Source of the DNA: Bacteroidales bacterium
GTDB taxonomy: Bacteria; Bacteroidota; Bacteroidia; Bacteroidales; UBA932
Assembly (NCBI GenBank): GCA_016287875.1
Contig: JAEEXQ010000003.1
Coordinates: forward strand, 1-64,000
DNA length: 64,000 bases
Direction: 5' to 3'
The position numbers and the translations under genes are program-made. Below the pieces are notes generated by a model that had not been told where the DNA came from, did no database searches, and was given only the letters and a program-made list of their open reading frames with translations. Every line of letters starts with the position of its first letter. Position 1 is the first letter of the stretch. Below, one piece after another: positions 1 to 64,000 of this stretch.

Positions 1-1
1 A

Positions 2-325
2 ATTTTCGTATCGAACAGCTTGACTGTCGAGTCGGAAATACGCACTCACGCACCCCAGATTGCAGGGGTGATGGACAAGCTCGAAAAGGCCTTTTATACC
101 CCTGACGAGGAGGCGGAATTGGAGCGGCTTTTCCCCACCTGCGAGAAGATATCCATCGACTACGCCGTCATGGAAAAATCCCCCAATGTCTGGTGCATTC
201 CATCGGACTGGCCCTGGGACGATCTGGGCAGTTTCGCCGCCATAGAAAAAGTAACCGGGCGCCCGGTCCCTCAGGAACTCAAAGACGCCCAGTTGGAATA
301 TCAACGCTCTAAATCCGGTCGGTAA
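2..325 (+). CDS. manC: Mannose-1-phosphate guanylyltransferase, C-terminal part (5' end outside window)
   Basis: Open from the window edge in frame 2; the track's start is a TTG inside the gene, so only the last 107 codons are present. The enzyme makes GDP-mannose from GTP and mannose-1-phosphate for cell-surface glycans and fucose synthesis. Visible family blocks are ISIDYAVMEKS and DWPWDDLGSF, the conserved end of the nucleotidyltransferase fold in GDP-mannose pyrophosphorylases. There is no C-terminal isomerase domain, so this would be the monofunctional, roughly 350-residue type. It faces aspA convergently across a long hairpin. A related hexose-1-phosphate nucleotidyltransferase cannot be fully excluded because the N-terminal signature loop is missing. 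Confidence 0.85.
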   Translation: MFVSNSLTVESEIRTHAPQIAGVMDKLEKAFYTPDEEAELERLFPTCEKISIDYAVMEKSPNVWCIPSDWPWDDLGSFAAIEKVTGRPVPQELKDAQLEYQRSKSGR

Positions 326-333
326 TTTATACT

Positions 334-394
334 AAAGACGACAATGCCCGTCCTAAGCCTTTTTTTTGGCGTGGACGGGCCTTTTGTCGTCTTT
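334..394. terminator. Long imperfect hairpin, probably bidirectional terminator between manC and aspA
   Basis: The outer arm AAAGACGACAA pairs with TTGTCGTCTTT, and the inner arm GCCCGTCC pairs with GGACGGGC. The loop region carries a run of eight T, with AGCC/GGC closing it. The hairpin fills the gap between two convergent genes, which fits termination of transcripts from both sides. Confidence 0.6.
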
Positions 395-402
395 GGGATA
401 TG

Positions 403-1809
403 CTATAGTTTATGGGCATGCAGCATGGCAACCGGATCCAGAGCCTTGTCCAGATCCTCCTTACTCATAAGCCCCTTCTCCAGAACGATATCATACACGC
501 TTCCGCCGGTCTCCAAGGCCTCCTTGGCAACCTTGGTACTGTTCTTATATCCGATATAAGGATTGAGGGCGGTAACTATGCCTATGGAATTCTTGACCAT
601 CTCGTAGCAGTGCTCCTTGTTGACGGTGATGCCCACGATGCACTTCTCGCGCAGGGTGTTTATGGCATTGGTCAGCCAGGTGATGCTCTCCAGTATGGAC
701 TGGGCGATGACGGGTTCCATAACGTTCAGCTGCAGCTGGCCTGCCTCTGCGGCGAAAGCCACGGTGGTGTCGTTGCCTATCACCTTGAAGCAAACCTGGT
801 TGGTAACCTCGGGGATGACAGGATTGACCTTTCCGGGCATGATGGATGAACCGGGGGCCATAGGGGGCAGGTTGATCTCGTGCAGGCCGCAACGGGGGCC
901 GGAAGCCATAAGGCGGAGGTCGTTGCAGGTCTTGCTGAGCTTGATGGCAAGGCGCTTGAGGGCAGCGGAATAGCTCACATAGGCTCCGGTATCGGGTGTG
1001 GCCTCCACGAGGTCGGGGGCGGAGATGAGCTCGTCGCCGCAAAGCTCGCTCATACGGCGGGTGCATAGTTCGGCGAAGCCGGGAACAGCGTTAAGGCCGG
1101 TTCCGATGGCGGTTCCGCCCATATTTATCTCCTTGAGCAGCACTACGTTACGTTCGAGGTTCGCAAGTTCTTCTTCAAGGTTGTTGGCGAAGGCGTTGAA
1201 CTCCTGTCCGGAGGTCATAGGCACGGCATCCTGGAGCTGGGTGCGGCCCATCTTGAGTATGTCCTTGAATTCTTCGCCTTTGGCGCGGAAGGCGGCGATC
1301 AGCTCGCCCAGGGCGCGGACCAGCTTCTTGTTCATACGCACGAAGGTGTAGCGGAATGCGGTAGGGTAGGCGTCATTGGTGGACTGGGCGCAGTTCACGT
1401 GGTCGTTGGGGGAGCAGTACTGGTATTCTCCTTTCTTGTGTCCCATTATCTCGAGGGCGCGGTTGGCGATGACCTCGTTCGCATTCATATTGACCGAGGT
1501 ACCGGCACCTCCCTGCATCATATCGACGGGGAACTGGTCGTGCAGGGCTCCGTCCACGATTTCCTTGCAGGCCTTGCAGATGGCATCCGCAATCTTGGGA
1601 TCCAGGGCACCGAGTTCTGCGTTGGCGGAAGCGGCGGCCCATTTCACATAGGCGATCGCGATGATGTACTCGGGGTAGTCACTCATATGAGTGGTGGAGA
1701 TCTTGTAATTGTTGATAGCCCGCTGGGTCTGGACACCGTAGTAGGCATCGATAGGAACCTCAAGTTCGCCGATGAGGTCCGATTCGATTCTGAATTGTTT
1801 CTGACTCAT
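403..1809 (-). CDS. aspA: Aspartate ammonia-lyase
   Basis: Cytoplasmic enzyme that splits L-aspartate into fumarate and ammonia, feeding fumarate respiration. The 468-residue length is normal. The fumarase/aspartase signature [11 protein letters not shown] is present, followed by [17 protein letters not shown] and [14 protein letters not shown], wording that favours aspartase over class II fumarase. The track's start at 1821 is a TTG overlapping the upstream stop; I place the start at the ATG at 1809 (MSQKQF), just past that stop. It is the last gene of a six-gene minus-strand run. No Shine-Dalgarno is visible, as usual in this phylum. Confidence 0.93.
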
Positions 1810-1813
1810 AGTG

Positions 1814-4744
1814 TTATTCAAAATATTTCAATGACTTATCTAAAATTATCTCAATATCTTCTTTAGGTGTAATAGCCTCCAGCGGCACGCTCCAGGCCAT
1901 CACCTTGTATCCTTCGAAAGGATGGAAGACGGCGGCTCCCGTGCGGTTGGAGAAGGTGGCTACGGCCTTTCCTCCCTCCTCGGCCCTGATGCCTCCGGCC
2001 GTCTCGACGCAGTAGCCTTCTTCGTCGGGGGAATTGCGGAAGCGGAAGTTCAGCCCGTCCATATTCAACCGGCCGTTTACGGAGCCGCGGGAGGTGCTCC
2101 AACGGTATCCCAGGGTGTCGCGTATGAACGAGCGGGCTTCTCCCTGATATCCGTCATCGGCGATAGGGTAGATCTCGTCCCAGGCGTCGGTACCTATGTA
2201 GGCCCCTGAAATCAGCAGGTTGCAGCCCTCTGCGGCGGAAGCGCCCAGGGCCTTGCGCAGAGGGGCAGGGAAGACGCGGAAACGGGGCGCCTTGCGAGTG
2301 TTTCCGACCAGGGTGCTTATCTGCTTGCCACAGATGAGGTCTATGGCGAAATACGGCTCGGCAGGGGCCTTCTCGTAGGCTTTGCGGCTGCTCGAGCAGA
2401 AACTGTATCCCAGAGCCAGCAGGGCCTGGCCGTGCACGTAGGGATAGTCGAAGCTGTTGCCCGCCTGCTGGAATCCGGCCTGGTCAACATCGGTGGCTCC
2501 GAATCCGGGGGCGGTGTTGTTGATGTATTTCTTCTCCCGGCGGAACTCATAGCTCTCTCCGCCGTAGGATATATCCTTGATGTAGGGGACTCCGCCGTCG
2601 CGCCTGGCATCGAATCCGGCATACTCGCCATAATCGAACCAGGAAGGTGCGCTGATGCGGTCGAAGTTATTGACTATCAGTATCTTTTTGGATTCTTCGG
2701 AGGACAGGCCCAGGCTCAGGACCTCGGAGGGGAAGGATCTTCCCCCGCGGTTGCAGGCCTCCACCATATAGGAATAGATGTGCCCGGCTTCTACCGGTAG
2801 TTCCACCGAGCAGCCCTTTACGCTGCGTCCGTTGTCGAAGGCTCCGTCGTCCACGCGGGTATATACCAGATACTCGTCCGGCACTGCGGTAGGCTCTTTG
2901 CCGTCGGGAGTGGGCTCCCAGCTCAGCCGGGCCTTTCCCTCAGTGCTGAATACCACGGAGAAGGCGCTGACGGGCAGGGGAGCAACTGCATAGCTCACCC
3001 CGTAGTAGGTGCTAAGGAACTTCAGTATGCCCTTGTAGATGGCCCGGCAGACATCGAAACGGTATCCTGGGTCGAGCCCGAAGCGCATATCGGCGAAGTT
3101 CTGATGGGCCAGCAGTTCCAGCAGCATGGCAGGAACGTCGGTGGTGCGGGATTCGGAGTAGGAACGGTTCCAGATCTGCCTGCGGGTCCAAAGGGAATCA
3201 TAATCGCTGCGCAGGTCCTCCACTATCTGGGTCTGCACGAAATCGGTGAGCAGGCGGCAGGCGGCACGGTCGTTACCGTTCTTGAACTTCCTGCTGCCGT
3301 CGGCCTTGAGGGTATAGATGGCCAGGGTGCCTACTATCGAATCATTAGGGGTGACTCCGGCGTCGGTATGGAAGGCCAGGGAGAGGTCGAAGGGGATATC
3401 CTTGTCGTCCTTGAGCATCTTCACCCATTCTCCACGGGAGGCGAAGTCGCAGGTATAGTCGGTATCCCACTGGTGGATGCGCTTGTAGGGCATTCCGGCC
3501 CATTGTTCCCAGTACATTGCCCCTTCCAGATAGGAGGGCAGGCCGGAGGTTTCCCAGAGGGATGTGTCCTTGCCCTTCCCGCGGGCGATCTTTCCCATTC
3601 CTCCGCCTATCTTGACCGCATCGGCGCTCACCACGCTGCCTTTTTCCAGGCTGCGGCCGGTGGGAGTGCCGTTATCCAGCATTATGTAGGAATCGGGCCC
3701 CAGGTCGAATTCCCCCAGGAAGATCCAGGTGCCTCCGCCCATCTTCTGGTTCACCGTGAACTCGCTCTTGCCTCCGCGATGGAATACGCTGTAGTGGGCG
3801 GCGCTGCTGCTGTTGGGCAGGGTCTTGTAGGAAATGTACACGCAGTGGCGGCCATTCTGCTCCAGGCCGGGTTCCCAGCGCACGCTGGCATTCCCCTTGC
3901 CGGCCACGCAGGCTATCTGCCTGGCGGAACCCATAGTGAAGGGATTGTCGTCCTTCAAATAAATTTCTTTCTTGTCGGCGAAACCCTCGCCGGCATCCTT
4001 CCACAGGCCTTTTTCCTTGTAGAGGCCGTGGCTGCGCACGGGAAAGCCGGGGCTGCGGAAGTGGGCGTCGTTGTCGCAGATAATCTCCAGCGAACCGGTG
4101 TCCCTTTCGCGCGGGGTGAGAACGTAGGCGCCCGCCCTCTCAAGCATAGGGATGAGGAAGGGGATGACATAGCTCTGGGTGTAGAGGTCTTCGGTGGTGG
4201 TCCAGTTCGGAGAGCGTTGCCAGCTCCATACTCCGGCCCCGTTGTCGAAGAAGCGCCCGTGGCTCTGCCAGAGGGCTATATGGCGGCCGTAAAGGCCTCC
4301 GTCGTATCTGCGTCCGCCAAGCCTCTCGATGAAGGCTCTGCGGGGCTTTGCGTCCACTTTGAACTTGTAGGGGCGGGGCTGCCCGTCCCTGCCTATCGCG
4401 GGCTGGGCCAGTTCTTCCAGATCCACGCTCTCGCACCATATACCTCCCAGGGTGTAGTTGCTGACTTCTTCCGGCCACAGCTCCTGAAGCAGGCCGCGGA
4501 ACCATCTGATGTCCTGCCTGCGCCAGGGATAGTCCCCCAGTTCCTTGGTGAAGTAGAGGTCCAGGATGGTCCCTCGTTTCATTGCCTTGTTGAGCTTAAG
4601 GCTCGAGCGCACGCGGAAATGCTCTTTCGCAAGTACGGTGATCGAATCCACCCTGGGTTTGAAGGCCTCGAGAATGGCTTTCTGGGCATTCGCGGAAAGG
4701 CTCAGCAACAATAGGGCGGAAAAGGTCAGAATCTTACGGAGCAT
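1814..4744 (-). CDS. Secreted N-acetylmuramoyl-L-alanine amidase-like protein with inserted golvesin-type domain and FN3 domain
   Basis: 976 residues with a signal peptide ([21 protein letters not shown]). An Amidase_3-like set of zinc ligands can be read as H162 (SHGR), E185 (TTED), H459 (AFHTDAG) and a catalytic-type E543 (MLLELLAH). The golvesin/xanthan-lyase-like beta domain ([38 protein letters not shown]) lies at about 295-385, between the two halves of the amidase site. A fibronectin III-like segment follows (about 605-690), then a long C-terminal region. Bacteroidales homologues are often annotated 'xanthan lyase' without biochemical support; peptidoglycan amide hydrolysis is the better inference. 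It starts 2 nt after the VanZ-like gene and is followed at once by aspA. Confidence 0.72.
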
Positions 4745-4746
4745 AA

Positions 4747-5157
4747 TCAGTTTTGCTTTCGGACTTTAAGATGCGTTATATCCACTATGAAGACTGCGGC
4801 GGTGCTCAGCGCTATGGCCAGGGCATCGGCCTTGAAGTCCCTTATGTCCATCGACCGGTAGGGGAGTTTCCCCTGTATGTATTCCGTGCCATAAGCGAGC
4901 AGCAGGCCGAATATCAAGGTGCCCAGCGCAAAAAGGAAGGCGTGGCTCAGCTTGTTGGTAAGATGGTCGTAGGCCAGATATGCAAGTATCGGGAAGGGCA
5001 GGAACATCAGGAAATGCGCTATCTTGTCGGTCGGTATGCCGAAGATGAACTTCTGCACGTCCGGGAGCTTGTCCACGTGCATGAAGCAGAGGAAGGCCAC
5101 GGCTGCAAGATAGAGGAAGAAGAGTATCCTCGCCAGGAAGGTCTTGGGAGTTATCAT
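4747..5157 (-). CDS. VanZ-like family membrane protein
   Basis: 136 residues with four hydrophobic segments and the VanZ-family pattern: DKIAHFLMF in the first half, then E(Y)IQ, the R of SMDIRD and a late D. Function is unknown for most chromosomal VanZ-like proteins; a role in the envelope is usually assumed. The start ATG overlaps the stop of the ABC exporter gene (ATGA), indicating translational coupling. It is followed after 2 nt by the amidase/golvesin gene, consistent with a cell-envelope operon. Confidence 0.75.
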   Translation of the reverse strand: MITPKTFLARILFFLYLAAVAFLCFMHVDKLPDVQKFIFGIPTDKIAHFLMFLPFPILAYLAYDHLTNKLSHAFLFALGTLIFGLLLAYGTEYIQGKLPYRSMDIRDFKADALAIALSTAAVFIVDITHLKVRKQN

Positions 5158-6986
5158 AGGGCCTGCATGTCGTGAAGTTTACGGTAATACCCGCCGAGGG
5201 CGATCAGCTCGTCGTGGCGGCCACGCTCCACTATACGGCCCTCGTCCACCACGATGATCTCGTCGGCATCCTTGATGGTGCTCAGTCGGTGGGCTATGGC
5301 TATGGTGGTACGGTTGCTCATAAGGCGCTCCAGAGCCTCCTGGACGGCACGTTCGCTCTCGGTGTCGAGGGCGGCGGTAGCCTCGTCCAGAATGAGTATG
5401 GGAGGGTTCTTGAGCAGGGCGCGGGCAATGCTGATGCGCTGGCGCTGGCCGCCGCTTAGCTTGCAGCCACGGTCGCCTACGTTAGTCTGGTAGCCCTCTT
5501 CCTTCTCGAGGATGAACTCGTGGGCGTTGGCTATTTTGGCGGCCTCGATTACCTGCTCCTCGGTGGCTCCTTCCACTCCGAAGGCTATGTTGTTGAAGAT
5601 GGTATCGTTGAAGAGTATGGGCTCCTGGTTGACGTTGCCCATCAGCGAACGCAGGCTGGCGAGCTTATAGTCGCGTATGTCCTTGCCGTCGATGGTGATC
5701 CTGCCGGACTCCACGTCGTAGAAGCGGGGAATGAGGTCCACCATGGTGGATTTTCCGCCTCCCGAAGCGCCTACGATGGCGATGGTCTTACCCTTGGGGA
5801 TTTCGAAGTCGATGTCGGAAAGGATCTGCCGGCCGTCCTTCTCGTATTTGAAGTTGACGTGCTCGAAGCGTATGGAATCGTTGAATTCCTTGATCTCGAC
5901 GGCACCCTCGCTCTCGCGGATGTCGTTGCGGGCGGTGAGTATCCTGTCAATCCTCTCCATCGATGCAAGGCCCTTGGGGATGTTGTAGGCGGCCTTGGAA
6001 AGGTCCTTTATAGGCTGGATGACGCTGTACAGTATCACCATATAGAAGATGAAGGTAGGAGCGTCGATGAAGGACTCGTCCTTGATGATGAGGAAACCGC
6101 CGAAGCAGAGCACTATGGCTATCATGGCGGTTCCCAGGAACTCGCTCACGGGGTGGGCCAGGGCCTGGCGCGTGGCGACGCGGGTATTCTTGGCGCGCAT
6201 GGCACCGGTAACCTTGTCGAAACGGGCGGACATGGTCTTCTCGGCAAGGAAGGCCTTTATTACGCGGAGGCCGCCCAAAGTCTCTTCCACCATGCTCATA
6301 GTGTCGCTCCACAGGGCCTGGGCCTCGGTAGAACGCTTCTTGAGGTTACGCCCTATGACTCCCATCAGCCACATCATCAGCGGCGCGAACACCAGCACGA
6401 AGAGGGTGAGTTTCCAGGAGATGAACACAAGGGTGCCGATGTAGAATATGATGAGGATGGGATTCTTGAGTATCATTTCCAGGGAGCCGGTTATAGAATT
6501 CTCGACCTCCTGCACGTCACCGCTCATACGGGCTATGATGTCGCCCTTGCGCTCCTGGGAGAAGAACCCGAGGGGCAGGGAGAGTATCTTGTCGTATATC
6601 TGCAGCCTCATATCCTTCACGATGCCGGTGCGGAGGGGCACCATAACCGCGGTGGAACCGAAGTAGCAGGAAGTTTTCAGGGCCGTCATCAGTATGAGCA
6701 CGCCCGCAAGCACGAGCAGGGTGACAACGGGCCCGTGGCTGCCCATATAGCTGGATACGAACCAGTAGAAGTTGTTAACCAGGGTTTCCTTGAAATCGCC
6801 CGTTCCCCAGGGGATGAAACTGTATGTATTCTCTTCCATCTGGAAGATTATCTTCAGCACGGGGATTATCAGGGTGAAGGAAAAGATATTGAAGACGGCG
6901 CTCAGGATATTCATCAGCACCGAACCAGCCAGGTATTTCTTGTACGGGCTTACATAGCGCCGTATCATCGACCAGAACGCTTTCAT
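5154..6986 (-). CDS. MsbA-like ABC exporter, fused permease and ATPase
   Basis: 610 residues: an N-terminal six-helix exporter domain (about 1-330) followed by a complete ATPase domain. Walker A (GASGGGKST), Q-loop region, signature LSGGQRQR, Walker B (ILILDEATAALD) and H-loop (AHRLST) are all intact. The substrate cannot be read from sequence; lipid or lipid A-type export (MsbA) is the common role of this class in Bacteroidetes. The ORF track extends to 7091 through a non-homologous leader; the ATG at 6986 (MKAFWSMIRRY) gives a normal N-terminus and lies 19 nt past the MBL gene. Its stop overlaps the VanZ-like start. Confidence 0.85.
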   Translation of the reverse strand: MKAFWSMIRRYVSPYKKYLAGSVLMNILSAVFNIFSFTLIIPVLKIIFQMEENTYSFIPWGTGDFKETLVNNFYWFVSSYMGSHGPVVTLLVLAGVLILMTALKTSCYFGSTAVMVPLRTGIVKDMRLQIYDKILSLPLGFFSQERKGDIIARMSGDVQEVENSITGSLEMILKNPILIIFYIGTLVFISWKLTLFVLVFAPLMMWLMGVIGRNLKKRSTEAQALWSDTMSMVEETLGGLRVIKAFLAEKTMSARFDKVTGAMRAKNTRVATRQALAHPVSEFLGTAMIAIVLCFGGFLIIKDESFIDAPTFIFYMVILYSVIQPIKDLSKAAYNIPKGLASMERIDRILTARNDIRESEGAVEIKEFNDSIRFEHVNFKYEKDGRQILSDIDFEIPKGKTIAIVGASGGGKSTMVDLIPRFYDVESGRITIDGKDIRDYKLASLRSLMGNVNQEPILFNDTIFNNIAFGVEGATEEQVIEAAKIANAHEFILEKEEGYQTNVGDRGCKLSGGQRQRISIARALLKNPPILILDEATAALDTESERAVQEALERLMSNRTTIAIAHRLSTIKDADEIIVVDEGRIVERGRHDELIALGGYYRKLHDMQAL

Positions 6987-7005
6987 AATACAAAAATAAT
7001 CAAAA

Positions 7006-7815
7006 TCACAATATGAACATCGGCGACGCACTCTGGCGGGGAAGTGCCAGCAGGCGTATTCCGGTGCCCTCGACGGCCGGAGAACAGGCATCCAATGCCT
7101 TCTTCGGCGTGTTGTTGTGTTCGCTCAGATGGCACAGGAAGATGTTCTCCAGGCCAAGATGCATGAAGTCCCGTATCGCATCGGCGCACTCGGCATTGGA
7201 AAGATGCCCGTGGCCTCCGCAGATCCTGTCCTGGAGCTCAAGCGGATACGGCCCGGCCTTGAGCATATCCAGGTCGTAGTTAGCCTCTATCACCACCGTG
7301 GAAGCCTTGGACGCATATCCCAGGGCCTCGTCCGTCATACGGCCTATGTCGGTCATTATTACGAACACGTAATCTTCCAATTCGATGCAGTAACCTACCG
7401 TCTGCGTTGCATCGTGGGGGACTATGAAATACTTCGCACGTATCTTCCCGGGCACTATCTCCGACCAGGCGCCATCGTTGAGGGTGCGCACCACTGGGCC
7501 GAGGTATTCTCCCGTCATCCAATGGGTTGCGAGGGAGCCCCTGAGCTTGCGCGTCATCCAGACAGGCTTGAGCAGGCGTTTGCAGTAAGGCCCGAGGTTG
7601 TGTATGTGGTCCATATGGTCGTGGGTTATCAGTACGGCATCCACGTCGTCATATGTGAATCCATTCTTGGTAAGTTCCTGCTTCAGTCTCCTCAGGCTGA
7701 CTCCGGCATCTATCACTATTCCTGCTCCGCCGTCCTCTCCGTCGATGTGGAGGAAATAGCAGTTGCCGCAACTGCCGCTGGAAAGGGACTGGAACACTAT
7801 CTTGTTGCTAATCAT
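7006..7815 (-). CDS. MBL-fold metallohydrolase, YycJ/WalJ type
   Basis: 269 residues of metallo-beta-lactamase fold. It starts with SLSSGSCGNCYF, typical of the YycJ group, and carries the metal motif THDHMDH, a HDATQTVGY block, a metal-ligand TDIG and a late CHLSEHNN. The related Bacillus YycJ is a 5'-exonuclease-like protein linked to cell-wall/division control; the Bacteroidetes members are uncharacterised. The start ATG overlaps the end of the TPR gene by 8 nt, so the two are translationally coupled. Confidence 0.82.
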   Translation of the reverse strand: MISNKIVFQSLSSGSCGNCYFLHIDGEDGGAGIVIDAGVSLRRLKQELTKNGFTYDDVDAVLITHDHMDHIHNLGPYCKRLLKPVWMTRKLRGSLATHWMTGEYLGPVVRTLNDGAWSEIVPGKIRAKYFIVPHDATQTVGYCIELEDYVFVIMTDIGRMTDEALGYASKASTVVIEANYDLDMLKAGPYPLELQDRICGGHGHLSNAECADAIRDFMHLGLENIFLCHLSEHNNTPKKALDACSPAVEGTGIRLLALPRQSASPMFIL

Positions 7816-9853
7816 TTTCTTTACAGTATTTCGAGATCACCCCGTAGGCATCCGTGATACCCAGTTCTCCCGCACGGGAAAGGTCTATGCAACCCTTCTC
7901 CTTGTCCTTTATGAAGATTAGGGCCAGGGCCCTGTTGAAATAGGCGTCACCCAGTTCGGGGCAGATGCTGATGGCCCTGTCGTAGTTCTCTATGGCTTCG
8001 ACCATATTTCCGGACAGGCACTGCAGGTTGCCCATATTGAAGTACAGGTACGGTATGTCGGGGAGGATGCGCATAGCCTCCTGTATGTCGGCTATAGCTT
8101 CGGAGTAGTCGTAGGTGCGGTCGACCCTGTCGTTGACGCGGGCGCGTATCGTGCCCTGGTCGTCCATCGTGAGGGTCTGCACGTTACGTTCCATGCTGGC
8201 GATGAAGTCTATCATCTCCGCCCGCAGAACGCCGCGGTTCATAAGATAGAAAGCCTTGTAGAAGTGGGAGAAACGGTCCCTCAGGGCATCGGAGTCGGCC
8301 AGCTTGACTGCCTGGTCGAAGCAGTTCAGGGCTGAGTTGTACTGCTTGTTCTGCACTTCGTGTATGCCCTTTATGAAACTGACGACGGAAGGAGTGAGCT
8401 GGTTCTTGCCGGCACCGGCGCTGGTGTCTCCCGAAAGAATGCTCTCGATGCTTCTGGTGAGCCTGACGTTCTTGGTGTCCTCGTTAGCAACGCTGACGAG
8501 CAGGGGAGACAGGGCGGTGAAGCGGTCGATGAGAGGATTCTCGTAAACCCTCCGCACAAGGGGCCTGTCTCCTTGGCCGTCGTTGGCTATCTTGAAGCGG
8601 AAGAGCGGGCGCAGGCGCACGTCTATGTCGCGGTGCTGCAGCAGTTCGTTGTCGAAGTCTTTCTTTGCGAAATCCGCATCCAGGGCAAGCAGGGAGCTGT
8701 ATTTCCGGGTGGTGTCGGCAAAGTCGGCCTTGCCGGAAGCACTCTTGCTATTGTACTCGGCAACCTTCTTCCGGGCTATGTCGTAGTCGGCCTTGGAAGC
8801 CTTGTTGCGCCCCATCATCTTCTCCACGAAGGAACGGTTCATATAGGCCTTGGCGAAGTCCGGATACAGGGCTATTGCCATATTGTAGTCCTCGAGGGCA
8901 TCCTGCCAGCGTTGCATCTCGATGAAATAACCTGCCCTGTTGAAGTAGGCGAGCACGTTTCCAGGATTGATGCCTATCACCCTGTCCATATCGTCCAGGG
9001 CCCCCTCGAAATCGCCGACCTGCGCCCTGAGCAGGCTGCGGTTGTAGAGGGTGAGGGCGTTGCCGGGTTCGTCCTTGAGCACTCGGTCCAAGTCGGCCAT
9101 GGCTTCCTTGGGCTGGTTGCGGTCGGCATACATCAGCGCCCTGTTGAAATAGGCGAAGGTGTTCGTCGTGTCCAGCTGTATGGCGTGGTCTATGTCTCCG
9201 ATGGCTTTTTCGTAGTCCTGGCTGGAGGCATATACGCGGGCGCGGCGGATATAGGCCTCGGGGTCGTAGCGGTCAAGGCGTATGGCGCGGTTATAATCCT
9301 CCAGGGCCTTGAGCGTGTCCTTGCTGAAGAGGTAGCAGGCCCCGCGGTTGAGGAAGGCTCCGGGATCCTTGGGCTCTTTCTTGATATAGCGGTCGAAGTC
9401 GGCGATGGCATCTTCGAAGCGCTGGGCGAGGAAATAGGTGACACCGCGGCTATAGTACAGCCCGGCGAATCCGGGACGGAGGGCTATGGCCTTGTTGATG
9501 TCTTCCAGGCCTTCTTCATACATTCCCTGACGGCTCTTGGTGATGCCGCGGTAGTGATATCCGTTGGTGAATATGGGGTTGAGCCTTACCGAACGGTCGA
9601 AGTCCTGCTGAGCCCCGCGCACGTCGCCGAGGTTGTATTTGGAAATGCCGCGATAGAAAAAGTTCCAGTAGTCGGCCGTGTCCAGCCTGGCCAGGACATT
9701 GAAGTTCTCGATGGCCAGGGCGTACTTCCCGTCGGAGAAGGCCTGCCGGCCCCGGAGGAAGAACACGTCCTTGTCGTACTGGGCAAAGGCCTGCCCTGCA
9801 GGCCAGAGAACCTGCCAGAGTAAAAAGATTATTGCCAGCCCGAACTTTTTCAT
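7808..9853 (-). CDS. Secreted tetratricopeptide-repeat protein
   Basis: 681 residues with a signal peptide ending near GQAFAQ. About nine TPR units fill residues 25-370, with the recurring pattern YFNRA...A..DYD/NRAI..., and two or three more lie at the C-terminus (YLYFNMGNLQCLSGN..., AYFNRALALIF). The middle, about 370-560, is not repeat-like and I do not recognise it. Such proteins act as periplasmic or outer-membrane-associated scaffolds. The track's start at 9895 adds 14 residues; the ATG at 9853 (MKKFGLAIIFLL) begins a proper signal peptide. First gene of the minus-strand run down to aspA. Confidence 0.8.
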   Translation of the reverse strand: MKKFGLAIIFLLWQVLWPAGQAFAQYDKDVFFLRGRQAFSDGKYALAIENFNVLARLDTADYWNFFYRGISKYNLGDVRGAQQDFDRSVRLNPIFTNGYHYRGITKSRQGMYEEGLEDINKAIALRPGFAGLYYSRGVTYFLAQRFEDAIADFDRYIKKEPKDPGAFLNRGACYLFSKDTLKALEDYNRAIRLDRYDPEAYIRRARVYASSQDYEKAIGDIDHAIQLDTTNTFAYFNRALMYADRNQPKEAMADLDRVLKDEPGNALTLYNRSLLRAQVGDFEGALDDMDRVIGINPGNVLAYFNRAGYFIEMQRWQDALEDYNMAIALYPDFAKAYMNRSFVEKMMGRNKASKADYDIARKKVAEYNSKSASGKADFADTTRKYSSLLALDADFAKKDFDNELLQHRDIDVRLRPLFRFKIANDGQGDRPLVRRVYENPLIDRFTALSPLLVSVANEDTKNVRLTRSIESILSGDTSAGAGKNQLTPSVVSFIKGIHEVQNKQYNSALNCFDQAVKLADSDALRDRFSHFYKAFYLMNRGVLRAEMIDFIASMERNVQTLTMDDQGTIRARVNDRVDRTYDYSEAIADIQEAMRILPDIPYLYFNMGNLQCLSGNMVEAIENYDRAISICPELGDAYFNRALALIFIKDKEKGCIDLSRAGELGITDAYGVISKYCKEND

Positions 9854-9868
9854 TAATTTTGTGCTGTT

Positions 9869-9882
9869 TTGCTTATAAGCAA
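9869..9882. promoter_or_regulatory. Perfect 14-bp palindrome between divergent TPR and M28-like genes
   Basis: TTGCTTATAAGCAA reads the same on both strands. It lies in the 47-bp divergent gap, next to the likely -7 element of the TPR gene, so it may be an operator. No regulator is identifiable nearby. Confidence 0.4.
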
Positions 9883-9883
9883 G

Positions 9884-9891
9884 CAAAGATA
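9884..9891 (-). promoter_or_regulatory. Candidate -7 element of the TPR-to-aspA operon
   Basis: TATCTTTG on the minus strand matches the Bacteroidetes TAnnTTTG element. No TTTG is found at 19-21 nt upstream, so this is only half a promoter. Confidence 0.35.
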
Positions 9892-9900
9892 ACATTTATT

Positions 9901-10770
9901 ATGCCGTTTTCCGCCCGTCTGGCAAAAATAATTCTCATTCTCTGCTTTCTGCCGGCGGCGGCCGTCACGGGCGCTATGGCCCAATCCGGGCCGGACGAGG
10001 GCTTGCGCCGCGATGTGGAGTTTCTCTCCGACAGCCTTTGCACCGGAAGGAAGACGGGTACGGCAGGTTCCTCCGCGGCATCATTCTACATAATCCACCA
10101 TCTGCGCAGCCTGGGCTACGAAGTCAGGGTGGAAGCCTTCGGCACTTCTTCAGGCGCCGTGGGGCACAATATAATAGGCTTCAAGCCCGGTTTCACCGGC
10201 AGGGCGCTCTTGCTTATGGCCTCTTATGACGGACTGGGTAAGATAGGAGGGAGATTCTATCCAGGAGCGGACAGCAATGCCTCGGGAACTGCGGCCCTGC
10301 TGTCGCTCGCGGAGCGCTTTAAGGACCGTTCCGACCTGGTGCTGGCCTTCGTGGACGGGCACAACGCCAATCTTTCCGGGGCGGAAGCCCTGAAGTTGTC
10401 CCTAGGGAAAGTGAAACTCAGGATGGTGGCAAGCCTGGACATTCTGGGCAGCACGCTGGCCCCACCGGACGAGTTCTGGAAGAACTATCTGATAGTCCTG
10501 GGCGGAGCTCCCTTCCGGATTAGCCTGGAAAAGGCGGGAGCGGGCCTGCATCTCTATTACGACTACTACGGGAGCCGGTCTTTCACCGATCTATTCTACC
10601 GCAAGGTCAGCGACCACAAGGTCTTCCTGGACCGCGGCATACCCGTGCTGATGTTCACATCCGGCATCACCCTCAATACTAACAGGGAGGGGGACACCTG
10701 GCGGACCCTGGATTTCCCGGTATTCGCCAAGCGCGTAGAAGCTATAGGAAACTGGCTTGAGAACCAGTAG
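9901..10770 (+). CDS. M28-like (aminopeptidase-fold) exported protein lacking most metal ligands
   Basis: 289 residues with a signal peptide (to about GAMAQ). The fold is recognisable: PGADSNASG at 121, FVDGHNAN at 151, SLDILG at 178, SDHKVFLDRGIPVLMF at 237. Active M28 enzymes carry H(Y)D, GADDN, GEE and YH..DT at these places. Here the first His is Ser (ASYD), the bridging Asp is Ser (GADSN), the Glu-Glu pair is His-Asn, and the C-terminal His is Asn; only the Asp of SLDILG remains. I infer a non-catalytic binding protein. The start at 9901 follows the track's in-frame ATG at residue 24. It converges on the M16 gene with a 5-nt gap. Confidence 0.72.
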   Translation: MPFSARLAKIILILCFLPAAAVTGAMAQSGPDEGLRRDVEFLSDSLCTGRKTGTAGSSAASFYIIHHLRSLGYEVRVEAFGTSSGAVGHNIIGFKPGFTGRALLLMASYDGLGKIGGRFYPGADSNASGTAALLSLAERFKDRSDLVLAFVDGHNANLSGAEALKLSLGKVKLRMVASLDILGSTLAPPDEFWKNYLIVLGGAPFRISLEKAGAGLHLYYDYYGSRSFTDLFYRKVSDHKVFLDRGIPVLMFTSGITLNTNREGDTWRTLDFPVFAKRVEAIGNWLENQ

Positions 10771-10775
10771 GGGGG

Positions 10776-13589
10776 CTATTCTTCGCTGTAAACCTGCACT
10801 ATCACAGTTCCTTTGGCTATGTGCTTTGCCATCGCCTTGATATGGGCGGGCTTTATGCTGCGCACCAGCTTGGCATAGTCGTAGCCGTAAGGCGTGCCCC
10901 AGCGGACGGATGAGAGCATACGGTCCTGCTGGGAGATGACGGAACGCGCTATCCTTGCTTCTTTCTCGCCCCGGGCCTTGACCAGATACTTGACCGCCAG
11001 TTCCATTTCTTCGGCCGTAGGGCCTTCTGCGCACATCCTGGCCATCCCGTCTTCCACGTCCTTGAGGACTATGTCCTTCATCTCGGGGCGTGTCCTGAAG
11101 TCCACGAACGAATGTGAAGGCTGGCCGGGTTTCTCTTCGACCTCGGTGCGGAAAGATACGCTGTAGGCCCCTCCGCGCTCTTCGCGTATAAGGGCGAGGT
11201 AGCGGGCGGACATAATGTAGTTGAGTATGTCCAGGATTGCCCTTTCCTCCTTGGTACAGCCGCCTTTGAAGAAGTAGTTGTAGCTGATGTCGGTGTAGGG
11301 GGCTGCTACGGGTTCGTTGGTCTCGATGAAATCCTTCCTGCCCTTCACGGCTATCTTCAGGGGGATGTTCTTGCCCTTTCCGTAGGCGTAAGGCAGTTCG
11401 AGGGAAGCGATGTACTTCCTTACCAGGCTTTCTATTTCTTCGCGGGGAAGGTCGCTGCAGATTATCACTTTCATCCCCTCGATCTTGCCATAGTAGCGCT
11501 TGAATACGTCTTCTACCAGGGCCAGGTCGGTGGCATTCACCGCGGTGCTGTCTATATCCCTCAGCCAGGGATGGTTGTCGGAGATGACATCCTGGCACTT
11601 CCTTTCGTAGATTTCCCTGGCGCTCTTCTTCTTGCCGAGGCTCTTCAGCTGGGCCGCTTTCTGATGCTCCAGTTCGCGTTCCGTTCCGAAGTAAGGGTCG
11701 GTAAGCTGCAGGTAGGCGGCCTTGAACGCGGTCTCGGCCTTGTCGGCGCGGGAATTGATCTCCATTCGCGCTGCATCCATTCCGCTGGAGAGCATTATGC
11801 TGACGCCGTTCAATTCGGGGTAATTGCGGAATTTGTCTTTATCGCAGTTGCGGAAGCCGGCGTTGCGCTTGATATATCCCAGGGCGAAGCGGCTGGCGTC
11901 GATATTGCCCGGGTCCAGGGCCTTGTAGCCCGTATCGAAAAGAAGGGTCATGCAGAGACGGGGCCCGCTCTTTATGTCCGTGGCCTTCTTGTAGAATACC
12001 TGCACGTTGTTGGAAATGAACCATTTCTCCATATCCGAACCCTTCACCGCGACGCTCCTGCCTATGGCGCCGGGCCTGGCATCCACCTTCAGGTCGAGCT
12101 CGGGATAATCCAGGAAGGCGGGGGAGATGCTCTCGGCATCTACCTTCGCCAGGGCCTCCTTCATCTGTTCCGGAGCGGGAGCTATGCCTTCGTCGTTCTT
12201 ACTGTTGTAGCTATTGGTGTAGATCTTTTCGCTGGTCTCGAACATCATCGCCGGGTAGGGGGCCACATCTTCCGGGGAAATGGCCTCCAGTATGCTCTTG
12301 CGCACTTCCTTGAGGGTTTCGGGCAGGACCAGGGGAGCGCCTTGCAGGAAGGCACCAAGGGCCATTTGCACTATCTCCGAGTTCTTCGTGTCTTCCCTGG
12401 CCGAGTCCCGGTCGAGGTGGAATCTGGATGCTATGTTGATCTTGGCAACCTCTATCTCCTCGGGGGTTATTCCGTGGAGGAGAAGGCGTCTGACCTCGCG
12501 CTCCGAGAACTCCAGGCATCCCAGCAGATTCTCTTTTTTCTTGGGGACGACCGTGATGAGGGATACATAGAGCTCGGGCCTGTAGACGCTGGTCACCAGG
12601 GTGGCGCTCTGGGCGGGGGAGTCCTTGAGCTTGCTGCGCTTCTTGAGCCTGTCGGAGAGCACGGAAGATACTATCTGACGGCAGAAATGATCCTTGTAGA
12701 AGGCTTCTTCCCTCTGGTCGGAGATGGGGAAGCGCTGCTTGTAGATGGCCTTATATGCCTGATATTTGATCTCCGGGTCGGTCATGTCCGCGAACATAGG
12801 TCCGTCGTTTACCGGAGGAATGCATTCGTCTTTGGGCGTGGGATCCACGGCTGCGGGTATGTCGGAGAAAAGGCTCCTCACCCTCGCCTCCATCTTGTCC
12901 ACGTCGAAATCGCCCACGACAATTATGGCCTGCAGGTCGGGGCGGTACCATTTATGGTAGAAATCCAGTATTTCGTGACGCTCGAAGCCGTTTATGACCT
13001 CCAGCTTGCCTATTACGTCGCGCAGGGCGTACTTGGATCCCTTGTACACCAGTTCGTTCTGGCGTTTGGCCATACGGCTGCGGGGATCGTTGCGGAAGCG
13101 CCACTCCTCGCTGATGACTCCGCGTTCATCGTCCAGGGCCTGCTGCTCGCAGGAGATGTCGCAGGACCAGTCGTGCAGCACCATAAGCACGGAATCCACG
13201 AAAGAATCCCTCACCAGAGGCACTTCCGAGAGGTTATAGACGGTCTCGGTCCTGGTGGTGAAGGCATTCACGTTATAACCGAAACGCACGCCTTCCTTGG
13301 CCAGGAAATCGAGTATCCCCTTGCCGGGATAATGCCTGGTGCCGTTGAAGGCCATATGTTCCAGGAAATGGGCCAGACCGTCCTGATTGTCCTCTTCCTG
13401 GAGAGCGCCCACATTGTGCGCGATATAGAACTCCGCGCAGCCCTCGGGCTTCTCGTTATGGCAGAGATAGTAGCTCAGCCCGTTGTCGAGCCTGCCGGTG
13501 CGGAAATCGGGGTCGTCAGGTATGGTCTGGGCAAATACAAAGTGGGCCGCACATAGCATTGCAGCAAATATCAGGAGTGTTCTTTTCAT
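10776..13589 (-). CDS. Periplasmic M16 (insulinase/PqqL-type) zinc peptidase
   Basis: 937 residues with a signal peptide ending at FVFAQ. Two M16 halves: the active half has the inverted zinc motif HFLEH (about 74-78) with a downstream Glu in ERGVISEEW; the second half begins near residue 510 and lacks the motif, as usual. The length fits PqqL/FusC-type single-chain clamshell proteases, which cut small imported proteins or peptides. It is the last gene of the operon headed by the TonB-dependent receptor, starting 16 nt after the DUF6850-like gene. That position suggests it processes the receptor's ligand in the periplasm (inference). Confidence 0.85.
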   Translation of the reverse strand: MKRTLLIFAAMLCAAHFVFAQTIPDDPDFRTGRLDNGLSYYLCHNEKPEGCAEFYIAHNVGALQEEDNQDGLAHFLEHMAFNGTRHYPGKGILDFLAKEGVRFGYNVNAFTTRTETVYNLSEVPLVRDSFVDSVLMVLHDWSCDISCEQQALDDERGVISEEWRFRNDPRSRMAKRQNELVYKGSKYALRDVIGKLEVINGFERHEILDFYHKWYRPDLQAIIVVGDFDVDKMEARVRSLFSDIPAAVDPTPKDECIPPVNDGPMFADMTDPEIKYQAYKAIYKQRFPISDQREEAFYKDHFCRQIVSSVLSDRLKKRSKLKDSPAQSATLVTSVYRPELYVSLITVVPKKKENLLGCLEFSEREVRRLLLHGITPEEIEVAKINIASRFHLDRDSAREDTKNSEIVQMALGAFLQGAPLVLPETLKEVRKSILEAISPEDVAPYPAMMFETSEKIYTNSYNSKNDEGIAPAPEQMKEALAKVDAESISPAFLDYPELDLKVDARPGAIGRSVAVKGSDMEKWFISNNVQVFYKKATDIKSGPRLCMTLLFDTGYKALDPGNIDASRFALGYIKRNAGFRNCDKDKFRNYPELNGVSIMLSSGMDAARMEINSRADKAETAFKAAYLQLTDPYFGTERELEHQKAAQLKSLGKKKSAREIYERKCQDVISDNHPWLRDIDSTAVNATDLALVEDVFKRYYGKIEGMKVIICSDLPREEIESLVRKYIASLELPYAYGKGKNIPLKIAVKGRKDFIETNEPVAAPYTDISYNYFFKGGCTKEERAILDILNYIMSARYLALIREERGGAYSVSFRTEVEEKPGQPSHSFVDFRTRPEMKDIVLKDVEDGMARMCAEGPTAEEMELAVKYLVKARGEKEARIARSVISQQDRMLSSVRWGTPYGYDYAKLVRSIKPAHIKAMAKHIAKGTVIVQVYSEE

Positions 13590-13605
13590 GGTCTGGTAAT
13601 GATTT

Positions 13606-15195
13606 TCAGAAATTGCAGCCGAGCACTATCGCGGCTGCATTGCGTGTCTTTCCGTCCAGGTACTCGTTGTCCTTGGTGAGCGTGGTGAAACGGTCGGAGA
13701 GCTTGAGGTAGGGGGCTATGCCCTTGAAAGATAGCAGATGCCAAGTAAACTCCAAGGAAGCACCTGCGCGGGGAGCCGTCTCATACTGGAATTGACGGTT
13801 CAGCCAATTGTCGAAAGATTTGGCTTTGCTGGTGCCAGCTCCATAACTGCCGTCGGACTTTGCATTGCCGCTACCGGCTGTCATTTGCACCGACACGGCG
13901 ATAGAGAAGCAGTCGGCGGGCTTGTTTATATTCCTTTCCGCTTTCAGACCCAGGGTCGCAGATGACAAGTTTTGGTCTCTGTATGTGGGATAAACAGTAG
14001 TATGCTGGTTGCGCAGATGCCCCTCCGCCGATGCGGTGAATATCCAATTTGGCCTGAAGCCGTAAATGCCTTTGTGCATTTCCCAAGTCAGTCGTACATC
14101 TGCTTCCGTACGGTCAAGGACCCTATTGGAACCTATGTAGATGACTTTGGAGGTCATCCCGCTTTCATTCTCGAACTTGTAACTGTTGACATCGTTGGCA
14201 AGGCTGCGGTAGCTGGCTTTCAGATGGATGCGATGCTTCCCGGCTGAAGAAGGGACGTTAACGATGCCTTCGTAAGAAGCTTCCGGGCCACCAAATTCAC
14301 AGAACACGACCGATGAAGATGTCTTGCTGCCGAAATGGCCATTTTTCCAAGATGCGGACAGCTGCTGGAAAGAAGAAACAGTGCCGTTTGTAAATAGTTG
14401 AATTGCGGCTCCGAAACTGTTCCCCGGCATGGGACGGGCATTGGAACGGGAAACATAGCCCAGGTCTCCCACGAAGTCCTCCTTCAAGCCGTAGAAGCTG
14501 CCAAAATCAACCAAGATGTCATACTCCCGGTCTACCGTGCCGAACAAGTCGGCGCTCAGCTGTTCCTGGCGGTGGTTCCAGAACAGATTGCCGCCGGCGG
14601 ATATCCTGTCCGAAAACTTGTACATTGTTCCTGTGTTCAGGGTGAAATCCACCAGCACGTTCAGGAAACGGGGGTCTTTGTATTTTGTCTGGTCTGCCGC
14701 AGTGTAGTCAAAACCTAAGCCTGCGGACAATCTGTCGTTGAAAGACCAGGACAAGGTGCCGTTCAGCGAGTATGTCTCGCGTTTCTTGGTACCTGTGGTG
14801 TTGAGGTCTTCCTCCAGGAAGTTTATGGGATTAAGGGAGGGCTCCATCAAAATCTGCCCACCCATATCGTGACCTCTGAAACAGGAATAGGACAAGCCGC
14901 CGTGAAAGACGAGCTTGTCCGACATCCTGGTATATGATTCGGTTCCGGCTTCGAAGGTCCAGCAGTCGGGCGAGGCTTCAATGGATACAAGCTCTCCGTT
15001 TTCTTTGGAATAGCCTGCATGCATCTCGGAGAAACGCTCGTTACCGAGAATGGATATGGTAGCTGCATTGCTGGAGGACAGCGGAAGCTTCCCATCCTTT
15101 ATCAGTTGGAAATCGCGCACCGGGCCCTGCCCTGCAGTATTGACTGCAAGGCAGAACATCAGTGTGCAGATAATTAGTCCGGAACGCTCCGCCAT
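13606..15195 (-). CDS. Outer-membrane beta-barrel protein, DUF6850-like
   Basis: 529 residues with a signal peptide (MAERSGLIICTLMFCLAVNTAGQG). The body alternates short amphipathic strands and turns, with aromatic strand ends and a terminal Phe (VLGCNF), as in outer-membrane barrels. The pattern GHDMGGQILMEPSLNP and the repeated YS.NG.LSWSFNDRLSAG strands resemble DUF6850, which I recall beside DUF4876 proteins in Bacteroides. Start chosen at 15195, 1 nt past the DUF4876 stop; the track's 15216 would overlap that gene. GC content is clearly lower than in the M16 gene that follows. Confidence 0.6.
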   Translation of the reverse strand: MAERSGLIICTLMFCLAVNTAGQGPVRDFQLIKDGKLPLSSSNAATISILGNERFSEMHAGYSKENGELVSIEASPDCWTFEAGTESYTRMSDKLVFHGGLSYSCFRGHDMGGQILMEPSLNPINFLEEDLNTTGTKKRETYSLNGTLSWSFNDRLSAGLGFDYTAADQTKYKDPRFLNVLVDFTLNTGTMYKFSDRISAGGNLFWNHRQEQLSADLFGTVDREYDILVDFGSFYGLKEDFVGDLGYVSRSNARPMPGNSFGAAIQLFTNGTVSSFQQLSASWKNGHFGSKTSSSVVFCEFGGPEASYEGIVNVPSSAGKHRIHLKASYRSLANDVNSYKFENESGMTSKVIYIGSNRVLDRTEADVRLTWEMHKGIYGFRPNWIFTASAEGHLRNQHTTVYPTYRDQNLSSATLGLKAERNINKPADCFSIAVSVQMTAGSGNAKSDGSYGAGTSKAKSFDNWLNRQFQYETAPRAGASLEFTWHLLSFKGIAPYLKLSDRFTTLTKDNEYLDGKTRNAAAIVLGCNF

Positions 15196-15196
15196 A

Positions 15197-16516
15197 TTAC
15201 TTCTTGATGGAGGCAACCTTCCTCAGGTGGAAGTCGTTGGCAGAATTGTTGGTGTCCATATAGACAATTTTTGCCCCATTGGCGATGGATGCTTCAGCAT
15301 CGATTCCGGAAGGGTCTCCATCCTTTTCGTTATCGACTGCTCCGGCATAGTTGTAAACCAGCTTGCCTTCGTTCTCGGCAATAGCTTCGGTGGCTTCTTT
15401 ATCGACGTTGCGGTAGGTGGTGTAACCGAGCTTCTGGGTAAACACCTGGTATCCGGTATTCACGGCTGCAGGGAAGCGGGAGAAGAATTTGGTCTCATCG
15501 GCGGCCGACCAGAGGTCGAGGGCATCAAGAACCCATTCGGTAGGGATTTTTGCATAATTGCCGGATTTGTTCGTGCTCTTGTTGTCGAAATTGGCCTCGT
15601 TCTTTACGAAAGCCTGGATGTCGGTATCGGGCATAATGAGGAAAGGAGACGCTGTCTGGATAGGGAAAGGCCAGGCTGTTCCTTGTCCGAAGCAGTAAGT
15701 CTTCATGTAATGGCTTTCAGAGATGGTGGAGGAGGGCGCCGGATAGGCAGAAGCCAGATTGAAACCGGACTCCTTGTCATACATTACAAAGTCGGCGTTG
15801 CTGAGATTCACGGAATTGTTGTAAGTTGCCGTGTGATCGATGGCACCGTTAATAGAGACGACAATCTGTCCGTAAGGAGCAATCTCAACTTCTACACCAT
15901 CCTGGAACCACCAGATGCCAAAGGATGCAGGAGTCCATCCCTCTGCTTCATAAGTGTTTGCTCCATTTTCGTCGGCATATTTGTTGGTCGACTTGCTGTT
16001 CGCGATTTGAGCCATTGCGATGCACATCTTGCTGGCATCGACCTTGATATCGGAGTTGTTGTAGATGATGATATACTTGTCGTACTGGTAGTTCTTGGCA
16101 TTCTCATTGTCCATGCAACCTCCGTTATAGACTTCCTTGATAATGAGCTGGCTGCTCTTGGAAGCTGTCAGGGGCAGTTCGAATGTGTTCTCTGCATCCT
16201 TGGCTACGGTAATGTTGGCGTTGCCGTTGTAGTTGAAGACCTGGCCGGCTTCGGACTTCTTGAAAGAAGCAGTGGCAGAATAGGCACCGGCAGCGACAGT
16301 GAACTGTGCGGCACCGTTTTCATCGGTGCTTGCATCGAAGGAAGAAGTTCCGTCGGAAACCGTTACGGTGACACCTTCCTGGGCGAATGCCTGGTTGTCG
16401 GCGGTGAGCTGGACCGTGATGTCATAAGTGACAGGCCCTTTGTTTTTGTTCTCTTTTTCGCAAGATACTGCAGTGATTGCGAGTACTGATGCGAGAATCA
16501 AAAATAACTTTTTCAT
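15197..16516 (-). CDS. DUF4876 surface lipoprotein
   Basis: 439 residues with a lipoprotein signal (LAITAVSCEKE; lipidation Cys at about 19). An Ig-like or CNA-B-like beta domain comes first (about 30-115: VTVTVSDGTSSFDAST...GAAQFTVAAG). The DUF4876 core follows, recognisable by IIKEVYNGGC.., YDKYIIIYNNSD and NLSNADFVMYDKE. Function is unknown; its place directly behind a TonB-dependent receptor suggests a ligand-binding surface partner, as SusD is for SusC. Gap to the receptor is 18 nt and to the barrel gene 1 nt. Confidence 0.7.
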   Translation of the reverse strand: MKKLFLILASVLAITAVSCEKENKNKGPVTYDITVQLTADNQAFAQEGVTVTVSDGTSSFDASTDENGAAQFTVAAGAYSATASFKKSEAGQVFNYNGNANITVAKDAENTFELPLTASKSSQLIIKEVYNGGCMDNENAKNYQYDKYIIIYNNSDIKVDASKMCIAMAQIANSKSTNKYADENGANTYEAEGWTPASFGIWWFQDGVEVEIAPYGQIVVSINGAIDHTATYNNSVNLSNADFVMYDKESGFNLASAYPAPSSTISESHYMKTYCFGQGTAWPFPIQTASPFLIMPDTDIQAFVKNEANFDNKSTNKSGNYAKIPTEWVLDALDLWSAADETKFFSRFPAAVNTGYQVFTQKLGYTTYRNVDKEATEAIAENEGKLVYNYAGAVDNEKDGDPSGIDAEASIANGAKIVYMDTNNSANDFHLRKVASIKK

Positions 16517-16534
16517 AACATCGGTATTTAATGA

Positions 16535-19519
16535 TTAAAACTTGATTCTGAGTGTAAGTCCGTAATAGAACTTGGGAATGTATTGGGACGTGGACAGGTA
16601 CGAGGCTGTCTTGCTGCTCCATATCTGTGCCCTGTTGTTGAAGAAATTATTAGCGTAGAATGATACCGAGGCCCTGTCTCCTATTTCTTTGGTCACACTG
16701 AAATTAGCTGAAAAATAAGGGGAAATGAAATCCTTGCAGAAGGAATAGAGGTATGCGGATTTTGAAGTCAACTGTACCAGATCCATCTTTAAGGCTCCGG
16801 AAGCGGTCTGCAGGTCTTCGAGGAAATTCCTGGGCGTAGGGTCGTCGTAAGTCGTATAATACTCCGGGTAACGCACGACGTAGTTTCTGCCCGAATAGAT
16901 TGATTCGCCCGTAGTCGACAGTACGTCGTTCAGGTTGCTGATGACATTGGATAATTCGGCCCCATCGGCGTCTTCGCTGAGTGCCCGGGAATATTTGAGC
17001 AGGCTGGCCTCCAACTTCATCGAGATTATGAGCCTTATCCTAGGAATGTGGGTGGTAACGGTGATGTTGTTGCGGAGGGACCTGGTCTCGGAACCATTCG
17101 AATAGCTATCTCCACCACGATACCATCCTATGTATTGATAAGGGAGATTGTCCTGTGCAGATTTGAGGGTATAAGGACAGACAGCCCGGATGTCGGTGCT
17201 CAGTGAGCGGTAAGCATATAGGGTGCCGTCAAGCCTTATGGTGGTATTGATAGGGTTGATTTTAGCAAAATCTATTACCCATTCCAGGCCGTACCGGTCG
17301 GTATGACCGGATTCATTGTCGGCATAGTATCTGGGGACCAACTCCCGCCAAATGCTGCCTGCAAGAATTTGGGGAGCTATATTACCATTCCTGTCGGATA
17401 CGGTGACAAGACCTGTGCCCTGATCGATGGAAAACACCCTGTCCTCTTCAGGAATAGGCAGGGTTCCCTGTTCCGTACCAGGAGTGTAGAAATATGACGA
17501 CCTCTCATAGTCACACCCGATACGGTAAGAATCGATGGTGCGGTTCCAGAACGCGGCGAGGGAAATCTTATTACCGGCTATGTCCGTCTCAACACCAAGT
17601 TCGAGAAGACGGTTACGCTGCTTGCGCAGGTCCGGATTGAAGTCGACACTTCGAGGTTGGATATAGTAAGCAGAAAAATACTGGTTTAGGCTGTCGGACT
17701 TTGATGTGAATACGTTGATGTCGCGATACGTGGGAATAGGGTAGAGTACCCCGAGCGAAGGCAGTTTGAAAGCCAGGCCCCAACTGGCCCTGAAGGAAAG
17801 TTCCCGTACAGTCTTGTTCCTCCTGCCCTTGGATGTAAATACCGTGTATTTGACATTGAACCTTGGAGAAAGGCTGGAACTGATACCGTAGGCGGAACCT
17901 TTGATGGCAGTATTGTCCTGACGCAAGCCGGCTATGATATTGAGCTTGCCATTCCCAACGGGGGCCAATAGGTTATCCTCGATATATAGTCCTAAATTGT
18001 TTATGGTGGGGACGTCGCAATACTTGTATTCCCTGAAGGTGGGTGCGGTGGCCATGTCTTCGGAATACTTTCCTATGCCAAAGTTGCGGTCAGTACTCCA
18101 GTCAGCACCAGCTTTTACCTTATTGTTGACCTTTCCTATATGTTTGGCAAGATTGGCTTTCAGGGAAAGCTTGGTCGTGAGAGGACGGTCGTCGTCGCAC
18201 ATAACATTGTACCAGTATCCGGGAGGAATGCTCTTCACGGCTGGAATTCCGGCTCCATCGACATATGCTTCCTCTATGAAATAACCTTTTTCGCGGCCGT
18301 GGAAGACGGTTTTGTTAGAAGGACTGGAGTTATGTGTCCTCTCGCTTGTAGATTTGTCGGAATAAGCGGCGGATGCGTTGAACTCAATGTTCGTGATCCA
18401 GTTCTTGCTGAGCAGCCAGTTTGCACTTAGGTTGACACGTATGGCGTTGTCCCTGCCCTTCGACCAAGTGCCTTGCACCGCATCCGGGTCGGCTGTGGTG
18501 TTCATTCCGCCGAGGTTTCCGGTAATGCCAGCGTTTATACGAATGGGAGCGGACGAAAAAATGCCCGTGTTGAAAAGGTTCATATAAGACAGCGATACCT
18601 GCTTGCGGTTGTATGCGGTATAAGGCGACATCGCTTTCGAAAAAGACTCCGTGTATTCCATGCTAGCGTTGATCACGCCCTTGGCGGCTCCGGAAGAGCT
18701 TACTCCCAAACCAAAACCCTTCGAAATGGAGGTCTGTTTGGTGTTCGGACTGGTGGACATTGTGAGCATCCACGGTGTCTTGCCTTTTTTTGTGTTGATT
18801 TTGACCACACCGGACCCCATATCGCCATATTCCACGGATGGCACGCCAGTAATCACTTCGACCGATTCCACATTGGTTGAAGCGATATTGTTTACCGATA
18901 CACCCTTGTACGAATTAAGTGTAGAAGCTTCGGAGAAGGAGGCGTTGTTGGAAAGCCTCACTCCGTCCACCTCGACGGCTGTTCCGAAGGAGGAATTACC
19001 ATTTTCGGCGCTGCCTGCACGTATGTTGAACTGCCGGTCGGCGGTTAGATCGTTGCTGTTTGTCGCCCCGCCGGGCAGCAGGCTGCTGATGTCTGCGAGG
19101 TTCATAAGCTGGACGTGGTCCAGGGCGGTCTTGTCTATGGTGCGGGAAGTGGTGGCGGAGTTGCCGTCTTCCTTGGCGGTGACCACGGCTCCCTCGAGGG
19201 CGAGGTTGTCCGGTTTGAGGGATATCTTGAAATTGGTGATGTCTTTGCTGATGATGATTTCCTTCGACCAGGTGGCGTAGCCCAGGCAGGCGATGGTGAC
19301 GACGGTCTTTCCGGAAGGAACGTTGCTGATGGAGAAACGGCCTTGCAGGTCGGCCACGGCCCATTGTTCGGTGCCTTCGAGCATCACCGTGGCGAATTCT
19401 ACTGGTTTGCCGGTGGAGTTGTCCAGGACCGAACCTGCGAAGACGCAGGCTTTCTGTGCAGAAAGGTAAGCGCACGACAGGAAAATCCCGGTCAGAATTA
19501 TGGACAGTTTCCTAAACAT
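16535..19519 (-). CDS. TonB-dependent outer-membrane receptor with N-terminal carboxypeptidase-regulatory-like domain
   Basis: 994 residues: signal peptide (to YLSAQ), a CarbopepD-regulatory-like domain (about 25-115, GKPVEFATVMLEG...LGYATW), a plug (about 115-240, VDGVRLSNNASF, VEVITGVPSVEYGDMGSGVV) and a large beta-barrel ending in LRIKF. It would import a large ligand with TonB energy. No SusD follows; instead there are a DUF4876 lipoprotein, a second barrel and an M16 peptidase, so the ligand may be a peptide, protein or metal complex (inference). The track start at 19579 adds a non-homologous leader; the ATG at 19519 is used. GC drops sharply from the first about 190 codons (60-68 % per line) to the rest (about 45-47 %). 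Confidence 0.88.
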   Translation of the reverse strand: MFRKLSIILTGIFLSCAYLSAQKACVFAGSVLDNSTGKPVEFATVMLEGTEQWAVADLQGRFSISNVPSGKTVVTIACLGYATWSKEIIISKDITNFKISLKPDNLALEGAVVTAKEDGNSATTSRTIDKTALDHVQLMNLADISSLLPGGATNSNDLTADRQFNIRAGSAENGNSSFGTAVEVDGVRLSNNASFSEASTLNSYKGVSVNNIASTNVESVEVITGVPSVEYGDMGSGVVKINTKKGKTPWMLTMSTSPNTKQTSISKGFGLGVSSSGAAKGVINASMEYTESFSKAMSPYTAYNRKQVSLSYMNLFNTGIFSSAPIRINAGITGNLGGMNTTADPDAVQGTWSKGRDNAIRVNLSANWLLSKNWITNIEFNASAAYSDKSTSERTHNSSPSNKTVFHGREKGYFIEEAYVDGAGIPAVKSIPPGYWYNVMCDDDRPLTTKLSLKANLAKHIGKVNNKVKAGADWSTDRNFGIGKYSEDMATAPTFREYKYCDVPTINNLGLYIEDNLLAPVGNGKLNIIAGLRQDNTAIKGSAYGISSSLSPRFNVKYTVFTSKGRRNKTVRELSFRASWGLAFKLPSLGVLYPIPTYRDINVFTSKSDSLNQYFSAYYIQPRSVDFNPDLRKQRNRLLELGVETDIAGNKISLAAFWNRTIDSYRIGCDYERSSYFYTPGTEQGTLPIPEEDRVFSIDQGTGLVTVSDRNGNIAPQILAGSIWRELVPRYYADNESGHTDRYGLEWVIDFAKINPINTTIRLDGTLYAYRSLSTDIRAVCPYTLKSAQDNLPYQYIGWYRGGDSYSNGSETRSLRNNITVTTHIPRIRLIISMKLEASLLKYSRALSEDADGAELSNVISNLNDVLSTTGESIYSGRNYVVRYPEYYTTYDDPTPRNFLEDLQTASGALKMDLVQLTSKSAYLYSFCKDFISPYFSANFSVTKEIGDRASVSFYANNFFNNRAQIWSSKTASYLSTSQYIPKFYYGLTLRIKF

Positions 19520-19548
19520 CAGGTAATGAATACTAACACCGTAAGTCA

Positions 19549-19580
19549 CAAATATATAAGAATAATCGAAAAAAAACAAA
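19549..19580 (-). promoter_or_regulatory. Promoter of the TonB-receptor operon
   Basis: On the minus strand TTTG is followed by 20 nt and TATATTTG, a good match to the Bacteroidetes -33/-7 pattern, about 30 nt upstream of the receptor ATG. It lies in the 105-bp gap shared with the divergent S46 gene. Confidence 0.65.
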
Positions 19581-19624
19581 GAAGTCGGTGCAAAATACTC
19601 ACAAATAATGACTATTATTGTAGA

Positions 19625-21682
19625 ATGAAAAGATTATTCTCCCTATTTGTATTGATTGTCGGCCTGTGTCTTCCTTCCGTCCTAAGTGCGGATGAAGGTA
19701 TGTGGCTGATACACACCGCAAAACCTTCCGTGCAGGCTATGTCGCGCGCGGTTGTTTCCATAGATTTTATGGGCACCGGCAGTTTCGTGTCTGACGACGG
19801 CCTGGTGATAACCAACCACCACGTGGCCTATGCCGACGTGTTTGCGCTCGGCACCAAGGAACACAACTGGCTGGAGGAGGGGTTCTGGGCAAGAAGCCGC
19901 GAAGAGGAGCTTCCTGTCCCGGGGCGCCAGGTCCAGATCCTGAAGGAGACTATTGACGTCACGGCCGAAGTCGAGGCCCTGATTGCCGAAGGTGCCGTGA
20001 AGCCCGGCGGGATGATGATGCGCAAGCTTTCCTGGATAATGGAGAAGCGTTATTCCGAGAAAACCGGCCTGGAGGCCATACTGAGCAGTATGTGGAGGGG
20101 AACCAAGTACTATATCTCCCTATACGAACAGTACAGCGACGTACGTCTGGTGGCGGCTCCTCCTGTTAGCCTGGCGGCTTTCGGAGGCGACGTGGACAAC
20201 TGGGAATGGCCCCAGCACAAGGGCGATTTCGCCATCTACCGCGTATATACCGCTCCCGACGGCAAGAGCGCAAAGTATTCTCCCGAGAACATCCCCCTCA
20301 AATCCCCTGCGAAGTTCAAGATATGCACCAAGGGTATCAAGGAAGGGGAGAAGACCATACTGCTGGGATTCCCCGGCAGGACCAGCCGCTATGCTCCGTC
20401 CGCCAGGGTGAACTATCTCACGGAAACAGAACTCCCTATAGTCAGCGGGCTGCGCAGCAAGCAGATGGAGATAATCTCCTCCTGGATGGACAGGGACCCG
20501 GAGGTGCGCCGCAAGTACGCCGACTACTATTTCGGCCTGTCGAACTTCCAGGAGCTGGCCCTCGGGCAGATGCAGTGCAACAGGCGTTTTTCCGTCGTGG
20601 AGAAAAAGCGCGCCGAGGAAGCCCGTATGCAGGAATGGATAGATGCCGACCCTGCCAGGAAGGAGAAGTGGGGGAGCATGCTGTCGGATCTCGACTCCAA
20701 GTACCAGGCCGTACGCAAGGCCCAGGAGGATGTGATATGGTTCAGGGAGTGCATAGCCAGGGGAACCCGCCTGCATTCCGTGGCATCGCGCACCGCCGCC
20801 CTCAAGAGAAAGAAGGATTCCACCCGTATCGCCGGTAACATACGCGCCGACAAGCGCAACTTCGCCGAGGTGGACCTGCGCGTGGAAAGGGACCTTTTCC
20901 GCCTCGCGCTGGAGAACTACTACGAACATATGAGTCCGGAGATGCTGGGGGACTACCAGAAGGCCCTCCGGGAGAAGTACGGGAAGGACTATGACGCAAT
21001 GTGCGCGGCCCTCTGGGATGCCAGCTGGATAGCGGATCCCGCGCGCACTGAAAAGTTCCTCACCATCGATGAGCATATGAACAACCTGGAAAGCTATCTG
21101 GAGGATCCGCTGGTGCGCTTCTTCGAGGACGGCAAGATGGGGGATTTCAACAGCCGGCTCAGCAAGCTCCAGGGAAAACCCTCCATCAACGACCTTAGCG
21201 GGGAATACACGCACGCACTGTACGGCTTTCGCGAGGCCTCCGGCATAGCCCAGTATCCCGACGCGAACTCCACGATGAGGGCCAATTTCGGCCGCGTTAT
21301 GGGTTATTCCCGGGAGGACGGACTGGATTGCAGATGGTACACCACGGCGGCAGGGATGCTTGCCAAGCACAGGCCGGACGTACACGATTTCTGTATGATT
21401 CCCGGATGGAAGGCCGTGGCTGATACCGCGGATCCCTCGATGAAGATAGATTTCCTTACCGACAACGACAGCACCGGTGGCAACTCGGGCTCGCCGCTCC
21501 TTAACAGGAAAGGCCAGCTGATAGGCCTGCTGTTCGACGGGGTGAAGGAATCACTCGCCACCGACTTCTACTTCATCCCCGAATTCAACCGCAGCGTGAA
21601 CGTGGACATACGCTACGTTCTCTGGGTGCTACGCAATTATGGTAAAATGGATTCCGTACTATCGGAAATGGGTGTAAAATAA
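19625..21682 (+). CDS. S46-family dipeptidyl peptidase, DPP7-like
   Basis: 685 residues with a signal peptide (to SVLSADEGMW). S46 exopeptidases remove N-terminal dipeptides in the periplasm. Catalytic features: His in TNHHVAY (63-69), the FGGDVDNWEWPQHKGDF block and Ser621 in GGNSGSP. The residue 18 after that Ser is Gly (FDGVKE), the state known for DPP7 (hydrophobic P1); DPP11 has Arg there. Odd point: the usual TNHHCGY is changed to TNHHVAY. The track start is far upstream; the ATG at 19625 begins the signal peptide. It is divergent from the TonB receptor and 11 nt ahead of the polyferredoxin gene, so peptide uptake and trimming may be linked. Confidence 0.85.
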   Translation: MKRLFSLFVLIVGLCLPSVLSADEGMWLIHTAKPSVQAMSRAVVSIDFMGTGSFVSDDGLVITNHHVAYADVFALGTKEHNWLEEGFWARSREEELPVPGRQVQILKETIDVTAEVEALIAEGAVKPGGMMMRKLSWIMEKRYSEKTGLEAILSSMWRGTKYYISLYEQYSDVRLVAAPPVSLAAFGGDVDNWEWPQHKGDFAIYRVYTAPDGKSAKYSPENIPLKSPAKFKICTKGIKEGEKTILLGFPGRTSRYAPSARVNYLTETELPIVSGLRSKQMEIISSWMDRDPEVRRKYADYYFGLSNFQELALGQMQCNRRFSVVEKKRAEEARMQEWIDADPARKEKWGSMLSDLDSKYQAVRKAQEDVIWFRECIARGTRLHSVASRTAALKRKKDSTRIAGNIRADKRNFAEVDLRVERDLFRLALENYYEHMSPEMLGDYQKALREKYGKDYDAMCAALWDASWIADPARTEKFLTIDEHMNNLESYLEDPLVRFFEDGKMGDFNSRLSKLQGKPSINDLSGEYTHALYGFREASGIAQYPDANSTMRANFGRVMGYSREDGLDCRWYTTAAGMLAKHRPDVHDFCMIPGWKAVADTADPSMKIDFLTDNDSTGGNSGSPLLNRKGQLIGLLFDGVKESLATDFYFIPEFNRSVNVDIRYVLWVLRNYGKMDSVLSEMGVK

Positions 21683-21693
21683 TTCTATCAGAT

Positions 21694-23688
21694 ATGGCAA
21701 AAAAATCAACTGTCCGCGGCAACTGGCCTAAATACCTGCTCCAGTGGGGAACCCTTGCCGCGTTGGTATTCTTCCTTAGCGGACTGGCTTCCAAGCTCTT
21801 TACCAAGATGGAGCCGGTCAACCCCGAGGCCTATTGCCCCTTCGGCGGCCTGGAGGCTCTAGCTACCTACCTTCAGAGAGGCTCCCTGCCTTGCTCCATG
21901 ACCACTATGCAGATACTTATGGGTATCTTGCTTGCAGCCGTGGTCATCTTCCTCAGCAAACTCTTCTGCGCATATCTCTGCCCCATCGGCACCGTGGAAG
22001 ACCTTCTTATGAAGGCGCGCAAGGCTATGGGCTTCAACGCGGTCAACATCCCCGACGGCAGCATAGCCGACAAGATTCTGCGTATAGTGAAGTACGGCCT
22101 GCTCTTCGTCGTGGTATATTTTACCGTGAGCTCCAGCGAACTCTTCTGCAAGAATATCGACCCTTATTATGCGGTTGCGACCGGGTTCAAGGGGGAAATC
22201 ACCCTGTGGATGAGCCTGACGGCCCTGGCGCTGGTTATCCTGCTGGGCTTCGTCATCAACCGCTTCTGGTGCAAGTATATCTGCCCTCTGGGAGCCATCT
22301 CCAATACCCTTAAGTTCTGGACCTGGCTGGTGGCCCTCGGCCTTCTCTGGTGGGCTGTATCGCTCGTGGGGATCAAGTTCAGCTGGGTATGGCTGCTGGG
22401 GAGCTTCTGCCTCGCGGGGTATCTTCTCGAGATATTCAACCGCAGGCCCCGCCTGCAGCTGATGCACGTGCTGGTGGACCAGGACAACTGCGGCCGCAAG
22501 TGCTACTCCTGCCAGAAAAATTGCCCTTACAACATCGACGTGCCTTCCTTCGGCAGCGTGGTGAACTCCGTGGACTGTGTGCTCTGCGGCGAATGTGTGG
22601 CAGCCTGCCCCACCAAGGCCCTGCGCATCGGCGTGGCTCCTTCCTGCAAGGGATGGAAGTATTCCCGATTCATTCCTCCGTTCATTTCCGTGCTGCTGGT
22701 GGCCCTGGCCCTGATATTCGGTGGCAAGTTCGAAATCCCTACCATCAGCGAAACTTGGGGTGTCGAGGAAGGAATGTCCCTCAAGACTGTCAAGGTATCC
22801 GGCCTCAAGAGCGTCAAGTGCTTCGGCAGTTCTATGGCATTCAAGGCAAGGATGGAGAAGGTCCCTGGCGTACACGGAGTCAAGACCTATGTCGGCAGCC
22901 ACACCGTCGTGGTGTCCTACGATCCCAAGGTGACCGACGCCGAAAAGATCCAGTCCAAGATATTCGTCCCTTCCCGTTTCAAGGTTGCCAGCCCCGATCC
23001 CGAGGCCTTGCCCGAGCTCAAGATAGTTACGCTGCGCGTGGAGAAGATGTACGACAAGATGGACCTGAACTACCTGGGACTTCAGTTCCGCGGCGAGGAC
23101 AAGGGTATCTACGGAGTGGAATCCGAGTATGACTGCCCCGTTGTGGTGCGCGTATATATGGATCCCGCCCAGGAAGCCGACGAAGCCTGGTTCAAGGAGA
23201 TAGTGAACCGCAAGGTGCTCCAGATGCCCGTACACGGCGGCGGCATCAAGGAAACTCCTATGAGCCTCAAGTTCGTAAAGATGGAGAAGGAGGTCGGAAG
23301 CATCTCCACTCCCGAATTCCTGCACAGGATGTTCAATCCTTTCAAGGCCGAGTACAAGCGTCTGCCCGAATATGAGGGCAAGCCCCAGTACATACTCGAA
23401 TTCGAGGACGCCCGCTACGAGAAGCCCATCATCACCCGTTCCCTGCCTTTCCTGAGCAACCATATCTCCAAGGAAGAAGGCGTGCTCGGCACCTATCTGG
23501 TGCTGAACGGCAATCTGCAGCCTGCGCTTCAGATACGCTTCGCGGCCCCCGCTACCGCCGAAAGCATTTGGAAGAGGATGACCATGGACAAATGGACTAT
23601 CACCTACAAGGGCGAAGACAAAATAGAAGACGCCCGCTTGTCTTTCGACAAACCGGGCGTCGTAAAGGCCTATGTGCCTGAGCCTTAG
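21694..23688 (+). CDS. NapH/CcoG-like membrane polyferredoxin fused to an HMA-like domain and a long C-terminal region
   Basis: 664 residues. About six membrane helices in residues 15-345 carry two half motifs (FCAYLCP near 91 and WCKYICP near 192), as in NapH/NosR-type quinol-linked proteins. A two-cluster ferredoxin region follows (CGRKCYSCQKNCP and CVLCGECVAACP, 266-305). After the last helix a domain at about 366-430 has the heavy-metal-associated layout (VSGLKSVKCFGS...VPGVHGVKTYVGSHTVVVSYDP), but CxxC is reduced to one Cys. The last about 230 residues are unrecognised and probably extracytoplasmic. Role unknown; metal-linked electron transfer is an inference. It follows the S46 gene by 11 nt; its stop overlaps that of the convergent GDPD gene. 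Confidence 0.75.
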   Translation: MAKKSTVRGNWPKYLLQWGTLAALVFFLSGLASKLFTKMEPVNPEAYCPFGGLEALATYLQRGSLPCSMTTMQILMGILLAAVVIFLSKLFCAYLCPIGTVEDLLMKARKAMGFNAVNIPDGSIADKILRIVKYGLLFVVVYFTVSSSELFCKNIDPYYAVATGFKGEITLWMSLTALALVILLGFVINRFWCKYICPLGAISNTLKFWTWLVALGLLWWAVSLVGIKFSWVWLLGSFCLAGYLLEIFNRRPRLQLMHVLVDQDNCGRKCYSCQKNCPYNIDVPSFGSVVNSVDCVLCGECVAACPTKALRIGVAPSCKGWKYSRFIPPFISVLLVALALIFGGKFEIPTISETWGVEEGMSLKTVKVSGLKSVKCFGSSMAFKARMEKVPGVHGVKTYVGSHTVVVSYDPKVTDAEKIQSKIFVPSRFKVASPDPEALPELKIVTLRVEKMYDKMDLNYLGLQFRGEDKGIYGVESEYDCPVVVRVYMDPAQEADEAWFKEIVNRKVLQMPVHGGGIKETPMSLKFVKMEKEVGSISTPEFLHRMFNPFKAEYKRLPEYEGKPQYILEFEDARYEKPIITRSLPFLSNHISKEEGVLGTYLVLNGNLQPALQIRFAAPATAESIWKRMTMDKWTITYKGEDKIEDARLSFDKPGVVKAYVPEP

Positions 23689-24512
23689 TTCTTGAATTCC
23701 TTATCGCCGAGCAGCTCACGCAGGACCAGCGGTTCGTTGGTGGTGATTGCTCCGATGCCGAAAGAAACGAATCTCTTCATTTTCTCGGGATCGTTGACCG
23801 TCCAGACGTTGGTCGACATCCCGAGATTTTTTGCGCGCTCCACTATGGTGCTGTCTTTCAGGATGTCCTTGTCGTGATAGTCGAAACCGTTGATGCCGTA
23901 ATCGGCAAGTTCCTCGGGAGTATAGTCCCCGTTGAGGTACTGGTTGACGAATTCGGGGAATTCTGCGGCGATGCGGTCGCAGATATGCTTGCTGAACGAG
24001 ATGAACAGGACCTTGCCGGGATCGAGCAGACCGTGGGCCTCGAGGGTTTCGATGGTAAGGTCGACCAGGGCATCCTCACGCTCCATCGTGATTTCGGGCT
24101 TGAGCTCGATGATCAGTTTGGTCTTGTCGGACTTTTCGCCTTGGGCGAGGTATTCGTCGAGGGTAGGGATCTTTTCGCCGTTGGCAAGGCGGTGCTCCGC
24201 GAAGCGCGCGGAGGCGCAGGTGTCGATGCGGGCGCCGTCGATCTCGTCATTGTGGAAAACCAGCAGGACGTCGTCGGTGGTAATGTGCACGTCGAACTCA
24301 CTGCCCCAGAAAGCATTGTCCTGGGCAGCCTTGAGCGATGCGATGGAGTTTTCGGCAAAACCCGCGGCTTCGCAGTTCCAGAAACCTCTGTGGGCTACGA
24401 TGGCCGTTTTGCCTTTCTGGTCAATTTTAGGGAAGCCGGTTTTTGCTCCGGCGCACGATGTCAGGGCAAGCAGCGCCGCCGCTGCGATGACGGTTATGTT
24501 TTTCAGTGTCAT
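23685..24512 (-). CDS. Glycerophosphodiester phosphodiesterase lipoprotein
   Basis: 275 residues. Lipoprotein signal LLALTSCAGA; the TIM-barrel phosphodiesterase shows HRG (AHRGFW), the metal ligands E and D in SEFDVH, and the catalytic His in FHND. It would hydrolyse glycerophosphodiesters to glycerol-3-phosphate and an alcohol in the periplasm. It stands alone on its strand between the polyferredoxin gene (convergent, stops overlapping in TTAG) and pgi (divergent). Confidence 0.88.
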   Translation of the reverse strand: MTLKNITVIAAAALLALTSCAGAKTGFPKIDQKGKTAIVAHRGFWNCEAAGFAENSIASLKAAQDNAFWGSEFDVHITTDDVLLVFHNDEIDGARIDTCASARFAEHRLANGEKIPTLDEYLAQGEKSDKTKLIIELKPEITMEREDALVDLTIETLEAHGLLDPGKVLFISFSKHICDRIAAEFPEFVNQYLNGDYTPEELADYGINGFDYHDKDILKDSTIVERAKNLGMSTNVWTVNDPEKMKRFVSFGIGAITTNEPLVLRELLGDKEFKN

Positions 24513-24516
24513 AGCA

Positions 24517-24524
24517 CAAAAGTA
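24517..24524 (-). promoter_or_regulatory. Candidate -7 element for the GDPD gene
   Basis: TACTTTTG on the minus strand, a few bases upstream of the GDPD ATG. No clear -33 element was seen. Confidence 0.35.
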
Positions 24525-24537
24525 AGAAGAAATTTAG

Positions 24538-24545
24538 TAATTTTG
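24538..24545 (+). promoter_or_regulatory. Candidate -7 element for pgi
   Basis: TAATTTTG on the plus strand, 33 nt before the pgi ATG. The -33 element is not convincing. Confidence 0.35.
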
Positions 24546-24578
24546 TGCCCGTTCGTTGAAAAGTAAACACAGGATTTT

Positions 24579-25907
24579 ATGGTAAAAGTTGAATTAGGGG
24601 GCTGCAGCTCCTTCGTAAAAGAATCTCAGTACAAAGAATATGTAGCTAAAGCACTCGATGCTTTCGACGTGCTCGACAGCGAAAAAGGTGCCGGCAACGA
24701 CTTCCTCGGCTGGAAGACTCTTCCTGTCGACACTCCCGACAGCCTTATCGCCGATTGCGAGGCCATCAAGGCCGACTGGATCGCGCGAGGAGTCAACCTT
24801 GCCGTCGTCATCGGCATCGGAGGCAGCTACCTCGGAGCCCGCTGCGCCATCGAGGCCCTTTCCCACCAGTTCGTCCGTCCTGAGGGCGGAATACGCGTGG
24901 TATTCGCCGGCAACAACCTCAGCGAGGATTATCTTGCCGAACTTATGGACCTCGTCAAGGAGAGCAACGCAGCCTGCGTGGTGATCTCCAAGTCCGGAAC
25001 CACCACCGAACCCGCCGTGGCATTCCGCATCGTAAAGGATTATCTCGAGAATAAATATGGCAAGGAAGAGGCTGCAGTGCGCACCGTGGCCATCACCGAT
25101 GCCAAGAAGGGCGCCCTCAAGACCCTCGCGACCCAGGAAGGCTACCGTACCTTCGTGGTTCCCGACAATGTGGGCGGACGTTTCTCCGTGCTTACTCCGG
25201 TAGGCCTCCTGCCTATCGTGCTGGCCGGTTTCGACGTGCGTGCCATGCTCAAGGGTGCTGCCGACGAGCGCGCAGAGCTCCTCAAGAAAGGGGAGAAGAA
25301 CGCAGCCGTGGAGTACGCCGCCATGCGTAATCTCCTCTACAGCGAGTCCGGAAAGAAGGTCGAGGTCCTTGTGAACTACAATCCCAAGTTCCAGTATCTC
25401 GGCGAATGGTGGAAGCAGCTCTACGGCGAGTCCGAGGGCAAGGACCTGAAGGGTATCTTCCCTGCATCCGTCAACTTCACCACCGACCTCCATTCCGTCG
25501 GCCAGTTCATCCAGGAAGGCGACCGCGTGATGTTCGAGACCGTTGTCAAGGTCGAGAAGGCTCAGCGCAGCGTGGTGATCGGTAACGACCCCCAGAACCT
25601 GGACCAGCTCAACTATCTCGCAGGCCAGCACGTCGAGCATTGCAATGCCATGGCAGCCCTTGGTACCAAGCTCGCCCACATCGACGGCGGAGTCCCTCAG
25701 ATCGAGGTCGCGGTCGAGAAGATAGACGAGTACAACCTTGGCGCAATCTTCTACTTCTTCGAATTTGCCTGCGGCATCTCCGCTTATCTGCTGGGAGTCA
25801 ATCCTTTCAACCAGCCCGGAGTCGAGGCCTACAAGAAGAATATGTTCGCGCTTCTGCGCAAACCCGGATACGAAGCACAGACAGAGGAGATCCTGAAGAG
25901 GATCTGA
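24579..25907 (+). CDS. pgi: Glucose-6-phosphate isomerase
   Basis: 442 residues, the shorter bacterial form of this glycolytic enzyme interconverting glucose-6-phosphate and fructose-6-phosphate. Recognisable blocks are VVIGIGGSYLGARCAIEAL, VVISKSGTTTEPAVAFR (phosphate-binding SIS fold), GGRFSVLTPVGLLP and FFEFACGISAYLLGVNPFNQPGVE. Cytoplasmic; no signal peptide. The GH92 gene begins 14 nt downstream on the same strand and is probably cotranscribed, an unexpected pairing of housekeeping and glycan-degrading genes. Confidence 0.95.
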   Translation: MVKVELGGCSSFVKESQYKEYVAKALDAFDVLDSEKGAGNDFLGWKTLPVDTPDSLIADCEAIKADWIARGVNLAVVIGIGGSYLGARCAIEALSHQFVRPEGGIRVVFAGNNLSEDYLAELMDLVKESNAACVVISKSGTTTEPAVAFRIVKDYLENKYGKEEAAVRTVAITDAKKGALKTLATQEGYRTFVVPDNVGGRFSVLTPVGLLPIVLAGFDVRAMLKGAADERAELLKKGEKNAAVEYAAMRNLLYSESGKKVEVLVNYNPKFQYLGEWWKQLYGESEGKDLKGIFPASVNFTTDLHSVGQFIQEGDRVMFETVVKVEKAQRSVVIGNDPQNLDQLNYLAGQHVEHCNAMAALGTKLAHIDGGVPQIEVAVEKIDEYNLGAIFYFFEFACGISAYLLGVNPFNQPGVEAYKKNMFALLRKPGYEAQTEEILKRI

Positions 25908-25921
25908 CAATCGTCCGAGCT

Positions 25922-28183
25922 ATGAGAAGGCTCCTTCCGATACTCTGCATTACGCTCCTTCTATCGGCATCGTGCGATGGCGGCCCATCGTCCGGTGCCG
26001 ATGTCGTTGATTATGTCAACCCCCTCATAGGTACCGATTCCTCGTACCAACTGTCGGCGGGCAACACCTATCCTGCCATAGGAATGCCCTGGGGAATGAA
26101 TTACTGGACCCCGCAGACCGGCCGCAACGGCAGCGGATGGATCTATACCTACGACAGCCCCAGGATACGCGGTTTTCGTCAGACACATCAGCCCAGCCCG
26201 TGGATAAACGATTTCTGCCCCTATTCCATAATGCCGGTCACTACCGGTCCCTTCTGGGAAGAAGATGCCCGTCAGAGCTGGTTCTCGCATAAGAGCGAGA
26301 CTGCCAAGCCCTATTACTACGGGGTTTATCTGGCAGACCACGACGTGCTGGCCGAAATAGTCCCTACCAGGACGGCGGCCCAGTTCAGGCTGACCTATCC
26401 CGAAAGGGAGATGTCTTATCTGGTGGTAGATGCCTACCACGGTGGCTCATCCCTCAGGGTGGATGCTGCCGACGGCACCGTTTACGGCTACACTCCCTAC
26501 AACAGCGGGGGAGCGGCCGAGGGCTTTGCCAGCTGGTTCGTAATCAGGACCGATACCCCCATCGACAGCGTACGGATCATTTCGGAAGATGGCCACAGCC
26601 TGGCCCTGCTGGGCTTCCGCACGGCCAAAGGCCAGCAGGTGGTTCTGCGTACCGCTTCTTCCTTCATCTCCGAAGAACAGGCTCTTAGGAACCTGGAGGA
26701 GGTGGAAGGAAAGGACTTCGGACAGCTTAAGGAGGAAGGCCGCCGGGTATGGAACGAGACTCTGGGCCGCATAAGGGTGGAAGGAGGCAGCACGGACGAG
26801 CTGCGCACCTTCTACTCCTGCCTGTATCGTGCCGTGCTGTTTCCTATGGATCTGTCGGAGCTGGATGCGGAGGGAAGGAGACTGCACCGCAGCCCCCACG
26901 ACGGCCAGCTGCACCCGGGCCACTTCTTCACCAATACAGGCTTCTGGGATACCTTCCGCGCACTTTTCCCCCTTATGAACCTGGTGTATCCCGACGTGGC
27001 CGCACAGGTCCAGGAGGGGCTGGTCGCCGACTGGCAGCAAAGCGGATTCCTGCCCGAATGGGCATCTCCCGGGCACCGCAGATGCATGGTGGGGAACAAC
27101 TCCGCATCCGTCGTGGCGGATGCCTATCTGAGCGGAATACGCGGATATGATGCCGAGGAGCTCTGGAAGGCAGTCGTCTACGGTGCCCATTCCGTACTGG
27201 AAAGCGCCAATTCCACGGGGCGCCTGGGGCACGAGGCTTATGACAGCCTTGGCTATGTCCCCTGCGACATAGGCATAAACGAGAGCGCCGCCCGCACGCT
27301 GGAGTATTCCTACGACGACTGGTGCATCTACCGCTTCGGTCAGGCCCTGGGCAAGGATGAAAACGAACTCAGGCCCTACAAGGAGGCTGCCCTGAACTAC
27401 CGCAAGCTCTTCGACAAGGAAACGGGACTTATGAACGGCAGGGCCTCCGACGGCAGTTTCCGCCGTCCTTTCAACCCCTTGAAATGGGGCGGGGACTTCA
27501 CCGAAGGGAACAGTCTGCATTATACCTGGTCGGTGTTCCACGATCCTTGCGGGCTGATAGAACTGATGGGCGGCAGGGATGCCTTCAATGCTTCGATGGA
27601 TACCGTCTTTACTATGCCTCCTCTCTACGATGACAGCTACTACGGCCGCACCATACACGAGATTCGCGAGATGCAGGTGATGGATATGGGCAATTATGCC
27701 CACGGCAACCAGCCCGTCCAGCATATGCTCTATCTCTACGATTGGAGCGGACAGCCTTGGAAGACACAGAAATATGTCCGCGAGGTGATGCGCCGTTTCT
27801 ATTCCGCGACGCCTGACGGCTATTGCGGCGACGAGGACAACGGCCAGACCTCTGCCTGGTATGTCTTCTCCGCTATGGGTTTCTATCCCGTATGCCCCGG
27901 ATCAGGGCAGTATGCGCTGGGCTCGCCTCTGTTCAGGAAAATGGAAGTAAGGAGCCCTGACGGCAGGCACTTCGTGATAGAGGCTGAAGACAATGCCCCG
28001 GACAAGGTATATGTGCAGTCTTTCAGTATCGACGGACGCAGGCAGAGCCGGAACTACGTCACCTTCGACGAGCTCGTAAAAGGAGCCAGACTCCGCTTCC
28101 GTATGGGGCCCGAGCCTGAGCTCAAGCGTGGGACGGCGGAGTCTGACGCACCTTATTCTTATTCCGTAAACTATTCGAAATAG
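25922..28183 (+). CDS. GH92 alpha-mannosidase, lipoprotein
   Basis: 753 residues. A lipoprotein signal (LLLSASCDGG) places it on the envelope surface or in the periplasm. GH92 enzymes are calcium-dependent exo-alpha-mannosidases. Family blocks: VNPLIGTDSS, TEGNSLHYTW (the position of the catalytic acid Glu), YAHGNQPVQH and GDEDNGQTSAWY (general-base region). The +1-subsite motif reads HGNQP, while the second GH92 in this window has HGNEP; a different linkage preference is possible. The track's ORF opens far upstream inside pgi; the first sensible start is the ATG at 25922. The 3' end overlaps the convergent M20 gene by 13 nt. Confidence 0.9.
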   Translation: MRRLLPILCITLLLSASCDGGPSSGADVVDYVNPLIGTDSSYQLSAGNTYPAIGMPWGMNYWTPQTGRNGSGWIYTYDSPRIRGFRQTHQPSPWINDFCPYSIMPVTTGPFWEEDARQSWFSHKSETAKPYYYGVYLADHDVLAEIVPTRTAAQFRLTYPEREMSYLVVDAYHGGSSLRVDAADGTVYGYTPYNSGGAAEGFASWFVIRTDTPIDSVRIISEDGHSLALLGFRTAKGQQVVLRTASSFISEEQALRNLEEVEGKDFGQLKEEGRRVWNETLGRIRVEGGSTDELRTFYSCLYRAVLFPMDLSELDAEGRRLHRSPHDGQLHPGHFFTNTGFWDTFRALFPLMNLVYPDVAAQVQEGLVADWQQSGFLPEWASPGHRRCMVGNNSASVVADAYLSGIRGYDAEELWKAVVYGAHSVLESANSTGRLGHEAYDSLGYVPCDIGINESAARTLEYSYDDWCIYRFGQALGKDENELRPYKEAALNYRKLFDKETGLMNGRASDGSFRRPFNPLKWGGDFTEGNSLHYTWSVFHDPCGLIELMGGRDAFNASMDTVFTMPPLYDDSYYGRTIHEIREMQVMDMGNYAHGNQPVQHMLYLYDWSGQPWKTQKYVREVMRRFYSATPDGYCGDEDNGQTSAWYVFSAMGFYPVCPGSGQYALGSPLFRKMEVRSPDGRHFVIEAEDNAPDKVYVQSFSIDGRRQSRNYVTFDELVKGARLRFRMGPEPELKRGTAESDAPYSYSVNYSK

Positions 28184-29538
28184 CCGTAGAACCTGGCGAT
28201 GGATTCCATCCCTGCGAAGAACTGGCTGAGAAGATAGCTCTCGTTAGGGGAGTGGATGGTGTCGCGCTCCAGGCCGAAGCCCATCAGCAGCGGGTCGATT
28301 CCAAGTATCTTTTGCATTTCTGCAAGGACAGCGATGCTGCCGCCTCCGCGGGCGGGGACGGGCTCGACGCCATATACGTCCGCCATCGCCTTCGAGGCCG
28401 CCTTGTAGGCCTTGGAACTGATAGGGATCAGGAAGCCGTCGCCTCCCTCGCATTCCTTGACCTCCACCTTGACGTACTTGGGCGCGATCTTCTTGAAATG
28501 CCTGGCGAAGAGCTTGGTGATCTCGGCGCTGCGCTGGTCGGGAACCAGGCGCATCGATATCTTGGCGTGAGCCTCGGAAGGCAGCACTGTCTTGGCGCCT
28601 TCGCCGGTATAGCCTCCCCAGATGCCGCATACGTCCAGACAGGGGCGGATTCCGGTGCGCTCCAGGGTGGTGTATCCCTTTTCTCCCTTTACCTCGGCGA
28701 TGTCCAGGAATTCTTTGTATTCCTTAAGGTCGAAGGGCGCCCTGGCAAGCTGGGCCCTGTCGGCCTTGGAAAGCTCCACAACCTTGTCGTAGAAGCCGGG
28801 CACAGCCACACGGCCGTCGGCATCGTGCAGGCTGGCTATCATCTCGCAGAGCGTAGTGATGGGGTTGGCCACGGCGCCGCCGTAATGCCCTGAGTGCAGG
28901 TCCTTGTTGGGCCCAGTGACTTTAACTTCCAGGTAGCTCAGACCCCTCATTCCGCAGTTGATTGAAGGAACCTTGTCGGATATCATCGTGGTATCGGATA
29001 CCAGGCAGATATCAGCCTTGAGCAGGGCCTTGTTCTCCTTCATCCATTTGGGAAGGGAGGGGGAACCGATTTCTTCCTCTCCTTCGAAGAGGAACTTGAC
29101 ATTATGCTTGAGCTTGCCCGTGGCTACCAGATACTCGAAAGCCTTGATGTGCATGAATAGCTGGCCTTTGTCGTCGTTGGCACCGCGGCACCAGATGGCG
29201 TCCGCGCCGGTGGCCGGATCGGGGCCGATTACCGGCTCGAAGGGATCCGTACGCCAGAGCTCCAGAGGCTCCGGGGGCTGCACGTCGTAGTGGCCGTAGA
29301 TCAGCACCGTCTTTGCCTTGGGGTCGATTATCTTGCTGCCGAACACTACGGGATTACCGTCGGTGGAAAGCACCTGGGCCTCGTCGGCACCGGCTTCCAC
29401 CAGCAGCACTGCCAGCCTTTCGGCGCAGCGGCGCATATCGGGTTTATGTGCGGCTTTCGCGCTGATGGAAGGAATCCTCAGCAGGGAAAAGAGTTCGTCG
29501 AAGAACCTCTCTTTGTTTTCTTCAATGTATGTTTTCAT
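28171..29538 (-). CDS. M20-family dipeptidase
   Basis: 455 residues, cytoplasmic, no signal peptide. A di-zinc metallopeptidase with complete ligands: H and D in YGHYDVQPPEP, D in GANDDKGQ, EE in EGEEEIGSP, D in VSDTTM, and a late His in DTIHSPNE. The HSGHYGG motif belongs to the dimerisation lid. Likely hydrolyses dipeptides, complementing the exported peptidases around it. The start at 29538 (MKTYIEEN) overlaps the S9 stop as ATGA, so translation is coupled; the track's 29589 start lies inside the S9 gene. Confidence 0.9.
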   Translation of the reverse strand: MKTYIEENKERFFDELFSLLRIPSISAKAAHKPDMRRCAERLAVLLVEAGADEAQVLSTDGNPVVFGSKIIDPKAKTVLIYGHYDVQPPEPLELWRTDPFEPVIGPDPATGADAIWCRGANDDKGQLFMHIKAFEYLVATGKLKHNVKFLFEGEEEIGSPSLPKWMKENKALLKADICLVSDTTMISDKVPSINCGMRGLSYLEVKVTGPNKDLHSGHYGGAVANPITTLCEMIASLHDADGRVAVPGFYDKVVELSKADRAQLARAPFDLKEYKEFLDIAEVKGEKGYTTLERTGIRPCLDVCGIWGGYTGEGAKTVLPSEAHAKISMRLVPDQRSAEITKLFARHFKKIAPKYVKVEVKECEGGDGFLIPISSKAYKAASKAMADVYGVEPVPARGGGSIAVLAEMQKILGIDPLLMGFGLERDTIHSPNESYLLSQFFAGMESIARFYGYFE

Positions 29539-31382
29539 AAGAATAGATCGAAATAGTCGGTCACTTTGTCCATCAGATGTACCCTCCATATACCGCGTAC
29601 GTTATGCTCGGTGCGGGGGTAGGGGAAGTAGTCCAGCTGTACGCCCTTGACTATGCATTCCTGCACGAAACTGAGGCTGTTCTGCCACAGGACCGTATTG
29701 TCGATGGCGCCCTGGCATATCAGCAGCTTACCTTTCAGGTCCCCGGCCTTGTTCATAAGGGACGTCCGTGCAAAGCCTTCGGGATTGGTTTCTGGGGTGT
29801 CCATATAGCGCTCGCCGTACATTACTTCGTACCATTTCCAGTCTATGACCGGGCCGCCGGCCACGCCCACCTTGAATATCTCAGGATAATTGGTCATAAG
29901 GGAGATGGTCATGAATCCGCCGTAGCTCCATCCGTGCACTCCTATGCGGTCAGTATCGACCCAGGGCTGCTTCATCAGCTCGCGCAGGCCTGCCATCTGG
30001 TCGTCCATCTCGGCCTGCCCGCAGCGGCGGTTGATGGCCTTCTCGAAGGCGGCTCCGCGGTTGGAAGTGCCGCGGTTGTCCTGCACGTACACTATGTATC
30101 CTTTCTGTGCCATCAGGGCTTCCCAGAGACTTATGCCGCCACGCCAGGTGTCGGTGACCATCTGGGAGTGGGGCCCTCCATATACATACACCACGACGGG
30201 GTATTTCTTGGAAGGATCGAAGCCCAGAGGCTTGTAGAGCCTGTAGTAATTGTCGAACTTGCCGTCGGCGGAAGGAACCTTGCCAATCTCGATTTCGCCC
30301 AGCGCCACCTCTGCGAGCGGGTCGGGGGCCTCGTAAAGCAGTTCGGAACTCTTTCCATCGGAGGAACGGACCGCTATCTTGAAGGGCACGTCGAAGGAAC
30401 TCCAGCGGTCGATGAATCTGGTGCAGGACTCGTTCAGGCTGACGTTGTGCCAGCCTTCCTCGAAGGTCAGTCTCTGGGGCTTGCCGAACTTTGCGCGCTT
30501 GGCAGGCCTCTTGCCTATATCTATACGGAACAGGTGGTTCTCGATGGGGGAGACCTCTGCCGAAGTATAGTACACCCAGCGGCCATCGTCGGCTACATAC
30601 TGCACGTCGGCATCCACGGCCGTAAGACGGCGCACCGTGCCGAGGGTATCGCAGAGATAGAGATTCCTGTAGCCGTCGCGGTTGTCGGTGCGGTAGATGA
30701 AATCGTACCTCCCTTTGATGAAATGCAGGGGATCCTGCGGCTCCACCCAGGCGTCGTTTTCCTCCGAAAGAATGGTGCGCACGAAGGAACCGTCCGCGGC
30801 CCGGTACTGGTTGAGCACCATATGATGCTGCTCGCGGTCGAGGACCTGGATGAAGATGTTCTTGTCGTCCGGGCCCCAGCTGACGCAGGTGAGGTACCTT
30901 TCGTCGGTGAATTCAGTGGGGACGATGGTGCTGAGCACGTTGCCGAGGGTATCGCAGACAAGCAGGCTGATATGCTCCGAGGCCATACCTATCATAGGAT
31001 AGCGTATCTGCCTGAGGCTGCCCGTGCGGGTGGTGATGTCCAGGAGCGGGAACTGGTTTACCGCGGATTCATCCTTGCGGTACACCGCCAGCAACTTTCC
31101 GGAAGGGGAGGGGAAGACTCCTCCGTTTATGCCGAATTCATTGCGTGATACGCTCTCGCCTATGACTATGCCTTCACCTTCTTCCTTGGGGAGGGTGTAG
31201 GTCTTGCCTTTCGGCCAGCTGTAACCTTCTTTGAGTTCGTTTCCCTTCCAATGCCAGTACTTTGCCTGCGGGCGCAGGCCCCTGCCCATCACGGCATCTT
31301 GCATTGTGAGCAGCTTGCCGTCGGGATTGGCCTGGTGGACGGCAAGGGATTGCAGTAAAACTGCTAAAACCATCATTATCAT
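29535..31382 (-). CDS. S9-family prolyl/dipeptidyl peptidase (DPP IV-like)
   Basis: 615 residues. The N-terminal beta-propeller (about 30-365) precedes an alpha/beta-hydrolase domain with the catalytic Ser in GWSYGG, Asp in GAIDNTV and His in EHNVRG. It would remove N-terminal dipeptides, typically X-Pro or X-Ala, in the periplasm. It is shorter than the usual roughly 720 residues because the first propeller blades are abbreviated. The N-terminus MIMMVLAVLLQSLAVHQA looks like a short signal peptide; the ATG may be any of three. The next gene downstream, the dipeptidase, overlaps by 4 nt. Confidence 0.85.
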   Translation of the reverse strand: MIMMVLAVLLQSLAVHQANPDGKLLTMQDAVMGRGLRPQAKYWHWKGNELKEGYSWPKGKTYTLPKEEGEGIVIGESVSRNEFGINGGVFPSPSGKLLAVYRKDESAVNQFPLLDITTRTGSLRQIRYPMIGMASEHISLLVCDTLGNVLSTIVPTEFTDERYLTCVSWGPDDKNIFIQVLDREQHHMVLNQYRAADGSFVRTILSEENDAWVEPQDPLHFIKGRYDFIYRTDNRDGYRNLYLCDTLGTVRRLTAVDADVQYVADDGRWVYYTSAEVSPIENHLFRIDIGKRPAKRAKFGKPQRLTFEEGWHNVSLNESCTRFIDRWSSFDVPFKIAVRSSDGKSSELLYEAPDPLAEVALGEIEIGKVPSADGKFDNYYRLYKPLGFDPSKKYPVVVYVYGGPHSQMVTDTWRGGISLWEALMAQKGYIVYVQDNRGTSNRGAAFEKAINRRCGQAEMDDQMAGLRELMKQPWVDTDRIGVHGWSYGGFMTISLMTNYPEIFKVGVAGGPVIDWKWYEVMYGERYMDTPETNPEGFARTSLMNKAGDLKGKLLICQGAIDNTVLWQNSLSFVQECIVKGVQLDYFPYPRTEHNVRGIWRVHLMDKVTDYFDLFL

Positions 31383-31387
31383 ATCTA

Positions 31388-31395
31388 CAAATTTA
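31388..31395 (-). promoter_or_regulatory. Candidate -7 element of the S9-M20 operon
   Basis: TAAATTTG on the minus strand, only 5 nt from the first ATG of the S9 gene, so the message would be nearly leaderless or start at the second or third ATG. A TTTG lies 22 nt upstream. It is back to back with the tRNA-Glu promoter. Confidence 0.4.
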
Positions 31396-31404
31396 ACAAA
31401 AAAA

Positions 31405-31435
31405 TTTGCAGGTATCTCAAAAATGTCTATCTTTG
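31405..31435 (+). promoter_or_regulatory. Promoter of tRNA-Glu and rpmE2
   Basis: TTTG (31405-31408), exactly 19 nt, then TATCTTTG (31428-31435). This is the canonical Bacteroidetes -33/-7 arrangement. The spacing and -7 element are identical to those of the tRNA-Phe promoter. Confidence 0.8.
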
Positions 31436-31453
31436 CAGTCCCAAACGCAAAAT

Positions 31454-31525
31454 GGTGGGTTCGTATAACGGTTAGTACTCGAGATTCTCAATCTCGCAAT
31501 AGGAGTTCGATTCTCCTACCCACTA
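31454..31525 (+). tRNA. tRNA-Glu (anticodon CTC)
   Basis: Folds as a 72-nt cloverleaf. The acceptor GGTGGGT pairs with ACCCACT (first pair G-U), followed by discriminator A. The D arm is GTATAACGGTTAGTAC, the anticodon stem CGAGA/TCTCG has loop TTCTCAA, and the T arm is AGGAG-TTCGATT-CTCCT. The anticodon CTC reads GAG. The CCA end is not encoded. The rpmE2 gene begins 25 nt downstream with no terminator between, so both share one transcript. Confidence 0.93.
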
Positions 31526-31550
31526 CAAGATTTCTAAATTACTAGTAAAA

Positions 31551-31802
31551 ATGAAACAAGGAATCCATCCCGAATCCTACCGTCTTGTAGTTTTCAAGGA
31601 TATGTCAAACGAGGACATCTTCATCACCAGGAGCTGCGCCACCACCAAGGAGACCATCACTGTTGACGGAGTCGAATATCCCCTCGTAAAGGTTGAGATC
31701 TCGAACACTTCTCATCCGTTCTACACCGGCAAGACCAAGATCGTCGACACCGCCGGCCGTGTTGATATGTTCTATCAGAGATACAAGGCTAGAAAGAAAT
31801 AA
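31551..31802 (+). CDS. rpmE2: 50S ribosomal protein L31 type B
   Basis: 83 residues. The form without the zinc-binding cysteines of type A L31 (no CxxC). Typical wording: [37 protein letters not shown], with a basic tail RYKARKK. It sits 25 nt after tRNA-Glu and is followed by a good intrinsic terminator, so tRNA and ribosomal protein form a small translation-related unit. Confidence 0.95.
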
Positions 31803-31824
31803 TTTTCTTTACAGGATACAAGAA

Positions 31825-31852
31825 AGCAGCGACAAGGTCGTTGCTTTTTTTC
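31825..31852 (+). terminator. Intrinsic terminator after rpmE2
   Basis: Stem AGCAGCGAC / GTCGTTGCT (one G-U) with loop AAG, followed by a run of seven T. It ends the tRNA-Glu/rpmE2 transcript. Confidence 0.85.
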
Positions 31853-31853
31853 T

Positions 31854-31861
31854 TATCTTTG
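31854..31861 (+). promoter_or_regulatory. Candidate -7 element of glmM
   Basis: TATCTTTG right after the terminator T-tract, 6 nt before the glmM ATG, implying a very short leader. No -33 element is visible because that space is taken by the terminator stem. Confidence 0.35.
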
Positions 31862-31867
31862 TGCGCT

Positions 31868-33280
31868 ATGACACTTATCAAATCCATCTCAGGTATCAGG
31901 GGAACCATTGGAGGAACGCCGGGAGAGGCTCTCACCCCTGTTGACATCGTAAAATTCACTTATGCTTATTGCAGCGAACTGCGCAAGCGCAAGGCTCCTA
32001 ACGGGGCCAAGTACAAGGTCGTCGTCGGCCGCGATGCGCGTATCAGCGGACTGATGGTCGAGAACCTGGTCTGCGGTACCCTGGTCGCCTGCGGCGTCGA
32101 CGTCGTGAAATGCGGATTCGCATCCACGCCTACCACCGAGCTTGCCGTTCGCTTCGCCGGTGCCGACGGAGGAATCATCCTCACTGCATCCCACAATCCC
32201 CGCCAGTGGAACGCCCTCAAGCTCCTTAACGAGCACGGAGAGTTCCTTACTGCCGCACAGGGCCAGGCCATCCTGGACTGCGCCGAGAAGGGAGAATTCG
32301 ATTTTGCGGACGTAGATTCCCTCGGAAAGATCACCGAGCACGATTATACTGACGAACACATAGACGCAGTACTGGCTCTCGAGACCGTGGATGCCGAAGC
32401 CATACGCAAGGCCGGTTTCAAGGTAGTCCTGGATTCCATCAACTCCGTTGGCGGCATCATAATGCCCCGCCTGCTGGAGCGCCTGGGCGTCGAATGCATA
32501 ACCCTGAACGGCGAGCCTACCGGCGATTTCGCCCATAATCCCGAACCTCTTCCCGCCAACCTCGTCGAGCTCAGCGAGACCGTGGTCCGCGAGAAGGCCG
32601 ACCTCGGCGTGAGCGTGGATCCGGACGTGGACCGTCTGGCATTCATCTGCGAGGATGGCAAACCCTTCGTGGAAGAATATACCTTGGTGGCCGTCGCCGA
32701 CTATCTGCTGGACGAGGCAGTGAAAGCCGGCCGCAAGAACCTTGCTACCGTTTCCAACCTTTCTTCCAGCAGGGCCCTCAGGGATGTCACCGAGGCTCAC
32801 GGAGGCACTTACTACGCATCTGCCGTGGGTGAGGTCAACGTCACTACCAAGATGCACGAGGTGGACGCCCTGATAGGCGGAGAAGGCAACGGAGGAGTCA
32901 TCTATCCTGCCAGCCACTGCGGCCGCGACGCTATGGTGGGCGTGGCCCTCTTCCTCAGCAAACTCGCCCATAACGGAATGAAGGTCAGCGAGTACAAGAA
33001 GACCCTTCCTCAGTACTTCATCGCCAAGAACCGCATAGATCTTTCCGACAGCGCCCTCATCGACAAGATCCTGGGTGCCATGAAGGAGACCTTCAAGAAT
33101 GAAAGGGTGAACACCATCGACGGTGTCAAGGTCGATTTCGAGGCCGCCCGCGAATGGGTGCACCTCCGCAGGTCGAACACCGAACCCATCATCCGCGTGT
33201 ATTCCGAGGCTCCTACCGAGGAGCGTGCGGTCGCGCTCGGAAACGAGGTCGTAGCCCTTGCCAAAAGTATCATAGGCTGA
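31868..33280 (+). CDS. glmM: Phosphoglucosamine mutase
   Basis: 470 residues of the alpha-D-phosphohexomutase superfamily; converts glucosamine-6-phosphate to glucosamine-1-phosphate for UDP-GlcNAc, peptidoglycan and lipid A. Motifs: the phosphoserine loop TASHNPRQWNAL, metal loop DPDVDRLAF, sugar-binding GEGNGG and phosphate-binding RRSNTEPIIR. A phosphomannomutase role cannot be excluded by motif alone, but the wording matches Bacteroidetes GlmM. The ATG at 31868 replaces the track's start, which lies in the terminator. The stop overlaps the next start (TGATG). Confidence 0.88.
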   Translation: MTLIKSISGIRGTIGGTPGEALTPVDIVKFTYAYCSELRKRKAPNGAKYKVVVGRDARISGLMVENLVCGTLVACGVDVVKCGFASTPTTELAVRFAGADGGIILTASHNPRQWNALKLLNEHGEFLTAAQGQAILDCAEKGEFDFADVDSLGKITEHDYTDEHIDAVLALETVDAEAIRKAGFKVVLDSINSVGGIIMPRLLERLGVECITLNGEPTGDFAHNPEPLPANLVELSETVVREKADLGVSVDPDVDRLAFICEDGKPFVEEYTLVAVADYLLDEAVKAGRKNLATVSNLSSSRALRDVTEAHGGTYYASAVGEVNVTTKMHEVDALIGGEGNGGVIYPASHCGRDAMVGVALFLSKLAHNGMKVSEYKKTLPQYFIAKNRIDLSDSALIDKILGAMKETFKNERVNTIDGVKVDFEAAREWVHLRRSNTEPIIRVYSEAPTEERAVALGNEVVALAKSIIG

Positions 33281-34338
33281 TGTTTTCGTTCCGCACCACT
33301 CCAATCGCCGACCAGCTCGACAAGGCCCTTCTCAAGGGGAAGGTAGGTGTGTTCTGCACGCCCGCCTGCTGGGATGCCCGTACCGGTGAATACCTTTACG
33401 ATCTTTTCCGCCGCAGGGGCAACCTGGCCGCCATCTTCCTGCCCGGCGAAGAGGCCGTTCCCGGCACCGCCCACATATCCTTCGAACCCGAAGAGATTGC
33501 CGCCCTGGATGCCGTGGTGGTGGAGATTCAGGATGCGGGATCGAGATATTTCCCTTTCACAATCGACGTACTCCGCCTGATTTCCCTGCTCGGGAAGATG
33601 GAGAACGCTCCTGCCCTTTACATCGTGGACCATCCCAACCCGGCCGGCCGCGAGGTGGAGGGTACCCTGCCGGCGGGGGAGACCGACGTCTGGACCCCGG
33701 CCGCCGCTCACAGGCACGCCCTCACGCTGGGAGAACTGGCGCAGATGTATGCTAGCGAAAACGGGGCGCAGATATCCCTGCATGTGATTTCGGCGGATAC
33801 CGCCGCCACTGCCCGCACGCTTCTTCCCTGGGCCATCCCTCCGGCCTCGGATTTCGCCGGCGTCTTCACCCCGTATTTCTATTGCGGAGGGAAGCTCTGG
33901 ACCGATACCAACGTTACCCCGGGAATAGGCACGGTGAGGCCTTACGAGATGATCGGAGCCCCCTTTATCAAGGCCGAAGGCAATATGCCGCCCCTTCCTC
34001 AGGGAGTGCTGGCACGCCCTTGCACCTTCACGCCTGTAGCAGGCATGTACGAAGGGGAGCAGTGCTTCGGATGGCAGTTCATACTTACTCCGGGCACCCG
34101 CTACCATTCCCTGCTGCATACGGTCCAGGTCATGAAATACCTGTCCGAACGCTATTCGCAGTTCCACATCTCGGACGCCTTCTACGGGCGCCTGGCGGAT
34201 CCGGTGATAGCGGAGTACCTGCGCGGAGGCATAACCTTCGACATAGTGGAGGAGCACGTAAAGAGCGAGGAGCAGAAGTGGATACGCAAGGCAAAGCGTT
34301 TCCTGCTCTACGACGACCAGCCGGTCAGGATCAAATAG
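33280..34338 (+). CDS. Divergent DUF1343 (NamZ-like) protein
   Basis: 352 residues without signal peptide. DUF1343 includes NamZ, an exo-beta-N-acetylmuramidase. The frame follows the family in order: VGVFCTPACWD, EIQDAGSRYFPF, HPNP, LTLGELAQMY, TNVTPGIGTVRPYEMIGAP. Family-conserved residues are altered: the PEHG motif is replaced by PGEE (about 56), FDIQD by VEIQD (82-85), RPNP by HPNP, and the Arg of the GRGT segment by Ile. It is translationally coupled to glmM (TGATG), which fits cell-wall amino-sugar recycling, but activity is doubtful. Whether it is dead or has shifted specificity cannot be told here. Confidence 0.7.
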   Translation: MFSFRTTPIADQLDKALLKGKVGVFCTPACWDARTGEYLYDLFRRRGNLAAIFLPGEEAVPGTAHISFEPEEIAALDAVVVEIQDAGSRYFPFTIDVLRLISLLGKMENAPALYIVDHPNPAGREVEGTLPAGETDVWTPAAAHRHALTLGELAQMYASENGAQISLHVISADTAATARTLLPWAIPPASDFAGVFTPYFYCGGKLWTDTNVTPGIGTVRPYEMIGAPFIKAEGNMPPLPQGVLARPCTFTPVAGMYEGEQCFGWQFILTPGTRYHSLLHTVQVMKYLSERYSQFHISDAFYGRLADPVIAEYLRGGITFDIVEEHVKSEEQKWIRKAKRFLLYDDQPVRIK

Positions 34339-36112
34339 GATCGACGTCGACTACGAAAGTAGCTTTAGATGAGCTCCGGAATGCTTCCAGGCATCTCCGG
34401 AGTTCTTTTTTACGCTCGAGAAGCTGTCTGTCGCGGGGGAGGGTTACGCGTACGGTATCCCAAAGTGCCACGGTGGAAAAGCCCCCGGCCGTGAGCTTTT
34501 GCGCCAGTCCGGATGCTGCCGCGGCATCTTTGAACCTGATATCCACCAGCCTGGTATAGGGCGGAAGGCCGAAGCGGCGGCGTTCTTCCAGCAGAGGCTC
34601 GGCGCCGGGCAGCGAGTAGGCTTGATGGCTGGCCTGGGAACTCTGTATCATAAGCTGGGGGCAGCAAGCTTTGAGGCGCTCCAGGAACTGGAACGCGTGT
34701 TCGTCGGAACGGAAATCCGACGGGTCGAAGAGGGCGTCCGCGCTTAGCATCGCCACCAGGGAATAGTTGCTGAGGTCGCTTCTGGCTGCCTGGGGGATGG
34801 TATAGATGTCGGCCTGCACGCCGTCAAGCTCTTCCTCTTTCTCGAAGCCTCTGATCAGGGCGGTGCTGCCGCTGAAATGCATAGCCTTCAGAAGTTTGCG
34901 GGAGAAGGGGCCTTCCATTCCGTTCTTGCGCTTCTCGGCCTGGACGTCTATCAAGGTAAAACGGCATCCGGGATGGTTCTGACGCCCTTCGGGATTCATG
35001 TCCAGCAGGGAATAACGGCCGCTGCGGGCATTCAGCAGGCTCTCCAGAGAGGGGGAGCACGAGCCAAGTATCAGGTTGCATCCGTGGATGCGGGCCAGCT
35101 GCACGGCACAGTCGCGGGCGTTGTAGCGGGGGGCGGTGTCGCTCTGCTTGTAGAAGGGGGATTCTTCGTTCTCCACTATTATCAGGCCCAGGTCCCTGTG
35201 GGGGACGAAGAGGGATGATCGGGTGCCTATCAGCACATATGGCCTGCCGGAGCGGACGCTGTCGTTGATCCTGCGCCTGGCGGCGTGGGTCTGCTGCGAA
35301 TGATGGACCAGCAGCAGGGAGCCGAAGGCATCTTCCAGCCTCTCCTGCAGCCGAGTCGCCAAGGCCGTCTCGTTGACCATTATGAACACGTTCCTGCCTT
35401 TCCGCAGGCTCTGTGCGGCAGCGCATATATAACTTTCCTCCCTGTCGGCGGATTTAAGCAGCAGGGGCTTGCCTGTGGAGAGGGAGTCCTTGAGGACCTT
35501 GGGCGGGTCCGGAGCCTTGATGCGGGAGATGAGGGAGGAATAGTCCATCTCTGCAATGCCCAGCTCGGGGCTGAGGGCGGCGAGCTTGTCTTCCGCTGCC
35601 CGGATTTCGGCTATGATGGCATCCCGCTGCCCTTCCAGGCGCAGTCGGACGGTTTCGTTGTGCCGGCCTTCCAGGGCCTTCTGCCTGGCTTCCAGGCGCG
35701 CCTGAAGCTTGTGCAACCTGTCCTGCCAGCGCCGGAGGGTGAGTTCTTCCAGGGCCTCCTTGCGCTGCTGCGCACGGGCGCTGCTTTCTTCGGAATGGGT
35801 CTTCAGGCTGGGATAGGCGGCCTTGTACACCTCTCCTATGGAGCAGAGGTAGTATTCGGCCATAAAGCGCCAGAGGCTGATCTCCTCGGGGGAAATCTTT
35901 TCCAATCCGGTTTCAACTCCCAGTACGGAATGAATCCTGGACGGGTCGATGTCCGGAGTGACATCCGTCTCGGAAACCACCCCGATAACCCTTTTATGGG
36001 CAAAAACTACCGCCACTCTCTCACCTATGGCAAGCTCTGCGGCGGTAGAATAACAAGGCTCCCACTCCAGGCGGAGTGGGAGTATAAGCTTTATGTAGCG
36101 CTGGGGCTGCAC
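34331..36112 (-). CDS. PriA-like protein with all helicase and zinc-binding motifs lost
   Basis: 593 residues against roughly 730-830 for PriA. The PriA framework is clear: N-terminal DNA-binding domain (1-105, EYYLCSIGEVYKAAYP), GTRSSLFVP (297), YKQSDTAPRYNARD (321-334), SPSLESLLNARSGRY (353-367) and the C-terminal RFGLPPYTRLVDI (513). Walker A is KSADREES (about 219), the DEEH box is ENEES, GSATPS is GSCSPS, the motif VI region has no Arg-rich QVAGRAGR, and no zinc cysteine pairs exist. A charged coiled coil fills about 108-180. The frame is intact from GTG to stop, so it is not a recent pseudogene. The GTG start overlaps the ompA-like stop (TAGTG). Confidence 0.75.
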   Translation of the reverse strand: MQPQRYIKLILPLRLEWEPCYSTAAELAIGERVAVVFAHKRVIGVVSETDVTPDIDPSRIHSVLGVETGLEKISPEEISLWRFMAEYYLCSIGEVYKAAYPSLKTHSEESSARAQQRKEALEELTLRRWQDRLHKLQARLEARQKALEGRHNETVRLRLEGQRDAIIAEIRAAEDKLAALSPELGIAEMDYSSLISRIKAPDPPKVLKDSLSTGKPLLLKSADREESYICAAAQSLRKGRNVFIMVNETALATRLQERLEDAFGSLLLVHHSQQTHAARRRINDSVRSGRPYVLIGTRSSLFVPHRDLGLIIVENEESPFYKQSDTAPRYNARDCAVQLARIHGCNLILGSCSPSLESLLNARSGRYSLLDMNPEGRQNHPGCRFTLIDVQAEKRKNGMEGPFSRKLLKAMHFSGSTALIRGFEKEEELDGVQADIYTIPQAARSDLSNYSLVAMLSADALFDPSDFRSDEHAFQFLERLKACCPQLMIQSSQASHQAYSLPGAEPLLEERRRFGLPPYTRLVDIRFKDAAAASGLAQKLTAGGFSTVALWDTVRVTLPRDRQLLERKKELRRCLEAFRSSSKATFVVDVDPI

Positions 36113-36789
36113 TATTTGAGGGTGCCTGCCTCGGCGGCGGCGATCATAGCCTCGTTGGCGGTCACATAAACCTCCACGCGGCGGTTCTGTGCACGGCCTT
36201 CGGCGGTGTCGTTGCTTGCGACAGGAAGATCGTAGGACTTACCTTCGGCGATCATCTTGTTCTTGAGCCCGGCGTCTGCAAGGCATTTCTCGACTGCGGC
36301 TGCGCGCTGCTTGGAGATGCGCTTGTTGACGGCCTCTGAACCGGTATTGTCGGTGTGGCCCCAGATGGTGATGTCAGTGTCGGGAAGGTCGGCCATGGCG
36401 GCTGCGAAGTTCTGGAGGGACTTCTGGGCTTCGGCATTGAGGACTACTTCGTTGGTCTTGAAGAGGATACCGTTGTCGAAGGTGATTCGGATAGCTTCCA
36501 GACCGTTGATTTCGAAGGTCTCGACCTTGGCATTGAGGGCAGCGAGTTCAGCGGCCTTCTTGTCCATCTTCTGGCCGATGACGGCGCCTGTGGTGGCACC
36601 GACTGCAGTGCCTGCGGTTGCACCGATGGCAGCGGATTTAAGGTCGCCACCGATAAGATAACCAAGTGCTGCTCCGGCGATAGCACCGCCGCCGGCTCCC
36701 CAAAGGGTGCCCTTACCAGCCTTGTTCATGGATGAGCAGCTCGAGAAGATGAGTGCTCCGCAAAGTGCAAATGCAAGAATCTTTTTCAT
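36112..36789 (-). CDS. OmpA-family peptidoglycan-binding lipoprotein
   Basis: 225 residues. Lipoprotein signal ALIFSSCSSM, then a glycine-zipper segment (about 30-75, GAGGGAIAGAALGYLIGG...GATTGAVIGQKMDKK) that may insert in or lie on a membrane, then an OmpA C-terminal domain (about 100-215) with GHTDNTGSEAVNKRISKQRA and a final NRRVEVYV that bind peptidoglycan. It probably tethers the outer membrane to the wall. It is cotranscribed with the PriA-like gene, whose GTG start overlaps its TAG. Confidence 0.88.
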   Translation of the reverse strand: MKKILAFALCGALIFSSCSSMNKAGKGTLWGAGGGAIAGAALGYLIGGDLKSAAIGATAGTAVGATTGAVIGQKMDKKAAELAALNAKVETFEINGLEAIRITFDNGILFKTNEVVLNAEAQKSLQNFAAAMADLPDTDITIWGHTDNTGSEAVNKRISKQRAAAVEKCLADAGLKNKMIAEGKSYDLPVASNDTAEGRAQNRRVEVYVTANEAMIAAAEAGTLK

Positions 36790-36890
36790 AATAGTGTGGT
36801 TTGGTTATTATGTAATGAAGCTATTTTCCAAATGCAATAATAATCATATTTGCTTTATTTTGCAAGATGAGGAAGAAAGATGAAAAAATT

Positions 36891-36921
36891 TTTGTGACTT
36901 CCGCATTTTTATCTATCTTTG
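36891..36921 (+). promoter_or_regulatory. Promoter of tRNA-Phe
   Basis: TTTG (36891-36894), 19 nt, TATCTTTG (36914-36921): a perfect Bacteroidetes promoter. The following 18 nt to the tRNA are nearly identical to those before tRNA-Glu. Confidence 0.8.
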
Positions 36922-36939
36922 CAATCCCAAAAGCAAAAT

Positions 36940-37012
36940 GGTGCTGTAGCTCAGATGGTAGAGCAAAGGACTGAAAATCCTTGTGTCGGCAGTTCGATTC
37001 TTCCCAGCACCA
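36940..37012 (+). tRNA. tRNA-Phe (anticodon GAA)
   Basis: 73-nt cloverleaf. Acceptor GGTGCTG/CAGCACC with discriminator A, D arm GCTC-AGATGGTA-GAGC, anticodon stem AAGGA/TCCTT with loop CTGAAAA (anticodon GAA), T loop TTCGATT. The T stem GGCAG/CTTCC has one C-U mismatch in the middle, which is unusual. CCA is not encoded. A terminator follows at once, so it is a single-gene transcript. The 385-nt stretch between the OmpA and GH105 genes holds only this tRNA and its signals. Confidence 0.93.
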
Positions 37013-37016
37013 CTTT

Positions 37017-37046
37017 AACCCGCTCAGACAGAGCGGGTTTTCTTTT
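37017..37046 (+). terminator. Intrinsic terminator after tRNA-Phe
   Basis: Stem AACCCGCTC / GAGCGGGTT with a short loop AGACA, followed by a T-rich tail TTCTTTT. Confidence 0.85.
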
Positions 37047-37065
37047 AATGTCGTGACGGCCATAA

Positions 37066-37096
37066 TTGGGTACTCCAAATATTTTTTTTATATTTG
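37066..37096 (+). promoter_or_regulatory. Promoter of the GH105 gene
   Basis: TTG (37066-37068), 20 nt, TATATTTG (37089-37096). A leader of roughly 75 nt would follow before the ATG at 37175. Confidence 0.6.
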
Positions 37097-37174
37097 TCCT
37101 TGCCTGCCCGCCCAAGCCGCAGGTCGAGACTTCTTAGTACAAAAACTTGCAAAATTCAGATTAATCAAGTAGTC

Positions 37175-38365
37175 ATGAAAATTAAAGTCGCCCTCCTGGC
37201 CGTTGTTTCGTTGCTGTGCGCTTCCTGCGGCCCTAAAGTGGCCCTCAGCTGTTTTAAAGACCTTCCCAACGTAATCAGCGTGGAAACCATTGGAAATCGT
37301 GTTGCAGAGCAGCTCCTTGCCTCAGACCCGCTGGACTATGGTAATAATCTTCCCGGTTATCAGGCACCCTATAATTATGGACGAGGTGGCAAGGAAATGA
37401 ATTATTCCGTGGTAAGCCTTTGGGTTAACGCCATCGAGTTTGCCCACCGTTCCCACAACAAGAAGTTGGAGAAGCGCTTGATTGATTTCTTTGAGCCGTT
37501 CTATGGAGAGAAAAAGGACAAGTGTAATCGCGACAATCATGTGGATTTCTCCATCTTCGGAGCCATTCCTCTGGAGATCTATCTGATGAATGGTGACAAG
37601 CGGGCACTGGAACTGGGACTTCGATATGCTGATCATCAGTGGGAAGATCCCACAGGGGAGCCCGGCAAGAAGGTAGGTGGCAATGGCAATTTCCCTATTG
37701 AGGAGCAGCGGGAGTTCCTTGCAAACGGATATTCTCCCCAGACGCGCCTGTGGATTGACGATATGTACATGATTACAGTCCTCCAGACCCAGGCTTACCG
37801 GGCCACCGGTGACCGCAAGTATATCGACCGTGCGGCCCGTGAGATGAAAATGTATATGGACTCGCTCCAGCGTGACAATGGTCTATTCTATCATGCCCCC
37901 GATGTCCCCTTTTTCTGGGGACGGGGAAATGGCTGGATGGCGGCAGGTCTGCCTATGATTCTGTCTTATCTCTCCGAAGATAGCGAGTATCGTGCTCCGC
38001 TGATGGAAGCATATATGAAGATGATGCCGACCCTTCTTAAATACCAGCGCGAGAACGGCATGTGGGGTCAGGTTATTGATGATGCGGAGTTTTGGGACGA
38101 GACTTCCGGCTCGGCCATGTTCGCCTATGCTTTTATCGAAGGTGTGCGCCAAGGCTGGCTGGACGAGGCAACATACGGTGTTGCCGCACGTAAGGCCTGG
38201 GTTTCCTTGTGCGGGAAACTGGATGAGCATGCCAATCTTGCAGATGTCTGCATCGGAACCGATCGCCGGAACAGCCGCGAGTGGTATATGGACCGCCCCC
38301 GCTCTAACGGTGACCCTCACGGGCAAATGGCCATGATGTGGCTTTGCAGCACGCTGCTGCAATAA
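37175..38365 (+). CDS. GH105 unsaturated (rhamno)galacturonyl hydrolase, lipoprotein
   Basis: 396 residues with lipoprotein signal VSLLCASCGPK. The (alpha/alpha)6-barrel of the GH88/GH105 clan is visible: the catalytic Asp motif LWIDDMYMITVLQ, WGRGNGWMAAGLP and DETSGSAMFAYAF. These enzymes remove the 4,5-unsaturated uronic acid left by pectin-type lyases. It converges with the GH39-like/beta-helix gene (6-nt gap); both probably act on the same plant polysaccharide. Local GC is lower than in the neighbourhood (47-53 % in lines I counted), hinting at acquisition. Start at the ATG giving a clean signal peptide; the track's is upstream. Confidence 0.85.
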   Translation: MKIKVALLAVVSLLCASCGPKVALSCFKDLPNVISVETIGNRVAEQLLASDPLDYGNNLPGYQAPYNYGRGGKEMNYSVVSLWVNAIEFAHRSHNKKLEKRLIDFFEPFYGEKKDKCNRDNHVDFSIFGAIPLEIYLMNGDKRALELGLRYADHQWEDPTGEPGKKVGGNGNFPIEEQREFLANGYSPQTRLWIDDMYMITVLQTQAYRATGDRKYIDRAAREMKMYMDSLQRDNGLFYHAPDVPFFWGRGNGWMAAGLPMILSYLSEDSEYRAPLMEAYMKMMPTLLKYQRENGMWGQVIDDAEFWDETSGSAMFAYAFIEGVRQGWLDEATYGVAARKAWVSLCGKLDEHANLADVCIGTDRRNSREWYMDRPRSNGDPHGQMAMMWLCSTLLQ

Positions 38366-38371
38366 ACACGG

Positions 38372-41266
38372 CTATCTCGATATCGTTACTGTGTAATCAC
38401 TGAACTTCTTGGGCTCCTGGCTTATTTCCAGGGGCTTGCCACTGGCTACTTCAACGTTCCGGATGTTGATGACGCCCTTTCCGTAATTGCGCTTGAATTT
38501 TCCAAGGACCATGGGACCCTGGTAGTCTTTTTCGCTGACGCGGCTGTCGTCAATGACAAGGTTCTCGATATCAATTATTTCCGGGAGGTAACAGGCGTAA
38601 CCGAAGTCGTGCTCCCCGGCGTTGGATCCTCTCAGTATAGATACGTTTTTGACCCTTTCGGGAACGATGAGCTTGCAGTTCCTGACAATGACTTCGCCTT
38701 CCCAGGAACTGCCATAATCCTCCCTGAGGGTGATGAGGGACTTGCGACGGACGGTGCAGCCATCAAGCAGCAATGTTCCGTAACCTACGACATTGACGCC
38801 CGTGTGTCCGAACTCGCAGCCTGTAAGGGTGACGTTCCTCACCCCCTGGTGGGCATCGAAGCGGGATAAGATGCAGTGGTCCAGGGTGAGGGCCTTGCAG
38901 AAGTTGGAAACGAAGATTCCCCAGTAATGGGTGTCGTTTATATCGGTGGTCTGGGTGCAGTTCTCCCATTTGACGGCCACGCAGCCATGGGCGGAGATGT
39001 CGTATGTTCCCATACTGACGCCCACGCCGGCAGATCCTATGGTCCTGTAAGTCTTATGTGCTGTGAAAAGGCAGTCGCTGACCACGATGTCGGCGGCCGT
39101 GTCCAATGACAGGAAGCCGTCGTACGGGGCGCCGTGGTCGAGTTCTCCTTCGATATAGTGGGATATGCCCTCAATCCTGACGTTGGACCTCTCGACGGCT
39201 ATTCCGCGGCCGAAGTAAGTGTACTTGGAAGGAGCCTGATTGGCGATGGTGGTGAAAATGCCGCCCTTGATTGTCAGAGGCTTATCGTCAATGGGGTGGG
39301 CAGTCATCCGGGTGATCTCGTCGTAATCCCAGATAAGCGAAGAGGAGGGCTCGATGTTGCCGTCGCCGTCGACGATGAAGAATTCTTTCTGGCTGACCCC
39401 GCTATTCTGGTTAGCGCCCAGGCGTATATACACTTTACGATTGTCATTGACCACTTCCACCAGGCAGCGGCCGGGAAGGGACTTGCCTATGTTGGTCTGC
39501 TCCCGCTTCAGGCTTCCGATTCCATCGATGGCAATGGGCTCGAGAGAGGATTCAACCCGGAAGATATAGTTCTCGCGGTCTTCGAGGCTGACACGGCTGT
39601 CGTCGATTATGAACTTGGCGGTACCGAAGTCGACATCGGTGCGGATTACGGCTGTCCCGGCCGTGTTGCCTATGTAATAAGTCTTTCCGTCGGCGGCCTT
39701 GACAGGGAGTCCCTTCTCATTGGCGGCCGCGTGGGTCGCAATGATGGCGGGGAGGTCGTCGGTGACGCCATCTCCCTTGGCTCCGAATTGCTCATAGCTG
39801 AGGTATTTCTGTGAAGCGCACGGGAATTCTATGAGTGCGATTGAATTATTGCATAATTTGACGCTCACGGTTCCGTCTTCGGCAGGGAAGAGAGGAATCT
39901 CGGTGTAATTGTGCCGATCGTCGGTAAGGTGGCAGTATACCATCTCGCCCGGATTGTAGCCCTTGACCGAAATGTTTACCGTCGCGATATTGCAAGCATT
40001 GTTGTCTCCGTTGTAACGGGTCAGCATGAGCGTGGTTTTGCCGTCCTTGACGGCTGCCATGGCATAAATATCCCCCTCGCCGCCTTCCAGGGTGCATTCG
40101 CACTGATTCCCGCGAAGTTTGTTCCAGGCGTAGAATACATAGTACGTAGGCATATGTTTCCGTGTCTGGGGATCGTAGAAACCGCAGAAGGAATCCACGT
40201 TCACGCGGAAATCATAATACATCAACATATCCACCGGAGCATCTTGCATCGCACACATGACGGCCCCCACGAAGGCAGCACCCTTGATGTTGAGGCGGGT
40301 TTCAAAGTTGTAGTATTCGTACGAAGATTCAGCGCCGCGCTTTTTCAGTTGCCAGTAATTCCACTCGGTCAGGAAGAGTTCTGCATCTTCATACCCGTAT
40401 TCCTTCATCCATTCCCTGAGCATATAGGCTTCCTTCACATATAACGAAGGCTCGACATCGTATTTATGCCAGGAGATGAAGTCGATAGGGACATTGTGGG
40501 CATGCATGTATTTGAAGAACTCCGGGAAATACAGATACGTCTTGTCGTGCAGGATCCTGCAGAATGAGGGGCCGCCTATCTTCAGGTCCGGGAAACGCTT
40601 TTTCAGGTGTTTCGCAGCAACTTCGTAGAACTTGAAGAACTCTTCCAGTGGGCCTCCCCAGGTACGGGGGTCGGTTTTCCATCGGCCGGAATCCTGGTCA
40701 AGATCGGCCTCGTTCCACATTTCCCAGTAGCGGATGTCGTAATGGAAACCGTCCGCCCAGCCTTCGTTGTAGTGCATTATCACATGCTCGCATATCCTTG
40801 CCCATTTCTTATAATCTTTCGGCGGATAGATGTTGTATTTGGCCTCCTGGTGGGTTTCGATGGACTGCCCGAGCCTGTACATCACCTTTGCGCCGGAATC
40901 CAGCAGAGTCTTGATAAAGGCATCGGTTTCGCGGAAATCATAGGAGGATTCCTTGTCGGGATCCTTGCTGAAATCCGGGAAAATGTCGGAAATATCCACC
41001 AGATGATAGCCGTAATAATCATCTACGGTTGAATCGTGGGTCCGGCAGAACGGGATATTCAAAATGCGGAAATCCTCCATCTGCTGCGGATCGTCTTCGG
41101 GGTTGGGCCCGTTGTTTACGGCGTTCATGGGCTTGATAGGTCCCTTGACCGTCGATGGATCGACGGTGGCCTTCACCAGCACGGAAGAAATATCCGGATG
41201 TGTTTTCTGGGCCTGCACGCCTGCCGCAACGAGAAGCGAAACGAATGCGAAGAGTATCTTTTTCAT
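38372..41266 (-). CDS. Exported GH39-like glycosidase fused to a pectate-lyase-type beta-helix domain
   Basis: 964 residues with a signal peptide (to AAGVQAQ). The N-terminal half is a clan-A TIM barrel like GH39: acid/base Glu in YWEMWNEADLD and nucleophile Glu in FLTEWNYW, followed by a beta-sandwich to about 495. Then YEQFGAKGDGVTDDLPAI opens a pectate-lyase superfamily right-handed beta-helix (about 500-960) with many VRNCK-like coils. A glycosidase joined to a beta-helix suggests attack on a complex uronate- or pentose-containing glycan. The start at 41266 (MKKILFAF) is 8 codons inside the track's ORF. Substrate unknown. Confidence 0.75.
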   Translation of the reverse strand: MKKILFAFVSLLVAAGVQAQKTHPDISSVLVKATVDPSTVKGPIKPMNAVNNGPNPEDDPQQMEDFRILNIPFCRTHDSTVDDYYGYHLVDISDIFPDFSKDPDKESSYDFRETDAFIKTLLDSGAKVMYRLGQSIETHQEAKYNIYPPKDYKKWARICEHVIMHYNEGWADGFHYDIRYWEMWNEADLDQDSGRWKTDPRTWGGPLEEFFKFYEVAAKHLKKRFPDLKIGGPSFCRILHDKTYLYFPEFFKYMHAHNVPIDFISWHKYDVEPSLYVKEAYMLREWMKEYGYEDAELFLTEWNYWQLKKRGAESSYEYYNFETRLNIKGAAFVGAVMCAMQDAPVDMLMYYDFRVNVDSFCGFYDPQTRKHMPTYYVFYAWNKLRGNQCECTLEGGEGDIYAMAAVKDGKTTLMLTRYNGDNNACNIATVNISVKGYNPGEMVYCHLTDDRHNYTEIPLFPAEDGTVSVKLCNNSIALIEFPCASQKYLSYEQFGAKGDGVTDDLPAIIATHAAANEKGLPVKAADGKTYYIGNTAGTAVIRTDVDFGTAKFIIDDSRVSLEDRENYIFRVESSLEPIAIDGIGSLKREQTNIGKSLPGRCLVEVVNDNRKVYIRLGANQNSGVSQKEFFIVDGDGNIEPSSSLIWDYDEITRMTAHPIDDKPLTIKGGIFTTIANQAPSKYTYFGRGIAVERSNVRIEGISHYIEGELDHGAPYDGFLSLDTAADIVVSDCLFTAHKTYRTIGSAGVGVSMGTYDISAHGCVAVKWENCTQTTDINDTHYWGIFVSNFCKALTLDHCILSRFDAHQGVRNVTLTGCEFGHTGVNVVGYGTLLLDGCTVRRKSLITLREDYGSSWEGEVIVRNCKLIVPERVKNVSILRGSNAGEHDFGYACYLPEIIDIENLVIDDSRVSEKDYQGPMVLGKFKRNYGKGVINIRNVEVASGKPLEISQEPKKFSDYTVTISR

Positions 41267-41287
41267 GCTGTCTATTAATAGAATATG

Positions 41288-41318
41288 CAAACATACTTTA
41301 TTTTCGACATTAATTCAA
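41288..41318 (-). promoter_or_regulatory. Promoter of the GH39-like/beta-helix gene
   Basis: On the minus strand TTG, 20 nt, TATGTTTG, ending 21 nt before the ATG at 41266. Confidence 0.6.
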
Positions 41319-41355
41319 CACCCTTGCCATAATACCCATTGCGATAGCACGTGAT

Positions 41356-42255
41356 TCAGAACCGTTCCATCGCTTTTTCGAAGGCATTGTTCTCGGTCAG
41401 GATGCGCAGGAATTCCCCTGCGCTTTTTTTTCTGTAGCTGCCTTTCAGATAATGGTAGCACCCGTCCATCCTGGCATCGGGATGGTCGATGGGAACGGCC
41501 TCGAATCCTTGGATGTGGTGTATGGCCTCCTCCGAAACGGTAGTAACCAGAGGACTGTTCTCCACTATGTCCAGCAGCACCCTTACGCTGTTGATTTCCA
41601 AGCGTATATCCAAGTTGACGTGCTCTGCATAAATTATGGATTCCAGCGTGTCGCGGGCCTGCAAGCCTTTAGCCGGCAGGGCGAGGGGAAATTTGGAGAG
41701 TTCCTCCACCGAGACGGTGGGTCCGCATCCTGTCAGTTCCCCTATGCGGCCCACAAGGCACAGCCGGCTGTGGAACAGCAGGCTGGAATCGATGTGTTCG
41801 TCTCCGATGGGGGATTTGTAGGTCAGGGCCAGGTCCAGTTCCCGGTTCAGGAGCTTCTGCCTGAGGACTTCCTTGGTGGTGATGGTAAGATTCAGCTTTA
41901 TATGCGGATACTGCCTGTAAAAGGGGAGTACCGTGCGCATCATCATCGGCGAGAATGAATAGGTACATCCCACGCTCAATTCTCCGACCTGAAGGTTCTT
42001 TACGTCCATTATCCTTTCGGCTCCGGCTTTGGCTTCCTCCAGCACGCGTACGGCGCTGGGATAGAACTGCTTGCCATAGTCGCTGAGGGCGACGTGACGG
42101 GTGTCGCGAGTGAGCAGTTCCACGCCCAGTTCCTCCTCCAGCTTGCGTATCTGCTGGGAGATGGTGCTCTGGGTGATGAAAAGGTTTTTGGAAGCAAGGG
42201 AATAACTCTGTAGCTTGCCCACTTCCACGAAATATTTCAGCTGGCGTAATTCCAT
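41356..42255 (-). CDS. LysR-type transcriptional regulator
   Basis: 299 residues. N-terminal winged helix-turn-helix (MELRQLKYFVEVGKLQSYS..A...LFITQSTISQQIRKLEEELGVELLTR), then a periplasmic-binding-like effector domain (about 90-295). The start at 42255 is the family-typical MELRQL; the track's leader of 26 residues is not. It is transcribed away from the SLC13 carrier gene with a 158-bp shared intergenic region, the usual layout of a LysR regulator and its target. The effector may be the carrier's substrate (inference). Confidence 0.9.
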   Translation of the reverse strand: MELRQLKYFVEVGKLQSYSLASKNLFITQSTISQQIRKLEEELGVELLTRDTRHVALSDYGKQFYPSAVRVLEEAKAGAERIMDVKNLQVGELSVGCTYSFSPMMMRTVLPFYRQYPHIKLNLTITTKEVLRQKLLNRELDLALTYKSPIGDEHIDSSLLFHSRLCLVGRIGELTGCGPTVSVEELSKFPLALPAKGLQARDTLESIIYAEHVNLDIRLEINSVRVLLDIVENSPLVTTVSEEAIHHIQGFEAVPIDHPDARMDGCYHYLKGSYRKKSAGEFLRILTENNAFEKAMERF

Positions 42256-42332
42256 ATCAGACAGTATTTTGGGACAAAAATAGATATATTTATCGTTTTT
42301 GCCTAATAATTCTATCGAAAAAAACCTTGTCA

Positions 42333-42350
42333 ATCGATAAAATAATCGGT
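42333..42350. promoter_or_regulatory. Candidate LysR operator between lysR and SLC13 genes
   Basis: Inverted repeat CGAT-N6-ATCG inside an AT-rich stretch. Related half-sites lie nearby: TATCGTTTTTGCCTAA (from 42291) and ATCGGTTTTTCGTGCCTAA (from 42345) form an approximate direct repeat. Confidence 0.4.
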
Positions 42351-42413
42351 TTTTCGTGCCTAAATTCGCGTCCCCCTAACTAGATAAGTTTTTGCTATAA
42401 CAGACAAGACACA

Positions 42414-43919
42414 ATGTTCAAGATTTTTACAGGATTCCATCTCGTCGAGCAGATGCACAAGCTGGGCCAGTCGAACAGGCTCAACCCCGGTTTGCTGAAG
42501 AAGAAAAGCATAGGCCTCATTTTCGTCGCAATAATTTTCCTCGTACTCTGGTTCCTGCCGACAGAATCCTTCGGGATGGACGGACTGACCCGTATCCAGC
42601 AGAGGATCATCGCCATTTTCGTCTATGCCACCCTGATGTGGGTGATGGAGCTTGTCCCCGCCTGGGCTACCTCGGTTTCGATAATGGTACTGCTGCTGCT
42701 ATTTGCATCCGATTCCGGCATCCGGTGGATATGCAATCCGGAGATCGTGGGACAGCTCCTCAGCCACAAACAGGTTATGGCCAGTTTCGCGGATCCCGTG
42801 ATCATGCTGTTCATCGGCGGATTCGTGCTTGCGATCGCAACCACTAAAACCGGCCTGGACGTCCATCTGGCCCGTGTCCTGCTTACTCCTTTCGGCAAGA
42901 AGAGCGAGAATATACTCCTGGGATTCATGCTGGTCACGGCCCTGTTCTCGATGTTCATCAGCAACACCGCGACCACCGCTATGATGCTGACCTTCCTTGC
43001 ACCGGTTTTCAAACAGCTTCCCGAGGCGGGAAAGGGACGCATCGCAATGGCCCTGAGCGTTCCTATCGCAGCCAACCTGGGCGGAATGGGAACCCCCATC
43101 GGCACGCCTCCCAACACCATCGCCCTCAAGTATCTTAACGATCCCGAAGGCCTGAACATGGGCCTGGGTTTCGGCCAGTGGATGCTTTTCATGGTCCCGC
43201 TGGTAATACTGCTGATACTGATTGCCTGGACCCTGCTCATCAAGATATTCCCCTTCTCCCAGAAGACCATCGAACTTAAGATTGAAGGTGAGATGAAGCG
43301 CGGCAGGACCACCGTCCTGGTAATCGTTACCTTGATAGTTACCATACTCCTCTGGATGATGGACAATGTCACCGGCATCAACCCTAACACCGTCGCGCTT
43401 ATTCCATTCGCGGTATTTGCGATGGCAGGGATAATAACCAAATACGACCTCGAGGAAATCAACTGGTCGGTTATCTGGATGGTTGCAGGAGGTTTCGCCC
43501 TTGGATATGCAATGAACGGTTCCGGACTGGCATCGCTGGTGGTGCGCGCAATTCCTTTCGGAGATTTCTCGCCTATACTGATAGTAATCCTTTCCGGCCT
43601 GCTTTGCTACGGGCTCTCCAATCTCATCTCCCACTCTGCTACGGCTGCCCTCCTTATGCCTATACTCGTCGTGGTCTGCACCGCAATGGGCGATAAACTG
43701 AGCGACGTGGGTGGTACTTCCACATTGCTGATAGGTGTTGCCATAGCCTCCAGCAGCGCTATGATACTGCCTATTTCCACTCCTCCGAATGCCCTTGCCT
43801 ATGCTACCAATCTGATCCAGCAGAAGGATATGATCAAGATGGGCATCATCGTAGGTGTCATCAGCGTAGTGCTGGGCTATGCAGTCCTGTTCGCTGCCGG
43901 GTCGCTGAATATTATCTGA
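42414..43919 (+). CDS. SLC13/DASS-family sodium-coupled anion symporter
   Basis: 501 residues with about 11-12 membrane helices. DASS carriers import di- or tricarboxylates or sulfate with sodium. The first sodium/substrate motif is intact (SNTATTAMM, about 182), with GTPIGTPPN after it. The second, normally SNTAT, reads SHSATAALL (about 403), replacing Asn by His and Thr by Ser at a substrate-contact place. It is divergent from LysR and 20 nt ahead of the first M49-like gene, so carrier and lipoproteins are likely one operon. A dicarboxylate such as fumarate or succinate is a reasonable guess for substrate. Confidence 0.85.
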   Translation: MFKIFTGFHLVEQMHKLGQSNRLNPGLLKKKSIGLIFVAIIFLVLWFLPTESFGMDGLTRIQQRIIAIFVYATLMWVMELVPAWATSVSIMVLLLLFASDSGIRWICNPEIVGQLLSHKQVMASFADPVIMLFIGGFVLAIATTKTGLDVHLARVLLTPFGKKSENILLGFMLVTALFSMFISNTATTAMMLTFLAPVFKQLPEAGKGRIAMALSVPIAANLGGMGTPIGTPPNTIALKYLNDPEGLNMGLGFGQWMLFMVPLVILLILIAWTLLIKIFPFSQKTIELKIEGEMKRGRTTVLVIVTLIVTILLWMMDNVTGINPNTVALIPFAVFAMAGIITKYDLEEINWSVIWMVAGGFALGYAMNGSGLASLVVRAIPFGDFSPILIVILSGLLCYGLSNLISHSATAALLMPILVVVCTAMGDKLSDVGGTSTLLIGVAIASSSAMILPISTPPNALAYATNLIQQKDMIKMGIIVGVISVVLGYAVLFAAGSLNII

Positions 43920-43939
43920 TAATCAAAAAAATATATAAA

Positions 43940-45535
43940 ATGAAAAAAGTATTCATCCTTACAGTCCTGGTGCTGAGCCTGGCTGTGTCCTGCAAAGAAA
44001 AGAAGTCTCCTTTCGAAAGGAACTTAGCTGAATATGCAGTGGTGAAGATCCCTGCACCCGACCTGAGCGGCATTACCGACAACGGAAAGGAAGTTCTCAA
44101 CCTGTACCGTTTCGCCGCCAAGGAAATCGACGCCATCTACTGGGAACAGTATTTCGGCGACAAGTCCCAGCTGGATACCATTTCGGATCCCGCACAGAGA
44201 AACTACGCCCTTATCAATTACGGCCCTTGGGACCGCTTTACCGGGAAGTCCTTCGTCGCCGGTTATGACGACCGCCGCCCCGGAGCCGGCTTCTATCCGG
44301 AGGATATGAGCGTCGCCCAGTTCGAAGCCTGGGAGAATCCCGACAAGAACAGCCCCTACACCCTTGTGCGCCGTGCAGCCGACGGCAGCCTGGAGACCGT
44401 GTGGTATCACGACGCATACAAGGAGCACATCGAGAAGATTGCCAGCTGCCTGACTGCTGCCGCCGACATCACCATAAAGCCCAGCGTGAAAGATTATCTC
44501 CTCAAGAAAGTGGAGGCCCTCAAGACGGATGACTACTATGCCAGCGAAATCGCCTGGCTGGATATGGACGACAGCAAGATGGACCTCGTGATAGGTCCTG
44601 ACGAGGCCGTCGATGACCAGCTCCTGGGCATCAAACGTTCTTACGAGGCATTCGTGCTTCTGAAGAACGCCTCCAGCACCGAAGAACTTACCCAGTATGT
44701 CTCCAGGATAGGCGAGTTCCAGCAGGAACTCCCCGGAGATCCCGCGTACAAGCAGTTCCAGCCCGGTTCCGGCTCGAATATCTTCTCTTGCGATGCTCTC
44801 TACTATGCCGGAAAGGCCAATGCCGGAGTCAAGGTGATAGCCCTGAACCTCCCCTTCGACCCCAAGGTGCAGGAGGAGAGGGGAACCCGTACCATACTCC
44901 TCGAGAATATCATCAGGGCCAAATACAACGCCATCATCTTCCCTGCCGGAGAGGTGCTTCTGGAGACCGGTGAGGACGTGCAGACATCTTCCGACGCCTT
45001 CTTTTGGAACATAGCCCTCCGCGAGGTTTCCCACGGTCTTGGCGTGAAAGAGACGGTGAACGGGAAGGGGAGCGTGGAGAGCGCCCTGGGCAACATGGCA
45101 CAGACTTTCGAGGAGATGAAGGCCAATGTGGCCGGCGTGCTGCAGGTTTGCAAGCTGCAGGACCACTACGACATCCACCATATCTTCACGAAGAAAGATG
45201 CCCTTACCACCTTCTTCGTCTCCCTGGTGCGTTCCGAGCGCTTCGGAGAGGGTTCCGCCCTGGGCCGTGCCAACATCGCCATCTACAATTACCTGCAGGA
45301 AGCCGGAGCATTCAGCCGCAAGGCCTCGGGAAAGTACACCCTGGATTACAAGAAGATGGAGGAAGCCCTTTCGGATCTTACCGCCCTCATACTCAAGACC
45401 CAGGCTACCGGAGATTACGAGTTCGCCTGCGAGTTCGAAAAGAAATACTCGAAGCGCAACGAGAACTACGCTGCCGACAGGCTGAACCTCGGCATTGAAG
45501 GAATTCCTGCCGATATCCGCTTCGAATTCGAATAA
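43940..45535 (+). CDS. M49-like (DPP III-related) lipoprotein with damaged zinc site, copy 1
   Basis: 531 residues. Lipoprotein signal LSLAVSCKEKK. It follows the Bacteroidetes Zn-dependent M49-like family from end to end: INYGPWDR (93), GAGFYPEDM, WYHDAYKE, GLGVKETVNGKGSVESAL and FRSERFG-type C-terminal text. Active members carry HE(V/I)xHGLG and EEGKAD. Here they read REVSHGLG (361-368) and EEMKAN (391-396): the first zinc His is Arg and the Asp is Asn. I infer it is not a metallopeptidase. It is adjacent to a paralogue with further losses and follows the carrier by 20 nt. Confidence 0.78.
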   Translation: MKKVFILTVLVLSLAVSCKEKKSPFERNLAEYAVVKIPAPDLSGITDNGKEVLNLYRFAAKEIDAIYWEQYFGDKSQLDTISDPAQRNYALINYGPWDRFTGKSFVAGYDDRRPGAGFYPEDMSVAQFEAWENPDKNSPYTLVRRAADGSLETVWYHDAYKEHIEKIASCLTAAADITIKPSVKDYLLKKVEALKTDDYYASEIAWLDMDDSKMDLVIGPDEAVDDQLLGIKRSYEAFVLLKNASSTEELTQYVSRIGEFQQELPGDPAYKQFQPGSGSNIFSCDALYYAGKANAGVKVIALNLPFDPKVQEERGTRTILLENIIRAKYNAIIFPAGEVLLETGEDVQTSSDAFFWNIALREVSHGLGVKETVNGKGSVESALGNMAQTFEEMKANVAGVLQVCKLQDHYDIHHIFTKKDALTTFFVSLVRSERFGEGSALGRANIAIYNYLQEAGAFSRKASGKYTLDYKKMEEALSDLTALILKTQATGDYEFACEFEKKYSKRNENYAADRLNLGIEGIPADIRFEFE

Positions 45536-45551
45536 GCAGGAAAACTTTTGC

Positions 45552-45559
45552 TAAATTTG
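45552..45559 (+). promoter_or_regulatory. Candidate -7 element for the second M49-like gene
   Basis: TAAATTTG in the 42-nt gap between the two paralogues, 18 nt before the ATG. No good -33 element, so an internal promoter is only possible. Confidence 0.35.
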
Positions 45560-45577
45560 TAGAAACTGTAACCAATT

Positions 45578-47176
45578 ATGAAGAATCTGATAGTTGTATG
45601 TTCGGTCCTGGCCCTGGCCGCCGTTTCCTGTAAGGAGGAAAAGGTCGATGTGGGCAGGCTGGTGGATGATTATGCCCTGGTGGAGATACCGGCCCCGGAT
45701 CTGACGGGCATTACCGACAATGGCAAGGAGGTCCTCAGGCTTTACCGACTGGCCGCCGACGAGGTGGACAAGATATACTGGCAGCAGTATTTCGGCGACG
45801 GAGCCGCCTTCCTGGATTCCCTCGAGGATAAGTCCGAAAAGCTTTATGCCGGAATCAACTACGGCCCTTGGGACCGCATCACCGGAAAGCCTTTCCTTCC
45901 CGGTTTCGGGCAGAAGCCTGCCGGTGCGCGTTTCTATCCCGAAGATATGACTGCAGAGGAATTCCGTAATTGGGACAACCCCGACAAGAGTTCTCCTTAT
46001 ACCCTCGTGCGCCGTGCCGACGACGGCAGCCTGGAGACCGTATGGTACCACGATGCATATAAGGAATCCATAGGCAAGATAGAAGGGTTGCTGCAGCGTG
46101 CGGCCGATGTTACCATAAAAGAAAGCGTACGCAAGTATCTGCTCAAGATGATCGAAGGCCTCAAGACCGACGATTATTACGAGAGCGACAAGGCCTGGCT
46201 GGAGATGAACGACAGCAAGATGGACCTCGTCATCGGCCCCATAGAGGCCGTGGACGATGGTCTTTACGGCACCAAGGCTTCCTACGGGGCATATGTGCTG
46301 CTGAAGAATCTCCGCCGCACCGAGGAGCTCAACGCCCTTTCGGCCCGTATGCAGGAGTTCCAGGCAATGCTCCCCGGCGATGCCGCCTTCCACAGCTTCG
46401 TGCCCGGCTCCGAGTCGGATATCTTCTCCTGCAACGTGCTATACTGCAGCGGTTACACCAATGCCGGCTTCAAGGTCATAGGCATCAACTTCCCTTATGA
46501 TGCCAAGGCCCAGCAGGAGTACGGCACCCGCACTATAATCTTCGACAACATCATACGCGAGAAGTTCAACCGTACCGTCCATCCCGTGGGCAGCGCCCTG
46601 CTGGAGGATGTTTATCAGCCCCACGTGGATGCGAGCGCTTTCTACTGGCTGATAGTATTCCGCGAGATAGCCAAGGGACTGGGTGTCAAGGAGACTGTAA
46701 ACGGCAGGGGAACTGTCGCAGAGGCCCTCTCGAGCGAGGCCCTGGTGATGGAAAAAGCCAAATCCAATGTGCTGGGTGCCTGGCTATGCGCACAGGAGGC
46801 TGCCGCGTACAATATCTCCACCCTTTTCCAGAAGGAGGATGTACTTACTACCTTCGTGACAAACATAATCCGTTCTACCCGCTTCGGCGCCGCGGATCCT
46901 ACCGGCATAGCCAATATAGTGGTCTATAATTATCTTCTCGAAAGCAACGCTATCGACTGGAAACCTTCCGGCCGCTATAGCATCGACTACGACAGGACCT
47001 GGAAGGCCCTCGAAACCCTTGGCTCGGAAATACTCCGCATCCAGGCCTACGGCGACGTGGAAGCCGCCCGCAGCTGGATTGCCAAGTACGGCATCGCCGG
47101 CCCCGAGAGCCTATCCGACAAGCGGCTCCTGGAGAAGTCCGGTATCCCCGTGGATATCCGTTTCAGCTACGAGTAG
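45578..47176 (+). CDS. M49-like (DPP III-related) lipoprotein with destroyed zinc site, copy 2
   Basis: 532 residues. Lipoprotein signal LALAAVSCKEE. Tandem paralogue of the preceding gene, colinear over the whole length (GITDNGKEVLRLYRLAA, INYGPWDRITGK, SSPYTLVRRADDGSLETVWYHDAYKE are shared nearly word for word). Its zinc motif is more degraded: HE..H has become REIAK (362-366), losing both His, and EEGKAD has become EKAKSN. The frame is intact and conserved, so the protein is probably functional in a non-enzymatic way. Its stop is 2 nt from the convergent lysA stop. Confidence 0.78.
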   Translation: MKNLIVVCSVLALAAVSCKEEKVDVGRLVDDYALVEIPAPDLTGITDNGKEVLRLYRLAADEVDKIYWQQYFGDGAAFLDSLEDKSEKLYAGINYGPWDRITGKPFLPGFGQKPAGARFYPEDMTAEEFRNWDNPDKSSPYTLVRRADDGSLETVWYHDAYKESIGKIEGLLQRAADVTIKESVRKYLLKMIEGLKTDDYYESDKAWLEMNDSKMDLVIGPIEAVDDGLYGTKASYGAYVLLKNLRRTEELNALSARMQEFQAMLPGDAAFHSFVPGSESDIFSCNVLYCSGYTNAGFKVIGINFPYDAKAQQEYGTRTIIFDNIIREKFNRTVHPVGSALLEDVYQPHVDASAFYWLIVFREIAKGLGVKETVNGRGTVAEALSSEALVMEKAKSNVLGAWLCAQEAAAYNISTLFQKEDVLTTFVTNIIRSTRFGAADPTGIANIVVYNYLLESNAIDWKPSGRYSIDYDRTWKALETLGSEILRIQAYGDVEAARSWIAKYGIAGPESLSDKRLLEKSGIPVDIRFSYE

Positions 47177-47178
47177 TA

Positions 47179-48327
47179 TCAGTCACTGAAAAAACAGGAA
47201 GGCAGAGGTCGGCCATTGTAGGTCGATGCCATAGATTCGCCATATGCTCCGGCCGAGCGTATGGCGATATAGTCTCCGCGTCGGCACTCGTTCAGCACTA
47301 CGTCCTTCCCGAATACATCCGAGCTCTCGCAGATGGGGCCGACCACGTCGTAGGGGAGTTCGGGGCCTTCGGAAGACAGGTTCTCTATGCGGTGGAAGGC
47401 GTGGTACATCGCCGGGCGTACCAGGTCGTTCATCCCGGCATCCAGTATGGCGAACTTGCGGGACAGCCCGTCCTTTACATAAAGCACGCGGGAAATCAGT
47501 GTGCCGCAGGGGGCCACTATGCTGCGGCCCAGTTCGAAGTGCACCACCGTTTCCGCCGGGAGCATCCTCTTGAAAGTGCCGAAATACGCATCGAAATCTG
47601 CAATGGGCAGATGGTTGGGATGCCCGTATTCTATCCCCAGACCCCCACCGACATTGATGTCGCCCGTGGGCAGCCCCTTCCTCCGAAGCATCTCGCGGAG
47701 GTCGGTTATGCGGTTGCATAGGGCGGCGAAATCCGACATATCCAGTATCTGGGATCCTATATGGAAATGCAGGCCGCAGAACTGCACGTTTGGCAGTTCC
47801 AGAGCCCTGCGTATAACCGGTTCCAACTGGCCGTGGAAGATGCCGAACTTGTTCTCTGCCAGGCCGGTGGTGATGCCAGCGTGGGTGTGCGCGCCTATGT
47901 CCGGATTGACCCTGAGGCTTATGGGCGCCGTCTTTCCCATTTCCGCGGCCTTGGCGGCTATCACCTCCAATTCAGCCTCGGATTCCACGTTGAAACGCTG
48001 TATGCCTTGTTCCAGGCCCAGGGCTATCTCCCAATCGGCCTTTCCGACTCCGGCATAGACTATGGAAGAGGCAGGGAATCCGGCATCCAGCGCAGAAAGT
48101 ATCTCTCCGCCGCTCACGCAGTCGGCACCCATCCCGGCAGCGGCGATGCGGCGCAGGATGACAGGATTGGCATTGGCTTTGACGGCATAGTGGACCTGCC
48201 ACGACGGCCTGTCCTGCAGTGCTGCACGGACGGTTTCCAAAGTCTTCTGCAGCAGAGGGATGTCGTAGTAGTAGAAGGGCGTGCGGAGCTCTCCGAAGCG
48301 CTCCAGAGGGTAGGTGCCTTTGATCAT
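47179..48327 (-). CDS. lysA: Diaminopimelate decarboxylase
   Basis: 382 residues of the alanine-racemase-fold, PLP-dependent decarboxylase group; converts meso-diaminopimelate to L-lysine. PLP Lys in YAVKANANP, HFHIGSQI, GGGLGIEYG and substrate/active-site Cys in GPICESSDVF are all present. The start overlaps the aspartate kinase stop by one base (TGATG), so first and last steps of lysine synthesis are translated together. Length is slightly short for the family (usually 400-420) but domain content is complete. Confidence 0.92.
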   Translation of the reverse strand: MIKGTYPLERFGELRTPFYYYDIPLLQKTLETVRAALQDRPSWQVHYAVKANANPVILRRIAAAGMGADCVSGGEILSALDAGFPASSIVYAGVGKADWEIALGLEQGIQRFNVESEAELEVIAAKAAEMGKTAPISLRVNPDIGAHTHAGITTGLAENKFGIFHGQLEPVIRRALELPNVQFCGLHFHIGSQILDMSDFAALCNRITDLREMLRRKGLPTGDINVGGGLGIEYGHPNHLPIADFDAYFGTFKRMLPAETVVHFELGRSIVAPCGTLISRVLYVKDGLSRKFAILDAGMNDLVRPAMYHAFHRIENLSSEGPELPYDVVGPICESSDVFGKDVVLNECRRGDYIAIRSAGAYGESMASTYNGRPLPSCFFSD

Positions 48328-49622
48328 CAGCCGAACAGTTGGCGGCTCAACGCCTGCAGCGTACGGGCCTTGTCTTCTTCCTTGACCAGAAGGGAGATGT
48401 TATAGTTGCTCCCTCCGTAGCCTACCATACGCACGGGGATGTCCTTCATTGCTGCGAGCACGCGGGATTCGAATCCCAGGTTCTCCCAGTCCATATCTCC
48501 CACGACGCAGACTATGCACATGTCGAGGTCCACGCTGACGGTGCCGTACTTCTTGAGGTCGTGCACTATCTCGCTGAGGAAGCGGGTGTTGTCGATGGTG
48601 ACGGATACGCCCACCTCGGAGGTGCAGATCATATCAATGGAAGTGCGGTAGCTCTCGAATATCTCGAATACCTTGCGCAGGAAACCGTGCGCAAGGAGCA
48701 TACGGGAGCTCTTGATACGGATGGCGGTGATATTGTCTTTGGCAGCTACTGCCTTGATCTTTCCTGTTTCGGGGGAATTGTCGATGAGGGTGCCGGGAGC
48801 CTCGGGCTCCATGGTATTCAGCAGGCGCACGGGTATGCCCGCGAACTTGGCCGGCTGTATGCAGGTGGGGTGGAGTATCTTGGCCCCGAAATAAGCAAGC
48901 TCGGCGGCTTCGTCGAAGTTGAGATGCCGCACGGCCTTGGTCTTTTCCACCACTCGGGGGTCGTTGTCGTGCATGCCGTCTATGTCGGTCCATATCTGTA
49001 TCTCCTCCGCACCCAGGGCGGCACCTATCAGCGAAGCGGTATAATCGCTGCCGCCGCGCTGCAGGTTGTCCACCTCCCCGTGGGCATTGCGGCAGATATA
49101 GCCTTGGGTTAGATAGATGTCGGCCGAAGCATCCATCAGGGGTTGCAGATGCTCCTGGATGTAGGCCAGGTCGGGCTCGCCCTGATTGTCCAGTTTCATG
49201 AAATCCAGGGCCGGCAGCAGCTGTGCTTTCACCCCCTGCTTAAGCAGGTATTGCTCCATCAGTTTGGTGGAGAGAAGCTCTCCCTGGGCCATGATTATCC
49301 TCTCCTGGACGGATCCGAAGAAGTCCCGGGTAAGGGCGGTCATAGCTTCGAAAGCTTCGTGTATGAAGGCATCGAGGGAGGCGTCGCCGAGGAGTTCCTT
49401 GGCCGTGCTTATATGCTTGGCTTCCAGACGCCTGAGTGTCTCTTTCGCTCCGTCCTGGTTGCGGTTGAACATATAGCCGACCACCTCGGCCAGCGTGTTG
49501 GTCACGCCCGACATTGCGGAAAGCACGACGAAACTGCCCTTGCGGGCCGTCACCAGCTTTGCCACGTCCTTGATCCTGGCAGCGGAACCTACCGAGGTGC
49601 CGCCGAATTTCATGATAATCAT
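48327..49622 (-). CDS. lysC: Aspartate kinase
   Basis: 431 residues: amino-acid kinase domain (MKFGGTSVGS, QRGGSDYTASLIGAAL, WTDIDGMHDNDP) followed by two ACT domains (about 300-431) that would bind lysine for feedback control. Monofunctional, without homoserine dehydrogenase. Phosphorylates aspartate at the head of the lysine/threonine/methionine pathway. ATG codons exist at residues 1 and 4; the first is used. It forms an operon with lysA. No lysine riboswitch was recognised in the 170-bp upstream gap. Confidence 0.93.
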   Translation of the reverse strand: MIIMKFGGTSVGSAARIKDVAKLVTARKGSFVVLSAMSGVTNTLAEVVGYMFNRNQDGAKETLRRLEAKHISTAKELLGDASLDAFIHEAFEAMTALTRDFFGSVQERIIMAQGELLSTKLMEQYLLKQGVKAQLLPALDFMKLDNQGEPDLAYIQEHLQPLMDASADIYLTQGYICRNAHGEVDNLQRGGSDYTASLIGAALGAEEIQIWTDIDGMHDNDPRVVEKTKAVRHLNFDEAAELAYFGAKILHPTCIQPAKFAGIPVRLLNTMEPEAPGTLIDNSPETGKIKAVAAKDNITAIRIKSSRMLLAHGFLRKVFEIFESYRTSIDMICTSEVGVSVTIDNTRFLSEIVHDLKKYGTVSVDLDMCIVCVVGDMDWENLGFESRVLAAMKDIPVRMVGYGGSNYNISLLVKEEDKARTLQALSRQLFG

Positions 49623-49643
49623 AGGTAATACTTCTTACTTCCG

Positions 49644-49651
49644 CAAACATA
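49644..49651 (-). promoter_or_regulatory. Candidate -7 element of lysC-lysA
   Basis: TATGTTTG on the minus strand, 21 nt before the lysC ATG. No -33 TTTG at the right distance. Confidence 0.35.
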
Positions 49652-49720
49652 ATGATAATTCTTAAAAAATCATCATTTATTGGCATTTTGAGGCCTCTTG
49701 AAAATCACAAGCGATTGGGA

Positions 49721-49751
49721 TTGCGGCCGTTACATTTCTGTAATACTTTTG
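49721..49751 (+). promoter_or_regulatory. Promoter of the MMPL transporter operon
   Basis: TTG (49721-49723), 20 nt, TACTTTTG (49744-49751), about 40 nt before the ATG at 49793. Confidence 0.55.
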
Positions 49752-49792
49752 TGACCTGCTTAAGTTAGTAATGTTTTATTGGTTATAGAATT

Positions 49793-52141
49793 ATGAACTC
49801 CACAAAAATCAATCAGTTCTTCGGCAAATATGCTGCCTTCCTGCTGAAATGGCGTTGGGCGGCCCTCGGCCTGTTTGCCGTGATAATGGTCATCTCGTTC
49901 ATAGGGATGTCCAAAATGGTCACTCAGACATCGTTTGACGACTATTTCATAGAGGGCGATCCGATGTTGGTCAAGACCAACGATTTCAAAGCGACCTTCG
50001 GTAACGACTACTTCGTAGGCGTGCTTACCGAATGCGACGACCACTTTACCAAGGAGAACCTGACCCTGCTCCGCGAACTCGCGACAGAGCTGCAGGATTC
50101 CCTTTCTTATGCCGACAAGATCACATCCCTCGTGGATGTCGAGTTCATGGTGGGCGACGAGGATGGTATGACCATCACCCAGATAGTTCCGGAAGAGATT
50201 CCCGAGGACGGCAGCGTAGAGATGGCCAGCCTCAGGGAGCGTGCCTACAGCAAGCCGCAGATGGCCGGAAAACTGGTGTCCAAGGACGGCAAGCTCGCCT
50301 GGACCCTTGTCAAGCTCCGCGCGTTCCCGGCAGATTCCGTCTGGAAGAAGCAGTCCAGCGTATCTCCCGACATCATCACCGGCGAGGAGGTCTCCAAGGT
50401 ACTTGCCAACCCCAGATATGCCAAGCTGAATCCCCGCGCAACCGGAATGCCCTATGTCAGCCAGCAGAAGACGGTGTACATTGGTCAGGAGATGGGCCGT
50501 CTGGTGGTGCTCGCAATAATAATCTGTGTACTCGTGATGTTGATAATGACCCGGTCTCTCCGTGGCATCGTCTCACCCTTGCTGTCGGTCCTGGGCGGTC
50601 TGTTCATCACCTTCGGCATAGCCGGATACACGGGTATGTATGTTGACAGTACGGTACTGATGGTCCCTGCCATCCTGGCGTTCGCGGTGGCCATAGCTTA
50701 CAACATCCACCTTCATTCCTACTTCCAGGGGCTTATCCGCACCGACGGCAAGCGCAAGGAAGCAGTTATCGAGACGGTCTCCGAGATCGGCTGGTCGGTG
50801 GTGTTCTGCGGCCTTACCACGGTGGTATCTTTGCTGTCCTTCCTGGTAATAGCCATCAAGCCTATGCAGAGCATCGGCGTGGTGAGCTCCCTTACCATAT
50901 TCTTCGTACTTTTCACGACCTTGCTGGTCACTCCCGTCCTGCTCTCGTTCGGTAAAGACAAGAAAGTTCGCACCACCGCCGACGGCGACAACTCGACCCG
51001 TCTGTCCCGCATGATGGTGCGCCTGAACGACTTCACCTTCAAGCATTCCAAGGCCATCGTGGCCGTTTTCGTGGCCGTGTGCCTCTTCCTCGCCGGCGGT
51101 ATCTTCAAGATAGAGCCCGCATTCGACGTGGAGCGCACAATGGGTGTAAATGTCCCTTATGTCAAGGACATACTCGCAGTCGGCCGCAGCGAGCTCGGTG
51201 CCCTGTACTCCTACGATCTCGTGATGGAGTTCGACAACGAAGACGAAGCGAAGCAGCCGGAGAATCTACGCAAGCTCGAGCAGCTCGAGCAACTCGTGAT
51301 GAAGTACCCTCTGACCAAGCGCACGAATTCCATCCTCGACGTGCTCAAAGATCTCAATCAGACGCTGAACGGGGGAGACGCGGCATATTACCGCATCCCC
51401 GCTTCGGAGGCCGAAGTCGCCCAGATGCTGATGCTCTATGAGAATGCCGGTGGTTCCGAAGCGGAATACTGGATGGATTACGAATACCGTAAGCTGCGCT
51501 TGATGGTGGAACTGTCCGATTATAACTCCGGTGAGGTCGAAAAAGAACTCAACGATATAGCAAAGCAGGTAGAGGAAATCTTCCCCGACGTTACCATTAC
51601 CGCCGTGGGCAACATTCCCCAGTACACCTGTATGATGCAGTATCTGGTACGCGGCCAGGTGCAATCGTTCCTGATCTCCGCCCTTATCATCGCCATCATC
51701 CTTATGATTGCCTTCCAGAGCATAAGGGTCGGCCTCATCGGTCTTATACCTAACCTGATGCCCGCCATCTTCGTGGGCGGATATATGGGCTGGGCCGGAA
51801 TTCCGCTCGATATGATGACCGCGACCCTGATACCTATGATGCTGGGTATGGCAGTGGACGATACCATCCACTTCATCAATCACTGTAAGCTCGAATTCGA
51901 CAGGAAGCCGAAGTACTCCTCTGCCATCAGCAATACCTTCAAGGTCGTGGGCGTGGCCATCGTAACCACCTCCATCATCACCTCCGCCGTGTTCGCCTGC
52001 TTTGCCACTTCCAAGTGCGCAATGTGCATCAGCTTCGGCGTGCTGGCCGTGATCGGTATTCTCTCCGCACTTGCAGCCGACCTCTTCATCACTCCGCTGC
52101 TCGTCAACAAATACAAAGTTTACGGTAAAGAAAGCAACTAA
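49793..52141 (+). CDS. RND-superfamily MMPL-type transporter
   Basis: 782 residues with the RND internal repeat: helix, large extracytoplasmic loop (about 45-215), five-helix bundle, then the same again (second loop about 440-610). The C-terminal bundle carries [13 protein letters not shown], the MMPL/hydrophobe-exporter pattern. These transporters move hydrophobic compounds such as lipids or hopanoid-like molecules. It heads an operon with a LolA-like periplasmic protein (2-nt gap) and an outer-membrane barrel (4-nt overlap), which together could form a trans-envelope path. The cargo is unknown. Confidence 0.85.
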
Positions 52142-52143
52142 TC

Positions 52144-52911
52144 ATGAAACGTATTCTAATTGCGGTCCTTGCTCTTGCAGCAGCCGCACAACTCGACGCC
52201 CAGAGCGGGCGTGACATAATACAGCGCGTCAAGAACCGCGCCGACGGCGATACCCGCTATGCCGAGATGCAGCTTACGCTGGTCAAGGCCAACGGAAATG
52301 TCCGCGAACGCAAACTGCAGTCCTGGGCCATGGACGAGGGAAAGGACGTGAAGAAGATAATGTTCTTCACTTATCCCGGTGACGTCAAGGGGACGGGTTT
52401 CCTTACCTGGGATTACGACCAGGCCGGGAAGGAAGATGACAAATGGCTCTATCTTCCCGCAATGAAGAAGACCCGCCGTATCAGCGGAGCTTCTTCCAAG
52501 ACCGATTTCTTTATGGGAACCGATTTCACCTACGACGATATGGGCGGACGCAGCGTGGATGATGATACCCACACCCTGCTCCGCGAAGAGACACGCGATG
52601 GCCACAAATGTTGGGTAATCGAATCCAAACCAGTGGACAAACGCGAAATCTACAGCCGCAAGCTGACCTGGATACGCCAGGACTGCGACGTGGCGGTGTA
52701 TTGTGAATACTACGATAAACTCGACAAACTTCACAGGGTGCTCTCCGTTTCCGAAATCAGCAAGGTTCAGGGTTTCTGGACCGTGCATAAGATGGAAATG
52801 AAGAACGTTCAGACCGGACACAAGACCCAGATAGCAGTGAGCAATCCCAAGTACGACATCAAGATCGACAAAACATTGTTCACAGTTGCAAAATTGGAAA
52901 AGGGTATATGA
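52144..52911 (+). CDS. LolA-like outer-membrane lipoprotein-sorting family protein
   Basis: 255 residues with a signal peptide (to AAAQLDAQ). Single LolA/LolB-like half-barrel: [31 protein letters not shown], then [34 protein letters not shown] and [12 protein letters not shown], wording of the 'outer membrane lipoprotein-sorting protein' family that accompanies MMPL transporters. The hydrophobic cavity would carry a lipid between transporter and outer membrane. It is flanked by the transporter (2 nt) and the barrel gene (its stop overlaps that ATG in ATGA). Confidence 0.85.
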
Positions 52912-54047
52912 GAAAGCCACTGCTATCGATCATCATAATTCTTCTTCAAGCAGCGATACTCCGTCCTGCATTTGCGCAGGACGGGGTTGAGCTGTCGGTC
53001 AAGGGTTTCGTGGACAGCTACCACGCCTTGCGCACTGAAAGCCCGGGCGACTGGATGTCTTCCCGCACCAGGCTCCGTACCGAAGCCACCCTGGAGAAGG
53101 GCGGGGCCGGCATCTTCGCCTCGGCAAACCTCGTCTACAACGCCGTCCTCAAGGATATGTCCGGTCTGCAGCTCAGGGAGGCCTATTCTTTCTGGGGATC
53201 CGAACACTGGGACATCCGTGCCGGAAAGCAGATAATCACCTGGGGAGTGGCCGACGGACTCCGTGTCACCGACGTCATTTCCCCTATGGACTATACGGAA
53301 TTCCTTGCCCAGGACTACGACGATATCCGTATTCCTGTCGGAGCCGTCCGCGTGCGCTATTCACGCGACAAATGGAGCCTGGATGCCGTCGCCGTGCCCG
53401 TGCCTGAATTCTTCAGGATTCCAATGGATGCCAGGAATCCCTGGTCGGTGGGGGCCGCTCCCCTGGGGGACGAACCCCTCCGCCGGGCCTGCAACATGGA
53501 ATATGGGGCAAGGCTCAGCTTCTTCCTAAGCGGCGTGGACTTCTCGCTGACGGCCCTGCATACCTGGAACAAGATGCCCGAGCTTCGCGGTGCGATGTTC
53601 GTCTATCACAGGCTGGGCGTGTTCGGCGGGGACGTTTCCATACCTCTGGGCAAGTTCGTAATCCGTGCCGAAGCGGCCGATTACCTCGACGACCTGGACG
53701 TTAATACCGCTAACGGACTCATAGGGATAGACTGGTATCCGGGGAACGATTGGAACGTATCGGCCCAGTACAACCACAACTATCGTATGAGCGGTTCCGA
53801 AAGGAATACCGCGCTAGCGACTTTCCGCTTGTCCAAGGCCCTGCTGGGAAATACTCTCAATCTTTCCACTTTCGCCTATGTGGATGTCACCGACGGCGGC
53901 GTGTTCAACAGGCTGAGCGCAGATTATGCGGTGTCGGACCAAGTGCACGCCATCCTCGGCTACGATTATTTCCACGCCGACAAGGGGATGTTCAAACTAT
54001 ACGCCCATAACAGCGAAATTTGGATGAAACTTAAATACAGTTTCTGA
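52908..54047 (+). CDS. Outer-membrane beta-barrel protein, DUF1302-like
   Basis: 379 residues with signal peptide (to RPAFAQDG) and a C-terminal aromatic LKYSF typical of BAM-inserted barrels. Alternating strands throughout. The segments [12 protein letters not shown] and [32 protein letters not shown] resemble DUF1302-type barrels, which in Proteobacteria occur with MMPL transporters. Third gene of the MMPL operon, overlapping the LolA-like gene by 4 nt. It may be the outer-membrane receiver or exit of the transported lipid. Confidence 0.75.
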
Positions 54048-54056
54048 AAATAAACT

Positions 54057-54064
54057 TATATTTG
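54057..54064 (+). promoter_or_regulatory. Candidate -7 element of the S41-GH92 operon
   Basis: TATATTTG, 5 nt before the ATG at 54070; a start at the second ATG (54073) is equally possible. No clear -33. Confidence 0.35.
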
Positions 54065-54069
54065 TTCTC

Positions 54070-55533
54070 ATGATGAGAACAAGCAAATTCTTGATGGCAA
54101 TGCTGCTGGGTGCGGCATTGCTTTCTTGTGCAAAGGAAGAGAAGACGCCCTGGAAATCCCTTTCCGAAAAGGAACAGGAGCTCTACTTCGTGAACACCTT
54201 CGGATACAATATGATGTCCACCTACTATCTCTGGTCCGCCGAGGTTGCGTCAGATCTGAGGAAATGGTCCGCCAAGTCCGACCCCATCGCCACCGTGCGT
54301 TCCCTGCGCTACAAGGATGCATCCGGCAAGGACATCGACAGGTGGAGCATGATGACCGACGACTACGAAGCTCTCACCGATATGGTGCAGGGCAACGCCA
54401 AGTCCATAGGAATGGAGTTCTCCGTCTATTATTCCGACGAGAGCAAGCAGAACGTGGTGCTGGTCGTGAACTGCGTGTATGCCGACAGCCCCGCATCCCT
54501 TGCCGGATATAAGAGGGGGGATAAGATAGTGGCCGTGGACGGCCAGCTGCTGACCCCTGACAATTATGCGGAACTGCTGGAAGGCCACGTCCTCGGTGCC
54601 GACAGCGTGACCCTTACCAATGCCGACGGCAGCGACGTAACCCTCCGGGCGGCGGATATGTATCAGGATCCCATCATCTGCCACAAGGTCCTGGACCAGG
54701 GCGGAAGGAAGATAGGATATCTGCACTACACTTCCTTCACCCTCAAGTCCTGCGCCCCTCTGGTGGAGGTTTTCAAGGAATTCAAGGAAGCAGGAATCAC
54801 CGAAATGGTGCTCGACCTCCGCTACAACGGCGGCGGTTATGCAATGGTTTCCGCCCTCCTTGGCTCTATGTTGGCCCCCGAAGTGGAAGTGCGCAGGGGA
54901 AGCGTCTTCCTTACCGAAGTCTTCAACAGGACACTTTCCGAAGCCTGGGATGATACCCGCAAGGAGACCCGTTTCGAGACGGTTTTCAATATCGATGAAG
55001 ATGGCGTTTCCGAGGTGGTCAGGACGGATGGTGCCAATGTGCAGATAAGCAAGCTCTATGTGATCATGACCGGGCAGACCGCATCCGCTTCCGAGAGCAC
55101 GGTATGCGGGCTCAGTCCCTACCTGGACATTGTTCTGGCAGGGGAGCGCAGCCACGGGAAATACTGTGCTGGCATAATAGTGGACGGCCCCACCTGGTAC
55201 AGCTGGAACAGGAATGCCTTCGGAGAGAAGACCTTGGAAGCCGCCTTGCGTAAAAGCGAAAACTGGGGAATCTACGTGATGATTTCCCGCTTTGCCGACA
55301 AGAACGGGGACACTCTCTGTATGCCTGACGGCCTGGAGCCTTCCATCAACGTGTCCGACAACCCTCTGGACGGATACCAGCTGGGCGATCCCGAGGAGAC
55401 CATGCTTGCCGCCGTGCTCGCAGGACATACTCCTTCCCAGTCCCGCAGGTCGCTTTCCCACGCTCCCTTGAAGATTGAGCGCCCGAGCGTAAGGCCTTCC
55501 TTCATGATTCTGGACAAAAGCATCGTAGAATAA
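54070..55533 (+). CDS. S41-family (C-terminal processing) peptidase lipoprotein with PDZ domain
   Basis: 487 residues. Lipoprotein signal LLGAALLSCAKEE. Order: N-terminal helical segment, PDZ (about 125-195, VYADSPASLAGYKRGDKIVAVDGQ), then the S41 tail-specific protease core with LDLRYNGGGY, catalytic Ser in TASASEST (about 337) and Lys in ERSHGKYCAG (about 360). It cleaves unstructured C-termini in the periplasm. Similar Bacteroidetes lipoproteins are common and their substrates are unknown. It shares one base with the following GH92 start (TAATG), a coupling without an obvious functional reason. Confidence 0.88.
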   Translation: MMRTSKFLMAMLLGAALLSCAKEEKTPWKSLSEKEQELYFVNTFGYNMMSTYYLWSAEVASDLRKWSAKSDPIATVRSLRYKDASGKDIDRWSMMTDDYEALTDMVQGNAKSIGMEFSVYYSDESKQNVVLVVNCVYADSPASLAGYKRGDKIVAVDGQLLTPDNYAELLEGHVLGADSVTLTNADGSDVTLRAADMYQDPIICHKVLDQGGRKIGYLHYTSFTLKSCAPLVEVFKEFKEAGITEMVLDLRYNGGGYAMVSALLGSMLAPEVEVRRGSVFLTEVFNRTLSEAWDDTRKETRFETVFNIDEDGVSEVVRTDGANVQISKLYVIMTGQTASASESTVCGLSPYLDIVLAGERSHGKYCAGIIVDGPTWYSWNRNAFGEKTLEAALRKSENWGIYVMISRFADKNGDTLCMPDGLEPSINVSDNPLDGYQLGDPEETMLAAVLAGHTPSQSRRSLSHAPLKIERPSVRPSFMILDKSIVE

Positions 55534-57719
55534 TGAGATCCTACCTTCTTGCCATACTTGCCATAGTTTCGGCTATGGCCCTGACCTGCTCGGTGCCGCG
55601 CGACTATCCGTCCGACAAGGTGGATCCTCTCATAGGATCCGGATTCCACGGCCACGTTTTCGTGGGGGCCAACGTGCCTTTCGGCTTCGTGCAGGCGGGC
55701 CCTACCAATGTCTCCCAAGGCTGGGACTGGTGCTCCGGCTATCACGAATCCGATTCTACCGTCATAGGTTTTTCCCACACCCACCTCAGCGGAACGGGCT
55801 GCGGGGACCTTCTGGACATCACCCTGATGCCGGTAGTGGGAGAGGACCTGAGCTATGCGCGTGGCAGGAAGGATGATCCCGGGAGCGGGCTCTGGTCCTA
55901 TGCCGACCGCAGCAGGGAAATCGCCGAACCCGGGTATTACAGCGTGCCCCTGACCCGTTATGGGATAGTGGCGGAAATGAGCGCCACCGAACGCTGCGCC
56001 ATCCACAGGTTCAGCTTCCCGGCATCCGACGAGTCCGCCTTCGTGTTCGACCTAAAGAACGGCGGCAACTGGGACCATACCACCGAGGCCTATGCCGAGG
56101 CCGTCGGCAGCAATGCCATCCGCGGCTGGCGCTTCTCGAAGGGCTGGGCAAAGAACCAGCGCATCTACTTCTATGCCGAGTTCTCGAAGCCCGTGGAAGT
56201 GGAATACGTCAAGGCGACGGACGATTATGGCAAAGAGCAGGAGAGGATGTTCACGAGGGCGGGTTTCAGCACCGCCGAAGGTGAGCAGGTGCTTGTCAAG
56301 GTCGGTCTTTCCGCCGTCAGTACGGATGGAGCCAGGATGAACCTCGAGACCGAGATTCCCGGCTGGGATTTCGACAAGGTCCGCGGCTCCGCCCGCGATG
56401 CCTGGAACAAGGAACTCTCCCGCATACGCATCAAGGCCGATCCTGTTACCGAAAAGAAGTTCTACACCGCTCTCTTCCACTCGATGATAGCCCCGTCGCT
56501 CTTCAACGATGTGGATGGCAGCTACCGCGGTTCCGACGACAAGATATACCCGAAAGCGGATTTCGACAATTACACCACTTTCTCGCTCTGGGATACCTAC
56601 AGGGCTGAAATGCCCCTGCTCTGCATAATAGAGCCCTCCAGGATGGACGATATGGTGGAGACTATGCTCAAGATTTACGAGCAGCAGGGATTCCTCCCCA
56701 TATGGCACCTGATGGCCAACGAGACTTATTGCATGCCTGGCGAAGCCGGCGTGATAGCCGTCGCGGATGCCATAGTGAAGGGCTTCTCCGGTTTTGACAG
56801 GGAGGCCGCTTTCGAGGCTATGGTCAAATCCCTCGAGAATGTGGGGTGCGGCAACGAGTTCCGCCTCCAATATGGCTTCGCCCCCTCCGACCTTTGCAGC
56901 CAGTCCCTGGGCGTCGATATGGAATTCGCCATCGCGGATGCGGCCGTCGCCAATGCCGCCCGTGCCCTTGGCAAGGATGCCGGAGCCTTCGATCTGCGCA
57001 GCCACAGCTACAGGACTTATATGGACCCTGAAACCGGTTTTGCAAGGGGCCGTATGTCGGATGGCAGCTGGCGCACGCCCTTCAATCCTTACGGGCATAT
57101 CAACACCGATTACACCGAAGGGAATGCCTGGCAGTACAGCTGGCTCGCTCCCCACGACGTCGACTGGCTGATAGGTTTCTGCGGAGGCAAGGATGGCTTC
57201 GTAAAGAGGCTGGATTCCCTTTTCACCGCACCTTCTTCCCTGGAGGAAGGCGCCGCTCCCGACATAAGCGGTATGATAGGACAGTATGTCCACGGCAACG
57301 AGCCGAGCCATCATATTATCTACCTCTACACTATGGCAGGCGCTCCCTGGAAGACAGCCGACAAGGTGCGCGAGGTGCTTACCGGGCTTTACGGTACCAC
57401 CCGTGACGGCCTCTGCGGCAACGAGGACGTCGGGCAGATGTCCGCCTGGTACATACTTTCCGCCCTTGGCTTCTATCAGGTCGAGCCCGCCTCCACCCGC
57501 TTCTGGTTCGGAAGCCCTGTAGTGGATGAGGCCAGAATAGATGCCGGCGGCAGGACCTTCACCGTGGTGGCCCGCAACAACAGCCCCGAAAACAAGTACA
57601 TCCAGTCCATAACGCTGAATGGCAAGCCTTACGACCTGCCATTCATAGATTATCACGATATCACTTCCGGCGGAAAACTGGTCTTCGAAATGGGACCTGA
57701 GCCGGCTTTGTGGTATTAA
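55533..57719 (+). CDS. GH92 alpha-mannosidase, second copy
   Basis: 728 residues. N-terminus MRSYLLAILAIVSAMALTCSVPRD has a lipoprotein-type Cys. GH92 signature blocks: VDPLIGSGFHGHVFVGANVPFG, SGTGCGDLLDI, TEGNAWQYSW (catalytic acid region), YVHGNEPSHH and GNEDVGQMSAWY. The HGNEP motif and the early FHGHVFVGA block match characterised alpha-1,2-type mannosidases of Bacteroides more closely than the first GH92 here. The start overlaps the S41 stop by one base. The stop overlaps that of the convergent pssA gene. It acts on terminal mannose of N-glycans or mannan in the periplasm or on the surface. Confidence 0.93.
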   Translation: MRSYLLAILAIVSAMALTCSVPRDYPSDKVDPLIGSGFHGHVFVGANVPFGFVQAGPTNVSQGWDWCSGYHESDSTVIGFSHTHLSGTGCGDLLDITLMPVVGEDLSYARGRKDDPGSGLWSYADRSREIAEPGYYSVPLTRYGIVAEMSATERCAIHRFSFPASDESAFVFDLKNGGNWDHTTEAYAEAVGSNAIRGWRFSKGWAKNQRIYFYAEFSKPVEVEYVKATDDYGKEQERMFTRAGFSTAEGEQVLVKVGLSAVSTDGARMNLETEIPGWDFDKVRGSARDAWNKELSRIRIKADPVTEKKFYTALFHSMIAPSLFNDVDGSYRGSDDKIYPKADFDNYTTFSLWDTYRAEMPLLCIIEPSRMDDMVETMLKIYEQQGFLPIWHLMANETYCMPGEAGVIAVADAIVKGFSGFDREAAFEAMVKSLENVGCGNEFRLQYGFAPSDLCSQSLGVDMEFAIADAAVANAARALGKDAGAFDLRSHSYRTYMDPETGFARGRMSDGSWRTPFNPYGHINTDYTEGNAWQYSWLAPHDVDWLIGFCGGKDGFVKRLDSLFTAPSSLEEGAAPDISGMIGQYVHGNEPSHHIIYLYTMAGAPWKTADKVREVLTGLYGTTRDGLCGNEDVGQMSAWYILSALGFYQVEPASTRFWFGSPVVDEARIDAGGRTFTVVARNNSPENKYIQSITLNGKPYDLPFIDYHDITSGGKLVFEMGPEPALWY

Positions 57720-58459
57720 GCTTTATTAGGAGCCAGCAATCTGAACAGGGCATTTTCCAGGATATAAACCAGGAAGATGCCCAAAATTATTGCGGGCCAG
57801 GGGAGAGCGAAGAGTATTACCAGCACCATGATGATGAACGATATGCTCAGAAGCGCATAACGCAGCATCTTGGTGGCGGTGTCGGCTTCGATATCTTTCC
57901 CGAACTTGAAGGAAAACATAGGCAGCTCGCACACCAGCAATACGCAGAGGACCAGGGAGACCCCTATCAGTATCCAGGGAATGGCTGTGTCGAACGAATC
58001 CGGAAGATAGCCCAGCAGGCAGCAGAGAGAACCGCAGATAAGGGCCGAAGCCGGTGTCGGAAGGCCGATGAAGGAGGAATGCTGGCGTTCGTCAAGATTG
58101 AACTTCGCAAGCCTGACGGCGCTGAATACTGCGATCAGAAGCGGAATCCAGGCGAAAAACACGGCGATGCCACCGGCCGCCCAGAGGCTGCAGTTGAAAT
58201 ACATCATCAGCGCCGGAAGCACGCCGAAACTCACCATATCCGCAAGGGAGTCCAGTTCCTTTCCCAAGGGGGAATAAGCCCCGAGCAAACGTGCTGCCAG
58301 GCCATCGCAGAAATCGAACAGCACGGCTGTCAGCATACATAAGAACGGGAAATAGGCTACTGCGTGCAGCTCCGGTTCGAACAATGCTATTATGCCTATC
58401 ACCCCGAAGATAAGGTTCAGCGAGGTGATGGCATTGGGGATATGTTTCTTTATGGACAT
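57716..58459 (-). CDS. pssA: CDP-diacylglycerol-serine O-phosphatidyltransferase
   Basis: 247 residues, about eight hydrophobic segments. The CDP-alcohol phosphatidyltransferase motif is complete: DGLAARLLGAYSPLGKELDSLAD (DG..AR........G...D...D). It makes phosphatidylserine, the precursor of phosphatidylethanolamine and, in Bacteroidales, of the phosphoethanolamine head group of sphingolipids. The start lies directly against the stop of the C1 peptidase gene. The C-terminal extension beyond the usual 200 residues has further helices, as in many Bacteroidetes members. Confidence 0.88.
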   Translation of the reverse strand: MSIKKHIPNAITSLNLIFGVIGIIALFEPELHAVAYFPFLCMLTAVLFDFCDGLAARLLGAYSPLGKELDSLADMVSFGVLPALMMYFNCSLWAAGGIAVFFAWIPLLIAVFSAVRLAKFNLDERQHSSFIGLPTPASALICGSLCCLLGYLPDSFDTAIPWILIGVSLVLCVLLVCELPMFSFKFGKDIEADTATKMLRYALLSISFIIMVLVILFALPWPAIILGIFLVYILENALFRLLAPNKA

Positions 58460-59653
58460 TTATTTGACACCCATTTTCTTCTTGAGCTCCTTGGGGAGGG
58501 CATCCTTGTGGAGGATGATATCAAGGCTCTGGCCCTTGACGTAATTCTCGGACACATACCAGATACCATTGTACTTGCTCTTGGTTCCCCAGGAGTTCTT
58601 AACCTTGTAGTACTTGTTGCCGAACTGATCGTGGGCGATGCCGTAGATCTGCATTCCATGGTCGTCGGTGATGGTCTTGTTGTCAAAACCCTTCTGGCGG
58701 TACTCCTGGTCGGGAACAATCTCGGCAGGTGCTTCCACGGGGGCGGGCTTGCCTTCTTCCTTGCCTACCCAGTGCTCCTGGTCGGAGCCGCCCTGCTTGC
58801 TCACAGCTTTAGGGTCGATCAGCACACCAATACCGTTGCGGGTGAAACCGGGCTCGCTGACGTCCGCACCCCAGGCCACGGTGTAACCGGCACGGATGGC
58901 ATCGTCGAGGACCTTCATGAATTCGTCGATGGGAACGTTGAATGCGGTATCCCAGCGCCAGTTGTCATTGACCTCGATGGCGAAATAGGTGTAGAAGGGA
59001 TGATGGGTGAAGGAGGTGAGGCTCACATAGTCCTCGGGATTGAACTTGAAATGGTCGCGGTAACTGGCGGGAGTATAGCTGACGCCGTCCACGGTGAAGG
59101 TCTCGGGAATCTCTCCCAGATAGCTCTTGAGTATGCCCTCGACGCCGTTTTTCCAGCTAGGAGTGAGTTTGCGGTTGGGATTCTTGACAATGGCGCTCAC
59201 ATAAGACTTGAGGGCTGCGTCCATCTCGGCCTGCTCGGGCAGCTCGGTGCCGTAGTTCATTCCGCTGAAGACGCTCTGGGGGATGAGACCGTAGTCTTTG
59301 ATGATATGAAGGACGTCATCTCCCTCGCTGCCTGCGGAGAAATTGAGGCAACCATCCAGACGGACATACTTCTCGGCCCTTTCAAGATAGGACTTGTAGA
59401 TCACGAACATCTCGGAGAAGTCCGGATATGCGGCCTCGTCCTTGATGCCGTTGATACGGATGATTTCGGACTCCACGAAACCGATGGTGGAAAATGCCCA
59501 GCAGGTGCCGCTGCGATACTGGTCCTTGACTGAGGTTATGGTGTTCTCCACATCGGTGGTAAACTCATACTCGGGCCATTTGATGTTGGCTTTCTGGCCG
59601 AAGGCATAGGCGCTCAGCAGCAGGAAAGCCGCGATGACGGTGATTCTTTTCAT
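58460..59653 (-). CDS. C1B (bleomycin hydrolase/PepC-type) cysteine peptidase, exported
   Basis: 397 residues with a signal peptide (to SAYAFGQ). Papain-like catalytic set: Gln in KDQYRSGTCWAFS with Cys of CWAF, His in DDHGMQIYGIAHD, Asn in KVKNSWGTK. Length and wording match the bleomycin hydrolase/aminopeptidase C group, here exported, as often in Bacteroidetes. The role is probably trimming of peptides in the periplasm. It lies between the aminotransferase gene (2-nt gap) and pssA (no gap), so the three are cotranscribed. Confidence 0.88.
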   Translation of the reverse strand: MKRITVIAAFLLLSAYAFGQKANIKWPEYEFTTDVENTITSVKDQYRSGTCWAFSTIGFVESEIIRINGIKDEAAYPDFSEMFVIYKSYLERAEKYVRLDGCLNFSAGSEGDDVLHIIKDYGLIPQSVFSGMNYGTELPEQAEMDAALKSYVSAIVKNPNRKLTPSWKNGVEGILKSYLGEIPETFTVDGVSYTPASYRDHFKFNPEDYVSLTSFTHHPFYTYFAIEVNDNWRWDTAFNVPIDEFMKVLDDAIRAGYTVAWGADVSEPGFTRNGIGVLIDPKAVSKQGGSDQEHWVGKEEGKPAPVEAPAEIVPDQEYRQKGFDNKTITDDHGMQIYGIAHDQFGNKYYKVKNSWGTKSKYNGIWYVSENYVKGQSLDIILHKDALPKELKKKMGVK

Positions 59654-59655
59654 AA

Positions 59656-60852
59656 TTAATCCTTTTTATAAATTACTAACGCTTTTTCGAGTATCTTCAT
59701 TGCCTCCTTCAAGGCAGGGACTTCCAGCACATAGGCTACCCTGACCTGGTTGCGGCCCAGGCCCGGAGTGCTGTAGAAAGGCTCCGCAGGGGTGAGCATC
59801 ACCGTCTTTCCGTCCAGACGGAAATCGGTGAGCAGCCATCTGCAGAAGTCGGTGGCATCTTCCACCGGCAGCTCTGCCACTGTGTAGAAGGCTCCGTCCG
59901 GCTTGGGAGAGAATACTCCCGGGATGGAGTTGAGTGCGGCGATTGTATAGTCCCTCCTGGCTATGTATTCGTCCCGCACGGCCTTGAAGTAGTCCGGCGT
60001 GGCATCCAGGGCCCCGCGTGCGGCTATCTGGCCGAGTACGGGAGGGCAGAGACGCGCCTGGGCGAACTTGGTCACCAGTTCCATCAGTTCCTTGTTCTTG
60101 GAAATCAGGCATCCGATACGCGCTCCGCAGAGGTTGTAGCGCTTCGAGGCGGAGTCTATCAATATGACGTTATCCTCCATTCCGCTGACCTGCATAGCCG
60201 AGAAATAAGGCTCGTCGGTGTAGCAGAACTCGCGGTAGGCCTCGTCTGAAATCAGGAATAGGTCGTGCTTGCGGCAGATGTTAGCTATGGCCAGCACATC
60301 CGCCTTGCTGTAGAGCACGCCCGTGGGATTGGCGGGATTGCAGACCAGTATGGCCTTGGTCCTGGGGCTGATATGCTTTTCTATCTCCCCGGCATCGGGA
60401 AGGGCGAAGGCATTGCGTATGTCGGTATGCACCGCCACGACGTTCACGCCGTTCATCCTTGCCAGGGTGTTGTAATTGCAATAGTAGGGCTCCATAACCA
60501 GCACCTCGTCCCCGGGGTCGAAGGCTGCGTGGAATATGAAACTGAGGGATTCGCTGCCTGCGGTGGTGACAAGTATGTCCTCCGTATCCAGCTGTATTCC
60601 TACTTTGCTGTAGTATTTCTCCACTATGTCCTGCCTGAACGCAAGGGTCCCGGCGGAATTGGAGTAGGGAAGATGGTCGAAGCGGAAGTCCGCAACGGCC
60701 TTGATGGCTGAAGCGGGGGATTTGATATCCGGCGCACCTATGTTCAGATGAAACACTTTGACCCCGTCGGCCTTGGCTTTGTCGGCAAATGGGGTCAGCA
60801 TCCGTATTGCGGAAGCGGGAACGGATCCCGCAGTCTTGGAAATATGCGGCAT
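59656..60852 (-). CDS. PLP-dependent class I aminotransferase
   Basis: 398 residues, fold type I. Substrate and cofactor blocks: NIGAPDIKSP, GSESLSFIFHAAF, NPANPTGVLYS, SDEAYREFCY, PLP Lys in SASKRYNLCGARIG, and the carboxylate Arg in RVAYVLE. The subgroup is aspartate- or alanine-type; the exact amino donor cannot be read. The track's first codon (TTG at 60873) lies within the promoter's -7 element, so the ATG at 60852 is used. It is preceded by a perfect promoter and leads into the C1 peptidase and pssA. Confidence 0.88.
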   Translation of the reverse strand: MPHISKTAGSVPASAIRMLTPFADKAKADGVKVFHLNIGAPDIKSPASAIKAVADFRFDHLPYSNSAGTLAFRQDIVEKYYSKVGIQLDTEDILVTTAGSESLSFIFHAAFDPGDEVLVMEPYYCNYNTLARMNGVNVVAVHTDIRNAFALPDAGEIEKHISPRTKAILVCNPANPTGVLYSKADVLAIANICRKHDLFLISDEAYREFCYTDEPYFSAMQVSGMEDNVILIDSASKRYNLCGARIGCLISKNKELMELVTKFAQARLCPPVLGQIAARGALDATPDYFKAVRDEYIARRDYTIAALNSIPGVFSPKPDGAFYTVAELPVEDATDFCRWLLTDFRLDGKTVMLTPAEPFYSTPGLGRNQVRVAYVLEVPALKEAMKILEKALVIYKKD

Positions 60853-60870
60853 ATCGTCACTTCTTTCCCA

Positions 60871-60901
60871 CAAATATAGGAAATCTTATCTTTCCTGCAA
60901 A
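60871..60901 (-). promoter_or_regulatory. Promoter of the aminotransferase-C1-pssA operon
   Basis: On the minus strand TTTG, 19 nt, TATATTTG, ending 18 nt before the ATG at 60852. It separates this operon from the upstream SDR gene, whose stop is at 60905. Confidence 0.75.
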
Positions 60902-60904
60902 AGG

Positions 60905-61699
60905 TCAGACCTTGTAATAAAGGGAAAGGATGGCGGCAAAGCATTTGCCCGGAAGCAGCCATTTGGCGAATACGGCGAGTTTCTGCAGGGGAGAGGCTAT
61001 CACATAGTGATGGGCCGGATTCTTCCTGGGGATGATCCTTGCGATCTTGGCGGCGAGATACTCAGGCTTGAGGCCAGTGGTTTCGTCCTTCTCGATGCCG
61101 GCCAGGGAGGCTGCATATTTGGGATAGGCGGCGTGCACCTCGGCCCCGTCGGAACTCTTGCGCATTGCGGTGAAGCCCGTAGCGAAATCCCCGGGCTCTA
61201 TTACCACCACTTTGATTCCGAAGTCCTTTACTTCCAGGCGCAGAGCCTCGCAATAACCCTCGATGGCGAATTTGCTGGCGGAGTAGAGACCCTGGAAGGG
61301 CAGGCCCATCAGTCCTCCTATAGAGCTGAAACAGAGTATCTTGCCGCTGCGCTGGGCACGCATCACGGGAAGTATGTGGTGGAGGAAACGGACCATTCCC
61401 ATCCAGTTTACATCCATCTGGCGGCGGGCGTCGTCGAGGGAGCTGAATTCCAAGGGGCCGCCAATGCCCATTCCGGCATTGCTGATGAAAACGTCGATGC
61501 GCCCCTCGGCATCCATCACCTCCCGCACGGCAGCCTCGACGGAAGCATCGTCCGTGACCTCTGCCTGGATGTAATGCACTCCGGGAATCCTTTCGCAGTC
61601 CCTGCGGTGCGTGCCGTAGACACTGTGGCCTGCGCGGGAGAGAGTCTCCGCCATAGCCTTGCCGAATCCGGAAGTGATGCCTGTGATGAGAATGACCAT
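60905..61699 (-). CDS. SDR-family oxidoreductase, possible 3-ketosphinganine reductase
   Basis: 264 residues. Short-chain dehydrogenase motifs: TGITSGFG (NADPH loop), NAGMGIGG, catalytic Ser in CFSSIGG and YSASK. The C-terminal end is hydrophobic (LQKLAVFAKWLLPGKCFAAILSLYY), suiting a membrane-lipid substrate. It starts 2 nt after the serine palmitoyltransferase gene, so reduction of the 3-ketosphinganine made by that enzyme is the natural inference. It could also be a general retinol- or fatty-type SDR. Confidence 0.8.
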   Translation of the reverse strand: MVILITGITSGFGKAMAETLSRAGHSVYGTHRRDCERIPGVHYIQAEVTDDASVEAAVREVMDAEGRIDVFISNAGMGIGGPLEFSSLDDARRQMDVNWMGMVRFLHHILPVMRAQRSGKILCFSSIGGLMGLPFQGLYSASKFAIEGYCEALRLEVKDFGIKVVVIEPGDFATGFTAMRKSSDGAEVHAAYPKYAASLAGIEKDETTGLKPEYLAAKIARIIPRKNPAHHYVIASPLQKLAVFAKWLLPGKCFAAILSLYYKV

Positions 61700-61701
61700 A
61701 T

Positions 61702-62895
61702 CTATCCTTTTATGATTTCAAGCTTGCGGAAGATGCCCTCGAGTATGTCCATCGCGGTTTCCAGCTGTTCGAAACTGTGGGTGGCCATAAGCGCGAAGCG
61801 TATGATGACGGAATCTTCCGGAACTGCGGGAGGAATGACCGGAGTTATGAACACACCCTCGTCCAGGGCCAGTTTCACGGCCGTCAGGCACTTCTCCATG
61901 TCCCTTACGAAGAGAGGGATGATGGGGGATTGGGTATGCCCTATGTCGAATCCTCTCGCACGGAAGCCCTCGTGGGCACGGCGGGTAAGGTCCCAGAGAT
62001 GATCCAGGCGCTCGGGCTCCGACTGCATGATGTCGAGGGCCGCGCTGACGGCTGCCACATTTGCCGGCGGCATGCTGGCGCTGAATATCAGGGAACGGGA
62101 ATTATGCTTGAGATAATTGATTACGGTGTGGTCGCCCGCGATGAATCCTCCCAGGGAACCGAAGGATTTGGAGAAGGTTCCCATTATGAGGTCGGTCTTG
62201 TCGGTAAGCCCGAAATGGTCCGCAGTTCCGCGTCCCTGCCTGCCGAAAACCCCAAGTCCGTGGGCATCGTCCACCATAATGGCGGCATTGTACTTTTCGC
62301 AGAGTTCCACTATAGTCGGCAGGTCGGCCAGGTCTCCCTCCATAGAGTAAACCCCGTCCACGACTATCAGCTTGGGGGCTTCCACGGGCACGGCGCGGAG
62401 CTTCTTCTCCAGCGCCCCCATATCGTTGTGCTGGAATTTGAAGACCTTGCTGAAACCCAGGCGGCTGCCGTCGATGATGCAGGCGTGGTCGAGGGCATCC
62501 AGGAAGATGAATCCGTCCCTGAATCCCAGGCACGAAACCACTCCCAGATTGACCTGGAAACCGGTGCTATATGTAACTGCTTCGTCCTTGCCTACGAAGG
62601 CAGCAAGCTTCTCTTCGAGTTCGAGATGTATGTCGAGGGTGCCGTTCAGGAACCTGGAACCGGAGCAGGAGGTGCCGTATTTGCGTATAGCGGCAATGGC
62701 GGCTTCCTTGAGCCTGGGGTCGTCGGAAAGCCCCAGATAGGAATTGGAACCGAACATCATCACGTCCTTCCCGGCCATCTTGACCACCGGATCCTGTCCG
62801 GAAGATATAGGTCTATAATAGGGGTAAATGCCCAAGGCTTTTACCTCGTCCGCCAGCGTGAAACCGGCGCAGATATTATCAAGGTTAAGGTTCAT
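61702..62895 (-). CDS. spt: Serine palmitoyltransferase
   Basis: 397 residues of the alpha-oxoamine synthase group (with KBL and BioF). Blocks: FGSNSYLGLSDDPRL, GTSCSGSRFLNGT, DDAHGLGVFGRQGRGT, PLP Lys in GTFSKSFGSLGGF and FSASMPPANVA, the last typical of sphingolipid-forming SPT of Bacteroidales. Condenses serine with an acyl-CoA to 3-ketosphinganine. The track's start at 62901 is TTG; the ATG at 62895 (MNLNLDNI) is used. First gene of a pair with the SDR. The family also contains 2-amino-3-ketobutyrate CoA ligase, which is the main alternative. Confidence 0.85.
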   Translation of the reverse strand: MNLNLDNICAGFTLADEVKALGIYPYYRPISSGQDPVVKMAGKDVMMFGSNSYLGLSDDPRLKEAAIAAIRKYGTSCSGSRFLNGTLDIHLELEEKLAAFVGKDEAVTYSTGFQVNLGVVSCLGFRDGFIFLDALDHACIIDGSRLGFSKVFKFQHNDMGALEKKLRAVPVEAPKLIVVDGVYSMEGDLADLPTIVELCEKYNAAIMVDDAHGLGVFGRQGRGTADHFGLTDKTDLIMGTFSKSFGSLGGFIAGDHTVINYLKHNSRSLIFSASMPPANVAAVSAALDIMQSEPERLDHLWDLTRRAHEGFRARGFDIGHTQSPIIPLFVRDMEKCLTAVKLALDEGVFITPVIPPAVPEDSVIIRFALMATHSFEQLETAMDILEGIFRKLEIIKG

Positions 62896-62965
62896 ACACA
62901 AACAATCTAACCCCGAAAATTAGTCAAAAAAGTTTGGAATGCCAACACTTTTGCTCGGAAATAAG

Positions 62966-62973
62966 TAATTTTG
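62966..62973 (+). promoter_or_regulatory. Candidate -7 element of mntP
   Basis: TAATTTTG, 8 nt before the mntP ATG. No -33 at a standard distance. No manganese riboswitch is recognisable in the 86-bp divergent gap. Confidence 0.35.
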
Positions 62974-62981
62974 CCCCCGAA

Positions 62982-63557
62982 ATGACAATTCTGGATATTC
63001 TTTTGATTGCAGTGGCACTGGCGATGGATTGCTTTACGGTATCCATCGTGAGCGGGGTAATTACGCGGAAACTGTTCTGGGGGCGCAATCTGCGTATGGC
63101 CTTCCTCTTTGGTTTCTTCCAGGCTGCGATGCCTTTTATCGGATGGATTGCAATTCATTATTTTCAGTCCAGCGTTGAGGCCTACGACCATTGGATTGCC
63201 TTCGGGCTGCTTCTGCTGATAGGTGGCAAGATGATACTGGATGCTTTCAATGAGGAGGATGAAGCCACTATCAACCCTCTGAATCTCGGAACTCAGCTTA
63301 CGCTTGCCGTGGCGACAAGCATAGACGCTCTTGCGGTAGGTATCTCCTTCTCCTGTTCGGGATACGGCACCGTGCAGAGCCTGATTCTCCCGCTGGCAGT
63401 CATAGGGCTGGTGTCATTTTTCTTCAGCATCGCGGGGCTGCTGCTGGGCGTGCGCTTCGGGGGCGCCGTGGCCAGACGCTTCAAACCCGAAATAATAGGG
63501 GGCGTAATCCTGATCGCCATCGGCGTCAAGATCCTTCTGGAACATCTTTTAGGCTGA
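62982..63557 (+). CDS. mntP: Manganese efflux pump MntP
   Basis: 191 residues, six membrane helices in two similar halves. Each half begins with the conserved acidic motif: ALAMDCFTVSIVSG (first) and ATSIDALAVGISFS (second). This matches MntP/YebN, which exports excess manganese. The ATG at 62982 replaces the track's upstream start. It stands alone between the divergent serine palmitoyltransferase gene and the convergent DUF4491 gene. Confidence 0.92.
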   Translation: MTILDILLIAVALAMDCFTVSIVSGVITRKLFWGRNLRMAFLFGFFQAAMPFIGWIAIHYFQSSVEAYDHWIAFGLLLLIGGKMILDAFNEEDEATINPLNLGTQLTLAVATSIDALAVGISFSCSGYGTVQSLILPLAVIGLVSFFFSIAGLLLGVRFGGAVARRFKPEIIGGVILIAIGVKILLEHLLG

Positions 63558-63558
63558 T

Positions 63559-63882
63559 TTACAGATTGCCGGCCTCTTTGCGCCGAGCCTCGTAATAATC
63601 ATGTCGTGCGGGATTCTCGGGGAACCAGCCGCGCAATACGCGTTTTTCCTGGGTGATGACTTCGTGTATGCCCCAGAAGCAGGAGAATGCCGCAGCGCCG
63701 ATAATGGTGGAGATGACGATATCTGTAACGAACAGGGACCATACCGAGAAAGCGAGACCGGCCAGAAACAGAAGCCACCAGCTCTTCTTTCCCCAGTAAT
63801 ACTCCATCTTGATGACTATGGGATGACATATCCCTATGATGAGGAACACAGCGGTTCCGACAATGATGCCGTTGAAATTCAT
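63559..63882 (-). CDS. DUF4491 small membrane protein
   Basis: 107 residues with three hydrophobic helices. Opening MNFNGIIVGTAVFLIIGICHPIVIKMEYYWG, SCFWGIHEV and the tail RGWFPENPAR are the hallmarks of DUF4491, a family common in Bacteroidetes and Firmicutes with no known function. The start at 63882 is the ATG; the track's 63891 is TTG. A -7-like TACCTTTG lies just upstream on the minus strand. It converges with mntP, with 1 nt between the stops. Confidence 0.85.
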   Translation of the reverse strand: MNFNGIIVGTAVFLIIGICHPIVIKMEYYWGKKSWWLLFLAGLAFSVWSLFVTDIVISTIIGAAAFSCFWGIHEVITQEKRVLRGWFPENPARHDYYEARRKEAGNL

Positions 63883-63933
63883 AGGCCGCAAAGGTACGCT
63901 TTTTTTGTCGCTTATTCTATCATTATTTATTGT

Positions 63934-63941
63934 TATATTTG
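63934..63941 (+). promoter_or_regulatory. Candidate -7 element of the gene at the window's right edge
   Basis: TATATTTG, 21 nt before the ATG at 63963; no -33 at the usual spacing. Confidence 0.35.
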
Positions 63942-63962
63942 TTGGATAAGCCGTATGTCCCT

Positions 63963-64000
63963 ATGAGAAAGATCCGTATCGCTATTGCCATCCTATTTTT
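63963..64000 (+). CDS. Start of a secreted or membrane protein (3' end outside window)
   Basis: Only 12 codons are visible: MRKIRIAIAILF, a basic N-terminus followed by hydrophobic residues, like a signal peptide. It follows a -7 element at a plausible distance. Nothing can be said about function. Confidence 0.5.
   Translation, partial: MRKIRIAIAILF

Follow-up and report, generated by a model that had tools for sequence, protein, structure and literature searches.

A TonB-dependent receptor gene in the genome of a Bacteroidales bacterium changes its base composition sharply within its reading frame, and this raises the question of whether the two sides of the step have different origins. A sequence-only reading of the locus had proposed that they do, the barrel of the receptor, the neighbouring lipoprotein and a second barrel having been replaced by recombination while the native N-terminal domain and the protease were kept. 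We find that amino acid identities, gene trees and AU tests support this proposal. The receptor gene is a chimera, the edges of the foreign part can be placed, and the allele types form clades of their own. We consider it very probable (roughly 90%) that the window, by which we mean the whole stretch of 64,000 nucleotides under analysis, contains a natural recombinant uptake locus in which 5.3 kb were overwritten by a type-A allele of another species of the genus. The window is part of an 86-kb contig (C85) in a MAG assembly of 2.18 Mb and 106 contigs that is 97.5% complete with 2.6% contamination. The features that matter here are the following.

10776 to 13589, minus strand: M16 peptidase, native flank; HxxEH motif kept (HFLEH, residue 74); 89% amino acid identity to G354.
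13606 to 15195, minus strand: DUF6850 outer-membrane beta-barrel (Pfam PF21012, E 2.9e-40); imported except for its last 39 codons (13606 to 13722).
15197 to 16516, minus strand: DUF4876 surface lipoprotein, lipobox Cys19 (Pfam PF16215, E 5.9e-19); imported.
16535 to 19519, minus strand: TonB-dependent receptor of 994 amino acids, chimeric, the 5' 151 codons native and the remainder imported (Pfam CarbopepD_reg_2 and Plug).
13723 to 19062, minus strand: exchanged module of about 5.34 kb, comprising receptor codons 152 to the end, the whole of DUF4876, and DUF6850 minus its last ~39 codons.
19061 to 19093, minus strand: plug motif DISSLLPGGAT (residues 143 to 153), site of the 5' crossover.
19066 to 19519, minus strand: native 5' part of the receptor, with signal peptide, CarbopepD_reg-like domain, TonB-box region and first plug motif.
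19175 to 19198, minus strand: TonB-box-like motif LEGAVVTA (residues 108 to 115), assigned by analogy with RagA; retained.
19625 to 21682, plus strand: divergent S46 peptidase (DPP7/DPP11 type), native flank; GNSG motif kept; 91% amino acid identity to G354.

Domain profiles identify the receptor, which starts at the ATG at 19,519, as TonB-dependent with an N-terminal extension, the CarbopepD_reg-like domain and the plug both scoring above the Pfam cut-offs. The DUF4876 profile reaches 69.3 bits against a cut-off of 27.9, and the DUF6850 profile 139.2 bits against 27. The AlphaFold model of the former has a pLDDT of 88.5; that of the latter (pLDDT 90.4) is a many-stranded barrel whose top matches are FadL and TonB receptors. 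Searching the PDB by sequence with the three module proteins gave nothing useful, the receptor having no match among solved structures at E 1e-3. The arrangement of a divergent S46 gene next to receptor-DUF4876-DUF6850-M16 is common to many loci of the genus. Adjoining S46, at 21694-23688, is a gene for a membrane polyferredoxin-like protein with 4Fe-4S and heavy-metal-associated domains, which is kept near the locus in several relatives. Elsewhere in the window, at 43940-47176, two neighbouring genes resemble each other in size and in their lipoprotein-like N-termini; the first of them has a match to M49 (dipeptidyl-peptidase III) and adjoins a sodium:sulfate/citrate-type symporter.

The compositional step was confirmed. 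In a sliding profile of the window, GC is about 0.50 between 13,600 and 18,950 and 0.55-0.60 in both flanks. GC3 of the receptor is 0.77 in codons 1-165 and 0.59 in later codons, with DUF4876 at 0.61, DUF6850 at 0.63, M16 at 0.75 and S46 at 0.74, on a background of 0.718 (sd 0.059; 253 genes from sampled stretches of the same genome). The change-point falls at codon 165, window position 19,024, with an LLR of 10.1, the maximum in 500 permutations being 7.9. The GC3 difference between N-part and barrel is +0.109 in this receptor and lies between -0.22 and +0.018 in the other 25 of the genome's 26 plug-containing receptors, none of which shows a comparable drop in the same direction. The percentages first counted by hand thus had the right pattern, with values several points off: the first part of the receptor, put at 60-68% GC, measures 57% (77% GC3), and the M16 gene, put at about 62%, has an overall value of 56.4%.

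Taken alone as proof of exchange, the GC step was ruled out by another receptor of the same genome, on contig C74 (L101:1-2469), which has the genome's strongest GC3 step (0.63 to 0.855 at codon 223, LLR 22.8) and no swap. This receptor shares 80-94% identity with its orthologues (93% with G354, 84-85% with others), similar on either side of the step, and the step is present in G354 (0.63/0.79) and missing from the G192 group; judged from these sequences, its composition has moved without exchange. Moreover, over 48 orthologous loci the module averages 0.037 less GC3 than its flanks (sd 0.055), so that part of the dip in the window, at -0.140 the third lowest, is generic to the operon. Since the step is not diagnostic, a comparative test was required. 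Elsewhere in the scan of genes, many of the large GC3 "steps" seem to come from start codons set too far upstream. Other compositional features include a late GC3 fall in a gene on contig C25 (L092:13195-16281; 0.75 to 0.50 at codon 886) and three receptor loci on contigs C9, C6 and C73 (L082, L086, L093) with uniformly low GC3 (0.50-0.61), which are candidates for acquisition of the whole operon. In another genome, locus L147 (G299) carries a stronger version of the window's signature, with GC3 of 0.70 in the receptor N-part, 0.45 in the module and 0.64 in the flank, and is likely a recent import from a low-GC donor.

For the comparison, 400 genomes of the genus were screened for the receptor, which supplied about 60 loci, each at most 20 kb long; the close comparison genomes appear to be MAGs, and a scan of GTDB contigs with M16 added few useful close loci, the remainder being distant. 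By their flanks the nearest relatives of the window are G354, then G192, G195 and G196. The expectation of conserved flanks around a variable centre was borne out in these relatives, which share the gene order: S46, the receptor N-part and M16 are 73-91% identical to the window at the amino acid level, and the middle pieces 41-55% (barrel 53-55%, DUF4876 43-46%, DUF6850 41-44%). Against G354 itself, S46 is 91%, receptor residues 1-151 are 87% (94% over residues 26-151) and M16 is 89% identical, and identity then falls to 53% for the receptor from residue 152 to its end, 43% for DUF4876 and 41% for DUF6850. G354 and G192 align with each other in a single unbroken stretch of 18 kb at 75%, therefore the change occurred on the window's side.

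Nucleotide identity between the window and G354 is about 0.4-0.6 within the module and exceeds 0.9 at both edges, and base-by-base alignment shows the change at the edges to be sharp, within about 10 bases. On the right, identity is 0.92-0.93 in two 60-base bins (19,080-19,199) and about 0.6 left of ~19,062; the 5' crossover corresponds to receptor codon 152, immediately past ...LADISSLLPGGA, 37 residues downstream of LEGAVVTA. On the left, the bin at 13,620 still has an identity of 0.93, which is lost directly after 13,722; the 3' crossover is therefore at 13,722/13,723, and the final 39 codons of DUF6850 are native. The module consists of three genes only, without a notable flanking repeat. 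The edges originally proposed from composition, 13,620 and 18,950, were right in setting the break in the plug region and need correction in detail: the right edge lies about 110 bases closer to the receptor start, and the left one, described as a return near the M16 gene, is in fact inside the DUF6850 gene. Likewise, what had been called a regulatory domain was indeed kept, and is better described as a CarbopepD_reg-like extension together with the TonB-box region and the first plug motif. The two edges differ in conservation between allele types A and B. Stretches within codons 105-152, at the TonB box and the start of the plug, are among the best conserved, with a mean nucleotide identity of 0.71-0.82 between the types; the DUF6850 3' edge, at about 0.52, is a stretch without particular conservation, and a crossover there therefore needed a donor that was more similar locally.

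The trees of flanks and module conflict. In those of the N-part, S46 and M16, the window groups with G354 and then G192/G196/G195, in line with the proposal that the N-terminal domain and the protease are native. In those of the barrel, DUF4876 and DUF6850 it falls apart from these relatives, in a type-A clade with G027, G095, G337, G265, G224, G347, G101, G315 and G028a (where present). In AU tests on "quick" trees, whose p values are descriptive because the groups were named after the identity tables had been seen, grouping the window with G354, G192, G196 and G195 was rejected by the barrel (p 1.8e-5, dlnL 234), DUF4876 (p 2e-112) and DUF6850 (p 5e-53), and type A as a clade was rejected by M16 (p 2e-31), the N-part (p 2e-7) and S46 (p 7e-7). 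A triplet recombination test along the operon found the same segment, from REC:156-160 to D6850:478-498, with none of 2000 permutations as extreme. The lipoprotein allele co-segregates with the receptor, the barrel and DUF4876 trees sharing the type-A clade, and DUF6850 agrees. Orthologous loci thus neither share one GC profile nor give congruent trees, the two observations that would have spoken for compositional constraint.

The replacement in the window is one of several. The M16 tree contains at least six type changes, or five if the unresolved fork of G224/G347/G104 is discounted, hence the genus has switched between A and B no fewer than five times. Fresh cases include G224 and G347 (type A) against G104 (type B), with M16 at 94-95%, the barrel at 53% and the break at codon 153, and G027 (A) against G357 (B), with M16 at 91%, the barrel at 60% and the break between codons 152 and ~170. 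Across the four genome pairs of fresh cases, nucleotide identity is 0.83-1.00 over codons 141-152 and drops to 0.52-0.64 over codons 153-164; three fresh switches break at or just past codon 152. Their 3' edges differ, lying in the DUF6850 tail in the window and at the start of mature M16 in the other fresh cases. Older A/B pairs between near-identical flanks are G095/G189 and G101/G242. In each fresh pair the type-A member is lower in module GC3 relative to its flanks (-0.09 to -0.14, with type-B partners at -0.04 to -0.06), which suggests that type A is the imported version in these cases. A different configuration is seen in G373 and G350 (L155, L162), whose M16 genes are 96% and next genes 98% identical while the whole receptor including the N-part, DUF4876 and DUF6850 differ; the edge is therefore not always at codon 152.

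A question remains, could the locus have arisen without import from another species? An assembler that joined a foreign 5.3-kb contig at two conserved stretches would create the same picture, and a MAG of many contigs with some contamination, whose 5' junction sits where the nucleotide sequence of the receptor N-part is best conserved, gives grounds for considering it. We nevertheless regard such an artefact as quite unlikely, given that independent assemblies show the identical 5' junction, among them G224 (on a 72-kb contig) and G347 (on one of 211 kb), and that both junctions would have to be wrong on one contig, with frame and gene order left intact. RagA alleles of Porphyromonas gingivalis, studied across collected strains by PCR, sequencing and genomes, also argue against it, their first 150 residues being likewise conserved (PMC11817032). 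It is less probable still that the module came from within the genome, by gene conversion from a second copy or through an invertible shufflon. Some species could convert internally, as G028 carries a type-A and a type-B-like locus in one genome (L033, L035), but the window genome, at 97.5% completeness, yielded no second receptor copy of either type and no alternative barrel beside the module. Invertible phase-variable surface loci of Bacteroides have inverted repeats and an alternative cassette, whereas no long or near-perfect inverted repeat flanks this module, the best spanning pair being 25 nt at 72%.

That no exchange took place at all, and that a surface-exposed barrel and its partners simply evolved faster under diversifying selection with GC tracking amino acid content, is in our view scarcely credible. 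Variation in such receptors resides in the barrel, and the slightly lower module GC3 across the 48 loci would fit, but selection on protein sequence does not account for the fourfold sites, at which identity to G354 collapses from 0.72 in the N-part to 0.36 in the barrel (S46 0.57, DUF4876 0.56 from 84 sites only, DUF6850 0.41, M16 0.75); fast protein evolution is therefore not the cause. Nor is the fall in identity gradual, and the middle genes give a well-supported topology of their own instead of long branches on a shared one. Other receptors of the genome lack a comparable pattern, a core receptor being 93% identical to G354 throughout. Replacement by a type-A allele of another species thus remains our preferred reading; no actual donor of the module came to light, the best type-A relatives having about 65% amino acid identity in the barrel.

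Such a replacement would have begun in an ancestor that already held the S46 / receptor-DUF4876-DUF6850-M16 locus. Through homologous recombination, a distantly related type-A stretch from another species of the genus would have replaced the resident 5.3 kb, with one crossover in the conserved plug-start motif past the TonB-box region (codon 152) and the other near the end of DUF6850. Codons 105-152 being among the best conserved between the types, recombination would resolve there, and only there would signal peptide, N-terminal domain and TonB contact stay matched to the host. The product is an in-frame chimera, in which the secretion signal, the N-terminal domain facing the periplasm, the TonB contact, the control region upstream and the two peptidases are native, and which gains a matched surface-exposed set of plug/barrel, lipoprotein and second barrel. 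Co-segregation of DUF4876 and DUF6850 with the barrel is evidence that they form one working complex, and presumably for this reason the exchanged parts must move together.

What such a complex takes up can be suggested only tentatively: the locus may serve to import an iron-bearing or peptide-like ligand that M16 and S46 would then cleave, and the choice of ligand would lie with the exchanged parts. These parts may also set the exposure of the cell to phages or immunity, and escape from phages or antibodies is an equally plausible selective force. In the Fus and PqqL systems a TonB receptor is encoded with an HxxEH M16 peptidase; such clusters import iron proteins in Fus, and import followed by cleavage in the periplasm is the proposed logic (PMC6793856). 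By analogy, the M16 gene of the window operon, with its intact HFLEH motif in an order seen in many loci, may play a similar part. Fus clusters come from Proteobacteria, whereas the window encodes a Bacteroidota receptor with an N-terminal extension, DUF4876, DUF6850 and S46. DUF4876 lipoproteins stand beside TonB receptors in the iron-stimulon loci PG1019-1022 of P. gingivalis and BT1933-39 and BT3625-33 of B. thetaiotaomicron, and such loci rise strongly under iron or hemin limitation (PMC10434189, PMC10470040). The predicted structure of the window's DUF4876 protein matches BT_1938 in a Foldseek search (PDB 4q1z, E 1.6e-19). Module exchange, which is present in the window locus, is not among the features described for the iron-stimulon loci in the portions of those reports that we draw on.

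The closest parallel is RagAB. In the four ragAB types (1-4) of P. gingivalis the first 450 bases of ragA (150 amino acids) are nearly identical and include the TonB box at residues 103-108, the rest of ragA and ragB diverges, and each ragA type always goes with the matching ragB type (PMC11817032); surface-protein variants of this species form a mosaic without relation to the strain tree (PMC5266723). The window shares with RagAB the pairing of TonB receptor and surface lipoprotein, a conserved 5' part (150 residues in RagA, a break at codon 152 here), co-segregating alleles and a distribution incongruent with the phylogeny of the flanks. The same joint in RagA suggests that specificity cassettes can replace one another behind a conserved end that faces TonB, which predicts functional chimeras. 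The stretch past the TonB box might, though the case is still tentative, be a joint at which the TonB receptors of Bacteroidota exchange parts in general, RagA and the window system then being two independent instances. If so, the host lineage keeps energy coupling and regulation, and whole specificity cassettes travel between species via conserved ends. Whole-gene receptor trees mix two histories. What began as a GC step counted by hand has in this way become an exchange of an outer-membrane uptake cassette that runs between species, has happened repeatedly and has been mapped. The differences from RagAB are equally clear: RagB is a SusD-like (TPR) lid whereas the window lipoprotein belongs by Pfam and predicted fold to DUF4876, a third gene, the DUF6850 barrel, moves too, and the exchange, both edges of which are mapped, runs from species to species inside one genus and leaves the S46 and M16 flanks in place. 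The locus therefore represents allelic exchange of the RagAB kind, the same process in a different receptor/lipoprotein family, recurrent, between species and with an extra barrel gene.
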